NCBI GenBank assembly: GCA_018806915.1
Contig: JAGKQI010000085.1
Coordinates: 496,001 to 560,000, forward strand
Direction of reading: 5' to 3'
DNA length: 64,000 bases
From: Phytophthora colocasiae
Taxonomy: Eukaryota; Oomycota; Peronosporomycetes; Peronosporales; Peronosporaceae
A program made the translations under genes and the position numbers. The notes under the pieces were generated by a model. That model saw only the letters and a program-made list of their open reading frames with translations. It was not told the DNA's origin and made no database searches. The first letter of the stretch is position 1. The number at the start of each line of letters is the position of its first letter. Below are positions 1 to 64,000 of this stretch, in pieces.

Positions 1-3000
1 TTAAATTCCCATACATTGCTTCTACCTTTTGCATCAGCTTGTTCCTTCTGAACGTCTTGGCTTTCAGCCATCGCGTCACGCACACGGCGCAATACGCTCA
101 ATCTCACCGAGAGGAAGTCATCGACTTGTTTACGCACAGCAGAAGTGCTGATATCAGCAAGCTCGGAGTCGAGCGACGGCACAGCCTCTCCCCCACCAAG
201 CCCAAGGCTACCGCGTGGCGGAGTGAGCGGAACGCGCGGGTGCGCAAGGCCGTTCACGTAGAACGGGGTGAAGCCTGTCGAGGCATGCACCGCATTGTTC
301 ATGGAGAACTCAACGAGAGGGAGCATAGCGCTCCAACGCTTCGGCGTTTCAGCGCATACGCTGCGGAGGATGTCCTCCAGAACGCGGTTCACGCGTTCGG
401 TCTGGCCGTCGGTCTGCGGATGGTCCGCCGTGGACATGTCCAGTCGAGTGCCCAGCATCTTGAAGACGGACGTCCAGAAGTGACCCGTAAAACGGGGATC
501 TCGATCCGAGACAATGGTCTCAGGCAGCCCATGCTGGCGGAAGACCCGATCGATGAAGATCGTCGCTGTACCAGCGCCATCGACGGTGTCCGGCACAGCC
601 GCTAGGTGAGCCATCTTGCTCAGACGGTCAACAAAGACCACCACGCCCGTGTTGCCTGCCGAGTCCTTCGGCAGGCCAAACACAAAGTCCATACTTATGG
701 ACTGCCAACACCCAGAGGGTACAGGTAAGCTCGCCAAAGGCGCAGCCGCATGCGGCGAGGGTTTAACCCGCTGACACGTCTCGCACGTGCGCACATATGT
801 GCTGACCCACTTGTACATCTTCGGCCACCAGTACATGGAGCTCACCGAGCCGTACGTCTTCTCGCGACCGAGGTGGCCGCCTGTGGGTGTGTCATGGGCC
901 TCATAGAGGATACGGTACTTCAAATCCTCATCGTGAGGAACCACCACACGTGGTGGGTCATCCTGACCCGTGCTGTAGTACAGCAGACCGCCTTCCAGGC
1001 TATAGCATTGGAGTCTCGCCTTTAGGCGTCGTGACAGAGTCACCTTTGAGTCCTTAAACTCATCGCTCCCTAGAGCTTGAAGCAGCGCGACACAGGAGTC
1101 GTCCTGAGCGTACGCTGCTCGAACCATGTCCGTCACGGACGTTGTCACCGAGGTGACATGAGATAACTCATAGTCCGGGCGACGCGATAAGGCGTCAGCG
1201 AGGACATTCTGCCTTCCAGGCTTGTACTTCACCTCGAAGTTATACTCCGCAAAGAAGGAGAGCCATCGGGCCATCCTCTGCGAGAGATGAGGCGACTGCG
1301 TCGCTGTGCGTAGTGACGCATGATCCGTGTAGATCACAAACGGCTTGGAGCCGAGCAGGTGAACCCTGAATTTGACGAGAGCGTACTTCATCGCAAGTAG
1401 CTCCTTGTCATGAACTGGATAGTTCTTCTCAGCAGCCTTGAGCTGCCGAGACTCAAACGCAATGACGCGTTCGCGCCCTTCGGCGTCCGCTTGTAGCAAA
1501 GCACTGCCGATGGCAAAGTCCGAGGCGTCACAGACGACGATAAACGGACGAGCGGGGTCTGGCAACGCCAGTATCGGTGCCTGAAGCAGGCTATCCTTGA
1601 TACAAGTGAACGCATTCTCGTGCTCGGCACACCATACCCACTCGGCATCCTTCTTAAGGGAGATCCGTCAGTGGCCGAGCCAACTCAGCGTAGTTCTCGC
1701 CATACTTGTGCAAGTAGTTGGCCCAGCCACTTACGCAAGTCCTTCTGGTTCAAGGGAACCGGCCAATCCACAATGGCCTTGACCTTGCTGGATCAGCACG
1801 AAGGCCATGCTTCCCAATGAAGCACCCTAGGAAGGGATTTCTTCCGCGCCAAAGACGCACTTGTCTGCGTTGGCGTACAATTTGTTCGTACGCATGCACT
1901 CGAGCACAGCTCACGTGTTCCACGTGCACCTCAACGTCAGTCTTGCCGTGTTCGGCCTGACTGTGGACGAACACGTCGTCAAAGTACGTCTGTGCGGTGC
2001 CCGCAGGGGCCTGAACAGCTGCGTCACTAGACGATTGGAACGTTGCAGGCGCATTCGAGAGCCCTTGGGGCATGACGAGCCACTCCCAGAGCATACCGCT
2101 CGGGGTGCTCACCGCTGTAAGCGGAATATCACTGGCTCGCATGAGCAGCTGATAGTACCCATCGACTAAGTCGAGCGCACTGTACATGGTGCAACCCACC
2201 ATGTTGTTCTGAAGAACATCCTTCCTAGGGAATCGGCGTCTGCGCCGGAATCGTGGCAGCGTTGAGCTTGTTAAAAGCGTGAACGATACGCCACTTGCCG
2301 TTCGGCTTTCTGACACAGAACGTTGGCGCGGAGTGCGGAGACTTGCTCTCGCGCACGAGACCCGCCGCGTGCTTCGCACGGAAGAAGGCGTCAATGACGT
2401 CGCATTGTTCTTTAGGAAGAGGCCACTGCCGGGTCACGCAGCATTTAGTTCCGGGAACTAAGTCGATCTCATGACGAACGCCTCGGTCGGGAGGCAGGCC
2501 ACTCGGTGGTTCCTTCGAGACAACGTCTCCATATTCCTTCAGCAAGGAGTGGAAGGGATCCGAGGGATTCTTGAGGATCTCCGATCCACTCCTGGCGTTC
2601 AACGCCTTGACTTCGGCCAAGACGGACTCGTCAACGAGGGACGACGAGTTTAACTCCTCCTCAGGTCGAACGATGACCACCTCGGCGAATTCGCCAGCCT
2701 TCAAGGCATCGCCAAAGTCGGCGAAGGACATCTCTTCTAGCTCAAGGAGCTTGTCAACACTTGGCAAGTCGTCCAGCAGGACACTGCCTTCGGCACTACC
2801 GCCCACTCCATCAACCAGAGTGTATAGCTGCCCACAGCCCTCCGGTGCGTCGGCACTTGACGTCACGGATGACTTAGACGCAGAGCGTCTCGCCCGAAGG
2901 GCCTTACGACGTCTTCGCCTAGCCGAAGAGCGTCTACTCGGCGGAGTACGTGCCGTCGCACAAGCTTCGGCCTCTTTCGGCCCAGTGTCAGAGACACTCA

Positions 3001-3754
3001 GCGATCCACTCGGTCGATGACCGATGCCGCTCAGCGGAGTACGTGCCGCTGCACAATCAATGACCGTAACAGGTCCAGTGTCAGAGACACTCGACGGAGT
3101 ACGTGCCGCCCCACAGGGGTTACGTGAGCTTTGCCCACACGTTGACTCACTGTCAACCAGCGCTACGCGCTCAACAGGACTGCGGTCCTCGCTATCGGTG
3201 CTGTCCACTAACTCGGACACACCGACTTCCAGCATCATAGCCGACTCGGCTCGATGCTCGCGCCAATAGCGCTTCTGCTTCCTAGCAGAGGTGGGTTCAT
3301 GACTCGCCAAAGCTCCACTAGGAGAGAAGTGCGTAGCACCTAAGGTCTTCGACTCAGTCAATCCATGGCTCATATGGCGCTCCAGCCACGCCATACCAAG
3401 GATGAGGTCGTACCTCGAATCCAGGTCCAAGACCAAGCAGCGTTCTACGCTGTCGAAGTCCAGGAACTTCTGCCGTAGGTCCATGGGGACCTTGGCTGCC
3501 GTGACACGGACGCCCGTCGCTAGACGGACAGTGACGGTGTCACCTCTTCGCGCTCGAAGCGCCTCAGCATATTGCTGACTACCCTCAACGGTGGATCGTC
3601 TGACGTAGTTGCCAGACGCTCCTGAATCGATCAACACGATCCACGGCTTCTCGAAGCCCTTCACGTCCACATGGACGACCAGCAAGCCCTGCTTGCTCAC
3701 ACGTTCCGTGTTCAAGAGCACGGAGTTTCGGGGCTGAGCCCCAGTGCCTCTCAC
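1..3754 (-). pseudogene. gypsy pol remnant (protease, RT, RNase H, integrase), frameshifted
   Basis: From 3754 down to 2225 one frame carries an aspartic protease with the active-site DSGA motif, followed by the start of reverse transcriptase, ending at a stop just after the palm entry. The RT core continues in another frame (2394-1750), with the SALDLVDGYYQ strand, a PQGLSNAP motif and a YFDD catalytic box in place of YLDD/YVDD. RNase H-like sequence follows at about 1650-1200 in pieces. Integrase-like coding (zinc finger, DDE core region) lies at about 1000-1 on the minus strand, again with frame breaks. Several independent frame breaks mean no functional polyprotein. Confidence 0.8.
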
Positions 3755-3796
3755 GCACTGCAGAACTCAGTTCTTCCCCAGTAGACCGCCCCGCAT

Positions 3797-4773
3797 CTAC
3801 TGGGAGCCGTCGTTTCCCTGGGCAGAGCCCAAAGCGGGACCCGCGGCAGGGTTGCGACCAGTCTGGCCGGCGCGCTCTTTGCGCAGAGGGCAGTTGGGCC
3901 TCAGGTGTGTGGGACTACCACACGTGTAGCACCGACGAGTGCTCATACGCTGCACCGCAGCTCGTAGCTCGGCTACTTCATCTTCAGCATAGCTGAGGTC
4001 CATGGGCTCAGGTCCCCGGACCCTGTGCTGTTAGCACCGACCCTCGACAACTTAAAGTTGTGTTCAGCATTCAATCCCACGCTAACAGCGTCCTCGAAGG
4101 TGCGAGGATTCTGACGGAATGCCTCCGTCCTGGCCACGCCAGCTCTCAGACCTTCCATGAAGATAGTCACGGTGACCACCTCAGGTAGAGGATCGGCAGC
4201 CATGCCGGCAATGAGCGTGCGCAGCTCTTGGATATAGTCCACCAGGTCCTTCTTGCCCTGTCGGCAAGCAAGGAAGCGTGACCGCACGCGATACGCCTGG
4301 TTAGGTGGAGCAAACACTTGCGTAAGCTTGGCCTTAAGCTCACCCCAAGTGGGGAAGGCCATTTCTACCGACGTCCCAGACGTCAAGGCCCATTCTCGTG
4401 CTCGACCTTCGAGCTTAGAGATGGCGAACGCCACGCGTTGGCCTTCCAACTGGAGCATAGCGGCCCCCATGGCCATTTCGACCTCTCGGGTCCACAATAG
4501 GAGGTTCTCTCCTTCGTGCCCGTGAAAGGTCTTCACGCTGAGCGTAACGGGCTTAGCTCTCGGAGCGGGATTAACTCCTTTTACATTCCGCTGAATGTGC
4601 TCAACGAGAGCGTTCTCGTACGAGGCAAAGGCCTCCAGGCGCGCGTTGACGGCCTCCGGCCCTTGAGACGCAAGGTGCGCCATACCTTCAGGGCCCAGCA
4701 AGGACGTAAGCTTGTTAAGCGTGTCCCGCTGACTCGGAGTCAAGTGAGCGTATGCTTCTGGCTCCATTCTCAC
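3797..4773 (-). pseudogene. gypsy gag remnant with displaced CCHC zinc knuckle
   Basis: The 266-residue frame from the ATG at 4773 to 3973 has the retrotransposon Gag pattern: an acidic N-terminus, then a helical capsid-like core containing WTREVEMAM and the conserved [16 protein letters not shown] region. The zinc knuckle (CYTCGSPTHLRPNC, a CX2CX4HX4C box) lies in a different frame (4003-3797), so gag and knuckle are separated by a frameshift of decay or a ribosomal shift. Given the other breaks in this copy, decay is more likely. Confidence 0.8.
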
Positions 4774-4807
4774 AGAGAAACAGTCTTCAACTCAGGAGTT
4801 GGGTTGA

Positions 4808-4822
4808 CTAGAAGTGCTACCA
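4808..4822 (-). other. putative primer-binding site of the gypsy element
   Basis: On the minus strand the sequence TGGTAGCACTTCTAG lies two bases downstream of the LTR end (...TGCA at 4828-4825). It starts with the TGG expected from pairing with a tRNA 3' CCA end. I cannot name the tRNA. Confidence 0.5.
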
Positions 4823-4824
4823 GG

Positions 4825-5236
4825 TGCAGCGGGGCTGCGTAGGTGTGCACGGCACAGAGGAAGTTTGGTTGACTCGTAGAGTCCTGCTTGCAAGGCACTA
4901 GCCTTCAGTTCTATACAAGAACCAAGTAGTCCACTAAATACGGGACTCTCACAATCAGTGTCCCTATAATAAAGGAACTAACACTAATTATGTAAAATGC
5001 AAACTGATTTTTATTTATTTTATTGCCCTAATCCTGAATGTAACGGATTTAGTATCTAACATACTAAATCCTAATCAAATGCAATGTGTGGCTCTGAGCT
5101 AATAGCCAGCAACTGGCTACATATGTGACGTGTGAGAAACACTATGTGTCGTACACGGATCTGTGACTTGTGACCTGGATGGTGTATACCACACCTATTG
5201 TAGCCAAGGCGCGCAGCGCCGTGTAACCCCGTTACA
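4825..5236 (-). repeat. 5' LTR of the left gypsy element
   Basis: On the minus strand it begins TGTAACGGGGTTACA (5236-5222), itself a palindrome, and ends TGCA at 4825, two bases before the PBS. Length is 412 bp. It contains a 27-bp inverted repeat (5045-5071, 11-bp arms GGATTTAGTAT / ATACTAAATCC around CTAAC) and an AT-rich stretch at about 4985-5030. The other LTR is outside the window, so ends are inferred from TG..CA and PBS position only. Confidence 0.6.
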
Positions 5237-6016
5237 TGTGCTGTCAGCACAAGACCCAGGCCACCCACAGTGAAACGCAATAATTCGTCGGCGATCACCA
5301 CACACAACTTGAGCATTCAGACTGTAGCGCTGCTTTCGATCAAAGTAGCACTCACCATTAACGGAAGGCTTTTGAGCTAACGGAAAGGTGGTGCCATCTA
5401 TAAATCCCACGCACCCGGGAAACCCTTCTCTCGCCATTCGACGTGACATGCTGTGTCGTTCAGATCTATCAGGCCACTTGACATACGCACTCGTAAGAGC
5501 ATTTAAAGCTATCACAACGCGTGCAGTGAAGAGGTCAATTGTGCCACTTCCAACACCCCACACATGCTTGGTGCGTCCGTTAGCTGCTCCACTTCCGTAT
5601 GTCCCAAGTTTATCCAAAGCAGCAGCTAGTTGGATCCAAACAGGAGCCTGCTGATGCTTGCTATTGTTATGAAAGATGCGGTGGGGCTCAATTTCATCAC
5701 AAATGTGCCAGAACGCTTCACGAGAAGTCCGCGTAATTTGCTTGAACTCGTCATCCGGTAGGGACTGGAAATACTGTTCTGCAAACTCATGGCTGCGCTG
5801 CATGTTGTTTCTTGTGGACAAGTATCTCCGCGAAAGTATCAGCTGCAATAGATCGAAGAATTCATCGACGCTTGAATCAACAGGAATCAGGACTTCCCAG
5901 TCATCAAAGGGGGAGGCACCGCCGAGTTCCTCGTCCAGCTCTTCCTCGAGGATAGCGACTGCAAGAAGATCAAGGACCTCAGCGATGAGGTCCTGACGCT
6001 CGCTGGGTTTTGGCAT
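5237..6016 (-). pseudogene. PIF/Harbinger-type DDE transposase, truncated by the gypsy insertion
   Basis: The frame opens at the ATG at 6016 with an acidic N-terminus and proceeds to a DDE_Tnp_4-like core: GFIDGTTFPLAQ contains the first catalytic Asp, followed by QRYSLNAQVVCGDRRRI and the HCGWPGSCADST region that carries the second Asp. Coding similarity stops where the gypsy LTR starts at 5236; the last residues read from LTR sequence are foreign. The third acidic residue and the C-terminus are therefore missing here and may lie beyond the left edge. Transposase of a DNA transposon; nonfunctional in this form. Confidence 0.75.
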
Positions 6017-6120
6017 GTCGTACCAGGGACCGCAATGCCGTTGACGCGCAGGGGTGAGTAGACGGCGCGTTGGAATAATAATGTTCGCTTTGTGTTTGTT
6101 ATAGTGCGGACACAGCGTTC

Positions 6121-6233
6121 AATTCTGAGACCCCCGTGCGATTTTGACGGCTTTTTTTTTGACGAAATCGCATGCGATTTGGGCGCGAAATCGAATGCGA
6201 TTTCGGCGCGACCTTTCGTAATTCTGAGACCCC
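6121..6233. repeat. short repeats and palindromes beside the Harbinger transposase
   Basis: AATTCTGAGACCCC occurs twice in direct orientation (6121-6134, 6220-6233). Between them are two related palindromic units: a perfect 16-bp palindrome AAATCGCATGCGATTT at 6165-6180 and an imperfect copy at 6187-6204, followed by GGGCGCG / GGCGCG. Position just 5' of the transposase start suggests the subterminal or terminal region of that element. The partner end is not in the window. Confidence 0.55.
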
Positions 6234-6239
6234 CTATTT

Positions 6240-7300
6240 GGACGTGATTGAGACCTCGCTCAATCAATAATTTAGTGTGTTTTAATTGAATTGTTTTTTT
6301 CACAACCCTGCCATGGACCCGGGCGTTCTTTTGAAGGACAACAATGCACAAAGATCACCCACGAGCGCGCATTTTCAAGTACTGCCCGTGACCATGCTAT
6401 GCTACATTTTCATTCATGGATGTCAGTACAGTTGCAGACCTCGAATCTCCTGATACACTTCCGTTCACAGCTTTTGTGAGTTCCAAAGATTCGTTCTTCT
6501 CACACAAATGCACTGACATGACTAGTGGTTTGCCATCGTTTATCAACACGTGTTTTGCGTTGTATCTATCGGATACACGCATTAAAATACAATGATCGTT
6601 GCTTAAAAAAAATCAAGAAGAAGAACTTCAAGAAGAACGCCCGGTCCATGCCCAACAGCAGGGAACATGCATGTATAGTATTCGTAGGGAATAACTTTTA
6701 ATCCGTTTTTAATCTCCGCACAACTGCACCGCACACAGCAGTGGTTGCTTGTCAGCGCTGTCGGTATTCCCCAGCGAAACAACCAAACTCGAGCAACATG
6801 CACCAGACTGGTACGGTCAGTCTAAAACGCATCGACGCTCCATGGTTCACGGCACATTAGGGCTCAGGAAACTCAGCGAATCGCGTCCCCCTTTGGCGCG
6901 AGATTCACGGTGTCCTGTAGACAGCATACCAAAGCACCTCAAAGGTACCCACAGTCGTTTCAACCGAGCAGCGAATCTTGCTGCAAGGTGACCTCTCTCA
7001 TCTGGCCAGTAGCAGATTCGACCCCTGCTCTTCAAACGGCACAACACTAGCAACCTGAAAGCACCTGAATCAACACGATGGCATTACAGTATTAGCGATA
7101 TACGCCCCTTACCCTTGACACTTCGACCTTCACGCGGCGATGAGACCAACCCACCGGCTCTCCTTGGCTGACTGCCACGCACGCCTGCCTCAAAAAGGCC
7201 CCCCCCCACTCACTGTGACGGGGGCGGCCACAGAACGGAACCCCCTATGATCTCCCACCGCTACCGGTACACTGGTAGGTTGTCGGACTCAAGATCGTTT
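6240..7300. other. intergenic stretch, with one imperfect inverted repeat
   Basis: No gene recognised. An imperfect inverted repeat of about 24 bp (CATGGACCCGGGCGTTCTT near 6312-6330, reverse complement near 6632-6650) encloses about 340 bp and could mark a small nonautonomous element. 7180-7260 is C-rich and lies upstream of the phosphate transporter promoter. Confidence 0.4.
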
Positions 7301-7314
7301 TCATTCTCCAATCT
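7301..7314 (+). promoter_or_regulatory. oomycete initiator-type core promoter of the phosphate transporter
   Basis: TCATTCTCCAATCT matches the oomycete initiator consensus TCATTYBNCAWTTT at 13 of 14 positions. It lies 65 bp upstream of the ATG at 7379, giving a predicted 5' UTR of about 75 nt. Confidence 0.6.
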
Positions 7315-7378
7315 GCAACGCCTTTCCCAAGCGTCCTAACTCCTTCGACAGTACCTTGTCACCACTTCTCACTGCACG

Positions 7379-8964
7379 ATGGCCGAGGCGACGCAGGACG
7401 ACAAGAACCGCTTCGACGCGCTCAGTGCACTCGACAATGCCAAGTTCTCCAAGGCCCACGTCAAGGCCATCCTCGTGGCCGGTTCTGGCTTCTTCGTCGA
7501 CTCGTACGATAACTTCGTCATCGGTCTCATGGTGCCGATGATCGCCTACGAGTACTTCGACAAGTCCAGTCTCACGTCGCGTGCCGACGGGTGGGTCAAA
7601 GCTGCTTCCTCCTACGGCAACGCCGTCGGCCAGATCTCCTTCGCCATCCTCGGCGATATCCTCGGTCGCAAACGCATCTACGGCATCGAGTTGATGGTTC
7701 TCATCGGTGGAGCACTGCTATGCGCGTTCGCTGCGTGGCCTGTCAACGGCGACGCCAACAACCTGCTCATCCTGTTGAGCATCTGGCGATTCGTGCTGGG
7801 CGTCGGCATCGGCGGAGACTACCCCGTCTCAGCTGTCATCACCAGTGAGTTCGCGTCCTCCAAGCGCCGAGGTACCATGATCGCCACCGTCTTCGCCATG
7901 CAAGGCTTTGGTATCATTGCTGGTGCCGTCATGCCGCCAAGGACAGTATCCTCGAGAACGGTGCTTCGTCACTCGGCTACTGCTGGCGCTCACTCGCGGC
8001 GTTCGGTGCCATCCCCGCACTGGCCGCAGTCTACTGGCGCCTCAAGATCCCGGAGACGCCACGGTACGCCATGGACGTGCTCGGAGACACCGAAGAAGGT
8101 GCTCGCGCAGCCACCCAGTTCCTCGCCTCCGACAAGATCACGAGTGACATGTACGTCAAGGGAGACGGCAAGACCGGCTTCTTCGAAAACTTCTCGTACT
8201 CGTTCAAGACCTACTTCAACAAGTGGGCCAACCTCAAAGTGCTCATCGGTTGTGCAGCCGCCTGGTTCTTCCTCGACATCGGATACTACGGCACGTCACT
8301 CAACACGTCCGTCGTGCTCGAGATCATCGGATACGGCAGCGCCACGTCCACGGGCAACCAGAAGATCTACGACGACTTATGGAACCGCTCGGTCGGCACG
8401 GCTATCATCAACCTGGCGGGTACAGTCCCCGGTTACTGGTTCACCGTCTACTTCGTGGACAAGTGGGGCCGTAAACCCATCCAGTACATGGGTTTCGCGC
8501 TGCTCACGCTGCTCTTCCTCTTCATGGCCATCTTCTTCAACGAGCTCAAGACTGACAGCACAGCCATGTTCGTCGTCATGTACTCGTTCGCGCAGTTCTT
8601 CTTCAACTTCGGACCCAACGCCACGACGTTCATCATCCCTGCAGAAGTATTCCCCACGGCAGTGCGTTCCACGGGTCATGGCATTTCGGCTGCTTCCGGT
8701 AAGGTCGGTGCCATCATCGCCGCGCAATGCTTCGCGGTGGTCGCCAAGGGCTCGTTCGGTTTCAAGGGTGTGCTCTATATCTTCGCTGCGTGCTGTTTCC
8801 TCGGTTTGTTGTTCTCGTTCTGGGTGCCAGAGACGAAGAACATGACGCTGGAGGAGCTGAGTGCGATGGACGCAGAGGGTATCCCGACTAACACGGACCC
8901 CAACTCGAAAGATATGGATGATGCGTACAAGCCTCTCCGTACTCCTGGTGCCTCCCTGCAGTAA
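7379..8964 (+). CDS. Pho84-like inorganic phosphate:H+ symporter (MFS), with one frame break
   Basis: The N-terminal half (7379 to about 7933) has the phosphate:H+ symporter pattern: GSGFFVDSYDNFVIGL in TM1, the loop GDILGRKRIYG, and RFVLGVGIGGDYPVSAVITSE, the MFS signature of this family. The remainder continues in the next frame: KIPETPR, a central loop, then six more TMs with GRKPIQYMG and GPNATTFIIPAEVFPT. The frames change at about 7930-7936, inside TM5. The join is abrupt: the helix after GIIAGAVM is too short, so a deletion of some tens of bases plus a frameshift is likely (real or an assembly error). From that point to the end the second frame is open. Plasma membrane uptake of phosphate is the family role. 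Convergent with the phosphodiesterase gene 167 bp downstream. Confidence 0.8.
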
Positions 8965-10062
8965 CGAAGACACAGTACACTCAGTTGATGTGATGAAAAC
9001 AATATCAATACGTTCCGTTTCTCCAGTGGGCGATTGCTGTGTTGAAGCGTATTTCTATCTGGAATTCTCCAAAATGCTTTACTGAGCCGGATTGCCTCCA
9101 AAAGAACACATATACAGTACTTGCATTCACTTCAGAAGTGTCCTGTTTCCTTTATAGGTCGTTTGCGCTTCTCCACATCCACTGCAACCTCTGCATAAGA
9201 TACAGGTTTTTCGTCTGCAGTCTCGATCGCAGTTATAGGAGCCATTGAGGTTCCAGGCGGAGACATTGACTCCTTTTCGCTCTTTGCTAGTGCTCGTTTT
9301 TCCCACGTAGCAGCATTCTCCTGGACACTCGCTATCACATCGTCGAATTTCACGAAGGGAACCACGCCATGTGCAGCACTATACAACGGAAGAACGACAA
9401 ATTCAAGGAACCCGATTTGGTTCTTTTCAAATCGATCCACGCCCGTTGTCCGGTCACAAAGCGGTGAAATCGGCAAACCGAATTGCCGTTCTGTGTCTCC
9501 CTGTCGATAGAATTCCTCTGCGACCAGCTCCGACCATGCCAAATGCAGTGGGAACGACTTCATCGCGTGACCGATATCCGCCATCATCATTACAGTCTGT
9601 AGTATCAATTCATCGGGAAGCAGCAATCCTGTTGGAACGCTTGAATCCTCGCCATTGAGTTTTACATCAGAGGTAGTAGGATGTACAGCATACAACTTGC
9701 TCTTGAGACGACTCACGTGCGTGAGGTGTCCACTGAGATCAGTGGCAAGCACCATTGAAATAATCTGGAGGCGACTTTGTCGACGTAAATCTGGTGGAAA
9801 TGCTTCGAAGATGTCGCATCCATCCTTGGTGCATGTTTGGAACGCCTCAGCGAGATGCATTCGCTCCAACACGGAATCATCCGAATATTTGATCGCTAAC
9901 GGGGCTGTAGTCGCGACTAGGAATGCGTTATTTACTCCAGGATGGTTGACGTCGTGTACAGCAGCAGCCACTAAAGCGGAAAAGATCTGCACGGGTGTTA
10001 GTGTGGGTGCCTCAAGCTTCCGAAGGAAGAAATTCACATCCCACAAAACTGCAGCCGCATGT

Positions 10063-10127
10063 CTGTGAATGTCAAGTACAAAAGTTAGATTAATTACGAC
10101 ATTTGAATACAAAGAACACGTTCGTAC
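10063..10127 (-). other. intron of the phosphodiesterase gene
   Basis: 65 nt, GT at 10127 and AG at 10063. Splicing joins AATGCTTT to ACATGCGGCT and rebuilds the first phosphodiesterase metal-binding His motif (YHN...H), which neither reading frame alone contains. Confidence 0.85.
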
Positions 10128-11137
10128 AAAGCATTGTGGTAAAGGTTATTGGGCTGGTAGCGAGCTTCGATCTCTTGAGAGAAGTCAGCGACACTCTCAA
10201 TACGTAACGGGAGAGTAGCAAATATATGATGACTTTCCAGAGTTGTAAGCAGTAATGTTGTCATGGGCGAAGTACACACATTTGCAAACGCGAACAAGTC
10301 GAGTTCATGAGAAGTTGCAGACAAAACGAGAAGCTTCTTTGGCGTCCACGTGTGCTGCTCAATGGATTTGTCGCCAGGAGAAGGGAAAAAGTTTTCCAGC
10401 AGCGACAGTACAGTCAATCGAGAGCCCGAAGAAGTCCGACGGAGAGTTTTTGCCAAAAACGCAATAGGTGACGGAATCGATTGTGTCTTGATCTCAATTT
10501 TACGCGGTCGATATCGTCTTTCTTCCAAAAGAGACAACCAACCTGCATCTGCTTTCTCACTGCTGCCATTCGTAGTAGCAACACGACGTTGACGGGACCA
10601 CGTATCCAAGAAGAGATCATGCTCGGATGTTAAAGTTTGAAGAACGAAATCCAACAAACTGGTAGCTGATTCGTCATTTTCCAAGTGTTGACGTAGTTGA
10701 ACCAAACTACGAAGGACATTTTCCATCCAGCTCTCGCCAATTGCAGGCGGTTGAGAAGTAGTTGAATTCCGTACGTGGAGTTTTAATCCTCGTTGCTGCG
10801 GACGAACTCGACTGTCAGAGGTAGAACTTGGTGTTTGAGACTCGTCACTACGATGGCCACGTCCAATCCCCACAGCATCAACGTGGCAACTCAATTGCTG
10901 GTGCATCACAGAGTTTTGTCGAGAAAGCTTGAGATTCTCAAGCATTAAACGACGGGAACGTAGAAATTTGTGCCTTAAGTTGCGCTCCCCACAATACGTA
11001 GCACGTGTAAGTAGAAAAATACTGGCCGTGAAGAGAACGAGAAGGTGCCATTGTCGTCGAAGATAGTTGGAACATCCAATGATCCATCCTCCGAGTGTCA
11101 ACAGCGTACACATCGCCAACGCACTGTAAACGAGAAA

Positions 11138-11145
11138 CTGTGCAT
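11138..11145 (+). repeat. left 8-bp target-site duplication of the DNA transposon
   Basis: CTGTGCAT at 11138-11145 is repeated at 13433-13440. It fits the hAT-type nTnnnnAn preference. Confidence 0.85.
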
Positions 11146-11771
11146 CAGAGGTCGCAAACAGTTACCCGAGACCGCTTTCTAACCGTGTACCCGCGACCGC
11201 GGGTATCCTCAACCCGTATATTCTAGACGATGTTCTAGTGGCACGTTCAAACAAGTGACAGACTAATAGACCTAAGTTACAGTATGTGATCAGCTGAGGA
11301 GTTATGGACTCGCAACACATAAATCGGCAAGAAATTGGATTATCCAGTGTCGCGGAAAGAAGATGGACGAGATGCGAATTTGAACAGTCTTTCATTGCAT
11401 CGCACATCTTGCACGATTTCGTCGGCATGCAAGAAGCTACTAATGCGTTCAGAATATATGATGATCATTTGTTATGCAGTGCTTTAGTTCGCAAAAGTCA
11501 GCGTCGTTTCAAGTTTGTATTAGTATTCTGCTAGCTGCACATCCAGGCGGAGCACTAGCTGCTTCTGCAAGAAACAATGAGTGACAGCGATACATCTTCT
11601 ACTTGAATGGCAGAGACGACAATTAAAATGGGTGGCAGGAACGTTTAGTTGGACTCGATTGGCCAGGAAGCTGTGACTCCCAGCAGCAGCAAATTTAGCA
11701 CACACAAGACTGTCATTAACATTCGCAATTTTGAACCAAGTTTGTCAGTTTAACACGCTTCAGTCTAAACT

Positions 11772-13061
11772 ATGGCACCACGCAGCGTCCAGCGCTCGCA
11801 GCAAGAGCACCAGCAGTCTGTACTAGCCATGCTTGACGAGCGAGACTACGAGAGGAGAACAGAGCTGGCCCAGTTCTCTCGTCAAGCTCCTGAGAATGAC
11901 GCTGCCGAGGAACTCGACTCGCCCTGCCCCATCCTCGACTCTTGGTACGACGACAGCGGAGCTGACGCAGTCCGTCGCCTCACCAACTTCTCACCCAGGG
12001 AGTTCAACCGTCTTTGGGCTAGCGTGAGGTCTCACGTAGCTCGCTATTGGAACGTCGGTCGAGGGCGACGCTCAGCTCTTACCGGCAAGGATGTATTCTT
12101 CATGACCCTGTCCGTACTTAAACATGGAGGGACCTGGGATATGAATGCAGACGTATTTCGCATCAAAACCCCCACATTTATAAAGACTATCACGGGCTTT
12201 TTACGTGTGATTGCCCCAAAGCTGTACGGCGACTGGGTGGTTGCCAAGGCTGACGAGTGCACCATGCGCAATTTGGTGACTTCCGGGCGCACGTTTTCGA
12301 ACTTCCCGTGCGCGCTTTACGCCACCGATGTGACCTTTCAGCAATCGAATCGGCCTGCCGGGAATATGGCGGAAGTAATGCCGTTTTACAGCGGCAAACA
12401 CAAACTTTATGGCCTTAAGGTGGAGGTTTCGGTCAGTCCTCGTGGTTTCGCAGTTAACTGCAGCGACCATGCTCGTGGCAATACGCCAGATATCACTATA
12501 TTCAGGAACAATTCAGAGTTCCACGATGCGGCTCGACTAAAGTCCGAAGCGGACCGGAACCTTGGCGACGGTGGGCCACTTTTGAAAGTTTTCCGGACGA
12601 GTGGGCGGTACTGGCAGACAAGGGCTATCAAGGTCTGGCCGAGCAAAAGCGCTGCATCCACCCCAAAAAGGCACGAACCTTTCTCGCTCGACCAGCAATT
12701 TATCGACGATGTCTCCAGCGACCGCGTGATCGTGAAGAATTATTTTGGTAGATTGTGTCTTTTGTGGCGTATTTGCTCTGATAAGTATCGATGGGGAGAG
12801 GAATTGTACGACGACATCTTTCAAGTGTGTGCCAGCCTGACGAATTTTCATGTCGAGTACAATCCTTTGCGTGAGGAGAGCGCAGAGGAATACGCCCAGC
12901 GTGAGCACCGCCTGCTTGCTATTGGAAAAGAGAGGGCTCGAAAGCGCCGGATTTCTCAAGACAAATACCGCCGTCGCAAGCGGCTTCGCCACCGAATGTC
13001 GCTTGATGATCTGCCACGCCACAACGACACTGATGCCGACTCAGAAGAGACACAGATGTAA
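11772..13061 (+). pseudogene. DDE transposase of the 2.3-kb DNA transposon, frame-damaged
   Basis: The 429-residue frame starts at the ATG at 11772. An N-terminal helical region with GRRSALTGKDVFFMTL precedes the catalytic core: YATDVTFQ (first Asp) and YSGKHKLYGLKVEV, then GNTPDITIF (probable second Asp). The segment from 12590 to about 12665 is out of frame: the alternative frame reads FPDEWAVLADKGYQGLAEQK, the conserved block, and the original frame resumes at about 12670, next to a CCCCAAAAAGG run. Two compensating indels are implied. At the position of the third acidic residue (usually VENYFGRL) the sequence reads VKNYFGRL, with AAG at 12735-12737. The C-terminus is Arg/Lys-rich. The enzyme is unlikely to be active. 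Family assignment rests on motifs only. Confidence 0.7.
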
Positions 13062-13329
13062 AACATGTTTAGCAACAGAGTAACTACACAATACGCTGAT
13101 TATATACCAGATAGCACGTTGTCTAGGAAGTCATCGAGACGCTGATCAGTTTGTCGATCTCTATTGGATTGGCTTGATCGCCAATCTGCTGCTGAGATAT
13201 TTGGAATTGAGTAAGTGACTAGAGCTCGAGCCAGTAACTGGTTATGCGACCAAATAAAAATATTATGCTGAATGAGCTATACTGCGCGGTTTAAACTACA
13301 ATCATCCGTATTTTTTTTCGGTCGGTTGC

Positions 13330-13410
13330 GGATATCCGAACGAGAATCTCGGGCGGTCATGGACGTCCGAAAGTCTGCTGAGAATTGTACAGACAGACAC
13401 GGACGTCCGA
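13330..13410 (+). repeat. three subterminal GGAYRTCCGA motifs in the DNA transposon
   Basis: GGATATCCGA at 13330-13339 and GGACGTCCGA at 13361-13370 and 13401-13410, within 105 bp of the right terminus. Each is largely palindromic, as expected for transposase-binding sites. No equal cluster was seen at the left end. Confidence 0.55.
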
Positions 13411-14037
13411 AATTTCCAGCTTGCGACCTCTGCTGTGCATACCATGTCGTGGCAATGGCTCCCAGTAGTACAAGCAAGAAAAACATTGTGCGAGTGACGT
13501 CATGCGCTTTCCGAGCTTCGTCCAATTCTGCTAAAACCGTCAAGTTCTGGTGTTCTTCCGTCGAGGAAATTGCTGTCTCGTAAGCAGTTAATGGTAATCC
13601 AAGCACAAGAATAAGCATTAGCATGCTCAAACCCAATACGAAAAGCATGATCTGGAAGTAAGATCCAAGCCGCTTGGCACGACGCGCTGTCCAAAGGAAA
13701 ATTCCCCAAAGTACCAGTAAAACAGCATTGCCAGCGACAGCAATGTCAATAAAGACCCACGGAGTCCTCTCGTGCGACTTCAAAGCGAAAACATCGTAGA
13801 AAACAGCAGCTTGGAGAGCTGCAGCTGATCCGAGAGTGACCCCGCAGGCCCATTTACTAGAAACGATCGAAGTCTCCTCGTGGTAAAGCTGAAAACGTTG
13901 TTCCATTGCAGGATGTTCAAAGCGAAGAGACCACCAGCGTTGATGATGCACTCGTGTTTCAACTTCTGCTACCACATCCAACTCCATACGAACGTGTTGG
14001 GCCGACGCATTCGAAATACGCGGATTTCGAGGTGACA

Positions 14038-14041
14038 CAAC
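14038..14041 (+). repeat. left target-site duplication of the gypsy composite
   Basis: CAAC at 14038-14041 is repeated at 24863-24866, outside the inverted LTR, so the duplication brackets the whole composite and not the two-LTR element alone. Confidence 0.7.
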
Positions 14042-14881
14042 TGTAACAGGATGTCACGATCGACGGACGCGATACCGACAGACGGGCGATGTGGACGCTT
14101 GATGGACGTCCGTGAGTTGGACACGATGGACTGGAAGAGCTGCAGCACGAGTGGGAGAAGTGCTGGCGGTCTCGGGAATGGCGAACGACAGGGGCGCAGG
14201 CCAATGAGTGTGGCCGCCTTCTACGAGTACGTGTACGGGAGCACGGAAGTGCACGACGAGGTGGCGGAGCAGTGGTACGATGAGGGGTCGAGCCAGCTGC
14301 GAGCTGATGGATACAGTGAGAAGGGATACCGGAGACCTTGAAGTACGAGGACCGGCCGATGAACGAAGGGCTGAAAGGCTCGCTTTGAAACGAGAGCTGG
14401 AGAGCTCACTACAAAATTTGCAGTCTGCTTGAGAGCAAGCAGAACGCAACCGAAGAGGAGCGCAAGGCTTCAGACGGCAGTGACGAACGGCGAGGACTGA
14501 GCGGGCAGCGAACGGGACTGGGCGACAACTGGAAGGCGGCGGCGACTGGAAGTGCTTTGGTGAGTACTCCGACAGCTGTGCGAGCGACTTCACGTCACCT
14601 GGAGGGTCTCAACGGTGTCGGCGGGCTCGGGACGAACTGTGAGGAGTTGACGGACGAAGGTTTGGCAGTGTGTGAGACGAACGAGACAAACGAAAGTAGG
14701 CATTAAGAGTAGTGTCTATTCAATAAATAGGGTCGCAGCACGAAGCTACGGGCCCGGCGCAGCAACAAGTGGTTGCTGTCGGCCAGAACGTGTTAAGTAC
14801 ATACGAAGTGGACGGGACGCAGGAGCCAAGAGCAATACGACTTGCTCAACGTGCCGGGCAAGATAAAAGGCAAACGCTACA
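14042..14881 (+). repeat. 5' LTR of the gypsy composite
   Basis: Begins TGTAACAGG, ends GCTACA directly before the PBS; 840 bp. The last 400 bp or so is nearly identical to the other two LTRs, whereas the first 400 bp is clearly diverged from them. Confidence 0.85.
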
Positions 14882-14899
14882 TGGTGGTCATACAGGGGC
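14882..14899 (+). other. primer-binding site
   Basis: TGGTGGTCATACAGGGGC, directly abutting the LTR end, 18 nt beginning with TGG. Its exact reverse complement sits at 24013-24030. tRNA identity not determined. Confidence 0.8.
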
Positions 14900-14910
14900 A
14901 ACTTCGAAGA

Positions 14911-17314
14911 ATGACGAGACAAATGACAAGTACGAGAACGGCACTGACGGCGCCGAAAGAGAAAAGAGCTTCGAGAACACGGCGTTCACGAGTTCGAAGC
15001 AGCACTGAGAAGAAGACTGAGAACAATGAGGCGAGCGAAGACAACCGCGAATCGGACGACGATGAAGAGAAGGCGTTACCGGTACCCACTCCTTCCCTCA
15101 CAACGGCAAATAGTTCAACGGTGGCTGGCATTGATGAAGCAGCGGCAGTTAACGAAGAGCGGCAGGAAGTTGAAAACCCAACAGCGCTCCGCGAAGAAGA
15201 AGATCGGCTGGCACCAGCGCAACCGGATCAACAGGCCAACGAAATGGAACCAAGAGGGCGAAGATCTGTTACAGCAGCACGAACTTCCGGTGACCTTGGC
15301 ACTGCAGACGAAATGGACCTTCAGGAGTTGGGCGAGGCTCTAAGGAAAATGTACGACCGGGTGCGCATACTACAACGGGAGCGTATGCCTGAAGCAGATA
15401 CGCCACAGCTGGAAGCCGACGAGCGACGTGTGGTGGAGGAATTACCGCACGACGGTGACGAACGGGATGAGTACGGGCGAGATGTTCGGCCTCGCTACCA
15501 GGACGAAGATAGCGACGGCGGACAAAGAGCACCACTGCACCGCGAACATGAACGAGAAGCAAGACGAGCAGTACGTAGGCGCCTTGACGACGACGAACCA
15601 CGAGACCGTGGACGACGACACGGGAACGAACCAGGACGACACGGACGCCGATCCAGGAGCGAAGCACGACGGCGTGGAGGGAACCGCGGGCGCCACGACC
15701 GACATCCAGTGCGACGACGAGCACACCATGATGGCGATCCATCAGACGACGACAGCTCTGACGATTCGGAACAAGGACATGTTAAAGGAGCACCCAGCGA
15801 CGATGGAAGCAGCGGCGGCAGCAGCTCCGAAACGAGTAGTGAAAGTTCAAGCGACGAGAGCGACCGAAGCAGGTCACGAAGCGCGAGGGGAATGTACGAA
15901 CGGCGCGAGGAACGGCACGATCGCCGAAGACATGAACGGCGTGACCGACGGGAACGACGCGACCGACGTGGACGACGCGAGCGACGCGGTAGGCACGAGC
16001 AGCCTGAGCAACGCGAACGGGAAGAACGGCGACGACGAGCCACGCAGCGAAGTATCAAGGACTTGGAGCTTCCGGTGTTCACGCCAGAGTCAGGGATCTC
16101 GGTCTCAACGTGGATCGATCGAATCGACCTAGCACTTGAAGGAGCGCGAGAATCTGGACGTGGTGACTGGTCCGATAAGGCCTTGTACTTCATCTTGGGC
16201 AACAAGTTAGCTGAGAACGCGGCACGATGGTGGGTCAACCGAGATCGAAGGACGCCAGCACGAGAACGCACGTGGACTCATTTGAAGAGAGGTCTGTTGC
16301 AGCGGTACGCACCACCGCAGAACTTGGAGGATGCTGAATGGAGAGTGAACACGCGAATGATGATAGCCGGCGAGTCGTACGCCGACTATGCCGCTGGATT
16401 GCGAGAGGCTGCCGACAGAAATCCAGTGGAAGAGAGAGTTTTCCTTGCCCAATTCTATAGAAACTTGGACCGGACGACAAGACAGTTGGTTAAGCAACCA
16501 CCGGTTCCGAAGACGCTGGAGAAGGCTGTGAAGAAGGCGACTCAGTTGAGCGACCCGTTGGAGAATGTGGCGCGAGGAATGCATAACATTGGGCAGACGT
16601 TCCCAGCTGCGCATGCGACGCATCTGGTGCAAGTGAATGGACCCAGCGGTACGACGGTGATGATTCCAGGTGTCGGTGGAGTGAGTGTTCCCGGAGAAGT
16701 AGCAGGTGCCGCAACTGAAACAGGAGGACGAGCAGCGACTGAGACAGCGGAACAATTGGCGTTGTTCACGAATCCTCAAGGCGTGTATAATCGACTCACG
16801 GGCATGATCAGAAGATACCGGGCGAGCGATGGAACGGACGATTCTGGGAACCGAAGCCGGCGAGCAAGCCGCGTGCGCGGAAGAGTGGTGCCAGCGAGAC
16901 CAAGCCACCTGCGAAGAAGGTTAAAAACGCAAGCAACGGAACCAAGCGGTGAAGAGTCAGATACCCCACCAAAGACGGCAAAGGACGAAGGCAGCAGTGA
17001 AGCAGGCTGGTACAAGCGACAGCCGACAGGGCGAATTGCGTCGGGAAAACGGCGAAACTAGCGGCAGCAGAGAGTGTCGGCGATGCGGTGGTAAAGGCCA
17101 TTGGTCAATGCAGTGTCGAACGAACCCCGGTGCTTTGCGTGCAACCAGTGGGCCATTTGCGAGGATGTGCACCGACAGTGAGGCCAAGGCCCGGAACGAC
17201 GAGTACATGCGCACACGCGGGCGAAGCCTCTGGCCAAGTCGGAAAACGAGCAGCGAACGACGTAGCGGGGATACGGCGTTCGACAGTGATGAACGAACCC
17301 CTTGGGAAGAGTGA
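14911..17314 (+). pseudogene. gypsy gag, with the zinc knuckle in another frame
   Basis: The frame from the ATG at 14911 to a stop at 17061 has a long Arg/Asp/Glu-rich low-complexity region (about residues 60-380), then a Gag core: LPVFTPESGISVSTWIDRI, then ARWWVNRDRR and the conserved YADYAAGLREAA region. The CCHC knuckle CRRCGGKGHWSMQC lies in the next frame (16949-17314). Separation of capsid and nucleocapsid by a frame change is decay or, less likely, a programmed shift. Retrotransposon Gag packages the RNA in virus-like particles. Confidence 0.8.
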
Positions 17315-20300
17315 AGCGACGGAAATTGGCGTGAGCCGCAAGGCAGAACGGAGCGAAGGCGGTGTGACTACAATGCAGGACGAGAAAGTGTTGACGAGCG
17401 ACGACATTGTCGAGTGGCAACAGATTATGAAGGACGACGAGATGATCTTCAACCGACTGCAGGCCGAGAAGTACGTATCTACGTTGAGACCAGCGATGGC
17501 CACGACGCGGTATACTCGGAGTGCAAAGGAGCAAGACGAACGGAGGTACGACGCGGGACGAAAACAGCGGGCAGATAGCGCGACGGACCGACGCCAACCT
17601 GGGGAAGGCGCAGCGGCGGTGGTGACGCCAGCGGCAGTGAACAGAACCGCGCGGACGAACAATGCGGACAGGGTAAGCCCGACGTCGACGATGCAGAAAG
17701 CAATAGCGGTGAATGTCAATACGAACGAGACGACGGGCGACGAAGCTTTGCACATGGGCGACGCGACCAGTAGTACAGAGGCGGCGGTGGCGAATGTCGA
17801 TCCTGCAGTGAATACAGAGAAGGAGCTGGGTATGCTCGACATTGAAGTTGGGGCGGTAAGAGCAACGCGTACTGAGCCCGACCGTGTAGTGAGAGGCGAT
17901 GCCAGAGGAATAACGACCACCAAGGATCCCGATGAATGCAACCGGCCCGCGAAAGACTCGGAAGCGAACGACGGCGACTCAACGGGTGATGAGCAGGACG
18001 GTGACGATACGGCGTTGACTAGCGAACTGCTGAAAGCTCGACAGGCACGGCGGCGGAAGCGACGAATGGCCAAACGCAGAAGGACCCGCGAGAAAGAAGC
18101 GGAGAAGCGCGCTGCACGAGACCAAGAGACCAACCGTAAACGTGAGGCAGTAATCCGGCAAATTCGACGAGCACGAGACGCCGAGGAAGTCTTGAAGCAT
18201 CTGCATGAACGTGGTCATGAGACTGGAGCCGACGACGATGGTGCGACGAACGGGGAAACGAAGGAACGAGCTCGAGTAAGCTTGGTGAAACAGCAGTTGA
18301 ACCGGAATGACGAACAGCAGTCGATTGAGACGGAGACTGTGGAGTATATTGGTGCGGAAGATGGGTTACCGACAGCCACCGTGACGGTATCGGGAACTCC
18401 GAGAGACGTGAAGCTGGACAGTTGCGCGAGGTACACGATCGCTGGCACAGACTGGATGGCGCTGGGTGACAAGGTTTCGGACACGGCACCAGTGGATTAC
18501 GTCGAAGGTATCGGAGGCTTCCTGCTGGACGTTATCGGGGTATGGAGTTTCGACCTCATCAGTGTGTTCGGAGAACAGATACGCGTGGAGGCATGCATTG
18601 TAGCGGGTTGTACGGACGAGTTTCTACTGGGGATCGACTTCCTCCAGGCGCGAGAGGCAACGATGGACTTCAGTCGTAACGAAGTACGGTACAGTGACGA
18701 TGGTCGATCGGTGGTGATTCCGTTTCGGACGAATGATGGTGACGGAGGACGCAAAGTGGCGGCAGTGCGTGTTGCTGGGAGAACGAAGCTTGCAGCACGA
18801 ACGGTAACTCCAGTAGAAGTATCGGTAGCGGCCAAGGACGGTGAGCGCGGTATGTTCATTCCGACGAGAAGTACGGGGGCGGTTCTGTTGGCAGCGACGG
18901 TAACAACAGCGAAGGATGGCAAAGCGTGGGTGCCTGCCGTCAACGCGAATGATCGAGCAGCCAATCTACCAAACAAACGAGAACTCGGAACCTGGATCCC
19001 GATGGATGAAGACATGACGATCCTCGAGATGAACAAGGAGCTACGGACGGAACGACTGAACGACTGGATGAATGAGTTGGGCGACGGCGAGACGCCACTC
19101 AGTAACGAGAAGGACATACATATCGGAGTTGAAGAAAGGGATGCACGTGAATTGGTAATGAAGCTTTTGCGCGTTTATCGAGGGCTTTCGAGCAATGAGA
19201 GTGACTGTCCACCAGCTACAGCATTAAGCATACAGCACCACATCGATACGGGCGAGACGGCACCAATAATGCAGAAGAGGAGACGGCAAGCACAAGCAGA
19301 AGACCAGATCATTAACGAAAACGTGGAAACGATGTTGAAAGCAGGAGTGATCGAAGAAGGCAATGGAGCCTGGGGCTTCCCGGTTGTGTTGGTGAGGAAA
19401 AAGGATGGAGAGGTTCGGTTTTGTGTCGACTACCGAGCACTCAACAAGGTGACGAAGAAGGACGTGTATCCTTTGCCCCGCATTGACGAAACATTAGAAG
19501 CACTTGGAGGAGCTCTACTCTTCACTACCTTGGACTTGAAGGCAGGGTATTGGCAGATTTTAGTGGCTCCGGAAGATCGAGATAAAACAGCGTTCACAAC
19601 GAAGAAGGGTTTGTATCGGTTCATCAGAATGCCGTTCGGACTCACTAACGCACCTTCGACCTTCCAACGCATGATGAATAGTGTACTGAGAGGCTTGACG
19701 TGGAGTACGTGTCTGGTGTACTTAGACGACATAGTGGTTTTCACTCGGGGAGGAATCGAGAGACACATCGTGGAGTTGGCGACGGTGTTGGAGCGGCTGG
19801 CGACGGCTGGTTTGACACTGAAACTGAAGAAGTGTCGGTTTGCGATGAGATCCATGGAGTACTTGGGTCACGAGCTGAGCAATGAAGGGGTACGGCCACT
19901 ACAGAGATTGATCACGGCGGTGCAGAACTTCCCTACGCCACGAGATGCAGTCGAAGTGAAGCGGTTTGTACATTTAGCAGGCTACTACCGGCGATTTGTG
20001 GAAGGCTTTGGTTCGCTTATGGCCCCAATGACTAAACTACTGAGGAAGAATGTTAAATGGGAATGGACGGACGCGCAGGTGAACGCGTTTGAGCGAGTAA
20101 AGGACATTTTGACGAGTAAGCCGTTGTTGGTTTACCCCGACTTCCGACGGGATTTTCGAGTGGTGACGGACGCGAGCCGAGTGGGTTTAGGCGCGTGTTT
20201 GATGCAGGATCACGGCAGTGGATGGCAGCCGGTGGCTTATGCCAGCAAAGTGAACAACGAAGCCGAGAGCAAGTACGGAATCACGGAGTTAGAATGTTTG

Positions 20301-20837
20301 GCGGTTGTTTGGGCAGTAAAGTTATTTCGACCGTACCTGTATGGGAGGAAGTTCGTGATCATCACTGATCACTCGGCGTTGAAGTGGTTGATGACCAGTG
20401 CCAATCTGACAGGGAAACTACACCGTTGGGCGTTGACATTACAGGAGTTTAACTTTGAAGTCGAGTATCGACCGGGGACTACGAACGTGGTAGCAGATGC
20501 ACTCTCCAGAGCACCTGTGGCAGCACCCGTACAAGCAGCGGTTGGCAGAAGACGGAGGGCACGGCGACGAGCACGGATGACGGAGATGACGGCTGGGACG
20601 GCAATGAACAGTTGCGTGGATCGAGGGCCGGACGTTGAGGACGACGCGGCGACTACACGGACGAATGATCAAGACACCGAGAAGAACGTGCCACGGGGCA
20701 AGTTGTTAGCGACGAACGAGCAGCGGAATGGACCGACGAAGACGAGTGCACCTTCAACCGAACGAGGAGATGTACCCGAACGAGGCTTACGCAGACGACG
20801 GGCGAACGATACAACGCGAACCGGCAAGGGAGTTTAG
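17088..20837 (+). pseudogene. gypsy pol: protease, reverse transcriptase, RNase H
   Basis: Long frame of 1,249 residues; the first 300 or more are spacer-like and charged. The protease resembles retropepsin with DSCARYTIAG, where the usual DSGA is altered to DSCA, and an LLGIDFL flap-distal motif. RT follows: VRFCVDYRALNKVT, LDLKAGYWQI, MPFGLTNAPSTFQ and the YLDD box. RNase H has FRVVTDASRVGLGA, ELECLAVVWAV and TDHSALKWL. The frame ends with two nearby stops (20835 and 20844) before the integrase frame. A start was not determined, since pol is normally expressed from the gag start. Confidence 0.85.
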
Positions 20838-20927
20838 ACGGGATGAGCCCCTGTTGACGACGGTATCGAGTGACCAGACGAAGCGGCAGATCAGTGCGGT
20901 GTCGACGGCGGAGCTACGTGCGGTACA

Positions 20928-23070
20928 GTGCGCAGTACGAACGAGTCAGCGTCGGATACCATGATGGCGGCGGTGAATAATACTCCGGCAGTAGCGACGG
21001 ACAGCACTCCAGCGATGACGGTGGAAGCGGCGGGATCACGACGAGGAACGCAGACGAACAGTGAATCGGCACGGCCACGCACGAGAGCTGCCAAACGACG
21101 AGAAGACGAACGATTGTGGCGAGAGGAAGCCATTCGGGCGCTGAACGAGATGGCGGTCGATGATGGCGACGACGGTGTTGAAATGTTGGCGGATAGTGAG
21201 CGACCGGCGGTGAACATGGCGAACAACGTGCGGGCAGCCACGACGAATGACGCGGTGAACGTGTCGGACAACATGCAGGCAGCTACGACGACAGTGATGA
21301 TGAAGGATGCTGGGACAACGGAAGCGATATCGGCGGACACGAGTAGTGATGGACCAGCCGAGGGGCATCGAGAACACGTTGGTGAAGTGTCAATTGAATC
21401 TGGGGTGTCGCGCGAGAATGAGATGCGAGCTAATGAACGACTGGTGACGACGGAACGCGACGGAGTCCGGCGTGCAGAACGTGTAGAGCGAATTGAGCAG
21501 CGACGGATTGCTGAGCAGACACTGCAGTTGACGAACGACGAGATCCGAGAAGCACAGCGAAAGAGCACGATGGTGAAGCGGTTAGTGGACTCAGGATTTC
21601 ACCGAGGACGAAAGGTAACGACGGTGTACGGATTAGCGGTGATCGAGACGACGGAAGGGCAGCGTGTGATATTGCCACCGGCGTTGTGGCCCGTGGTCTT
21701 CAAGGAGCACCATGATTCCGTGTGGGCAGGTCATTTGCGTGCACCGCACACTTATGCGAGGATTGCGGCGATTTACTGGTGGCCGGGACTGAGTAAGGAG
21801 GTAAAACGATGGGTGCGAGGTTGCCAGGAGTGTGGCAGTAGGAAGGCGAGGCCGAGAGAGGTGATTCCACCACTGAGAAGCTTAAGAGGTGGCGATGTCG
21901 GCGACAGATGGGCGTTGGATGTGGCTGGCCCATTACCAGCGACGGACGGAGGCAACCGGTTTGTGATTGCTGCCGTAGAATACGTTACGAGATATGTTGT
22001 CGCGGCCACAGTGAAGCAGCACACCGCAGAGGACATCGCGAGGTTTCTGATGAAGAATGTGGTACTTCGGTTTGGTACATTTCGCGAGTTGCTGACAGAT
22101 AGAGCCCCAGAGATGGCAGGACGAGCGATCGAGGAGCTAGTGGTGCTTTTGCAGGCTGAGCAGACCACTGCTGTACCACACAAACCGCATTTGATTGGAT
22201 TAGTTGAGAGGTTCAACAGGACGTGGAAGGACATGGTGGCCACGTACATGCAACGACGAAGCAGCGCGATTGGGACCAGTGGGTGGACTTTGCTGTGTAT
22301 TCCTATAATTCAGGCCGACATTCGACAGTAGCGCTGTCGCCTAACGAACTAATGATGGGGAGAAAGTTGAGGAGTCCCAACGAGCTACTACGCGCAACGA
22401 GAAGAACCGAGGCGGGGAGCTGAACGCCTATCACGAGAAATTGGTGGCGACGCGTTGAAAGGAGCCACGAGTGTGAATTGTCGCGAGTTCGTGAGCAGAA
22501 ACGGCAAGCGAGGTATTATAATCGTAAAGTACGGAGGCGTCGAAACTTTGTGGCGGGAGACCGGGTGTGGATGTACAAACCACCACGCGGTGCTAAGGCG
22601 ACAAGCTGGTTCATCAGTGGATGGGGCCGCTAAGAATAGTGGAGCCCGCTGGATATGACAATTTTGTGTTGGAACGGGAAGACGTTGAGGGCAAGAAAGA
22701 GAGGATCATCGCGCATGTTTCCTTTTTGGTTTCCTACTACTATCCGGCAGACTTCTTAAAAGCGGCGGCAGAAGACATCGATAGAGAGATTGAATACGAG
22801 GAAGACCGTGTGAATGAACCGACGGCATACGAAACTGTTGGCACAACGGCGGCGGCAGTACAGGCGGCAACGGCTGCACGAGGCAAGAAGAGAAGTCGAC
22901 GAGCAGTTCCAGGTGCGGACAAGAGGCCACGACAGGACGAGCTCCTGGTGGAACTCCGAAGCGAGGAGGAGACGGAACGCTGCTGGACAGTACGTGCTGG
23001 AATACGAATTACAGCCCGAGCGAGTTTGGCGAAGACTACAGAACAGGAACATGGCAAACTCCAACGATGA
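20928..23070 (+). pseudogene. gypsy integrase and C-terminal domain, frameshifted
   Basis: 20928-22331 carries the integrase: HHCC zinc finger (HEHHDSVWAGH ... CQECGSRK) and the DDE core with WALDVAGPLP, LLTDRAPEM and GLVERFNRT. After about 22262 the sequence continues in another frame (QWVDFAVYSYNSGRHST ... NELMMGRKL, to 22423). It then moves to a third (22621-23070), with GPLRIVEPAGYDNF, a GPY/F-type module. At least two indels break the protein. Confidence 0.8.
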
Positions 23071-23139
23071 CGAAAGTACTGGGCTTCTATTGAGAAGTAC
23101 GAGATTGTTTTAGATCAGGAGAATCGTGGAAGAGTCTCC

Positions 23140-23153
23140 AAGTGGGGAAGGCG
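23140..23153 (+). other. polypurine tract
   Basis: AAGTGGGGAAGGCG immediately precedes the 3' LTR start TGTAACA. It is the expected plus-strand priming site. Confidence 0.65.
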
Positions 23154-24012
23154 TGTAACAGGAGGACACGGACGCTTGACATTTGCGAGACGCGACAGAC
23201 GAGGAGGACGCGTGGAGAACCAGTGTGGCCGAGACGTGATGAGCACGAGGAGCGGCAGCACCTGTGGGAGAAGTTCCAGCGGTCCAGAAGTACTGGCGAA
23301 CGTTCGTGGCGTGAGCCAATAAACGCCGTGGCCTTCTACGAGTACATGTACGGGAGCACGGGGTGGCGAAGCAGTGGTACGATGAGGAATTCAGAACTGG
23401 CTGCAAGCTGCTGGATACCGGAGACCTTGAAGAAGAGGAACCGGCTGACGAAGTGAAGAGCAGGATGGCTCACTTTGAAAATTACGACGGAGGGAGCAAG
23501 TGAGAGGCTCACTCTGCAACTGGCGCTGAAGAGAGCGTGTGGGATTATTGCAGGCTGCTTGAGCGTAGGCAGCACGCAACCGAACGACAGTACCAGGCTT
23601 CGGACGGGAGTGACGAACGGCGAGGACTGAGCGGGCAGCGAACGGGACTGGGCGACAACTGGAAGGCGGCGGCGACTGGAAGTGCTTTGGTGAGTACTCC
23701 GACAGCTGTGCGAGCGACTTCACGTCACCTGGAGGGTCTCAACGGTGTCGGCGGGCTCGGGACGAACTGTGAGGAGCTGACGGACGAAAGGTTTGGCAGT
23801 GTGTGAGACGAACGAGACAAACGAAAGTAGGCATTAAGAGTAGTGTCTATTCAATAAATAGGGTCGCAGCACGAAGCTACGGGCCCGGCGCAGCAACAAG
23901 TGGTTGCTGTCGGCCAGAAAGTGTTAAGTACATACGAAGTGGACGGGACGCAGGAGCCAAGAGCAATACGACTTGCTCAACGTGCCGGGCAAGATAAAAG
24001 GCAAACGCTACA
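23154..24012 (+). repeat. 3' LTR of the gypsy composite
   Basis: Begins TGTAACAGGAGG and ends GCTACA; 859 bp. U3 differs from the 5' LTR but matches the inverted LTR. Confidence 0.85.
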
Positions 24013-24030
24013 GCCCCTGTATGACCACCA
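24013..24030 (-). other. inverted copy of the primer-binding site
   Basis: GCCCCTGTATGACCACCA, the exact reverse complement of 14882-14899, separates the 3' LTR from the inverted LTR. Read on the minus strand it follows the inverted LTR in normal LTR-PBS order. Confidence 0.9.
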
Positions 24031-24862
24031 TGTAGCGTTTGCCTTTTATCTTGCCCGGCACGTTGAGCAAGTCGTATTGCTCTTGGCTCCTGCGTCCCGT
24101 CCACTTCGTATGTATTTAACACTTTCTGGCCGACAGCAACCACTGTTGCTGCGCCAGGCCCGTAGCTTCGTGCTGCGACCTATTTATTGAATAGACACTA
24201 CTCTTAATGCCTACTTTCGTTTGTCTCGTTCGTCTCACACACTGCCAAACCTTCGTCCGTCAGCTCCTCGCAGTTCGTCCCGAGCCCGCCAAGACCCTCC
24301 AGGTGACGTGAAGTCGCTCGCACAGCTGTCGGAGTACTCACCAAAGCACTTCCAGTCGCCGCCGCCTTCCAGTTGTCGCCCAGTCCCGTTCGCTCAGTCC
24401 TCGCCGTTCGTCACTCCCGTCCGAAGCCTGGTACTGTCGTTCGGTTGCGTGCTGCCTACGCTCAAGCAGCCTGCAATAATCCCACGCCTCTTCAGCGCCA
24501 GTTGCAGAGTGAGCCTCTCACTTGCTCCCTCCGTCGTAATTTTCAAAGTGAGCCATCCTGCTCTTCACTTCGTCAGCCGGTTCCCCTTCTTCAAGGTCTC
24601 CGGTATCCAGCAGCTTGCAGCCAGTTCGAATTCTCATCGTACCACTGCTTCGCCACCCCGTGCTCCCGTACATGTACTCGTAGAAGGCCACGGCGTTTAT
24701 TGGCTCACGCCACGAACGTTCGCCAGTACTTGGACCGCTGGAACTTCTCCCACAGGTGCTGCCGCTCCTCGTGCTCATCACGTCTCGGCCACACTGGTTC
24801 TCCACGCGTCCTCCTCGTCTGTCCGTCTCGCAAATGTCAAGCGTCCGTGTCCTCCTGTTACA
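24031..24862 (-). repeat. inverted third LTR
   Basis: Reverse complement of an LTR: starts TGTAGC (LTR 3' end) and finishes CCTCCTGTTACA (LTR 5' end); 832 bp, with a few indels against the 3' LTR. Together they form a near-perfect palindrome of about 1.7 kb with an 18-nt centre. Confidence 0.9.
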
Positions 24863-24879
24863 CAACCATGGTCCAAACA

Positions 24880-24895
24880 CACCGGTAGAATGAGA
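24880..24895 (-). promoter_or_regulatory. initiator-type promoter of the disrupted phosphodiesterase gene
   Basis: Minus-strand TCTCATTCTACCGGTG lies 11-26 bp upstream of the ATG at 24869. It matches the TCATTY core of the oomycete initiator; the CAWTTT half is weak. It is now separated from its coding body by the gypsy composite. Confidence 0.5.
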
Positions 24896-25098
24896 TTTAC
24901 GACTGAGTAGCCCGAACGGGTCCGCTTTGTCGAGCAGCAAAGACAAAGGAACTACCTGAAAATAGACAGACAACCTGTGTGGGACAAGCTCTCTTTAAAT
25001 TCCGTTTGGTGATGGAAGTCTTACCATTTCGATGAAGCGCTTCGACCACTGCAACTAAATAAACAACTGGCGACGAAATATGTAGACCCGATCGTAGC

Positions 25099-27180
25099 TT
25101 ACGTTAGCTTGAGGGTAAAGTTGGCCAAGTCGTCCTCCGAGTAAACGTCTTCGTCTTCATCGGTACTAGCGCTGCTCTCCTGCGGTCCTTCCCTCGTGCC
25201 GACGCGAGGCTTCACGGACGGAATCAGGAGAACGTTATCTTCTGAGGCAGCGCGGTCCGAGCGTTGCTGCAATAGCTGAGTCCGTAACGCAGCTGGAGTA
25301 GGAGCAGCAGACTTGGCTGGCAACCTTGAGGCCGCATTCATCGGTGACCGTGCGGACAAACTGGCAGACAAACTAGCTGAGGACCGGGCGGACATGCTGG
25401 CCGCGCGGTGGAAACTACCTGAAAGCGTCAACGTCTCGAGATCCGACAGCAAGACGATCCCTGAAACGCTACGCGAGCTACGAGTAGAATCTGTGGACGT
25501 CGTCCGGAGCTTGGACGTTGTGACGCGCAGGTCTAGTCGCGGCGTGTACGCCCGAACATCTTCATCTGATTCGTCGTCATCGTCATCCGGTCCACTAATG
25601 CTACGCTGACTACCAACGCTACCGACACTCCGCTGGCTACGTCGACGTCTCGATCCCGAGACGGATGCGGTGGACCGCAGGTCTAGATCCGGATGCACTT
25701 GATCGAATTCCTCGTCCAGATCCAATGGAATCCCTCCTCGTGAAGAAGCTCCAAACCCTCGAAACGTGGACGCAGACATTGAGCCCATGGCAGTTGAGAG
25801 ATGTCGCGGTCTGGTGGTTGATCCGGCGCGAGATGCATTGATGCCGTTGTCCGGGCCAAACCGAGCGCAGAGAAGACACTCGCGTTTCTGACGTTCTCGC
25901 TGTTGAGGTCTTGAACCGGAACTGCCGAATCCACGCGAGCTGTCCGGAGTGAAGTTACTAATAGGTGCTGACGGTCCAGTTGCAGTCTTCAAGCAGCACT
26001 TGGAACACACACCCGATCCGCAGGACACGCACGTGTAGCACTTCCGCAACAGCGAGAATTGAGCCGAGCAGACACTGCAGCATCGCGTCTCTCTGCGCCA
26101 TGACGACGACGAGCGTACACCAGCATGGGCAGCGTGATCCTTCCACTGGTGAGTTAGCGCGCGACGGGCGCCTACCATGAGCTCCGTGCAGAACTCCCTG
26201 AAATCCGATCTCGACACCGTCTGCCCACGTCCCGATGTCGGTGGGATAAACACCGAGCAAGTCAGCACCAACTTGCAGACTAGGGGCTCCTGCGTCTCAA
26301 TAACGTCAAACAACCAGTCACGTATGAAGAATCTCGTTGCACCCGGCACTTTTGCCTTCGCCAATGACTGCGCTGACATACTGGACGCGTTGCTCAGTGC
26401 ATGCTCAGAGACGGATCGTCGGTAGACGAATCCACGGTGACGTGAATGTCCTTCATTGTTGGTCTCGGTGCATCTCGTCGCGTATTCCGCATAGCAGCAG
26501 TCGAGCACCTGTGCGTTGTGCTTGGAGAACCTGGTGGCCGTGTACTTGCGGCTCCAACGCGGGAAAGCGGTGATATCCGTGTCCGTCTCGGACGTGATGG
26601 ACGACGACGCCGAGTTCTGCGACTGCAGACGCGCGCTGGACAGCAACGCCGCGGCCTTGACGTCCTTCATGGTGTTAAGTGCCACCCAGTAGTTTTCACG
26701 CGCCGACTCGCTAGCCAGAACGTCTAGCACCGTGTCGACACTGCCTGGAACGCGTGTGATGCCACGGAACTCGAAGTCCCCGGGCTCTGTAGGGTCGCGC
26801 GTGATGCTGATGCCACGTCTGGAGGACGCCAAGGACGAGAACGAAGACGAGAGCGACGCCCCCAACGGTGACGGACCCGTGTTCGCCATGGCGGCGTTGA
26901 GAGCCTCTTGCGGCTGTGTGATACGCTTGTACAGATACACGTCGTGCACTTGCTTGAGTGCGATGTAGTGTGTGCGCGGGTCTTCCTGCCGTACGCGCGT
27001 CATCATGGAATCGGCGTGATCCCGCACGTACGGCAACATGATGGAGTTCTGCGCGCCCTCCACCTCCCAGAGCGCGGCGCCCGCGTTGTCTCCTCCTGGG
27101 AGCATGACGGGGCTGGTGGCCATGCTGCTGCTGGCGGCTGTAGAGCTGCTGTGCACGTGCTTGTCGACACTGGGCAGCAT
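25099..27180 (-). CDS. FYVE-like zinc-finger protein with START-like N-terminal domain
   Basis: 693 residues. Residues about 150-345 resemble the START-type lipid-binding fold found in many oomycete FYVE proteins (FEFRGITRVPGSVDTVLDVL, then the FFIRDWLFDVIETQEP region). Residues about 365-445 form a cysteine cluster with CSVC, CYTCVSCGSGVCSKC and a final CLLC, the eight-Cys spacing of a FYVE domain. The basic R(R/K)HHCR motif that binds PI3P is not present, so lipid specificity is doubtful. The rest is Ser/Arg-rich and probably disordered, with an acidic DDDDESDED stretch. Start chosen at the ATG at 27180, about 20 nt downstream of an initiator site. It stands upstream of, and in the same direction as, the phosphodiesterase gene. 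Confidence 0.75.
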   Translation of the reverse strand: MLPSVDKHVHSSSTAASSSMATSPVMLPGGDNAGAALWEVEGAQNSIMLPYVRDHADSMMTRVRQEDPRTHYIALKQVHDVYLYKRITQPQEALNAAMANTGPSPLGASLSSSFSSLASSRRGISITRDPTEPGDFEFRGITRVPGSVDTVLDVLASESARENYWVALNTMKDVKAAALLSSARLQSQNSASSSITSETDTDITAFPRWSRKYTATRFSKHNAQVLDCCYAEYATRCTETNNEGHSRHRGFVYRRSVSEHALSNASSMSAQSLAKAKVPGATRFFIRDWLFDVIETQEPLVCKLVLTCSVFIPPTSGRGQTVSRSDFREFCTELMVGARRALTHQWKDHAAHAGVRSSSSWRRETRCCSVCSAQFSLLRKCYTCVSCGSGVCSKCCLKTATGPSAPISNFTPDSSRGFGSSGSRPQQRERQKRECLLCARFGPDNGINASRAGSTTRPRHLSTAMGSMSASTFRGFGASSRGGIPLDLDEEFDQVHPDLDLRSTASVSGSRRRRSQRSVGSVGSQRSISGPDDDDDESDEDVRAYTPRLDLRVTTSKLRTTSTDSTRSSRSVSGIVLLSDLETLTLSGSFHRAASMSARSSASLSASLSARSPMNAASRLPAKSAAPTPAALRTQLLQQRSDRAASEDNVLLIPSVKPRVGTREGPQESSASTDEDEDVYSEDDLANFTLKLT

Positions 27181-27190
27181 GTCGAACGCC

Positions 27191-27203
27191 GGCTGGAGAA
27201 TGA
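27191..27203 (-). promoter_or_regulatory. oomycete initiator of the FYVE-like gene
   Basis: Minus-strand TCATTCTCCAGCC, matching TCATTYBNCAW up to the last W, ending 11 bp before the ATG. The implied 5' UTR is about 20 nt. Confidence 0.55.
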
Positions 27204-27250
27204 CAAGGAGTCAGGCACTGACAGCGCGAAGTGCAACAGAACGACGCCCC

Positions 27251-27310
27251 GGCCACACCCGCCCGGTCTGTTCTTGCTGCGGCCACACCCGCCCGGTCTG
27301 TTCTTGCGGC
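27251..27310. repeat. 30-bp tandem duplication upstream of the FYVE-like gene
   Basis: Two adjacent 30-bp units (27251-27280, 27281-27310) beginning GGCCACACCCGCCCGG and sharing the sequence to TTCTTGC. The last bases differ. Confidence 0.85.
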
Positions 27311-28409
27311 CATAGGTGGGCGCGGCGCTGCATACTCAGACCAAGTGAGTTCGTCTCGAGGAGCTGCTCTTTACCATGTCGTCGCGTGGTAACTCGGACA
27401 CCTCTTGACATCAAAATGCCGTAAGCGAACGAGACGCTCAACGCGTGCAGCTAACGCCTCATTACGAGGCTCACGCAGCATTGGCGGCTAAATGTGCTCG
27501 GCTGCGATGGCAAGAGCGGCGCAGCACCTCCGGCCAGAGGGTGTGCAGTAATGTCAGCTCAAGAGTGATGGCTCACCCAAGCGCAACACGTGTTCAGGTG
27601 GCACGGCTGCCAGCTTTTTCTTCCAGCTCGCCTACATCTACATACATGCACTGCACCACAGTAGTCGAGCATTGTCCAGTGCAATGCTCGAGCTACAGTT
27701 GTTCGAGGTGCCACTCTGCTAGGCAAGCTTCTTCAAGGCGTCGGAGACCCCGAGATCAGTCTGCGATGCAACAGCTCATGCGGCAGGAGCGTTGCCATGG
27801 CGAAGCTGGTCGAGAACTCGACCAGCTCGATTAACCACCTCATCTTCTGAGGCTGACGCACGACTGGCGCTTGCTTGCCTTCATCTGAACAGCGAATGGT
27901 TACTGTTCACCATGTCATAAAAGATCTGAAAGTACACCATGAAATGCAGCGTGCGAATCGCTATTTAACAACGCCACGAGCTCTACGCTTTTGTGGTCGA
28001 AGGAGCGATCACAGATACGTGTAGGGAATCGGCGTGGCGTCGTGCACTGTGCGTTGGAAAGTTCACGGGAGGAGAGAAGGGGTTAAGAGCTTTTGGTGCC
28101 TGCAGTTCCATTCGCTCGGTCCGCCCCTCGAGTGCTCCTCCTTGAGGAAACGTTAGAAACAGACGTCTGAAAAACACACCATGTACATCGCACAAAACGA
28201 CATCGCCAGTGCGTCGCGGTCGCAGCGCCAGTGCACCCGGTTCTGCGTCGCGGCCTCGTTTAGCGCCGTGAGGCACCGATGGATCTTCCGAAGTGTTGTT
28301 GCGCGAAGGTGGTGCGAGTGAGAGGAAGCCGTTCGGCACTCACTCAAATATCCGCCCACCAAGCCAAGCTGAGCGCGCTGCCGTCGCACCCAGCACCAGC
28401 ACCCAGCCG
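27311..28409. other. intergenic stretch with inverted repeats
   Basis: No gene recognised. It holds a 15-bp-arm inverted repeat (27661-27674 with 27682-27696) and a perfect palindrome with 11-bp arms (27804-27814 with 27817-27827). An open frame at 27445-27834 has no recognisable motif. Confidence 0.45.
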
Positions 28410-30117
28410 ATGTCGCCCCTCTCAGCTTCCCAGCTACCTCCGGAGGAACTCCGCCCCGGCGAGCAGATCGCGTATTACTCGATGGCGTTTGTATGCGGCG
28501 ACCCGCGAGGATACCGCGAGGCTGTAGTATTGAGTGTCAAAACTAGCCCCGACGCGAGCACGGCGCTCAAGCTGGACTCAGGCGATATCATTGCCCCGAC
28601 GATGATGCTGAAGCGCATCGTGAACTGCTCTGGGAGACGGATCGCCGAGGGCAAAGCGCTGTGGCGCAAGCTGCGGACGTTCAAGTTGGTGGCAGGAGTT
28701 TATGACGCTCCAACACGGGCCAGCACTTTAAGTAAAAAGCCATTAAGGTGGCAGTTCAGCAGGCGTTTGCTGCTGTTTACCAAGGCGGAGGGGTATTAAG
28801 CGAGGATATTCCCAATGGGATCTTTGGGGTAAGCACCACCGCGGTCGTGACCCCAGCGACGGATTCACCGGCCTCCAGCGCCCCGAGATCACGTGCAATG
28901 TCCTCTCTAAGACGTGAATCGTGTTTCCAAAGCTGCGAACAAGGAGATACATGCGAGAATTCAGAGCCTGCCGAAGCTAACGTCGAGACGGATGCAGTAC
29001 CAGCTGATGTCGGAGATCCGCGAGGTGCGCAGACGGCCAGCGCTACAGCCGAGGGTGTAGCGCAGCTCCAGGTCAGTGGAATTGTATCAAGAACAAGTGC
29101 AGAAGAGTCTGAAAACGAGGCTTTGGCTGGCAGTCATTGTCAAGGGTCCCAGGACGTGCACGCGTTAAACGACGTTCAGTTGGTGGAGTTGAACGACTAT
29201 CTGAGGTCCATTCCAACTCGGTTGCAGCGAGCGAAAATCCGCCACCAGTCCAAGAAGCGACCTGCAAGCTGGCGTATTCCCCGATCGCGAGCGCCCGCGA
29301 CCAGAAGAAGTGCGCTGTGACCCGCAGCGGTACGAGCATATACCATGCACACACTGTGAAGGCTCGGTCGACAAAGGATATTCTACAACGCGCCGGCGTC
29401 ATCGCGCTCTTCACGTCCGGCGACCAAAGTTCTTGGGGACCAGGACCGGGACGCTGGACCTGGCGGAGGAAGTGGTTTGGCCAACGTATTACTGAGTCAT
29501 TAGTGCCCGAGGAACTCGTGTTTCCGGACATTGGTGACGGTGATCCCTGCCAATGCGTTGGGGATTGCTTCATGGACTGCTGTACGAACGCTATACTATC
29601 CATCTACTGCACCCCCGAGTGCTGCAGCTTAGGAGGAGCCTGTAGCAATTCGCCGCGCAGCCACCCGGGTCTAAAATTGTACGACACCTGTCGTGTGGGT
29701 CTTGGCGTGCACACCACCTGCCTACATTGAGGTGGGGATGTTGTCGGGGAGCACGTGGGGCGGTTGTTCGAGTACCCTGCCGTGTTGGAAGGCCAGCCCG
29801 CACAGGCCATCAAGCAAAACAGCGGCTACACCATGCTGCTCAACACGCAGTCGGCTTCGGGCATGTTTGTCTACGTAGAGGCATTGAAGTGCGGTTCAAT
29901 CACAAGGTTCATGAGCCACTCCTGCGACCCCAACGTGGAGTTCGTCGAGATGCATAACAGAACCAACGTCAAGGTGCTCGCACGGATGATCAAGACTGTC
30001 CTGCCTGGCACGCAGCTTACCGTCAACTACGGTGACGAGATATGGTTCAAGTGCGCGTGCGACTCCTGTTGGGTTGACCCCGATGATGAAGAAGACGGTG
30101 GACACGAAGGAGTCTAG
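28410..30117 (+). pseudogene. AWS-SET-postSET histone lysine methyltransferase, frame-broken
   Basis: C-terminal features identify a SET2/ASH1-type histone methyltransferase. These are an AWS-like cysteine region (CQCVGDCFMDCC ... CTPECC, about 29555-29650), SET residues RFMSHSCDPN and LTVNYGDE (29908-30048), and a post-SET CACDSC. Upstream, a start at 28410 opens a Ser/Pro-rich region (MSPLSASQLPPEELRPG). The frame changes at an A5 run near 28733-28738, again somewhere in 29150-29500, and twice around 29715-29745. That last pair brackets an in-frame TGA (29728-29730) within the SET domain. Breaks cluster at homopolymers, so either this is a pseudogene or the assembly has uncorrected indels. 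Substrate residue cannot be decided. Confidence 0.65.
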
Positions 30118-30400
30118 GACTTCGAGAACAGGCACTAGTCTTGCATAACATGCATAACTATTCAAGTAAATATCTATTCTGTCTTTCCCGAGCGAGGAAA
30201 TCGTCCTAATTGTTTTTCCTCGGGTCGCTTGATCAACATGAAATGTATCCAATATCCGACCACTTTTCATCTTCGAAGCTTAGCGCCTGGTGGGGGACAT
30301 TCACAGCAAACGCTCATACGTAGTAAGTGGCCAGTAGAGAGGGCAACACAATTATATGCTCAGGTCAGCTCTAGTTGTACTTGCCTGTGTCCTGGACGAG

Positions 30401-30820
30401 TTAGAAAGTAGAATTGCATGCCAGCAATCTGTATCGCATCTGATGTGGAGCGACGTCCGAGCAGGCCGTGCAGGCCCTGGAGTTGCTCTTCGTAATCTCG
30501 AAGGACTTCATGTCGCTCAGTACAGTGTCTGCATCTACCGCATCTACGCTGATCGCCACCTCTCGCCAAGCGATGCGCCTCGGCATGTTTCCTGGCTGGA
30601 AGGGTCCTGTCGATCGTCTGGCACCCTGCTGCGACATTTGGACTCCACGAGCGCTGGTTGGCTGCCGCCACGCCCGTTTGTGCGTTGGTTCAGAGAATGA
30701 GCAGATGTGAAAGACCCGACATTCGTTTTGTGTTTCTACCGTAACGTGTGTCATTTCCCAACATTTGAGGTGCTGCCCCACATTTTTGGTTCCACGTAAA
30801 GGAAATGCGGTGCGAGTCAC
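30401..30820 (-). pseudogene. possible Mutator-like element protein fragment
   Basis: A 139-residue frame whose C-terminal part reads VLSDMKSFEITKSNSRACTA then CSDVAPHQMRYRLLAC. The CxxC...H...C spacing resembles the N-terminal zinc-binding part of MULE-type proteins abundant in Phytophthora, from memory. It ends after 139 residues without a catalytic domain. The surrounding 30118-30886 holds nothing else recognisable. Confidence 0.3.
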
Positions 30821-30886
30821 GCGTTCTCCTCCTCCTTGCGTTGTTAGTCGAGCTCATTAGCTCACGGTCGTTGCCTTGGTCCATGC

Positions 30887-32020
30887 TCACCGCTTAGCAT
30901 CGTCCTCCGTTGCAGTGAGCTGGTCACTGTAGCCGTTGAGCATTCGCGTCATGCGAGACGAGTCTGGATCTGTGCGCCGAAAGATCACGGCCATGGCGGT
31001 CGATAGCGCTACGATCTGGCCCAGCTTCACGACCAAAGGCGGTAATTGCAATGCTGCCGCAATCCGAGCGGCGATGGTGCCCGTCGTGTACACTCCTACA
31101 GCTTTGATGACGCTGCCTCGCCGGTGCTCGTGCTCGGCGAGAAACGCCAGCGTGGTGAGCGCACCAGCCATCCTGACGGTCGCACGATGTCGGTCGCTTG
31201 GTGACAAGCATGAGAAGCCCAGTGGCACTTGGTACATCATCGTAAGGCAGCAACACGTCCGTAGATAACGCACCACGAGTGGGGCTAACGCCGGTCGTGG
31301 GCCCCAAAGCCAACGCTTGTACTTGGGAGCGAGCACCGTGGCAATGTAAATGGGCACATACAGTCGAATAGCGAACTTCATCCCTTTAGCAAAGTAGTCT
31401 AGGTGGAACTGCGTACACGTCCGACCGCGATGGAACACGTCGCAGCGTGATATCAACGTCTCGGACGGAATTTCGTCGCGCATGCGGTGCAGTACACTGG
31501 TTGGTAGCTGGCAAAAGCTGTCGAGCGCTGCCAATTGCGACTTCGTAATGGCGTCACTCTGGTAAATCCATGAATCGATCAGTGGCCCCACCGCTAACGC
31601 TCCCACTGGGATATCTACACGCAACAGAACTGTGAATTATACCTGTAGGGCAGAGGCACCGAGACAATACCCACCGATAAGTGTCGATTCTGCCAGTGAC
31701 GTATACTCTTGGATGAGGGTTAACACCGCCTCTACGACGGCATACGAGACAACGATCGTCTTCCTCTCGTCTTCCAGTTGTATCAAAGCCACCGCCGCCG
31801 CTATCGCCGCTGCTTCAGACGCATCAGGGACGCGTTGACCGTTTCGAGTCGAACGTTTACGTCCTGTTCCTTCCAGCAGGCGATAGACGCCCACAAAGCT
31901 GCCGAGTGATAAAGCCAATGAACTCGGAGGCTTGAGCCGTCTCGACAGCAGACAATGTGTGGCTGTTAAGCCTCCACCGGCCACGATGGCACCAACTACC
32001 GCGTGCTGAACGACATCCAT
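30887..32020 (-). CDS. TMEM135-like multi-pass membrane protein
   Basis: Two open stretches in the same frame (32020-31637 and about 31635-30887) are separated by a TAA at about 31637. The first has a glycine-rich helix (GAIVAGGGLTATHCLL) and SLGSFVGVYRLLEG. The second has the Cys-rich stretch CDVFHRGRTCTQFHLDYFAK followed by KFAIRLYVPIYIATVL, plus more helices and an EHEHRRG motif. This order is that of TMEM135, a peroxisome/mitochondrion-associated membrane protein in animals. A very short phase-preserving intron (30 or 45 nt, ending TTCACAG) would remove the stop; otherwise the gene is broken by one nonsense codon. The start ATG at 32020 is chosen as the first in frame. Confidence 0.55.
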
Positions 32021-32121
32021 TCCAGTGCAGTGACAGTCTCCGATAAAATGCTACAGTTTCGGGATTGAGGAAAACGATCGAGTATTCTTGATTACAGGGA
32101 CAACTTACAACTTCAACGACA

Positions 32122-33613
32122 TTATCCAGCAGAGCTTGATCTTATCCACTCAAACCGGAAGCTGAAGTCTACGCCAAAGTGCGCAAGTGTGAATTCGAGT
32201 ATCGGTGGAAGCCAGACAAATAGTCTTAAATCCGCTTCATTCTCCAGTACAAATGCAAGTTGATACAGCAACGAGACTCCCAGTTTTCGTTTCAAAACGA
32301 TATGGAACAGTATAAGAATCACCACATCCACCAAAGCGTACGCCATGATGTTCAACGATGTCGTTAGAAGCTGGTCATAGGTTAGATCGCTAGTATGGGG
32401 ATAATATTTGGCACTGGGTAGATGGAAAAGCACGAATAAATAAATGACGTAAAGGGTTGGCATTACACTCTCCGTGTAAGTTACCAGCGCCAGATACTCC
32501 AACCGAAACAATATCTCTCGAGAATGCTGTTTTAGACTTGTTTCAGGGGAACTTGACGCCGATGATTTTCGCACAGGCCATGCAGTTCTTGAGGTCTCAC
32601 CACTCTGGACAATCTGGGTAGTTGACCTGAACAAGCCACGTGATATAGACATCAGCGACTCCAATTGCTTATTTCGGCTTCGGAATACTCTGCTTTCCTG
32701 GTTAATGTCCCACAGAGAAAACACTGCGTGGCCAATATTCAACACATTCACTATCAACGGTGTCCACCAAACGCGAGACGTTTGAATGCAGATGGGCACG
32801 TACAATCCGTTAAACACGTCCACAGTGAATACTACTACAGCAGGAATAACCTCTTTGCTATCAGAAGCCAGACGTGCAATCATAACTTTCAGCACGCGCT
32901 TCATGCCAAAAACATTCCAAATTGCTGTTTCGGAGAGCATTTCGCAAATATAAGCCCAAAAATGACGTACACGATCGACAGAGCGGTCTGAGCGATGTCA
33001 GATACAACTTACGAGAAAGAGATTCGCCAAGCTGAGAAATATTGCATGCTGTTCCTCGGGGGAATGATCCAATAAAAAGCGACGCAAAAAATATTTGGAA
33101 CGGGAAAGAGGCAATAACAATGAGAAATGGCAGCGGAAATACCCAAGAAGCAGATAATGCCACCATGGCTAGCGAAACACCACAGCCCGTTCCAATCACA
33201 ATACAGACTATCGACCATCGAGAAAGCTTTGGCGTTGCACTTCGAAGTTGAAACAAAGCCCCAAGTGCAGCAAAAGCACCTATGCCACCAAGTCGAGTCC
33301 AAACACCCACGTTATTTCTCCACCCATCGCCTGGTATTTGAAGAGGAATGCACTCAAGTAAAATCGCCAGTAGCAATGAAGGCCAAGGTGTTAACGCACA
33401 TACCGAGAAAACTCGCCATACTGACGTTGATTCACAGTACTTGTCCAGCGCTTCAGATCGTCGATCGGAGTATTTTCCGAGTTTGGAGATTTTAAAGGGA
33501 TTCCATAGTGCCAAAACACCCTGAACTGCCCGTGCTGCGTGAAAACGAAGCTTTTGCTTGAAAGGAATCACAACAAGACCTACTGGAATTACGCTGTTGA
33601 GCGACGGCATCAC
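32122..33613 (-). pseudogene. oomycete polytopic membrane protein family, copy A, frame-broken
   Basis: The N-terminal part (33613-33015) has the family pattern KISKLGKYSDRR, CALTPWPSLLLAILLECIPLQ and several hydrophobic helices. The C-terminal part (32940-32122) has KRVLKVMIARL, VVVFTVDVFNGLYVPICI, then more helices and the closing KRKLGVSLLYQLAFVLE. Between them the helix ALSIVYVIFGLIFAK is in a third frame. Comparison with copy B, where this part is one frame, implies one or two indels near 33005 and 32935. A 25-nt GTAAGT..CAG segment at the first break could be read as an intron but is too short. Function unknown; a multigene membrane protein family of oomycetes, recognised by eye. Confidence 0.55.
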
Positions 33614-33800
33614 AGCTTATGATAACCGGACAGTAAAAATATTATCGGTACATGTAGCTAAATTTGCTTGGTTCACAAATACCACAAGTGTTCCCAATAT
33701 TGCATACCATTTGCAGCACCGACGAGTGCTTCCATTGATTCGATGTGATAGTTGAAATCCATTCCTATGCACTCGCTTCTTGAATGCCATTCGTAAAGAG

Positions 33801-34833
33801 TTACTGCACCGGCACGCATCCTTCGCGAAGAATGCAGGCTTCATCAGTCTGGCAGCACATAGCACGCCCAGGGGCAAATTCACACGCTCTCCCTCCACCT
33901 GCAATGTTCTCGCACACATGTGCAGTAGTAGAACCCCATATCCCGCTGCGTACCAGGTGCATGACATCTCGATCAGGCTGAGCACGAGGAACTCCACTCA
34001 AATGAACATTTTTCCACACTTGGGTCTCCTCTTGCATCACAGCGGCGGGCTTATTGGCCTTCACCAGAGGGTCAATAACCTTGAACCATTGCTCAAACGT
34101 CCAATCTGCATCGGCCTCGAATGGAACACCGTTCAACGTGTACATGGGCGTGCCGGACATGCCTCTGGAGCAAGTGTACTTCCAGGACTCACGCGTGTGG
34201 TCGTCTACGTCCGTTCCTCCATACCCCGTCATCTGTTCGTCCCACTGGTTGTCCGTTAACGATGGGAACGTCTTCTGAGCCAACGTCTTCAATTTCTGCA
34301 CTACTTGCACTGGACTCAGATCCTTCGTCGCCTTGTTCCAGAAGCTGCAGCACCACAATGTCAGCTTGAAGATGTAAGATAATATTTTCTTTTTTTGTAG
34401 GCAGAGCACTCACATATCCTGGTTGGCGTAGATGGTTTCGAGCCAAGTGGTGAAAGTTTTGTCTCCTAATGCAGTAGTTATAGTAAACGCCGCCTCTGCA
34501 GTAGAAAACGCGTGTTGATGGTATGGCAATGGGAACAAAACGAAACGGACGCGCAGATCGTCGACTCCATAGTGCTCCACGAGCTTCTTCAGCCCCGGGT
34601 AGGCCGATTTACTGTCCGGACATAACTATTTTCCACAAGTAAATTACAGCCCCGAAAGTATTATCTTTCACCTTGAACAAATATCTTACCAGATCGATGT
34701 ACGATTCGAGCTGCACACCAGCGTCAGCACTACCACTACCCAGTGTAAATCCAGGAGGGCGACGAGGGATCCGTTGGGCCAAAATCACCCCATAGAGCGT
34801 CATAGACAGCAGTAGGAAGCGCTGAAGTATCAT
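33801..34833 (-). CDS. secreted DsbA-like thioredoxin-fold protein (CPDS), minus-strand paralogue
   Basis: Three exons: 34833-34690, 34625-34414, 34344-33801. Introns are 64 nt (34689-34626) and 69 nt (34413-34345). Total 900 nt, 299 residues, all phases close. An N-terminal signal peptide (MILQRFLLLSMTLYGVILAQ) is followed by PPGFTLGSGS and the thioredoxin-fold strand ESYIDL. The motif LCPDS is made across the first intron and replaces the CxxC of true DsbA by CxxS. FPLPYHQHAFSTAEA, FWNKATKDLS and SGTPMYTLNGVPF match the paralogue on the other strand. The C-terminus has about 70 extra, Cys-containing residues. Predicted secreted or ER-lumenal, one-Cys chemistry. Function not known. Confidence 0.8.
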
Positions 34834-34921
34834 GTTTCTCGAAAAGCGATCCTAATGATTTGGGGGAATCAGAATCAGATTTTCAGAGAGATTTTGATAC
34901 ATATCCAAGATTTCGAGAAAC
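34834..34921. promoter_or_regulatory. 88-bp bidirectional promoter between the DsbA-like paralogues
   Basis: The start codons are 88 bp apart. CATGTTTCTCGAAA (34831-34844) and its exact reverse complement TTTCGAGAAACATG (34911-34924) form a 14-bp inverted repeat that contains both ATGs, so the two genes share the identical 11 bases before their starts. Between lies AT-rich sequence with TTTTGATACATATCC. Confidence 0.65.
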
Positions 34922-35651
34922 ATGACAACATCACTGCTGTTGTTCACTGTGGCCTTGCTACTGCGTGTGAATAGCGCCCAAGTGCCTATTCCAAAGGAAC
35001 CACCAGGATTTACTATTGGACGAGGTAGTGGAGAGGCTAAAGTACAGTTGGAGACGTACATCGATCTGCTCTGCCCCTTTAGCAAAGCTGCTTATGACGG
35101 GGTGAAAGCGCTGGCAAACCACTACGATGCCGAGGAATTCCGTGTCAAAGCTGTACTTTTCCCCCTGCCCTTCCACCAACATGGGTTCACTGCAGCCGAG
35201 TCTGTGTTTACTGTTACTTCAGCTCTGGGTGATGATCATTTTACACCATGGCTTGAAGTTCTCTATGAAAACCAAGAACGGTACGTTATTGTGCTAGGGT
35301 TTTAAGTTGACTACTAACCCCGTATTGCTCTTTAGGTTTTGGAACAAGGCGACAAAAGATTTGAGCGCGGTGCAAGTGACGAACGACTTGAAGGAGTTGG
35401 CTAAGAAAACGTTTCCAAGTTTAACAGATGAACAGTGGGAAAGGGGGATGACAGGATTTGGAGGGACTGAGGCAGATCAAGACACACGAATCACGTGGAA
35501 ATACGCATGTACTCGTACAATTACGGGTACGCCTCAGTATACGCTAAATGGTGTTCCATTTGACGATGCAGACTCGACTTGGAAGCTCGACGATTGGCTT
35601 AAGGTAATCGACCCCTTGGTGAAGCCTACCAAAACGAAGGAGGATCTTTAG
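34922..35651 (+). CDS. secreted DsbA-like thioredoxin-fold protein (CPFS), plus-strand paralogue
   Basis: Two exons, 34922-35280 and 35336-35651, with a 55-nt intron (GTACGT...CTTTAG, branch-like CTAAC at about 35314). Total 675 nt, 224 residues. Signal peptide MTTSLLLFTVALLLRVNSAQ; mature start PPGFTIGRGSG. YIDLLCPFSK carries CPFS, one Cys in the place of CxxC. Then VLFPLPFHQHGFTAAE, FWNKATKDLS and TGTPQYTLNGVPF. Compared with the minus-strand paralogue it lacks the intron in the CxxS codon region and lacks the long C-terminal tail. Role inferred only from fold: secreted redox or isomerase-like protein; the resolving Cys is missing. Confidence 0.85.
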
Positions 35652-37219
35652 GTGGGCATTTATCGTAGCGCAAAGATCTGTTAACTACGACAAACTATGG
35701 TTTACCTGTGATCTTAATCGGCTGTACTTGCGTTGAAGACATCCGACATCACGGTTAATTCAAGACCTATGTAGCCACTCAAACGTGAAGGTGAAGTCCA
35801 TTCCTACATACGACAAATAAATTTTGATTGAAAACAGTAACATACGTCGTACATGTATCATGCTGGAGACGTACCGAAATGAACAGGATAATTATCCACA
35901 AAAACAACCGGGCTTGAAGTTGTATCATCTCCGTTTCTAGTACAAAGGAAAGTTGATAAAACAACGAGAACCCTAGCTTCCGCTTCACCATAACATGAAC
36001 ACAATCTCTGTTGCTGAATATACTGATATACTCGCAATTGTTGTTTTCAGTTGCTCAGACGTAAGAGAGCAGCACTCGGTAAGTGGACGAGAATCATCAG
36101 ATGCACAGCATACACGAGAGGCATCACATCCTCGATGTATCCAACCAAAGATCGATATTCCATTTGAAACAGCAAGCATGCCGATAATTGGGCTTTCTGG
36201 GCTACGATGGATTCTTGCGATGCTCCAAAACTCTTAGCACTTTTGAAGAAAGAGATTTCTTGCTCGACCAGATTGGTGTTTGTCTGTGATTTAGCGCTTG
36301 CTATTAGGATAGAGCTACTATGTGCTGTCTCTGGTCTCCAAGCATGTCGTTGCGCAATTGAGAGACTTTTATTGCTGGGATCCTGGAACTTTTTCGCAGT
36401 TCGATTGATATCCAACGCAGATAGAACTGTTTGGACAATGTTGATGGATAGAGGTCCACCAGCATACAGATTGACGTATATAATCCATTGAAAACGTCAA
36501 TTGTAAAGACCACAACTGTTGGAATCGATTCAGGAATCTTCGATACCAATCGTGCTATCAAGTGTTTTAGAGAAATTTTCAGAACTGGAAGGAAAAACAC
36601 TAGAATCAGTCGCAGTTCCGGAGACTTCGCAAATAAAACGTTGAATGAGAGGTAGACTGTTGCTAGTAAGACTTGAGTTCCAACCAGTAGAATTTTGTAG
36701 TTGAGCGTGCCATCGCCTACCTCTGTCGTTGTGACAGCATTGGTCTGCCGGAGTCAGGAAGACAAAAAATGTGAACGTAACACAAGGTCCAAATACGAAA
36801 AACTGAATGGAACAGGGAATACCCACAGTCTGGCAACGTGAATCGTCACTGCTACGGTGCAAGATCCACAGCTAACAGAAATAATCAACATTTTCTTAAT
36901 TGACGTAGTAGCTCGAACCTGGAAAAGAGCTGCGCCAGCACCAAACGAAATCGCAATAAAGATTCGTATGTAAGCCCCATAATTCGTCTTCCAGCCACTT
37001 GATGGGTCTTGTAGAGGAATCCATTCACCGACGAGTTCTACTATCAGTGCAGGTCACGGCATCAGTACACAAACCAATAATGCTCGTAGTGGTGGAGTCC
37101 GGTGGCAATAAGATTGTAGATATTCCAGGTGAGTATTTCCCGAGTTTAGGGATCTTGATTCGATTCCGCAACTGCAGTATCTTCGCCAAAGCCCGCGACG
37201 CTAGAGATGAACCAGAAGG

Positions 37220-37467
37220 TAGCTGCGTGCGCTGTGTGCGTGAACGCGCTCTAGCAAGAAGTGCTTGCTCACTTGGAGTCGACTTAGCGTACACGAAGTT
37301 CTGGGAGGAAGAAGGTAAAATCAAAAGTGGATTGAACGTACTCATAGCACTTCACTATAGTACGAGGAAGGAAAGCTCAAGGCTACCAAACCCCCTGTCG
37401 CTCGTGTACATTCGCTCTGTGTAGCTCGTCCCAGTCTCCAGGTTGTGTGAACTGCCACATCCTGCTA
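37220..37467 (-). repeat. 3' LTR of the copia element
   Basis: Plus-strand ends TAGCTGCGTG and CATCCTGCTA, thus minus-strand TAGCAGG...CGCAGCTA. The termini are TA..TA with TAGC/GCTA inverted ends, unlike canonical TG..CA. Confidence 0.85.
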
Positions 37468-37528
37468 CTCCCACCTCACACATCTGAAGATGGTGCATTC
37501 TTCTTGACCTGCGTGACGTCTTCGACGT

Positions 37529-38470
37529 TCAATAGCTGCCTAAACTTCTGGAATTTGTTTGGTCCCAAAGTCTTTGCAAAACGTCCGCAATGTTGTCAGC
37601 ACTGGGCACGTATTCAACTTCAATCTTCTTCTTCTCCACGAGCTCAGCAATCTTGCTGCTCTTTTTAGCGTAACTCTTCATACGCTGGTAGTTGCCAGCT
37701 TCACTGATCACTGTCTGTGTACTTTGCTGTCCATGTAAAGTACCGGGACGTGGGTGGTTTCTCCACGTATCTCCTTTAGCAATTTTCTGGACCATAGTAA
37801 GTCCTCAACGCAGCTATCCGCCGATATCAACTCCGAGCTACACGTCGCCGTAGTCACTTTAGTCTGCATCTTGCTCTTGTAGACAAATGCATTTCCATTT
37901 AATTGTATGATATACCCACTGGCCGATCGATTTGTGTCCGGGTCATTCGCGTGATCCGCGTCACAGTACGCGTCCACACGTAACGGTAAAATAGGTTCTT
38001 CACACCTGTATACCAATCCGTAGGTTCTAGTGCCCTTCAGATAGCGTAAAGTACGCATCGCTCTTTTGTAGTCGTCCATCGTGTACGAGCTCATGTACTT
38101 ACTCAGTTGTCGCACTGCACATGCCAGGTCCGGCCTACTGCACGCCACCAAGTAGTTCAACCCACCAACCAGCTCTCGATACGGGATATTAGGATCATTA
38201 ATCTTGTCTTCATCTCTTTCGAGAGGGGTAATCGGTTCATTTTGCTCTTGAGGTGATCCCACAGATTTAGCGTTAGTCATGCCAAAGCGTTCTAACAGCC
38301 GATCGATATATGCCGTTTGCGAGATACAGAGATGATTGCCTGGATCCAGTAATACTACCATAGAAAGTAAATGGTGTACTCGTCCAAGATCTTTGAGTGC
38401 AAATTTTGCTGCTAATTCGTCGATACATTGATCAATGTCTGCTGTCTTTCCACAAAAACCAGATCATCAA
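37529..38470 (-). pseudogene. copia pol tail: RT end and RNase H
   Basis: Minus-strand coding downstream of the frame break. The catalytic YVDD box (VYVDDLVFVE, at about 38480-38445) lies in the frame after a stop. Then 38361-37708 has the LLERFGM and LNYLVACSRPDLA motifs typical of copia RT-RNase H. RNase H residues YCDADHAND and SRKLLKEIRG follow, and 37795-37529 gives the C-terminus. An indel beside ATTACGTAG produces the in-frame stop directly in front of YVDD. Confidence 0.75.
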
Positions 38471-38476
38471 CGTACA

Positions 38477-41400
38477 CTACGTAATGTAGACAACTTTGCC
38501 TCCACGATGTCTCTGATAAAGCCCCACATCAAAAGCACATCTCTTGAATCCAAGTTGTAACAGGTACTTGTGCAGCGTATAGTACCACAAGCGCGATGCC
38601 TGTTTGAGGCCATAAATTCCTTTCAACAGCAAACAAACTCGGCCACTCCCATCATCAAAGTACTTCGGTTGTTCCATGTAGATAGTGAATCGCATGAGCT
38701 CCGAATTCAAAAACGCTGTCACAAAATCAACGTGCTTGCAGTCCAGTGACAGTAAAAGAGCAAGTAGCAGTATCATCCTCACAGTCTCCATTCGAACCAC
38801 CGGTGAGTAAGTTTTGCCATAGTCCACACCTTTCTTTTGCTTGCAGCCACGCACTGCCAGCCGCGCTTTCAGACGGTCAGCACGACCTCTCTCATCACGC
38901 TTCACTCTCAAAACCCAGATTGAGGTCAATATATTCACTAACATTCCGTCTTCTGGCTTCGGTCGCTCCACGAGCTTCCACGTGCCATTGAGCATGTGAG
39001 CATCGAACTCTTTCTGCATTGCTTCCATCCATTTGTCCTTGAGATCTGAACTCAAAGCCTCCTCAACACTGGATGGATTTCCATGCAATTGGTCCATTGT
39101 CTGTGCCATCACGTAGTCGTTCATGCGTACATTGGGTTTCTTTTTCCTTGACGAGCGTCTTGGAGCTCTTGGTAGTGCTGTTTCAATAGGTGCAGGTGTA
39201 GGTGCTGGCGGCTTTTCTTCTTCACTGTCCACATCCTCTTCATTCGCCTCACCATTTACCTCACCATCAGCTCCCACCGAAACAACATCATCCAAGGTTC
39301 CAAATGCCTCTGTCGAAGCTGCCACCGAAATTGTATCTGTGCCAGCTGTGCTTTTGCCAAACTTCTTTTGCTTTCTTTGCAACTCGTTATTTGGCTCAGC
39401 AACTGCTTTGGCTACGACACTATTCGCTTTATCACGTGTGATCGAAATTGTATCTGTGCCAGCTGTGCTTTTGCCAAACTTCTTTTGCTTTCTTTGCAAC
39501 TTGTTATTTGGCTCAGCAACTGCTTTGGCTACGACACTATTCGCTTTATCACGTGTGACTCGGTCCGCTACATAAGTTACTGGCAACGGGACAAATGGTA
39601 TTTGGGCATAGTAGTGCTGTCGCCCCACCAGGAGCGCATTCACATATGTACCATCAACCGTGATGTCCTCGCGGAATTGTACGTCTCGTACTTCGATCAT
39701 CTTGCCAGTCCTCAAGTGTAGCAACCGGTATCCGTGTTTTGACCGTGGATATCCAAGAAATAGAGCAGGTTCAGCCTTTGCTGATAATTTACTCTGCCGC
39801 TTCTCTTTCGGTACGTGAACAAACCCGACACAACCACAAACTTTTAACTGCTTCACATTCGGCTTCACACCAGTTAATTTCTCCACCGGCGTCATGCCAT
39901 CCAACGCTTTGGTGGGACTCACATTGTCCACTTCCACAACGTATTGTATGACTTCGGGCCAGAGCTTCATCGGTAAGTTTGCCGCATACATGACAGCTCT
40001 CATCTTGTTAACGAGAACATCATTCAGTTTCTCCACCAAACAGTTCTCTTCCGGAGTATATGCGTGCGTAGGTATGAACTGAATTCCCTTTTCCAAAAGG
40101 AAGTTCTTCAGTACTGCATTCACGCGCATACTGCCGCCTCCATCACTCGTGAATCGGTGAATTCGCTTCCCTTGCGCTAACAATTCAGTCAGCAATTGCT
40201 TGACATTACCTGCAGCTTCACTTTTGTGACTTAGCGGGTAACACCACTTGTGACGTGAGCCTTCGTCAAGTATCAACTGGAAATACCGAGTCGAACCACT
40301 AACAGAGACATACCTGCGAATATCACAGACATCTGACATAATTCGCTCGAAATTGTGTTTCGTTCGCTTATCTCCAGGGTTCTTGTACGATTTCCTACGC
40401 TGTTTTCCAGCCATGCAGCTCAGGCAAATCAATTTGGTCTTCAAATATTCGTGTGAGATATTCATCCCATTCACTGTCTGGTTTCTCATCATGAACTTCA
40501 AAGCTGCCTCATTGAGATGAGCAAACCTTTCATGCCAACGCAAAAGAGGATTCGCATCCGCACTTATTGAAGACGCAATTACTGCTGCTTGATACCCACC
40601 AAATTCTTCAGTGTTCAGCCAGTAATGCACTCCATGTTGCACGAATTCCAATTTCTGTTCGTCACGTTCAAGCCACATCTTCTGAGGCATTTCCGATGGT
40701 GCGGTGACAGTCAAACCCCATCCGTTCTTCTGCATTACTCCAAGAGAAATAATGTTCGTGGGTCCATGAGGCGAATATTCAACACCATCCATAGTAAACG
40801 AGGTTTCATTACCACTTCTCGCATTTACTGCATGTACCAGCACTGATCCAGCAAATTCTCCCTTCGTCTTGTTGCCATTCCACACAGTGAACACCGTCTT
40901 CGACTTGTGAAAACTGGTGAACATGTCCTTCACAGTGCAAACATGAGTAGTTGCGCCATTATCTAGCATCCAATCCACTTGAGAGACGCTCCGGCTGTGC
41001 TTCAGTACCATTCCAACGAAACTCTCTGTGCTACAATCACTGCTCGAACTTGAATCACTCTTCTTCTGTACTTCAGTGACAAATCTCATGTAATTCATAG
41101 CACCAGAAGAATCTTCTTCAGAGTCATCGTTTTTCTTCTTCTTCTTGGCTTCTTTCTTCTCCTTTTGCGTCTTCTTGTCACCTTTCTTCTGAGGTTTGGG
41201 CTGATTTCCTTTGGGTTTCTTTGAATCTCCCTTCAGGAACCAGCATTCATTGCGCTTGTGACCCTTCCGCTTGCAGTGAAAGCATCGCACCACGGGCTTC
41301 TTGCCACCTCCAGTCTTGTTATCTTGTCCCTTACCAGCATGGCTTGACTGCATTACCGCTTCAGAGTTATTTTCATCTTTCTCTTTAGCTGTACCAGCCG

Positions 41401-42193
41401 CCATTTTTTCCATTTCATCTCTCGAAAGTAAAGCATTCTTCACCTGCTGCAGGGTAGGTGGGTTTCCTTGTCTGAACGAGAAATCAAACTGTGTCACGAT
41501 CTCTCTGTGCACTGTGCACACTCCCATTAACAACAAGCTTGACATCTCCACATCGTCAATAACAAACTGTGGGCCCATGTATTGTAGCTTCTGTCTCATT
41601 GTAGTCATCTCCAGAATGTATGTAGCCATCTTCTTACCAGGCGTGTACGTGTGTGTATACATCTCCCGCTTCAAGTGCACTCCATACGAGAAGTCACGCT
41701 GAGTCTTCTCTGCGACCACAGCATTCCAAATGTCTATAGCTCGCCTGTAAACACACACCTTCTGGACATCAGCATCAGATAGTCCTCTGATTATTGTCTC
41801 CATTGCCAATCGATCTCGTGCATCAAAGTCTCTTTGTGCTTCTCCTTCTTCAACTGGCCGTGTTTCTTCTCCTGTCACAATTCTCCATGAATCTCGTTGC
41901 CCAAGATAAAGCATCAGCCTCATCTGATAGACTTCAAAAACCCCATCAAAGAGTGGTGGTTTGCTAGTACCCAAAGGTTTGGGCCTAGCCTGAGTAGCAA
42001 CAGTCTGTCCAATAGCCGTGGCTGGTTGTCCTGTAGCCGTAGCAGACATTATTTGAGCTGTTCCAGCTTGAGCCACCGTCGACACCATGCTCGAGCTTGC
42101 AGCACTACTTGAACTTGTCATCACTGTACATGCTGCCGCTGAGGTTGCAGCTGTCGATACTCCACTCGTAGAATCCGTCATCTTACTTGCCAA
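38477..42193 (-). CDS. copia gag-protease-integrase-RT polyprotein, near-intact
   Basis: 1,238 residues from the ATG at 42193. The Gag region has a low-complexity Ser/Thr/Ala N-terminus and KKPVVRCFHCKRKGHKRNEC (CCHC knuckle). The protease has WMLDNGATTHVC, where the usual DSGA is DNGA. Integrase has an HHCC finger (HERFAHLNEA ... CLSCMAGKQRRK) and DDE residues in SDVCDIRR, FTSDGGGS and ENCLVEKLN. RT begins with the GTWKLVERP region, RLKARLAVRGCKQ and VDFVTAFLNSEL, and the frame stops at VVYIT just before YVDD. A 39-residue unit beginning at ANSVVAKAVAE is present twice in tandem. Except for the RT break, the frame is open throughout. Confidence 0.85.
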   Translation of the reverse strand: MASKMTDSTSGVSTAATSAAACTVMTSSSSAASSSMVSTVAQAGTAQIMSATATGQPATAIGQTVATQARPKPLGTSKPPLFDGVFEVYQMRLMLYLGQRDSWRIVTGEETRPVEEGEAQRDFDARDRLAMETIIRGLSDADVQKVCVYRRAIDIWNAVVAEKTQRDFSYGVHLKREMYTHTYTPGKKMATYILEMTTMRQKLQYMGPQFVIDDVEMSSLLLMGVCTVHREIVTQFDFSFRQGNPPTLQQVKNALLSRDEMEKMAAGTAKEKDENNSEAVMQSSHAGKGQDNKTGGGKKPVVRCFHCKRKGHKRNECWFLKGDSKKPKGNQPKPQKKGDKKTQKEKKEAKKKKKNDDSEEDSSGAMNYMRFVTEVQKKSDSSSSSDCSTESFVGMVLKHSRSVSQVDWMLDNGATTHVCTVKDMFTSFHKSKTVFTVWNGNKTKGEFAGSVLVHAVNARSGNETSFTMDGVEYSPHGPTNIISLGVMQKNGWGLTVTAPSEMPQKMWLERDEQKLEFVQHGVHYWLNTEEFGGYQAAVIASSISADANPLLRWHERFAHLNEAALKFMMRNQTVNGMNISHEYLKTKLICLSCMAGKQRRKSYKNPGDKRTKHNFERIMSDVCDIRRYVSVSGSTRYFQLILDEGSRHKWCYPLSHKSEAAGNVKQLLTELLAQGKRIHRFTSDGGGSMRVNAVLKNFLLEKGIQFIPTHAYTPEENCLVEKLNDVLVNKMRAVMYAANLPMKLWPEVIQYVVEVDNVSPTKALDGMTPVEKLTGVKPNVKQLKVCGCVGFVHVPKEKRQSKLSAKAEPALFLGYPRSKHGYRLLHLRTGKMIEVRDVQFREDITVDGTYVNALLVGRQHYYAQIPFVPLPVTYVADRVTRDKANSVVAKAVAEPNNKLQRKQKKFGKSTAGTDTISITRDKANSVVAKAVAEPNNELQRKQKKFGKSTAGTDTISVAASTEAFGTLDDVVSVGADGEVNGEANEEDVDSEEEKPPAPTPAPIETALPRAPRRSSRKKKPNVRMNDYVMAQTMDQLHGNPSSVEEALSSDLKDKWMEAMQKEFDAHMLNGTWKLVERPKPEDGMLVNILTSIWVLRVKRDERGRADRLKARLAVRGCKQKKGVDYGKTYSPVVRMETVRMILLLALLLSLDCKHVDFVTAFLNSELMRFTIYMEQPKYFDDGSGRVCLLLKGIYGLKQASRLWYYTLHKYLLQLGFKRCAFDVGLYQRHRGGKVVYIT
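39327..39560 (-). repeat. 117-bp tandem duplication in the copia polyprotein
   Basis: GAAATTGTATCTGTGCCAGC recurs at 39327 and 39444. The two 117-bp units encode 39 residues each, differing in a Lys/Glu swap (NNKLQ / NNELQ), and keep the frame. Confidence 0.85.
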
Positions 42194-42219
42194 AGCTCGT
42201 CAACCTTGGGCTCATAACC

Positions 42220-42467
42220 TAGCTGCGTGCGCTGTGTGCGTGAACGCGCTCTAGCAAGAAGTGCTTGCTCACTTGGAGTCGACTTAGCGTACACGAAGTT
42301 CTGGGAGGAAGAAGGTAAAATCAAAAGTGGATTGAACGTACTCATAGCACTTCACTATAGTACGAGGAGGAAAAGCTCAAGGCTACCAAACCCCCTGTCG
42401 CTCGTGTACATTCGCTCTGTGTAGCTCGTCCCAGTCTCCAGGTTGTGTGAACTGCCACATCCTGCTA
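42220..42467 (-). repeat. 5' LTR of the copia element
   Basis: 248 bp, TA..TA ends as in the partner. The TSD copy GAAGG follows at 42468-42472. The gag start at 42193 lies 26 bp inside. Confidence 0.85.
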
Positions 42468-42664
42468 GAAGGATCACGGGGAATAGCTTTGATGGGCACG
42501 ACGGAGTTCATGTCTTGCTAACGAATGCACCCGCTATTTTCATATCATATCCATCCGTTTTTTCTGACGCAAAATGAACTGCAAATGGTCATAACTTTGC
42601 TACAGTGAATTCGTTCCTCGATATTTTTTTTGTCAAACACTACTGAAGTAAACTCAAGCCATTT

Positions 42665-44613
42665 TCAAACCTCGGTCACTCGCGAGCGGGGACTTGTAGC
42701 TCGCTGACTCACACTATTCACAGTCACACGCCCATCAACATCTTCATCAGACGACGCTTCTTCATCATCTTCGAATTGATTCGGATCTTCTTCATCGCTC
42801 TCTTGGTTGATCATCTCGTGATCACCAGGTCCTTGTCTTCGACTGCGGAGGCAAACAATGGTAATGCACACAGCCAGAATGCTACTGACTGCAGCGATGA
42901 CAAGAGCCACCCACAGCCATACAACGCCGATATGCACCTGGTTACTACTTCCGCTTTTCTGGTCGAGAATGGAATACGAAGTATCTGTAGCAGATGAATC
43001 CGACGACGAATAACAGAACGAGACCTCCAGGTCGGTGGCATTCAGGCGCGTATTCGAGACGCTTTGCTCCTTGTCATTGAATTCCAATCTATTCACGAAG
43101 CGGTGCACCAAGTCTGCAGCCACATCCGGCACATCCATTGGCACCATGTGCCCCGCACCAGTAACCACTACGTAGGTCAAATTTCCACCCTGTTGTGCAA
43201 AACCAGCGGGCTCTTTGCGTCCTTGCACTCTCCACGTGTACTTGTCGGCCTGTTGGTACGCATCTGAGCCATTCCAATTCAAATTCAACAGCACTTTCTC
43301 CGTTCCGTAGTGATTGCACATCATATCCCATTGTCCGTTGTAAAAGAGCATCCGCAGACCTTCTTGAAGCAAGGATTCCACCTTATCAAGCGTGCTTACG
43401 CCGTCCAGAGCTGACAACGCTTTGAACACGCCATTACTGCAGATATCGAAGCGGAAGTTCTTGTCTTCATTGCCATGAACAGCTTTCCGCACCTCCATTT
43501 TGTTCATGTACTTGACAATATTGTCCTGTCCGGAAGGATAAGCCCCAACATTGTGCAAGTACTGCCGGACATCGTAAAAATTCAAACTGTTCCCACCATT
43601 GCCAGGTTTGACACTGCCCGTGATCGCGTCCATGTTATCCAAGCAACTTCTTGAATAGAACGTCCCTGCATCCAACGCTGCTAAGCACTCAGCGTATGAA
43701 GTCTTCAGTGACCTCACCTGTCCGAACGTCAGCAATCCAAGCCCATGGGCGTAGTCACTGTACTCGTACTGAATCCTCGGATGCACCCATCCATTGCCAA
43801 TCCCAACGCCGTCCAGACTGATCTTGATTTTCTTCGAAGGATCTTTATTTTGCTTCATAATATGCTCCGAGAACTGAGGAATCCAACGACCTGCATGCGA
43901 TTCGCCAAACATGTAGACAGCTCTCGACTGTTTCACTCCATCATCTCCATCCAAAAGGTATTCACCGTGTCGCTGCAGGAACTTGGTCAAAAACTCGTAA
44001 AAATCTTCAGCGACCACCCCCTCGTCCTTCCGATAGTCATTGCCACGAGTGTACGACATGCCAGTGCCTATCGGCTGGTCCACAAAGAGTAAATTGGCGA
44101 ATTCATGCCAGCTATGCTCGTTCTTGCCAATAGTCGAATCGTCCACCAATTTAAACGGAGAATTCCCCAAGAACAACCCTTGCAAACTAGAGCACCCCGG
44201 GCCGCCATTTAACCTATGAAACACACGTGAAACTTTAGCGATAACGAACAGAATATCATCACGATGTGTCAAAATGGGTTGTACCAGATAATGAGCGGCG
44301 CTTTGGTCGGATTCTGAGCTGCCTGGAAATGCCAATAGAAAATACTGTTCTTGTCACTATCGTGTAGTGCGATACGACCTGCGTGCTGCGTCACTTTGGC
44401 CTTCGGGTCCAGACCGGGCAGGTTCTGAACGAGGTCTTCATCCTTCGCCTTCGTCTTTGGTTTGGTTGTGTTCGTCCCTGTCGATAGCTCACGCTCTGTC
44501 ACTGCGTCCTCCTGAATCGGCAGGTCCTGGACGCGTTGGCTGGTGGGATGCAGACGCTGCGCAGTTGCCAGGACGCACGCTAAGGAGACAGCGAGCACGT
44601 GACGCGTTGCCAT
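42665..44613 (-). CDS. KEX1-like serine carboxypeptidase (S10), membrane-anchored
   Basis: Two exons, 44613-44285 and 44213-42665, with a 71-nt intron (44284-44214). 1,878 nt, 625 residues, phases close. Signal peptide (MATRHVLAVSLACVLATAQR). The intron splits the oxyanion-hole segment, and splicing gives LIIWLNGGPGCSS. The catalytic triad is visible: Ser in MFGESHAGRW, Asp in NGQWDMMC, His in GAGHMVPMD. A C-terminal transmembrane helix (VVWLWVALVIAAVSSILAV) is followed by an acidic cytosolic tail, the architecture of the Golgi processing carboxypeptidase Kex1p, which trims C-terminal Lys/Arg from precursors. Acts in the secretory pathway. Orientation minus, upstream of the split membrane protein copy. 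Confidence 0.9.
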
Positions 44614-44764
44614 TTTCGGAGACCTTGTGGACAGGCTGCAGTCTGTATTCTTAGGAATACTGTTGTTCGGTACATCTTACTTTTCAAGGACGAATTTTAT
44701 TTAGTGTAAAGTTTATCTAACTTTCAGGTATGTTGCCATGATATTGGGCTTCGACCTTGTCGTG

Positions 44765-46045
44765 CTATTGAGAGGTGGTTGTTGCCGTTGCTGCCTCTTG
44801 TTCGCCAGCTTTCCGTCGAACTTCTTTCTTCTTCTTGATGATCTCGCGATAGAGACGGTCACGGTAGTCTGCAGCGGAATATTTGGTATTGTCGTCCACA
44901 ACGATCTGCAATGGAGCAGGAGCACTGGGCTCGTCCTTTTCGTTATGAAACTGAGCCACGTACGGGTGTTTCAATGCGTCGATGACCGAAATTCTCTTGG
45001 ACGGATCAAACTAGCGGTAGAATTCACGTTAGAACAAATTCACAGAATTGCCAACTCAACTTCCATACTTACCCAGAAGCACTGTTTAATGAGATCAAGA
45101 GCTTCAGGCGATGCCTTCGGGAATAACTCCTCCAATGGCTTCAGTTTGGGTGTCGGTAGACTCTCCAACATCGTATTAGCGAACGGAGACTTGATACTCT
45201 CGATGTCATCTTGAGATGGGGGTCCAGTGACATCCAGGATCCGTTCGAGTTGGTTCATAGTGGAGGTTCCTGGAAAAGCAGGTCGACCTGTAGCCATTTC
45301 GGCCACGATACACCCGACAGCCCACATATCCACGGACTTAGCATATCTCGTGGATCCTAGAAGGATCTCGGGTGCACGGTACCATCGCGTGGCGACGTAG
45401 TCAGTGAGAACTGGGTTGGGTCCGCTGATCTCGGCCACGGAACGGCAAAGGCCAAAGTCGCAGAGCTTCGTGTGGCAATCCGAATTGAGCAAAAGGTTGC
45501 TCGGTTTGATGTCACGATGCAACAGCTCAGCTGTGTGCATGTACTTGAGCGACTTTAACAATTGATAGATGATATACTTCTTGTGGATCTCCTCTAAGAT
45601 GTTGGCTCGTATAACAGCATGCAAGTCCGTTTCTACAAAATGATCAGCACAGTTAAACATCAGAACTGACGAAATGTGTGTCTTGGCCAAACTCACCCAT
45701 GAAGTCGAAGACGAGATAAATATCCCGGTCGTTGTCAGCCTTCACGACGTTCAGTAAGCGAATAATGTTGCTGTGTCCATTTAGCTCTTGCAAGTACATG
45801 ACTTCACGAAAAGTGCGTTGAGCGTCCGTAGCATTTCGGAAAGCGTCGAAGCACTTCTTCAGAGCCACCACTTGCCGATTGTTTTTGTCGATGGCTTTCC
45901 ACACGATCCCATATGCCTGAACAAGCAACCCGTCAATTTACGGACTGCATTCTTGATAAGGTTATGAATGCACACTTACACCTTTACCCAGCTTCTGCAG
46001 TAGCTCGTACTTGCGCAAAACATGTTTCTCCACTTCTTCGCCCAT
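44765..46045 (-). CDS. ERK7/MAPK15-like MAP kinase
   Basis: Four exons: 46045-45980, 45916-45697, 45632-45073, 45010-44765. Total 1,092 nt, 363 residues, all phases close. Introns have GTAAGT/GTGAGT donors and CAG/TAG acceptors. Kinase motifs: [11 protein letters not shown], the ATP-binding Lys in [25 protein letters not shown] in [10 protein letters not shown] and the APE in RAPEIL. The activation loop reads [14 protein letters not shown]; MAPKs usually carry TEY, TPY or TGY, and ERK7/8 has TEY, so TDY is unusual. The short C-terminal tail has a Lys-rich helix and lacks the long ERK7 extension. Serine/threonine protein kinase; the substrate is not predictable. Confidence 0.85.
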
Positions 46046-46440
46046 AGCTGCTATTGGGAACAGCTACAACCACCACAAGTCAGAAGATGTCCTTCGTGCA
46101 GCGACCTCGACGCGTCGGAAGATGAAGTCGTGCCAACCGAAACCAATTTTGGCTACCAGCACACAGCAGAAGCAGTAGAGTATTTTTACTTGGCATTGAA
46201 TTGTCAGGACGGGCTTCAGCCTTCGACATCCTGTTACAACGAACTTCAAGGACAGATTTCAGGGATCAGATCACATGGGATGCTGCTCCACTCTCCAAAC
46301 AAGTGAAAGTCAAAACCCGTCGGTATTTGTGTCAGCGAGATCAAGCAACTACCACAACATATCCATCATACGAACTGCAAAGCAAGAGGAGGATCGCGAT
46401 CTCCAGCTGGAGAGTGCTCGCTCGCTCGTGTGTATGATAT
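46046..46440. other. intergenic stretch between the kinase and RAD23
   Basis: Holds the kinase promoter and the RAD23 3' end. No further gene or repeat seen. Confidence 0.5.
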
Positions 46441-47960
46441 TTAGCCGTAAATGTCATCGTTGTCGTCGCCTTGGCCTCCTGCGCCACCAGCAGCACCTCC
46501 GCCAAAGTCTCCGCTATCCATGAGAAAGTTGGCCGCCAACGCCTCGTTCTTGTCGCATGCAAGATATGCCTGAATCACATCCGTGCGCTCGAAGCCCATT
46601 TCGCAGAGTCGGTCGACCGCTGCTGCTTCCTCCTCAGTCAGCATAATACGGTGGCCACCACCAGGGGCTGCACCTCCTCCAAGTCCTTCTAGTCCACCAC
46701 CGCCCATAGACGCCATCATCTGCTCCATCGCTCCGGGAGGCAAGTTGCTAAGCATCTGAGAAAGGCCACGAAGCTGCTCGGGAGTCATTCCCATTTGTGC
46801 AGCCATTTGAGCCTGCTGCTCTGGTGAGAGCGAGTCCACCAATTGCTGAATCTGTTGCGGAGTCGGCATGGCACCGCCACCGCCCATACCTAGATCAAAA
46901 GGTGCTGCGCCAGCGCCAGCATCACCACTGGGAGCTGCTCCAGCGTCTCGAGTTCCAATGGGTTCGTTCAGCATTTGCACGAAACGGTCTTGGTTCTGGT
47001 GGATCAGACGCAGTAGCTCAGGGCTCTGCGAACCGATCTGCTGAAGCACAGCCGGCAGAGCCGCTGGGTTGGACTGCACAAGTTGACGTAGGGCGTCGAA
47101 CTGTGGGTGGTTGCGAAGAGCTTCCAGCGTGGTAGCTGCCTCGTCGCCGCCAGTACTACCAGCAGCGCCAGTAGCTCCGGCAGCCGCACCGGCAGAGGGG
47201 GTTGCCGTCTGTGGAGGAGCTGCAGCTTGCTCGGGGATGCCATTCATCAAATATTCCACCGCACGCTCCGGGTTGTTGAATGCCGCACGGAGTGCACTGC
47301 GCACTTGGTCCTCGGGGAAGCCCATGTCAACAAGCTGTTGCACCGTGGCACTCATCTGCTCACCAGCAACCAGACCACTACCCTCACCCGACGAGGAGCT
47401 GGCCGCAGTCGTGGCCGGAGCAGCCGAGGGCGTCGACACGGCCGGAGCAGTGGCAGACGAGCTGCTGGACGCTGAAGAAGTATTGGGGGCAGTTGAAGCG
47501 GCTGCAACAGCAGGAGCAGAGGTCGGTGCAGCAGCTGCAGCAGCAGGGGTAGATGCTGGAGCTACAGCAGGGGCAGCAGGGGCGGCCGAGGGCTTGGCTG
47601 CCTTAGGCTTCGTGACCATCACGACCAGGAAGTCATTTTCCTTGACATTGTACTCGGCCAGCGTACTGTCGTCCTTCAGAACTTTCCCCGAGTGAATAAG
47701 CTTCTGCTGTGCCACAGGGAACTTCTGCAATTCCTCGATCTTCTGCTTTACGGCCGAGACCTAATGAGAATTTATAAAGGCAAGATACAGGTTAGTAAAC
47801 GGGGGATAACTTATCCTCTACGTCACGTCAACAAGCGGGAGACGCGTAGTCGGATGTACGAAGTGAAGACGAAGGAAACAACGCAAGCACTTACAGCGTC
47901 CGTGAGCTCTGCGTCCAGGGGGAAGGCCACGCCCTGCAGTGTCTTGACCGTGAGCTTCAT
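46441..47960 (-). CDS. RAD23: RAD23-type UV excision repair / proteasome shuttle protein
   Basis: Two exons, 47960-47895 and 47760-46441, with a 134-nt intron (47894-47761). 1,386 nt, 461 residues. Ubiquitin-like domain (MKLTVKTLQGVAFPLDAE ... HSGKVLKDDSTL), residues 1-75. An Ala/Ser-rich linker, then UBA1 (VQQLVDMGFPEDQVRSALR). XPC-binding/STI1-like domain with LRNHPQFDALRQLVQSNP. Gly/Ala-rich linker, then C-terminal UBA2 (VDRLCEMGFERTDVIQAYL). This UBL-UBA-XPCB-UBA order is diagnostic. RAD23 carries ubiquitylated proteins to the proteasome and stabilises XPC/Rad4 in nucleotide excision repair. Acts in nucleus and cytosol. Confidence 0.93.
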
Positions 47961-48188
47961 CGTTGGTTGGTTTGTTCTCTCCTCCCTAAAAGATTTTCAA
48001 GCTTAACCTAGAAAAGAAGAGAACCCTAACCACATGTTCCTAGAAACACCGTCTAGGAGCTTCACACATGGTGTGTTACACACGAAGGAACCTGCGTCTA
48101 AACACACTGGACGCGTCTCATCCCGATGACACCCACGCGTCTAATCCGAATGGCTTCATCGAAAAGCCGTTGACACACTACAGAGAGG

Positions 48189-48202
48189 TCATTCAGCAAC
48201 TT
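48189..48202 (+). promoter_or_regulatory. initiator-type promoter of the phenylalanine hydroxylase gene
   Basis: TCATTCAGCAACTT, close to TCATTYBNCAWTTT, 24 bp before the ATG at 48227. 47961-48188 is shared upstream sequence with RAD23, transcribed the other way, so a divergent promoter. Confidence 0.5.
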
Positions 48203-48226
48203 GCTGCGCTCTGAACACTCGTCACG

Positions 48227-50106
48227 ATGCTTCGCTCGCTCCTCTCTCTTCCCCGCACCTCCTTCCTCACCCACGAGGTATTTTTATTCTGTTTCTATCA
48301 ACAATTCCATAAACCCACAAGTGTCTGACACCGTTTCAAATTCCACAGGTTCGTCCTTCCATCGCTCGTGCACCATTGGCACTGCAGAACGGAGCGCGAT
48401 ACTTCAGTGATGTGCACGAGAACAACAAGACGTCAATCCTACTGCAAGTGGAGGACGGCCCCGGTGCTCTGCAAGAGACGCTCAAGTTCTTCTGGAAACA
48501 TGACGTCAACATGACGCGGATCGAGTCTCGTCCTGCCAAGGGCCACAACATGAACTACAGTTTCTACATCGACTTCGAGGGCAAAAGTGGCCAACCGGAG
48601 GTAGACGAACTCATGGATGACTTGAAGACCAACTGTCTGGATGTCATGGTGCTACATGACAAGAAGGGTGAGGAGAACTTTGGGGTGTTTTTTCGAGTTC
48701 TGAACTAACTAAGCTGTTTGAACCAGTTCCGTGGTTTCCTCGCAAGATCAATGAGCTTGACCGTTCGGTAGCCAACATTCTGGACGCTGGAACCGACCTG
48801 GAGTCGGACCACCCGGGCTTTAGCGTACGTGATCCACCTCCGGAACATAATTCCTTTTGCTGCTTTGGCTAACAATGAGTTTAATGCAGGACCAAGAGTA
48901 CCGTAAACGCCGCAACATGTTCGCAGATATTGCCCAGGGTTACCGACAGGGAGACGAGATTCCTCGTCTGGACTACACTCAGGATGAGGTGCGCCCACTG
49001 TTAGTTGACACTGTGTCTTTCAGCTTCAGACTTAATTTATTGGGTGTGTTGCAGATCAAAACGTGGGGGGTCATTTACAAACGCATGAAGGACATGTGGA
49101 AGCAGCACGCCTGCGACGAGTTCAACTACATTATCCCGCTGCTTGAGAGTAACTGTGGGTATGCTGAAGACAACATTCCGCAACAGCAAGACATCTCGAA
49201 CTTCCTGAAGGAGTGTACAGGTTTCACACTTCGTCCTGTGGGCGGCCTCCTGTCATCACGTGACTTCTTGAATGGACTTGCGTTCCGTGTGTTCTTCTCG
49301 ACACAGGTAAATACTTATCGTATTTTGCACACATAGTCTGGAAACGGCGGAATATTGACATGCTTTGTGATTCGCAGTACATTCGCCATCACTCGATGCC
49401 ATTGTACACACCAGAGCCAGATATTTGCCACGAACTGATGGGCCACGCGCCGATGTTTGCGGTACGTTGTGAAGGATAACCTGCACGCAGAGTTGTTCGA
49501 GTTATCTAACGCTCACCACTTCCAACAGGACCCCGACTTTGCTGATTTTTCGCACGAAGTTGGCCTTGCCTCACTCGGAGCTTCAGACGAAGAGATTGAA
49601 CGTCTCGCTACGGTACGGTTGGCAACAAGTTGAACGATTAGGACGGTGTTCTAATGTATGTTTCTGTGAACAGTGCTACTGGTTTTCCGTTGAGTTTGGA
49701 ATCACAAAGCAGCGTGGAGAGTACAAGGCCTACGGAGCAGGACTCCTTTCGAGTTTCGGTGAGATGGAGTACGCTTGTGCAACCAACCGCCCTGCTGGGA
49801 GTGACATGCCTGAGTACCGTCCTTGGGATCCGTTCTCGGCTTGCAAGCAAAAGTACCCAATTACGACTTACCAGCCTGTCTACTACGTGGCTGACAGCTT
49901 GGTAAGAAGGATATATTGCTCAGTTTTGTGAATGGTGTTCACGTTTACTAATGTTTTATCTTATTGGACAGTTCGATGCAAAGGAGAAGATGCGTGGCTT
50001 CTGTGAGGACCTGAAGAAGCCGTTCCAAGCTCGTTACGAGCCGTACTCGCAGACGGTATTGATCGACCGAGCAGTTCAGCGCGAGGAACTCGAACGCACC
50101 GGTTAA
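48227..50106 (+). CDS. PAH: phenylalanine 4-hydroxylase (aromatic amino acid hydroxylase)
   Basis: Nine exons: 48227-48277, 48349-48667, 48727-48824, 48890-48988, 49055-49306, 49378-49461, 49529-49612, 49674-49901, 49972-50106. 1,350 nt, 449 residues, every phase closes. Exon 1 ([17 protein letters not shown]) could be a short targeting peptide. An ACT regulatory domain follows ([19 protein letters not shown]). The catalytic domain has [14 protein letters not shown], with the two iron-ligand His, and FSVEFGI with the Glu ligand; [17 protein letters not shown] is conserved too. Converts phenylalanine to tyrosine with O2 and a reduced pterin or tetrahydrofolate. Unusually intron-rich for an oomycete gene. 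Confidence 0.95.
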
Positions 50107-50249
50107 TCCGGTAGAAACTATTTGTTAGTTTACTCCTTCCAAGAAAATTGAATTGCCTATTTTTGAAGTCTCGGGATATGGTCAGAGGACGAGCTCGGTA
50201 CCTGTACGTCCATTGTTCATTTGATTTGGAATTCTGACTGCAACGCGCG

Positions 50250-51137
50250 ATGTTCTCTCCACGGAGTCAAGGAGAATATGGTAATATCAATGGGAAGAAC
50301 TATGATCCTTCCATGGGGCAATGGATGCGCGAGGTTAGTCTGTGTTTTGAGGACGAGATAAAAGCGTCACCGTTGATATCTGAATGCTTGATCAGGCCTT
50401 GGAGAGTAGAGTTGCTATCGACGAGCTGAAAGCACAGAATGACAAACTTCAGCGCGAGTTGTATGGGCTGGTAAGTTCTTTGTCGTGATATCCACTAACA
50501 TGGGAGCTGACGATAGTTTTCCCTTAGAATTCCAAGATGAATTTGATGTACGAGTGTTGTGCTGACCTGGGCGTCGTGGACCGCTTGGGAGACTTGATGC
50601 AGCGCAAGTTGCACGAGTTTCAAGCAGCTCAAATCGCGCGCAATTCAGCTCAAACGAGCATATCCGTTGCATCCATGGGCAGTCCTCCACGTGCTACTAG
50701 GAAAAGTGATTTGAGCACGAATGGCGAAGGATTCATCTGTGGTTCGAGCATCTTCCAAGATGTTGCTGGGTACTCGAGCAGCTACAAAGCACAGGTTTCA
50801 CGTAGCAACTTTCATCGCGTTCGAGTATTAGACGCGGAAGAAGCCAAACTTCGAGATCAAATGGACATCTTTGGGGTTCCGAAGCTGCCGCTGCAGAAGA
50901 CTGGCGACTATTCTCCGACAACAAGGTATGAAATACTCATGTCAACATTTTACATCTTCCTTACTGAGCTAACTTTCAAAATTTGCCATCAGAACGGGAG
51001 ATACAATTGATAAGTTAATGCTAGAAGCAACGAACTCGCCCATGAAGACCGATAGGCAAGACGGTGAACGTTTGTACGGATTTAGTCCTGTCGGGTACGA
51101 CGGGACTAGCAGAGCTCTCGGTGGCCAAATGCATTAA
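50250..51137 (+). CDS. small coiled-coil protein of unknown function
   Basis: Four exons: 50250-50333, 50396-50470, 50528-50925, 50993-51137. 702 nt, 233 residues, phases close. The N-terminus has GNINGKNYDPSMGQWMRE. Exon 2 encodes a coiled coil (ALESRVAIDELKAQNDKLQ). The rest is Ser-rich with no named domain. Four correctly phased exons and standard splice sites argue that it is real. I do not recognise the family. Confidence 0.7.
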
Positions 51138-51284
51138 CAGGGAAAGAGACTAATTCCGAGTACCAGTGGCCAGATTTCGAGTACACCAACCGACTTTGAG
51201 AGGTTTTGCAAAACGAATTGAGGTCAGTTCGTACCGGTACTTTTGCGGTTTTTCTAGCAAGCGCGGTGAAGAACGCTGGCTGGC

Positions 51285-51712
51285 GGTTTAACGCTCCGTG
51301 TGCGGAGCACGCGGGCTTAAACCCCAGCGCTGCCGACGATCAAGCGAAGGCGAAGCCGGAGCGGGCATATGCTGGCGGTTTAATGCTCCGTGTGCGAAGC
51401 ACACGGGCTTAAACCCCAGCGCTGTCGACGGATCAAGCGCAGGCGAAGCCGGAGCGGGCTTAGGGTCTGTACTCGCGAGCATAGCGAGCCGCTAGGGGTG
51501 GCTTGGATCGCGCGGAGCGCGTAGCTGGGCAGTAAAGGACAGCAGAGAGAGGACAAGCGCGGTGGAGAACGCTGGCTGGTGGTTTAATGCTCCGTGTGCG
51601 AAGCACACGGGCTTAAACCCCAGCGCTGGCGACGGATCAAGCGAAGGCGAAGCCGGAGCGGGCTTAGGCTGGCGGTTTAACGCTCCGTGTGCGGAGCACG
51701 CGGGCTTAAACC
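51285..51712. repeat. cluster of four 39-bp hairpin repeats
   Basis: Copies at 51285-51323, 51377-51415, 51581-51619 and 51674-51712 begin GGTTTAA, end TTAAACC and hold GCTCCG-TGTG-CGRAGC inside, so each can fold into an imperfect hairpin. The flanking sequence is also repeated in part (GGCGAAGCCGGAGCGGGC, GACGGATCAAGCG). Copies 1 and 4 share the GCGG arm, 2 and 3 the GCGA arm. Confidence 0.85.
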
Positions 51713-51866
51713 CCAGTAATACGGACAATAAATGAGTTAAATTAATGAATGCTTCGTTATGGCTGACTAGTTCTTAGCGGCAAACCCGCCCTGCACTATT
51801 CTGCCAGGCCGGCGCTGGCGGTATTGTCGGTTACCGGTATGTGTACTCGATTTCCGGCTTCCAGTA

Positions 51867-52937
51867 CACTCCGCGACAAATTAATCCGGCCACCCCTACT
51901 TTTGGCCGCTACTCAGTCAATTTTTATGGTATCGGGTTGCTGTTTGAGTATGATCTGCCTGATGTACGACAGAGCCCAGGACTTGTGTTAACAACCGCAG
52001 TTTTGCGGTTTAAAGCATACCTCACATACAACAAACTGAAAAGCACATCCGTCCCAACTTCCGGCCACCTGTCACCTTACAAAATGTCATATAGTTGTAT
52101 CTCAATGATAGTTTCATTTGTGATTTTGTTCGTCCAACCGTCCACAGCGGCGGTGCCACCGCCGGTGGGGAGCGCGTGGCAGCTTGGTGCTGAGGACAGT
52201 TTGCAATTAGGCCGTGGTATGGCACTGTGGCTGAGAGATGAAGAGCGTGGGAGCATTTGCGGGTTGAGAGAAGGCGGCCTACTATTCGGACAATTGCGAA
52301 AAAAGCTAAGCGTTCTCGTGACGCTATCGAGCGTACGCTCAGGCTTGATGGAAAGCAACACTACTGTCATGACGTGCGTCGTCCCGCACGAACGACGGTC
52401 ATACGACAGAATGGAGGGGGTTCGGTAATGATTTAGAGACTTCTTCGACGAGCAGGGCTCGATTGGCCTGCACGATCCCCCGATCTAAGCCCGATAGAAA
52501 ACTTGTGGGCACTGATGGCTCGGAAAGTTTATCCCAATGAACGCCAGTATGGATCTGTGCCGCAGCGGTTTTAGATGCTTGGGACTATTGAAGTGTCGAC
52601 ACTTGAGAAGCTCATTGAGTCCATGACGCGACGCTGCATCGAGGTGATCGAGAATAAAGGAGCGAAAACTCACTACTAATACACAAATAGAGCTATCATT
52701 GTGATACATATATATGAATTTTTGTAAGGTGACAGGTGGCCGGAAGTTGGGACGGATGTGCTTTTCAGTTTGTTGTATGTGAGGTATGCTTCAACCCGCA
52801 AAACTGCGGTTGTTAACACAAGTCCTGGGCTCTGTCGTACATCAGGCAGATCATACTCAAACAGCAACCCGATACCATAAAAATTGACTGAGTAGCGGCC
52901 AAAAGTAGGGGTGGCCGGATTAATTTGTCGCGGAGTG
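51867..52937. mobile_element. internally deleted Tc1/mariner element with long inverted repeats
   Basis: Flanked by TA on both sides (51865-51866, 52938-52939). Termini CACTCCGCGACAAATT. Inverted repeats of 218 bp (51867-52084 and 52720-52937) are nearly identical. The 635-bp interior holds transposase remnants only. Confidence 0.8.
52185..52680 (+). pseudogene. Tc1/mariner transposase remnants
   Basis: An N-terminal HTH-like stretch (REGGLLFGQL, with the alternative frame IAKKAKRSRDAIERTLRL) at about 52255-52350. A C-terminal DDE box WPARSPDLSPIENLWALM is at about 52460-52520, the SPDLNPIENLW motif of this superfamily. The central catalytic region is absent, and frames change several times. 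Inactive. Confidence 0.65.
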
Positions 52938-53143
52938 TACTCGTGATTAGTCCGCTACCGCATTAACAGATCGTTGTCTTCACGAGAATTTTCGAGGCGT
53001 TGTTTATTTCCATCAATACACTTTCAATCCCAGAAATCCAGCATTATTGAAAAAGCAGAGAAACCAAGAAGGCAGCCACGCAGTATGCCGGGAGCTGGTT
53101 GTGGGGAAAGATATCGACTAGTTGCCACCTCTGCCGTTCGTAG

Positions 53144-54030
53144 ATGAGTACACTACCTAGTAGTGGCGAGTATTACTACGTGCGTCCGTGCTACGATGAT
53201 TACTACAAACTGGTGAAGGACATGTTGGGCAGCAAGAAGGAATGTGTAACCGTGACAGGAACACCAGGTGGGGCCTTTGCAGCACTTAACGGTGGTAGTA
53301 CTTAGCTGGATTTGGTTGTGCTTGTTCTCCTATCTAGGCATCGGCAAGTCTATCTTTTATGCCTATTTTTTCAAGCGCTTTCGGAAGGAGTTGAGTGAAA
53401 ACGACAAGTGGATCATTACGGCGGCCTACGAAGGAGGCGGATTGAAAGGGGCCATCGCCTTTAAAGAGAAAACGGTGTAAAACTTCGCAGTGAAGGAGCA
53501 ATCGACGCCTTTTTAGATAAGGCTGATGGAGAGAAGAAGAGTGTGATTCTGCTATCTGATGGGTATCCTGTGAGAATCCGGAGCTGGATGCAAACGGTGG
53601 CATTTACAAACCCAAGCGCGGAATGGATGAGTATGGCCAACAAGCGCAACTGCAATCTCTGTCTGCCTCTCTGGGACTTATCAGAGCTTTTGGAAGCCGC
53701 AGAATTTGTAGGTCTTGACAAATCTCTCCGTGACGACACTATCGAGGAGAGATTTTATATTTTCGGTGGTGTGGTCCGTGAGTGTTTTTTACTTGCAGAA
53801 GATGTCGTCGAGCAAAAGAAAAATGAACTGTTGATGGCAGATTTCGACCCCTCGAGAATTCAAGAGACTTATTAAGCAAGGATGGGCCCTCGATGGGTTT
53901 CATCATGTTCTCCATTTCGTGCCATTAAAGAGTGGGGCGGCAACTACAACGGAAGTGGCATCTCCGTTTGTTGTGGAAAACCTGGGGGGTCTGATGATGA
54001 AAGCAGCAAATGAGGCAAGATCTGATTAAA
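53144..54030 (+). pseudogene. Crinkler (CRN)-type effector C-terminal domain, broken
   Basis: The ATG at 53144 starts an exon to 53267; a 70-nt intron (53268-53337, GTGGGG...ATCTAG) completes a Walker-A type loop (TGTPGIGKS) spanning the junction. This is a P-loop module found in CRN C-termini of oomycetes. The frame then stops at about 53478, where an indel after GAAAACGGTG shifts the reading. Another open stretch (53543-53875) with SVILLSDGYPVRIRSWMQ continues, and sequence resembling further CRN blocks reaches about 54030 after another shift. The LFLAK secretion/translocation N-terminus typical of CRNs is absent. It appears to be a nonfunctional gene fragment. Effector identity rests on motif memory, not a search. 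Confidence 0.55.
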
Positions 54031-54267
54031 TACACTGGAGCTCACAAATGAAGGTCGCAAGTGACTCAAGGGCTGCGAGCCGAAGGATATGTGAATCACA
54101 TAATGTGATGTCCATGGGGTTAATTTTCCATGGTCTTTTTCCTAGCGGGATTCCAGTCCAAGCAGTATCTCCTAAAGTTTCACGATATTTTCCAGACAAA
54201 TTGCGTCTCCATTTCTGAAGAAAACTTCAACCACTTCAATTTCGAGTTTTGTATACATTATTCATCT

Positions 54268-56229
54268 TTACTCGGTCAATTCCTCTTCGTCTTGTGCCAT
54301 CAACAGTGCTGCATCGATAATTTCCTGGATCGAGCCGTATCCTCCGAGCGCTCTTTCGTCCAGATCCTGAACATTTTGGCTATACATGCGAGCCTGCTCC
54401 TGCTGCATCTCATCGTGCGCATCGTCGCCACTGGAACTTGAGGTAGAGCTGTCACCATCCACATAATGGCTCTGGTAGATGATATAAGCGGACAACACGG
54501 CGCCAAAGAATGGTGTAGCGAGCAGATCATCCATGGGAAGATTGTCACCCTTGTTGTCAGCCAGGAGTACGCGGAAGCGCAGGTGTCCAGGCGCCAAAGT
54601 CTCGTAAATGCTCCGCCAAGCTTCATCACGCAGCATCTTAGGAGCGTAAATGACACGACGGGCAGTCTCGGGGTCCTTCATCTTTGCTGCGAAGGCGAGT
54701 GGGAACGAACGCGGCGCGTTAATAAATATTTTGTGGTGGGCATTCAGCGTGTACTCGTCGTTGTTCAGTAGGGCGGAAGTAGGGGAGGCTGCGGACTTTG
54801 ACACGTCCTGCAACACCGGTGGGGGGAGGTCTGTACACATGTAGCGCGCTACAATATCGTGGATACTTCGTGCCAATACAGCGCGAGTCTCCTTCAGTCG
54901 CGTCCACTCCTCGGCATCCATAACGTAGAACTGGAGCTTCTTCCAATGCTGGGTCAAGTGCTGTACATCCGCAGCAACAGTATGAGCCGTAGCAGCATCC
55001 ACAATCAGCACAACTGCCAGGAACAGTGCAAACAACCACCCAAACAAGCTAGAAGGCACAGCGTGGACAAGCACACCAAGTGTCAAGCATCCCAGAGATG
55101 CCTTAACCGCTGCAGCACCCAATGGTAACGTTCTGTTGTGTGATTTACGCGGTGGAAACCGGTAGATGAGATCGCAAGCGCTTGCCAAGAAAAGCCGACC
55201 TGGTAGCTTAAAGGCGAACCGTAACGCAGCCGCTAAAAGCCATACAAATTGCAACGGGTGCTTTGGCAAATCCTCGACGGCAAGTAGCACGCTGGCCGAG
55301 TTGATATCTTCATCACGGAGTTTCCAGTGTTTGAGAGTTGCGCAATAGCTCATCATATTGCGTTTCAGCTCGTGCATGGCGGGATGATTCGATGTACGGA
55401 AATGGATCTGCATGATCTCCTCGTTCATGGAAGCGCGTTGTCTCCTGGAAAAGCAGTCGTCGCGCATCACCTTGGCGCAGTACACATGCAACGTCCGTGT
55501 CAAGCGCAGCATCTCAATCTGAGCAACAGACGGAGGCGGCGGCATCGTAAGTGACGCACGCAGCCGTGCACTGAAATGCTGTGTGAATTCAGTCGGGTCC
55601 TCTCCAAAGATCTCGATCTCACGCTCCTCAAGTAGCACAGGGGCACCATATCGAATGCCTGCATATCTTCTCACATCCAGGAAGCTGGTAGCTGAGCAAT
55701 AGTGCATCGAAACCGGTACGACAAGTGCACGACGGTATGAAGCTGAGCGTAAAGCTGTCGCGATCTGAAACACAACACGATTCAGTGCCGCCTTGCCCGG
55801 ATTCCCTGGTGTTGGTGCAAAGTCCACTAGTACACCCATCTTGTAGTCTGTCTCGTCGGTACTAACAGTATCCAGCTTGGTTTCGTCAATGAGGTTAGCT
55901 CGTAGCTCCATCTCTTTACGTACAGCAGCCAATGTTTGCGTCATATCTCCATCGTCCGGGATCGTAGCCACCAATGGCGTAATGTAGTCCTCTACGATCT
56001 CCTTCTCCACAATAGCTGGTACTCGACGTCCCCAGGCTGGAGAGCGCTCAATTAGGTACACAACCGGCATAAACTCGTGCTTTTCGCTCTCTCGACTAAT
56101 GACTTTGAACTCCATGACGCGAGGGATCACAGCACGCGCCAAGGTGGAGCGTAGACTGCGACTACGACGTCTTGGCAGTGCGCGCTTGGGTGGTGACGGC
56201 CATAAAGCCTCCAAGTTGAGTGGATGCAT
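54268..56229 (-). CDS. membrane protein resembling the C-terminal half of fungal Gpt2/Sct1 acyltransferases
   Basis: 653 residues, no intron seen. The middle has VPVSMHYCSATSFLDVRRYA then GIRYGAPVLLEER, in the style of the VPxGLNYF...R..V.VEYGEP block of glycerol-3-phosphate acyltransferases. Hydrophobic helices follow (FVWLLAAALRFAFKLPGRLF; SSLFGWLFALFLAVVLIVDA). The acyltransferase HxxxxD box is not found, so either the N-terminal catalytic half lies in exons I could not place upstream of 56229 or the enzyme is a noncatalytic relative. The C-terminus is acidic (DEEELTE). A candidate role in membrane lipid metabolism is inference only. Confidence 0.45.
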   Translation of the reverse strand: MHPLNLEALWPSPPKRALPRRRSRSLRSTLARAVIPRVMEFKVISRESEKHEFMPVVYLIERSPAWGRRVPAIVEKEIVEDYITPLVATIPDDGDMTQTLAAVRKEMELRANLIDETKLDTVSTDETDYKMGVLVDFAPTPGNPGKAALNRVVFQIATALRSASYRRALVVPVSMHYCSATSFLDVRRYAGIRYGAPVLLEEREIEIFGEDPTEFTQHFSARLRASLTMPPPPSVAQIEMLRLTRTLHVYCAKVMRDDCFSRRQRASMNEEIMQIHFRTSNHPAMHELKRNMMSYCATLKHWKLRDEDINSASVLLAVEDLPKHPLQFVWLLAAALRFAFKLPGRLFLASACDLIYRFPPRKSHNRTLPLGAAAVKASLGCLTLGVLVHAVPSSLFGWLFALFLAVVLIVDAATAHTVAADVQHLTQHWKKLQFYVMDAEEWTRLKETRAVLARSIHDIVARYMCTDLPPPVLQDVSKSAASPTSALLNNDEYTLNAHHKIFINAPRSFPLAFAAKMKDPETARRVIYAPKMLRDEAWRSIYETLAPGHLRFRVLLADNKGDNLPMDDLLATPFFGAVLSAYIIYQSHYVDGDSSTSSSSGDDAHDEMQQEQARMYSQNVQDLDERALGGYGSIQEIIDAALLMAQDEEELTE

Positions 56230-57062
56230 CGTAATTTGACTGAAGGGCGGACAATGTGCGCGTGGTTCGATTCAGGAATGAGCTTCTTCTGCAGCTGAAG
56301 GTGATGGCGTCAATGTGTAGCGCAAGGTCAATAACTGCGGAACTTGATGGAATGGAAGAGTGGTTCACTATGTAAATACGTATGTGAGAATAGATACCCT
56401 GATGAAAATAGTTGAATGAGAATGAAAGGGGACTGACACAAAAAGAACATGAATTCTGTTGGGCGCCTTGAAGCGCCAGCGCTTCCTCGTGACGACGCCT
56501 GCATCGACTCGAAAACTGGGACGATTGGTCGAAAAAGATTATGCTATTACTTGCGATTGGTTGAAATTCAGCAGTGCAGCGTGCCCTGGCTGGTGATGAC
56601 TACGCTGTTTTCGTCGACGAGCTGCAGTGCTCAAGGTACTTCCGAGACCTGTTGCCTTTATTTGCCTTGCCTCAAGGCTTGAGGTCATTCACTCGTCGAG
56701 ATGGCTTCGCTCCACTGTGTCTTTACTGTGATGACGGACGATACCGGTGTTGCAGTCACTAAAATCTTTACCGGTGTAGGGATATTATCGCAAACGAAGT
56801 AGCTTCATCGGTACAGTTGCAGCTACCACAGTCGTGTATCAAATACATCTCTAGCTCGTACAACAACTCGGTGAAGGTTTCGCTACCCAGTCCTGCACTG
56901 TACCTGCTGACGCGTGCTCGTTGTCAAGGACTTAAGTGCTGTCATTACTAACAGCGTGAATGAGCGCCAGATGGATTCACCGCGAAAGGAGTTCCTGGTT
57001 GAAGTCCACATGACGAGAAACCCTTACGTACCACATCGAAAATGGTGAGAACCAACGTGAAA
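56230..57062. other. intergenic stretch
   Basis: Only short open frames without recognisable motifs (for example 56574-56762 on the plus strand). No repeat or RNA gene seen. Confidence 0.45.
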
Positions 57063-60000
57063 TTACTCAATATCCGGGAACTTTGGTAAACGACAGTTCT
57101 TCGGCTTCCGACTCACTGGACGTCCATAGGTCCGCGCCATTGCCACTTCCAATATTCCTGCAATTTCAATGAAACCACGCGCTCTTGCATAGTCCAAAGC
57201 TGTTTTTCCTTTCGCATCGCAGAGGAAGACGTCAATCTCTATGATAGCCACCAAGAAACGTACGAACGCCTCTTTCCCATTGTCTGCGGCGATCATGAGC
57301 GCTGTGCATCCAGTAAAACGGGATACGAGATTGACACTAGCTCCACGCTCAATCAGCATCTTCGCACATTTTATCGTGCCGTAAAATGCCGCGGTCCCCA
57401 ATGCAGTGAATCCACGAGAACTCTCAAAGTTCACTAGTGGGCGGTTTGTCGGACGGTCTAAGAGAAATTCCACTGCTATCACATTATCGCCATCCGCATT
57501 CTTCACGTAAACCTCCTCGATGCATGCTGCCATCAGCACCGAAAGACCCGCGTTACTCGTTTCATAGTCTGCAAATGCACCTTCATCCAGTAGTCTTGAA
57601 GCGGTAATGAAATCACGAGAAACGATTGCTTCGTCCAGTTTCACATGCTTGTCCTTCAGCTCAGCAGTTGTACGTATGACGTTCCTCTTTAGCACAAGTT
57701 CTTTATGCCATTGCGTCTGTGACGTTTCCAGTTTTGCCAATGCTTCATGGACAAAGTTTGCTGTAGCTGAGTAATAGGTCACATCTGATGCTTCCCAGCC
57801 TTTTGACACGTGAAACAATCCACTGTCGTAGTATTTCACTGCACAATTCAGTGTGTCCGCGATAGTCATGGGCTTACAGAAAGTATCATCGGTGTTTTCT
57901 TGATCAATATGGGATTTCTTTGGCTCCTTCACAAGTGGTTGTAATTTCCAGTTCCCTTTTCGCTTCACATGCTCGTGCGAATCCCTTGAAATTGGTGCAA
58001 CATTCTCAAGAAGAGCTCCAGGGTAAACTCGTTCCGGTAGTACATGTGTCTTCTGCCACAGTTTTGCCTCTTTTGATAGTAGAATAGCCGCGATCTCCGG
58101 ATATCCATTGATAACAGCCTCATGAAGCGCAACTCGGTGGGTTTGACGGAAATGTTCGAGCTTTCGAGTGTAATGACCAACGATAAAAGCATGCGCCACA
58201 TTCCTAACAAGTGCTTCAATCGCAGCATCAGATCGAGGTTTGATACCTCCTTCACTAAGTTCTTGCAGACGTCGTTCTTGTGCGAACTTCTTCCGGTATT
58301 GATAATCTCGCACAAGAACTTGAATAAAAGACGCACAAAGACTCTGTTCTTCGAACTGGTAGCCACTGCAAGCACCGTGGGAAAGTAACATGTGAACTAT
58401 GGCTTCATTCCCAACGGCACAGGCGAATGTGAGTGGGGTATGTCCACTCAATGCTGCATAGTTGAGTAATTTGTAAGTGTTGAGACGCTTCTTGGCCACT
58501 TCGAGCTCCTGTTCGGCCTTGGCACTTTCAGCACGAACAGCTTCCACTTCCTCTTGACGTGCTGGGAGAGATCGAGCTTCTACTTGAGCCTCAAAACTTG
58601 CATGTTGCTGCTTTTCACGAGCCACAGAGAGAGAAACTGCAAGTCTCCGTTTGCGTTCTACAAGAATTTGACGTTCAGCTTGTGCTTTGTACTCGATCTC
58701 CACGCCTTGCACCCACGTGGCCAAAATCCCCACGATGTTGCCTCGGAGTTGCTCTGGAGGAGGGATTTTGCTACGCTCTCCTGTCTCAGTGTTGAAAGCC
58801 TCGCAACTCGCTTTAAATTCGGCTGTACACGCAGCAAACGCAGGTGATTTCAAGCATTCACGACGGACTTTAGCCATCACATCGGGAGAAATTGGTTGCT
58901 GGCGATATCCACGCAACCGACGCAACAGACTCCGATCCATGAGCAGAGCTTGAGCTGTTTTCCACCATTCCACGTCGGTATACTCCATCGCGTTTCGCCG
59001 ACCACGAGGGACGACACCACAGAGCAGGGAAAGCGCCTTCACTACCACTAGTGAAGTATCCGATGGGACGTGAGAGTTAAGTAGTTGGGCAATGTCTTGT
59101 GCCGTGATCTCACGGATCATCGCTAGCATGTCGGCTTCCAGTGCACCCGAGTCAATATCGGACGCTTCCTCAGCTTTCTCCACATTCTGTAGACGTCGAC
59201 AACTATCATCAACTTGAGACGATAAATGAATAGCTTCCACTCGTTTAGCTTCTGTTTCAGCGATACTTTCATTGAATACTTTAACAGCTTCCACCAGCTC
59301 TGCTCGCATCACTCCCGCTTGCTTTTCTTTCACAGTTACCAGTTCTTGTAGGGCCTCGAAAGGGTTTGCTGTCTGATGAGTATGACCTGGTGTTTTCGCA
59401 GAATACTTGAAACACTGGATTAAATGGTCGTAGTTCGAACAAGCAATCGCAATAAAGAGGTCACGTTGAGCACGCTCCAGCTCTGCCTGATCCTCCAGCA
59501 ATTGAATGATTTCCTTCCATTTCGACTCGGTAGAAGCATCTGAATCTGCAAAAGCTTGAGCCATTTGCAAAAGGTTTCTACCCTGTCGATTCGTGTGCGT
59601 AACACTTGCTCGGTGATCAATCAACATCTTCACAATGACCGGATCCTGAGCGATACAAGCTTCGGAAAGTGGCGTTCTGCCTCGAGATGTTTCAAAGTTC
59701 ACATCAGCTCCAAACCGGAGTAAAAGTTGGATCAGATCAACGTTCCCTAACGACGCTGCCAATACCAGTGGCGAAAAACCGTTCGCAAATTCTTCATTGA
59801 CCACGTTAAACGCATCGACGTTCTGTAGTAGATACGTCGCTAGATCCAAATCCAGAGACTTTAATGCCCAGAGTAGTGCATTTTCTCCATGAACAGCACA
59901 ACGCACCAGTTTATTCCCCATATGCCACACACGAATAGGACGAGCACAGAGTTTCCCACCCACACCGCAGGGTACAAGACGCTGTCGACAACGTTTCCAG

Positions 60001-63000
60001 TGATCTTCGCAGAGGTAAGCAAATATCCAGTCACGACAGCCAGAAGGGCACTCCATCACTCGCATTGAGCACTTCGATTTTAAGTGCTCTTGTATCGCAC
60101 AGCACGGAACATACAACCCACATTGGTTTTCACAGAATAGCAGACGCTTCAAACATTCCTCGTCCTCGTGCTGCTTCGTGTCGATGTCTTTTAATCGGAT
60201 GCCACACCCTCTTCGACAATTTACTATTCGTTGAGGACAAAGTAGTTGATGATGTTCTTGAAGAGAAGAAAACGGCAGTTTCTGCTTACACTGCTTGCAG
60301 TCCACAGTTCGCTCTGTACAGCTAAAGAGGAGATGATGCGCGATTTCGTTGTGTCTTAAAGTTACACCGCAGCCACCGTCACATTTACCGTAAATTCGAA
60401 GAGGACACTCGTCGTTCTCGTGAATTTCTCGCTCTTCAAACCAAATCTCTCCGTCACATATCCTACATTTTACTAGTCGTTTCGGACATTCGTTAGCTTC
60501 GTGTTCAACAACATCAACCCATGGTACCTTTAACTGACAGCCAAGTCTGCAACCTCGAGGTCGCTGTTGGCATTCCTTGTCATAATGCTCGTCCATTGTT
60601 TTTACAGGTTGGGACTTATGACAATATTCGCAAAACTCCCATCTCAAAGTACAATTTTCCGTCTCGTGTTCGTCAAGAAATGCAAACGGAACAATTTCCC
60701 TACAACCCAGTCTACAGACAGCGTTGCGTTTGTTGCAAGACTTTCCCAAGTGAAACTCAACAGTTTGAGCTGGAAGTCGCTGTCCACAATTCAAAGGACA
60801 ATGTACCAAGCGATGACAACAATCTTCTTCGATGTGATGCTCAAGTGCTTTAGCTGATAAAAGCCCACAGTGAAAATACTGAAAAGATGCTTGTTCGGCA
60901 ACTGCATTGTCAGGGAGAATGACATCGTAGTCACGTAGTGCAAGTTGCATCCAAATCGAGTGGCCGTCAGGAAACTCAATCAAATGTTGCGATTTACTCG
61001 GTTCGAATGTCAAAATACGACACACGTGTGACTCAGCATCTCTTTGCGTCTTGAGTTCCTGATACTCTTGTTGAAGTTTACTGTGAAGACTTTGTAGCCA
61101 CTGCATGAGAAACATGGCCGTCACTTTTGTCTTGCAAATGTTTCGTATCCATTCCATTTCACCACGCCGTTCCAAAATCTGAAATCCACCCAGAATGACA
61201 TTGTATTTACTAATGCGCTGTTGAAGCGCTCTGAAACTGATACCTCTGTTTTCCAACTGACCCAGTCCACTGTCCCCACTCTTTAAAGTATCACAGTTCT
61301 GTGGATCAACGTCAAAAAGTCGGATATGTTTGCCGCACAAATCCAACGGACAGTAGGTTTTTCTCGAAGGACAATCACCAGCATCTTGCAAGATATGGAT
61401 CATCAGTAAATGTCTGGGTAACACTCGAATCCCTCCAGTCAATGTCTGACATTCATGTGGACAAGGCTCCTGTTCAAGCATGCACTGCCAACGATAATGC
61501 TCGTCCACAAAGTGAGCTAAAATTTGTCCACTCAATTCACACTGATTCCGGCAAGAAACCAAGCGGAATGGACATTCCTTAGTTTCGTGCGTGTGCCGAG
61601 CTGCTGCAACCCCAGCAATCTTCTCTTCACAGCCATGTATAGCCCATTTGCACGAAATACCTCTCATCTCGCAAATAGTTGACAAGTGAAAATCCATTTC
61701 GTCACATTTCACCAGAGTCCCACAGCCTCCTTTTACCGAGTTTCTCCCTGTGCATGGAATCATTCGCTTTGGACATTCATGAAGCCTATGGTTTTTACTG
61801 ACATTCGCTCTGAAAGTCTCTTGACACCCCAAATCACAGCTAATTAGGCGCAAGGGACATCGGACACTCTCGTGTTCTTCTAATTCTTGAAAACGTACAG
61901 TAGCTCCACACAAAAGTCGACATTCCATAGGTCTTTTTCGACAGTGAAATCGGAGATGATGCTCTCGATCCTGGAAAAGCATTTGGTCCTGACACCCGAA
62001 CTGGAAATTGGTGCAGGTAACACGACGCGTTGGACACAATTGCTCATCATGACGTCTTCGGTCTTCAAAGATCACGGATGCACTGCAATTATCACACTTG
62101 ATCGTGCGCTTAACGCAGTGGTGATTCTCATGAGTGGGCAAAACATCCTTAGGAGCCATGAAACTGCATCCCTCATTGTGACAAACTGTAATTTTGGTTC
62201 GATCTGCATGGGTTTCGACGTAATGTTTGTGTTCTTCTGCCTCCTTTATCGCTGTTTGCACCTGATGAAGAACTTGAATTGCAGGTGGTAACTCCTCTTC
62301 ATGTGAACTCGAACCGTCCTCCAATGTTTGTTCTACAGCAAGCTGCGCCAACTCAAGTGCATCTCTGCCAGTTTGGTCCTTCCAGCTGATCTTCTTCAAA
62401 AACATTAGATGCCACTCCGTTTCAATTGTTTTCAGCTCCTTGGGTTTTTGACAAAACTTGAGTTTCGACACCTTCAGGTCAATTTCAGAGGAGAAAGTTT
62501 CAATTGGCTTGGAGGGAAAACATTGGTCGCGTGTGGCAATGAGTAAATGGTGCACGATCTTCGCTTGAGAGTTGCTAATGGCATGCATTAAGGCCGTTTT
62601 ACCATCGCGAGTCTTCTGATCCAGGTTCACTCCGATACGGAGTAAATGCAAGGCCACAGCTTCGTGCCCACAGTATGAAGCCCACGTCATTGCTGTGTGT
62701 CTAAGTCTCGTTTCATAATGAAGATCGGCGCCTCTTGCAAGCAACTCCTGTACCGCTGCAACATAGCCAAAAGCAGCGCATTTGGCCAATGGAGTCCATC
62801 CTTCTCGTATCTCGACATTGACAAAAAATTGCGACTGGAATGAACGGGACCGAGAAATGCCATCCATATCCTTCAGATCACTAAGAGCTCGAGTAAATTC
62901 AGCTGAAGATATTGTCGTCGACTTGAGAAACGTAACTAGCGCTTCTTCTCCAAAGAATGGAGGTGCAATCAAGTGTTTAATACTCTGGATATACTCTTCA

Positions 63001-63755
63001 TGTTGATTTAGTAGCTCCAAGCACTGTGCCACTCGTTCCTGACGGCTTGCAGCACTTTGATGCTTCATAGATTTATCACGCTGTCGTTTCTCCATCCATT
63101 TCAATGCTTCTAAGTTTCCCGTGAGTTTAGCCCAGTCAAAAGCAGTTCTCCCAGACTTATCTGTTTGCAGCAAATTCGGTTCATAATTCAGGACATTTGC
63201 AACAATGTCATTATCATACACTTGCGTAGATTCCTCCACATGATTGTTGGACATCGCAGACTTATTAAAAAGACAATTACGTCGAGGGACTGCAACGGCG
63301 ATAGCTTTCATCAATGGTGTATATCCTTGTCGGTTGGAAGTATCGATAGAAATTCCACTGAATCGCCACACATTAGAATTCTAAACACAATTTAAAGACT
63401 TCAAGTAAAGGAGAACGTACTTTGTCATTAAGATCGAAAGAGCATCCAAATTTTTGGCTGATACTGCAGCAAGTAGCGCTGTTTCTCCAGTTCTCGTCTC
63501 ATAGTTGGCACAGATATTACCGTTCGTGATCATCCACAGAACCTGTCGAAAGTCACGTCTGCGCAGAGCTTCTTCGTACTGATGACACAGTTTCGGGTCC
63601 ACAGATAGTCCTTCAGCTTTCATAGACTTCTTCCGTGTATGAACCTTGCCCAGGGTAACATAAGGGCTAATATCATCGGTAATTTGATCACCAACAACGT
63701 ACTTCTTGGATGTCCCGTGTTGTTTCTTGGTCAGCAATGGTGATACACTCGTCAT
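57063..63755 (-). CDS. giant ankyrin-repeat / TRAF-type zinc-finger protein
   Basis: A start at 63755 (MTSVSPLLTKKQHGT) and a frame to 63384 lead to a TAG at 63383-63381, after which the same frame continues for 2,105 codons to 57063. A 36-nt intron (63416-63381, GTTCTC...TTTAG) would remove the stop. Domains by residue of the long part: ankyrin repeats about 1-330 (GYTPLMKAI, GRTAFDWAK); TRAF-type zinc fingers in two runs about 395-690 and 860-1140 (CHNEGCSF, CPLRLISCDLGCQE, HECPKRMIPC), over ten units; more ankyrins about 1150-1330; coiled coil about 1560-1630; ankyrins about 1640-1800 and 1900-2080. The repeats suggest a protein-binding scaffold. Further 5' exons may lie between 63755 and the edge. 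Confidence 0.75.
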
Positions 63756-64000
63756 GATAAGAATTTCACACCCAACAGTCTACTGATCACTTGGAGACTG
63801 AGCATTTTCAGTTTTGTGCTTATCAGTATTTTTAGGCAACCAACAGCAGAATAACCCTCATTGACATTGTCAACAAGCTCATGTTGCAGCGCTTGCTCTA
63901 AATTGCTACTGTGTTTCAAGCTTTTCTCCGCTGTAGAACAGTATGAGGAGTCGATCTCCAATCGAGTTTCTTCTAGGTAGATTCTACCTTGTGGTAGTTC

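Follow-up and report, generated by a model that had tools for sequence, protein, structure and literature searches.

An LTR retrotransposon of Phytophthora colocasiae with a chimeric 5' LTR and an inverted third LTR

Structure of the composite element

A 64,000-nt stretch of the Phytophthora colocasiae genome (assembly GCA_018806915.1, contig JAGKQI010000085.1, positions 496,001 to 560,000; hereafter the window, whose numbering is used throughout) contains an element with three long terminal repeats (LTRs). On the plus strand, an 840-nt 5' LTR (14042–14881) is abutted without a gap by an 18-nt primer binding site (PBS, 14882–14899, read directly), followed by an internal region (14900–23139), a directly read purine-rich tract (23140–23153) presumed from its position only to be the polypurine tract, and, adjoining that tract, an 859-nt 3' LTR (23154–24012). 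The LTR termini read TGTAACA...CTACA. Pfam matches to Retrotrans_gag, RVT_1, RT_RNaseH, Integrase_H2C2 and rve fall in three open reading frames (14842–17061, 17088–20837 and 20928–22331). The order RT-RNase H-integrase is a mark of Ty3/Gypsy elements. With this order, a gag gene, LTRs of the TG...CA form, a tRNA-type PBS of 18 nt and a short fixed duplication of 4 bp, the element is, as judged from its sequence, a Ty3/Gypsy-type LTR retrotransposon.

What follows the 3' LTR is an inverted arm (24013–24862, minus strand). It consists of 18 nt (24013–24030) that are the exact reverse complement of the element's own PBS, and of a complete LTR of 832 nt in inverted orientation (24031–24862). Read directly along the sequence, the junction therefore runs from a complete U5 end through 18 nt into a complete LTR; neither end is trimmed and no bases are inserted. 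The motif CTACA-N18-TGTAG that marks this joint occurs once in the window, against 0.04 occurrences expected. Read on the plus strand, the 18 nt resemble a tRNA 3' terminus with its final CCA. Aligned with the left end of the element, the inverted arm matches it up to exactly the LTR plus 18 nt, where identity ends. Both outer ends of the composite are consequently U3 ends.

An LTR plus 18 nt, and nothing more, is the form of plus-strand strong-stop DNA, and the inverted arm matches this reverse-transcription intermediate. A report on HIV-1 describes plus-strand strong-stop DNA as ending mainly 18 nt into the tRNA primer (PMC13191261). Both the arrangement at the junction and the likeness to strong-stop DNA had been proposed in an earlier sequence-only reading of this locus, and both hold.

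Target-site duplication and integration

The tetranucleotide CAAC stands directly outside the composite on its left (14038–14041) and on its right (24863–24866), as the two copies of a target-site duplication (TSD). No such duplication surrounds the two-LTR interval 14042–24012, since the 3' LTR is directly followed by GCCC. Among 16 ordinary copies of the family that were fetched, 15 show an exact duplication, likewise of 4 bp. Because CAAC is present at the outer ends only and the duplication of the family is 4 bp long, we consider it most likely that one integration event, using two U3 ends, inserted the composite as a whole. The sequence-only reading had placed CAAC around the composite alone and had suggested that integrase joined two U3 termini; the former is confirmed, and the family-typical duplication supports the latter. 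The probability that two 4-mers drawn at random from the window are the same is 0.0043, and a 4-bp match taken by itself could be chance at that rate. An empty site was searched for in this assembly and none was found, either flank matching this locus alone.

We consider it probable that reverse transcription went astray to give the composite, which then integrated once and as a unit, by the steps set out in the last section. The sequence-only reading had held that strong-stop DNA was joined head-to-head to the linear cDNA before integration. Integration of the composite is supported; the join may have preceded integration or may belong to the repair that followed it. Integrase might have synapsed the U3 ends of the linear cDNA and of a separate strong-stop DNA and inserted both at one site, after which host end joining would have linked the U5 end to the PBS end across the remaining gap. 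Such a course would yield the same final sequence and the same 4-bp duplication. Chromosomal gap repair often leaves trimming or inserted bases, however, and the junction is untrimmed and free of inserted bases at either end; we therefore regard a join after integration as unlikely, although it deserves serious consideration.

Two subfamilies in the three LTRs

Under the preferred reading of a copying accident integrated as a unit, the composition of the LTRs would record how the copy was made. The family includes subfamilies A and B, whose U3 regions are about 66% identical. The 3' LTR and the inverted LTR belong to B over their full length. The 5' LTR is chimeric and changes from A to B precisely at 14478/14479: the script count gives 159 diagnostic columns up to that point, every one of type A, and 35 from 14479 onward, every one of type B. 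If only columns with agreement among all 16 B LTR rows are counted, 146 A columns precede the switch and 33 B columns follow it. More specifically, the U3 of the 5' LTR (14042–14478) lies within a match of 464 nt, 98–99% identical, to the LTRs of the A copy C10, which extends 27 nt beyond the switch, and its R-U5 (14479–14881) is about 99% identical to B copies such as C14a and C6, 96–97% to other B copies, among them C20b and C20c, and about 87% to A copies. None of the 14 other 5'/3' LTR pairs compared combines the two types. The internal region is closest to B copies, an A copy being the best match in 0 of its 250-nt tiles. The chimerism of the 5' LTR had not figured in the earlier reading, nor had its distance from the other two LTRs.

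A and C32 copies diverge near the same border, their last difference lying 6 columns before it and the next at column 52 after it. We infer that the 14478/14479 switch corresponds to the U3/R border of the family, 14479 being the first base of R. A switch exactly at this inferred border indicates that a strand was transferred from one molecule to another, A and B RNAs having been packaged together.

For the 5' LTR alone, the U3 could also have been exchanged once the element was integrated, through gene conversion with an A copy as donor, and A copies whose U3 is near-identical exist (C10, C52 and C101). The conversion tract would have had to begin at or near the first base of the LTR and to stop exactly at the inferred U3/R border, running through 159 diagnostic columns without interruption between U3 regions only about 66% identical. 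Such an exchange appears very unlikely, and strand transfer during reverse transcription remains our preferred origin of the chimera.

The 3' LTR and the inverted LTR differ from each other by 9 substitutions and 9 indel events. By comparison, the 5' LTR is separated from the 3' LTR by 120 substitutions and 9 indel events and from the inverted LTR by 119 substitutions and 10 indel events. Across the 16 B LTR rows, 20 columns vary between two states, either state being present in 2 or more rows, and at every one of these columns the 3' and inverted LTRs are identical. Seventeen of their 18 differences are private, and the remaining one, a substitution in the inverted LTR, is common to the B row C97_5. 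By raw count, a C14a LTR is closer to either arm than the arms are to each other, with 8 differences to the 3' LTR and 10 to the inverted LTR. This pattern fits changes acquired by the 3' and inverted LTRs after integration, without being proof of a shared template. The sequence-only reading had asked whether these two LTRs are closest to each other: they are close, but by raw count a C14a LTR is nearer to both.

We searched the 92.5-Mb assembly for further junctions of this kind. The arrangement U5-18 nt-U5 with this 18-nt PBS occurs at a single place. Of the 80 matches to a 101-nt query spanning the joint, with 40 of 78 candidates scored, that at this locus alone covers both sides; a match at C5, which reaches 12 nt past the LTR end, is 90% identical over its whole length and was rejected, the copy's own duplication TATC following that LTR. 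Allowing up to 3 mismatches, the joint was found at 6 places, exactly at this locus and with 3 mismatches at the other 5. Searched for in every family that has this PBS, the pattern CA-18 nt-TG was found at 11 places, and the arms are palindromic at 40 of 40 positions here versus 7–13 of 40 at the other 10. Facing U5 ends 0–30 nt apart occurred at 13 places, compared with 43 in a reversed control. Five of the 13 were read, namely this joint, window positions 29041–29062, L010, L060 and L061, the last four not being joints of the family, and the 18-nt spacer is absent from the 12 other spacers printed in that search. The product class at which the earlier reading had hinted, families of palindromic LTR composites, was thus not found: one junction was found in this genome among elements with this PBS.

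Two further fetched copies of the family appear to be rearranged by inversion. C22 was rejected as a second composite with two U3 ends, its outer flanks being mismatched; CATG lies beside the U5 end of one of its LTRs and, at the other LTR, beyond the U3 end, the pattern that a chromosomal inversion should leave. C44 is a local inversion of about 0.65 kb that carried a U3 together with its flank (ACCG/CGGT).

The existence of two inverted-looking copies, C22 and C44, would speak for a chromosomal rearrangement at the present locus as well, in which the inverted LTR and PBS would form the left terminus of another element, on the minus strand, that a deletion or inversion placed against the first; such an element would also start with an LTR and a PBS. 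In C22 and C44, though, the duplication has moved together with the inverted end of the LTR, unlike in the composite. Breakpoints would furthermore be needed exactly at base 18 of the PBS and at the U5 terminus, along with a chance occurrence of CAAC at both outer ends, and an inversion by itself gives no third complete LTR. A rearrangement is very unlikely. Very unlikely, too, is an assembly or library artefact, a fold-back read producing a false inverted repeat: the excess of indels between the arms could include consensus errors, but 18 events separate the arms, a fold-back copies adjoining sequence and has no reason to end at LTR plus 18 nt, and CAAC is common to two outer flanks that each match this locus alone.

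A probable copying accident and its relation to known systems

The accident that we prefer would have begun with A and B RNAs packaged together in one particle. R-U5 DNA copied from B RNA would have been transferred, by way of R, to A RNA at its 3' end, which would account for the observed 5' LTR with U3 from A and R-U5 from B, and the remainder of the element would have been copied along B. Given this jump, one B plus-strand strong-stop DNA (U3-R-U5 and 18 nt from the primer tRNA) would have lost its normal acceptor. Its 3' end could then have joined the clean U5 end of the linear cDNA, either by template jumping of reverse transcriptase or by end joining, and integrase would have taken the two outer U3 ends in an otherwise normal reaction with the 4-bp duplication of the family. 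We lean, if only slightly, toward this full sequence of events within one particle (A/B jump at R, wrong acceptor, strong-stop capture at U5 and two-U3-end integration), with the switch locating to a single base where transcription of the family begins. The mechanism calls for B R-U5 in two copies and for an A 3' end in one, so a particle with one A and one B RNA must copy the B 5' end twice. This requirement was counted against it, as were the single find of the junction, the search of this assembly that found no empty site, and the raw counts that place a C14a LTR nearer to both arms. The composite has the look of an isolated, well-preserved copying error rather than of an element of a new kind.

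If this reading is true, the locus would be chromosomal evidence that a Ty3/Gypsy integrase is able to integrate two U3 ends in concert, and also that plus-strand strong-stop DNA, besides being transferred, can be captured. In the chimeric 5' LTR, the site of a minus-strand transfer would be visible to the base, and it gives a transcription start site that can be tested. Software built to recognize elements by two direct LTRs would probably report here a solo LTR next to an element that lacks a duplication.

In the titles and abstract openings of the open-access literature searched, no composite with an inverted LTR and PBS is described. The template-switching complexes reported by Sabot and Schulman (2007) for LTR retrotransposons of Triticeae, rice and maize are attributed there to an aberrant jump from R to R, made between two RNAs packaged together and followed by a single integration, and share with our composite three LTRs and one TSD around the whole (PMC1950507). 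As described in that report, their third LTR lies between two internal regions, apparently in direct orientation, and their outer ends are ordinary. The composite, in contrast, has one internal region, its third LTR is inverted and lies outside with a PBS only, and both outer ends are U3. Its outermost LTRs are dissimilar (119 substitutions and 10 indel events, as above), whereas those of template-switching complexes are highly similar. In HIV-1 proviruses with asymmetric LTRs, the asymmetry is reported as a deletion, located in the 3' LTR in 24 of 26 cases (PMC9278108); here a whole U3 comes from another subfamily and an extra strong-stop copy has been added. The products that Ty1 and retroviruses form by autointegration and as two-LTR circles include inverted LTR arrangements from unintegrated DNA, and are presented as circles formed by attack on internal sites or by end joining of the two LTR ends (PMC4751563). 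In the composite, the U5 end is joined to a free PBS-LTR end with no more internal sequence at the joint. From the products described in that source, we infer that autointegration and two-LTR circles would predict neither a U5-18 nt-U5 joint nor a chromosomal copy with two U3 ends.

Anatomy and integration of the composite

The composite (14042-24862) opens with a 5' LTR on the plus strand (14042-14881; start TGTAACAGGA, end CGCTACA), abutted without a gap by the 18-nt primer binding site (PBS; 14882-14899, plus strand). Domain matches identify gag, reverse transcriptase (RT)-RNase H and integrase in ORFs downstream of the PBS. Because RT (ORF 17088-20837) and the integrase domains (ORF 20928-22331) lie in separate ORFs, the listed ORFs give the element no single open pol frame. 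A purine-rich tract just precedes the 3' LTR (23154-24012, plus strand). The 18 nt directly downstream of that LTR match the PBS exactly in reverse complement and lead into a complete inverted LTR (24031-24862). On the minus strand, this inverted arm comprises U3-R-U5-PBS only: past base 18 lies the U5 end of the 3' LTR, with no internal sequence. The sequence-only reading had described the same order and equated the arm with the extent of plus-strand strong-stop DNA, that is the LTR plus 18 nt of PBS; both descriptions hold.

CAAC lies just outside the composite on its left (14038-14041) and on its right (24863-24866). The 4 nt after the 3' LTR are GCCC. The duplication rule of the family was established on two-LTR copies fetched from the same 92.5-Mb assembly. 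An exact 4-bp duplication borders 15 of the 16 copies in ordinary arrangement, and three of four bases match in the remaining copy, C19; the count represents fetched copies, with more relatives in the assembly, and excludes the rearranged copies C22 and C44. Given the window composition, the probability of a random 4-bp match is 0.0043. Taken together, the outer CAAC pair and the 4-bp rule give the composite the signature of its family at the two outermost termini, each a U3 end. The earlier claims that CAAC brackets the whole composite rather than the two-LTR element, and that integrase seems to have joined two U3 termini, are therefore supported. Each flank matches the composite locus alone in an assembly search, so there is no empty site for comparison. 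We consider it quite probable that there was a single integration event, through U3/U3 ends, with a strong-stop DNA joined at U5.

An ORF with a DDE_Tnp_4 transposase domain (11772-13061) is located upstream of the composite. Just downstream, a minus-strand ORF of 693 aa (25099-27180) has a weak FYVE zinc-finger match below the Pfam cut-off.

An A-to-B switch within the 5' LTR

The 5' and 3' LTRs of the composite are not partners: they differ by 120 substitutions and 9 indel events, a contrast that the sequence-only reading did not mention. Among 14 other 5'/3' pairs (C58 and C19 left out), 13 differ by 0-7 substitutions and one, C52b, by 26; none mixes types. Over its first 464 nt, the 5' LTR shows 98-99% identity to both LTRs of a subfamily A copy, that on C10; the value is 97% for the LTRs of another A copy, on C52, and 95% for C101. 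Its R-U5, on the other hand, is about 99% identical to some subfamily B copies (C14a and C6, for example) and 96-97% to others (for example C20b and C20c), compared with about 87% to A copies.

A column was called diagnostic if it was uniform across five LTRs of type A, uniform across ten of type B (the window 3' LTR included), and different between the two sets. Up to the switch there are 159 such columns (99 bases, 60 gap columns), every one of them A; from 14479 on there are 35 (28 bases, 7 gap columns), every one of them B. The counts become 160 A and 35 B without the window's own LTR, and 146 A and 33 B with all 16 B rows, without exception in either case. Positions 14478 and 14479 are each diagnostic, leaving no ambiguous stretch between the two parts. 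The five other A LTRs all lack the U3-A/R-U5-B combination, with 40 of 73 candidates scored and a further case possible. The body is B-like: no 250-nt tile has an A copy as its best match, and a B copy is best, alone or tied, except in the tile at 18750 (C8, 98% versus 97%).

We take the switch site as the U3/R boundary, which would place a putative transcription start there. Between the LTRs of A and those of a further subfamily, C32, the last difference ahead of the border lies 6 columns from it and the first one beyond it at column 52; the intervening stretch has 48 identical bases. The other pairs compared have their last difference within 1-6 columns ahead of the border; in pairs lacking a window LTR, differences resume at columns 1-14 after it. 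Because these other pairs differ again so soon, the support from this comparison comes from a single pair, A-C32. In A and C32 (LTRs of L013 and L009/L010), the inferred R begins with the same 48 bases but the U3 ahead of it differs, as would be seen if U3 had been swapped repeatedly at this border during the history of the family.

The two arms and the frequency of the joint

Nine substitutions and nine indel events separate the 3' LTR from the inverted one; a manual count places four of each on the side of the former and five of each on that of the latter. From the 16 B LTR rows, 17 of these 18 differences are missing; one substitution is common to C97_5. The arms agree at all 20 variable columns, defined as gap-free and with two alternative states that both occur in two or more of the 16 B rows. 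Among the composite's own three LTRs, the 3' and inverted ones are close (18 events, against the 5'-3' distance); by raw count, each is closer to a C14a LTR, which has 8 differences to the 3' LTR and 10 to the inverted LTR. This greater closeness to C14a, while no proof, is expected if both arms were identical to one template when integrated and diverged later. Although some indels could be assembly errors, the 18 differences speak against the inverted arm being a simple fold-back artefact.

Among elements with the composite's PBS, the U5-18 nt-U5 joint was found once in the assembly. For comparison, CTACA abuts this PBS at 132 places (66 per strand, including the composite's two; no more than one mismatch allowed across the 23 nt; 100 of the places itemised). 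For this PBS and in this assembly, the suggested product class of palindromic LTR composites comes down to one joint.

Elsewhere in the assembly (G000), two family LTRs lie in facing orientation at a distance of 26 kb, each with CATG next to it (C22:1216743-1242695; L015-L017). We rejected this locus as a U3/U3 composite: it is probably a mimic, the CATG pattern being that of a chromosomal inversion. At C44:136563-137249 (L018, L019), the 5' LTR U3 of a family copy is inverted in place with its flank; its duplication ACCG recurs as CGGT beside the inverted U3, which indicates a local chromosomal inversion. Locus L061 (C83:1492840-1493080) is palindromic, with arms of about 50 bases around the centre CGCTACATGTAGCG, and is unlike the composite's LTR family outside that centre.

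Proposed mechanism and known systems

To account for the observed anatomy, duplication, A-to-B switch, B-like body and exact 18 nt, we hypothesize that A and B RNAs shared one particle. Minus-strand R-U5 of B would have switched to an A RNA at its R, and the U3-A/R-U5-B end would have become the left LTR of a B cDNA. In one route, plus-strand strong-stop DNA from an A-templated minus strand would transfer to the B minus strand, a step suggested for the asymmetric LTRs of HIV-1 (PMC9278108). In another, resembling the model of Sabot and Schulman (PMC1950507), the B minus strand would continue through its own PBS into R and jump to A, and the plus strand would begin at the A polypurine tract. 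Either route would leave one B strong-stop DNA without an acceptor. The 18-nt tail of this spare molecule, still paired with tRNA at the U5 end, may have kept it near the place of joining. By length alone, the tail is consistent with what is described for HIV-1 (PMC13191261), where synthesis stops ahead of the methylated A58 in the tRNA primer. Template jumping, end joining before integration, and integration of two molecules with later repair would all yield the identical final sequence; we lean modestly towards joining of the strong-stop DNA before integration.

The titles and abstracts listed in searches of open-access literature do not describe an inverted LTR-plus-PBS composite, which is weak evidence given that papers in subscription journals mostly fall outside that literature. 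The composite works in the same way as the template-switching complexes of grasses. Unlike in those complexes, however, its extra LTR is inverted, its outer LTRs are dissimilar and its body is single, and it is therefore no structural member of that group. The kind of accident is already known, and the composite is an altered form of it.
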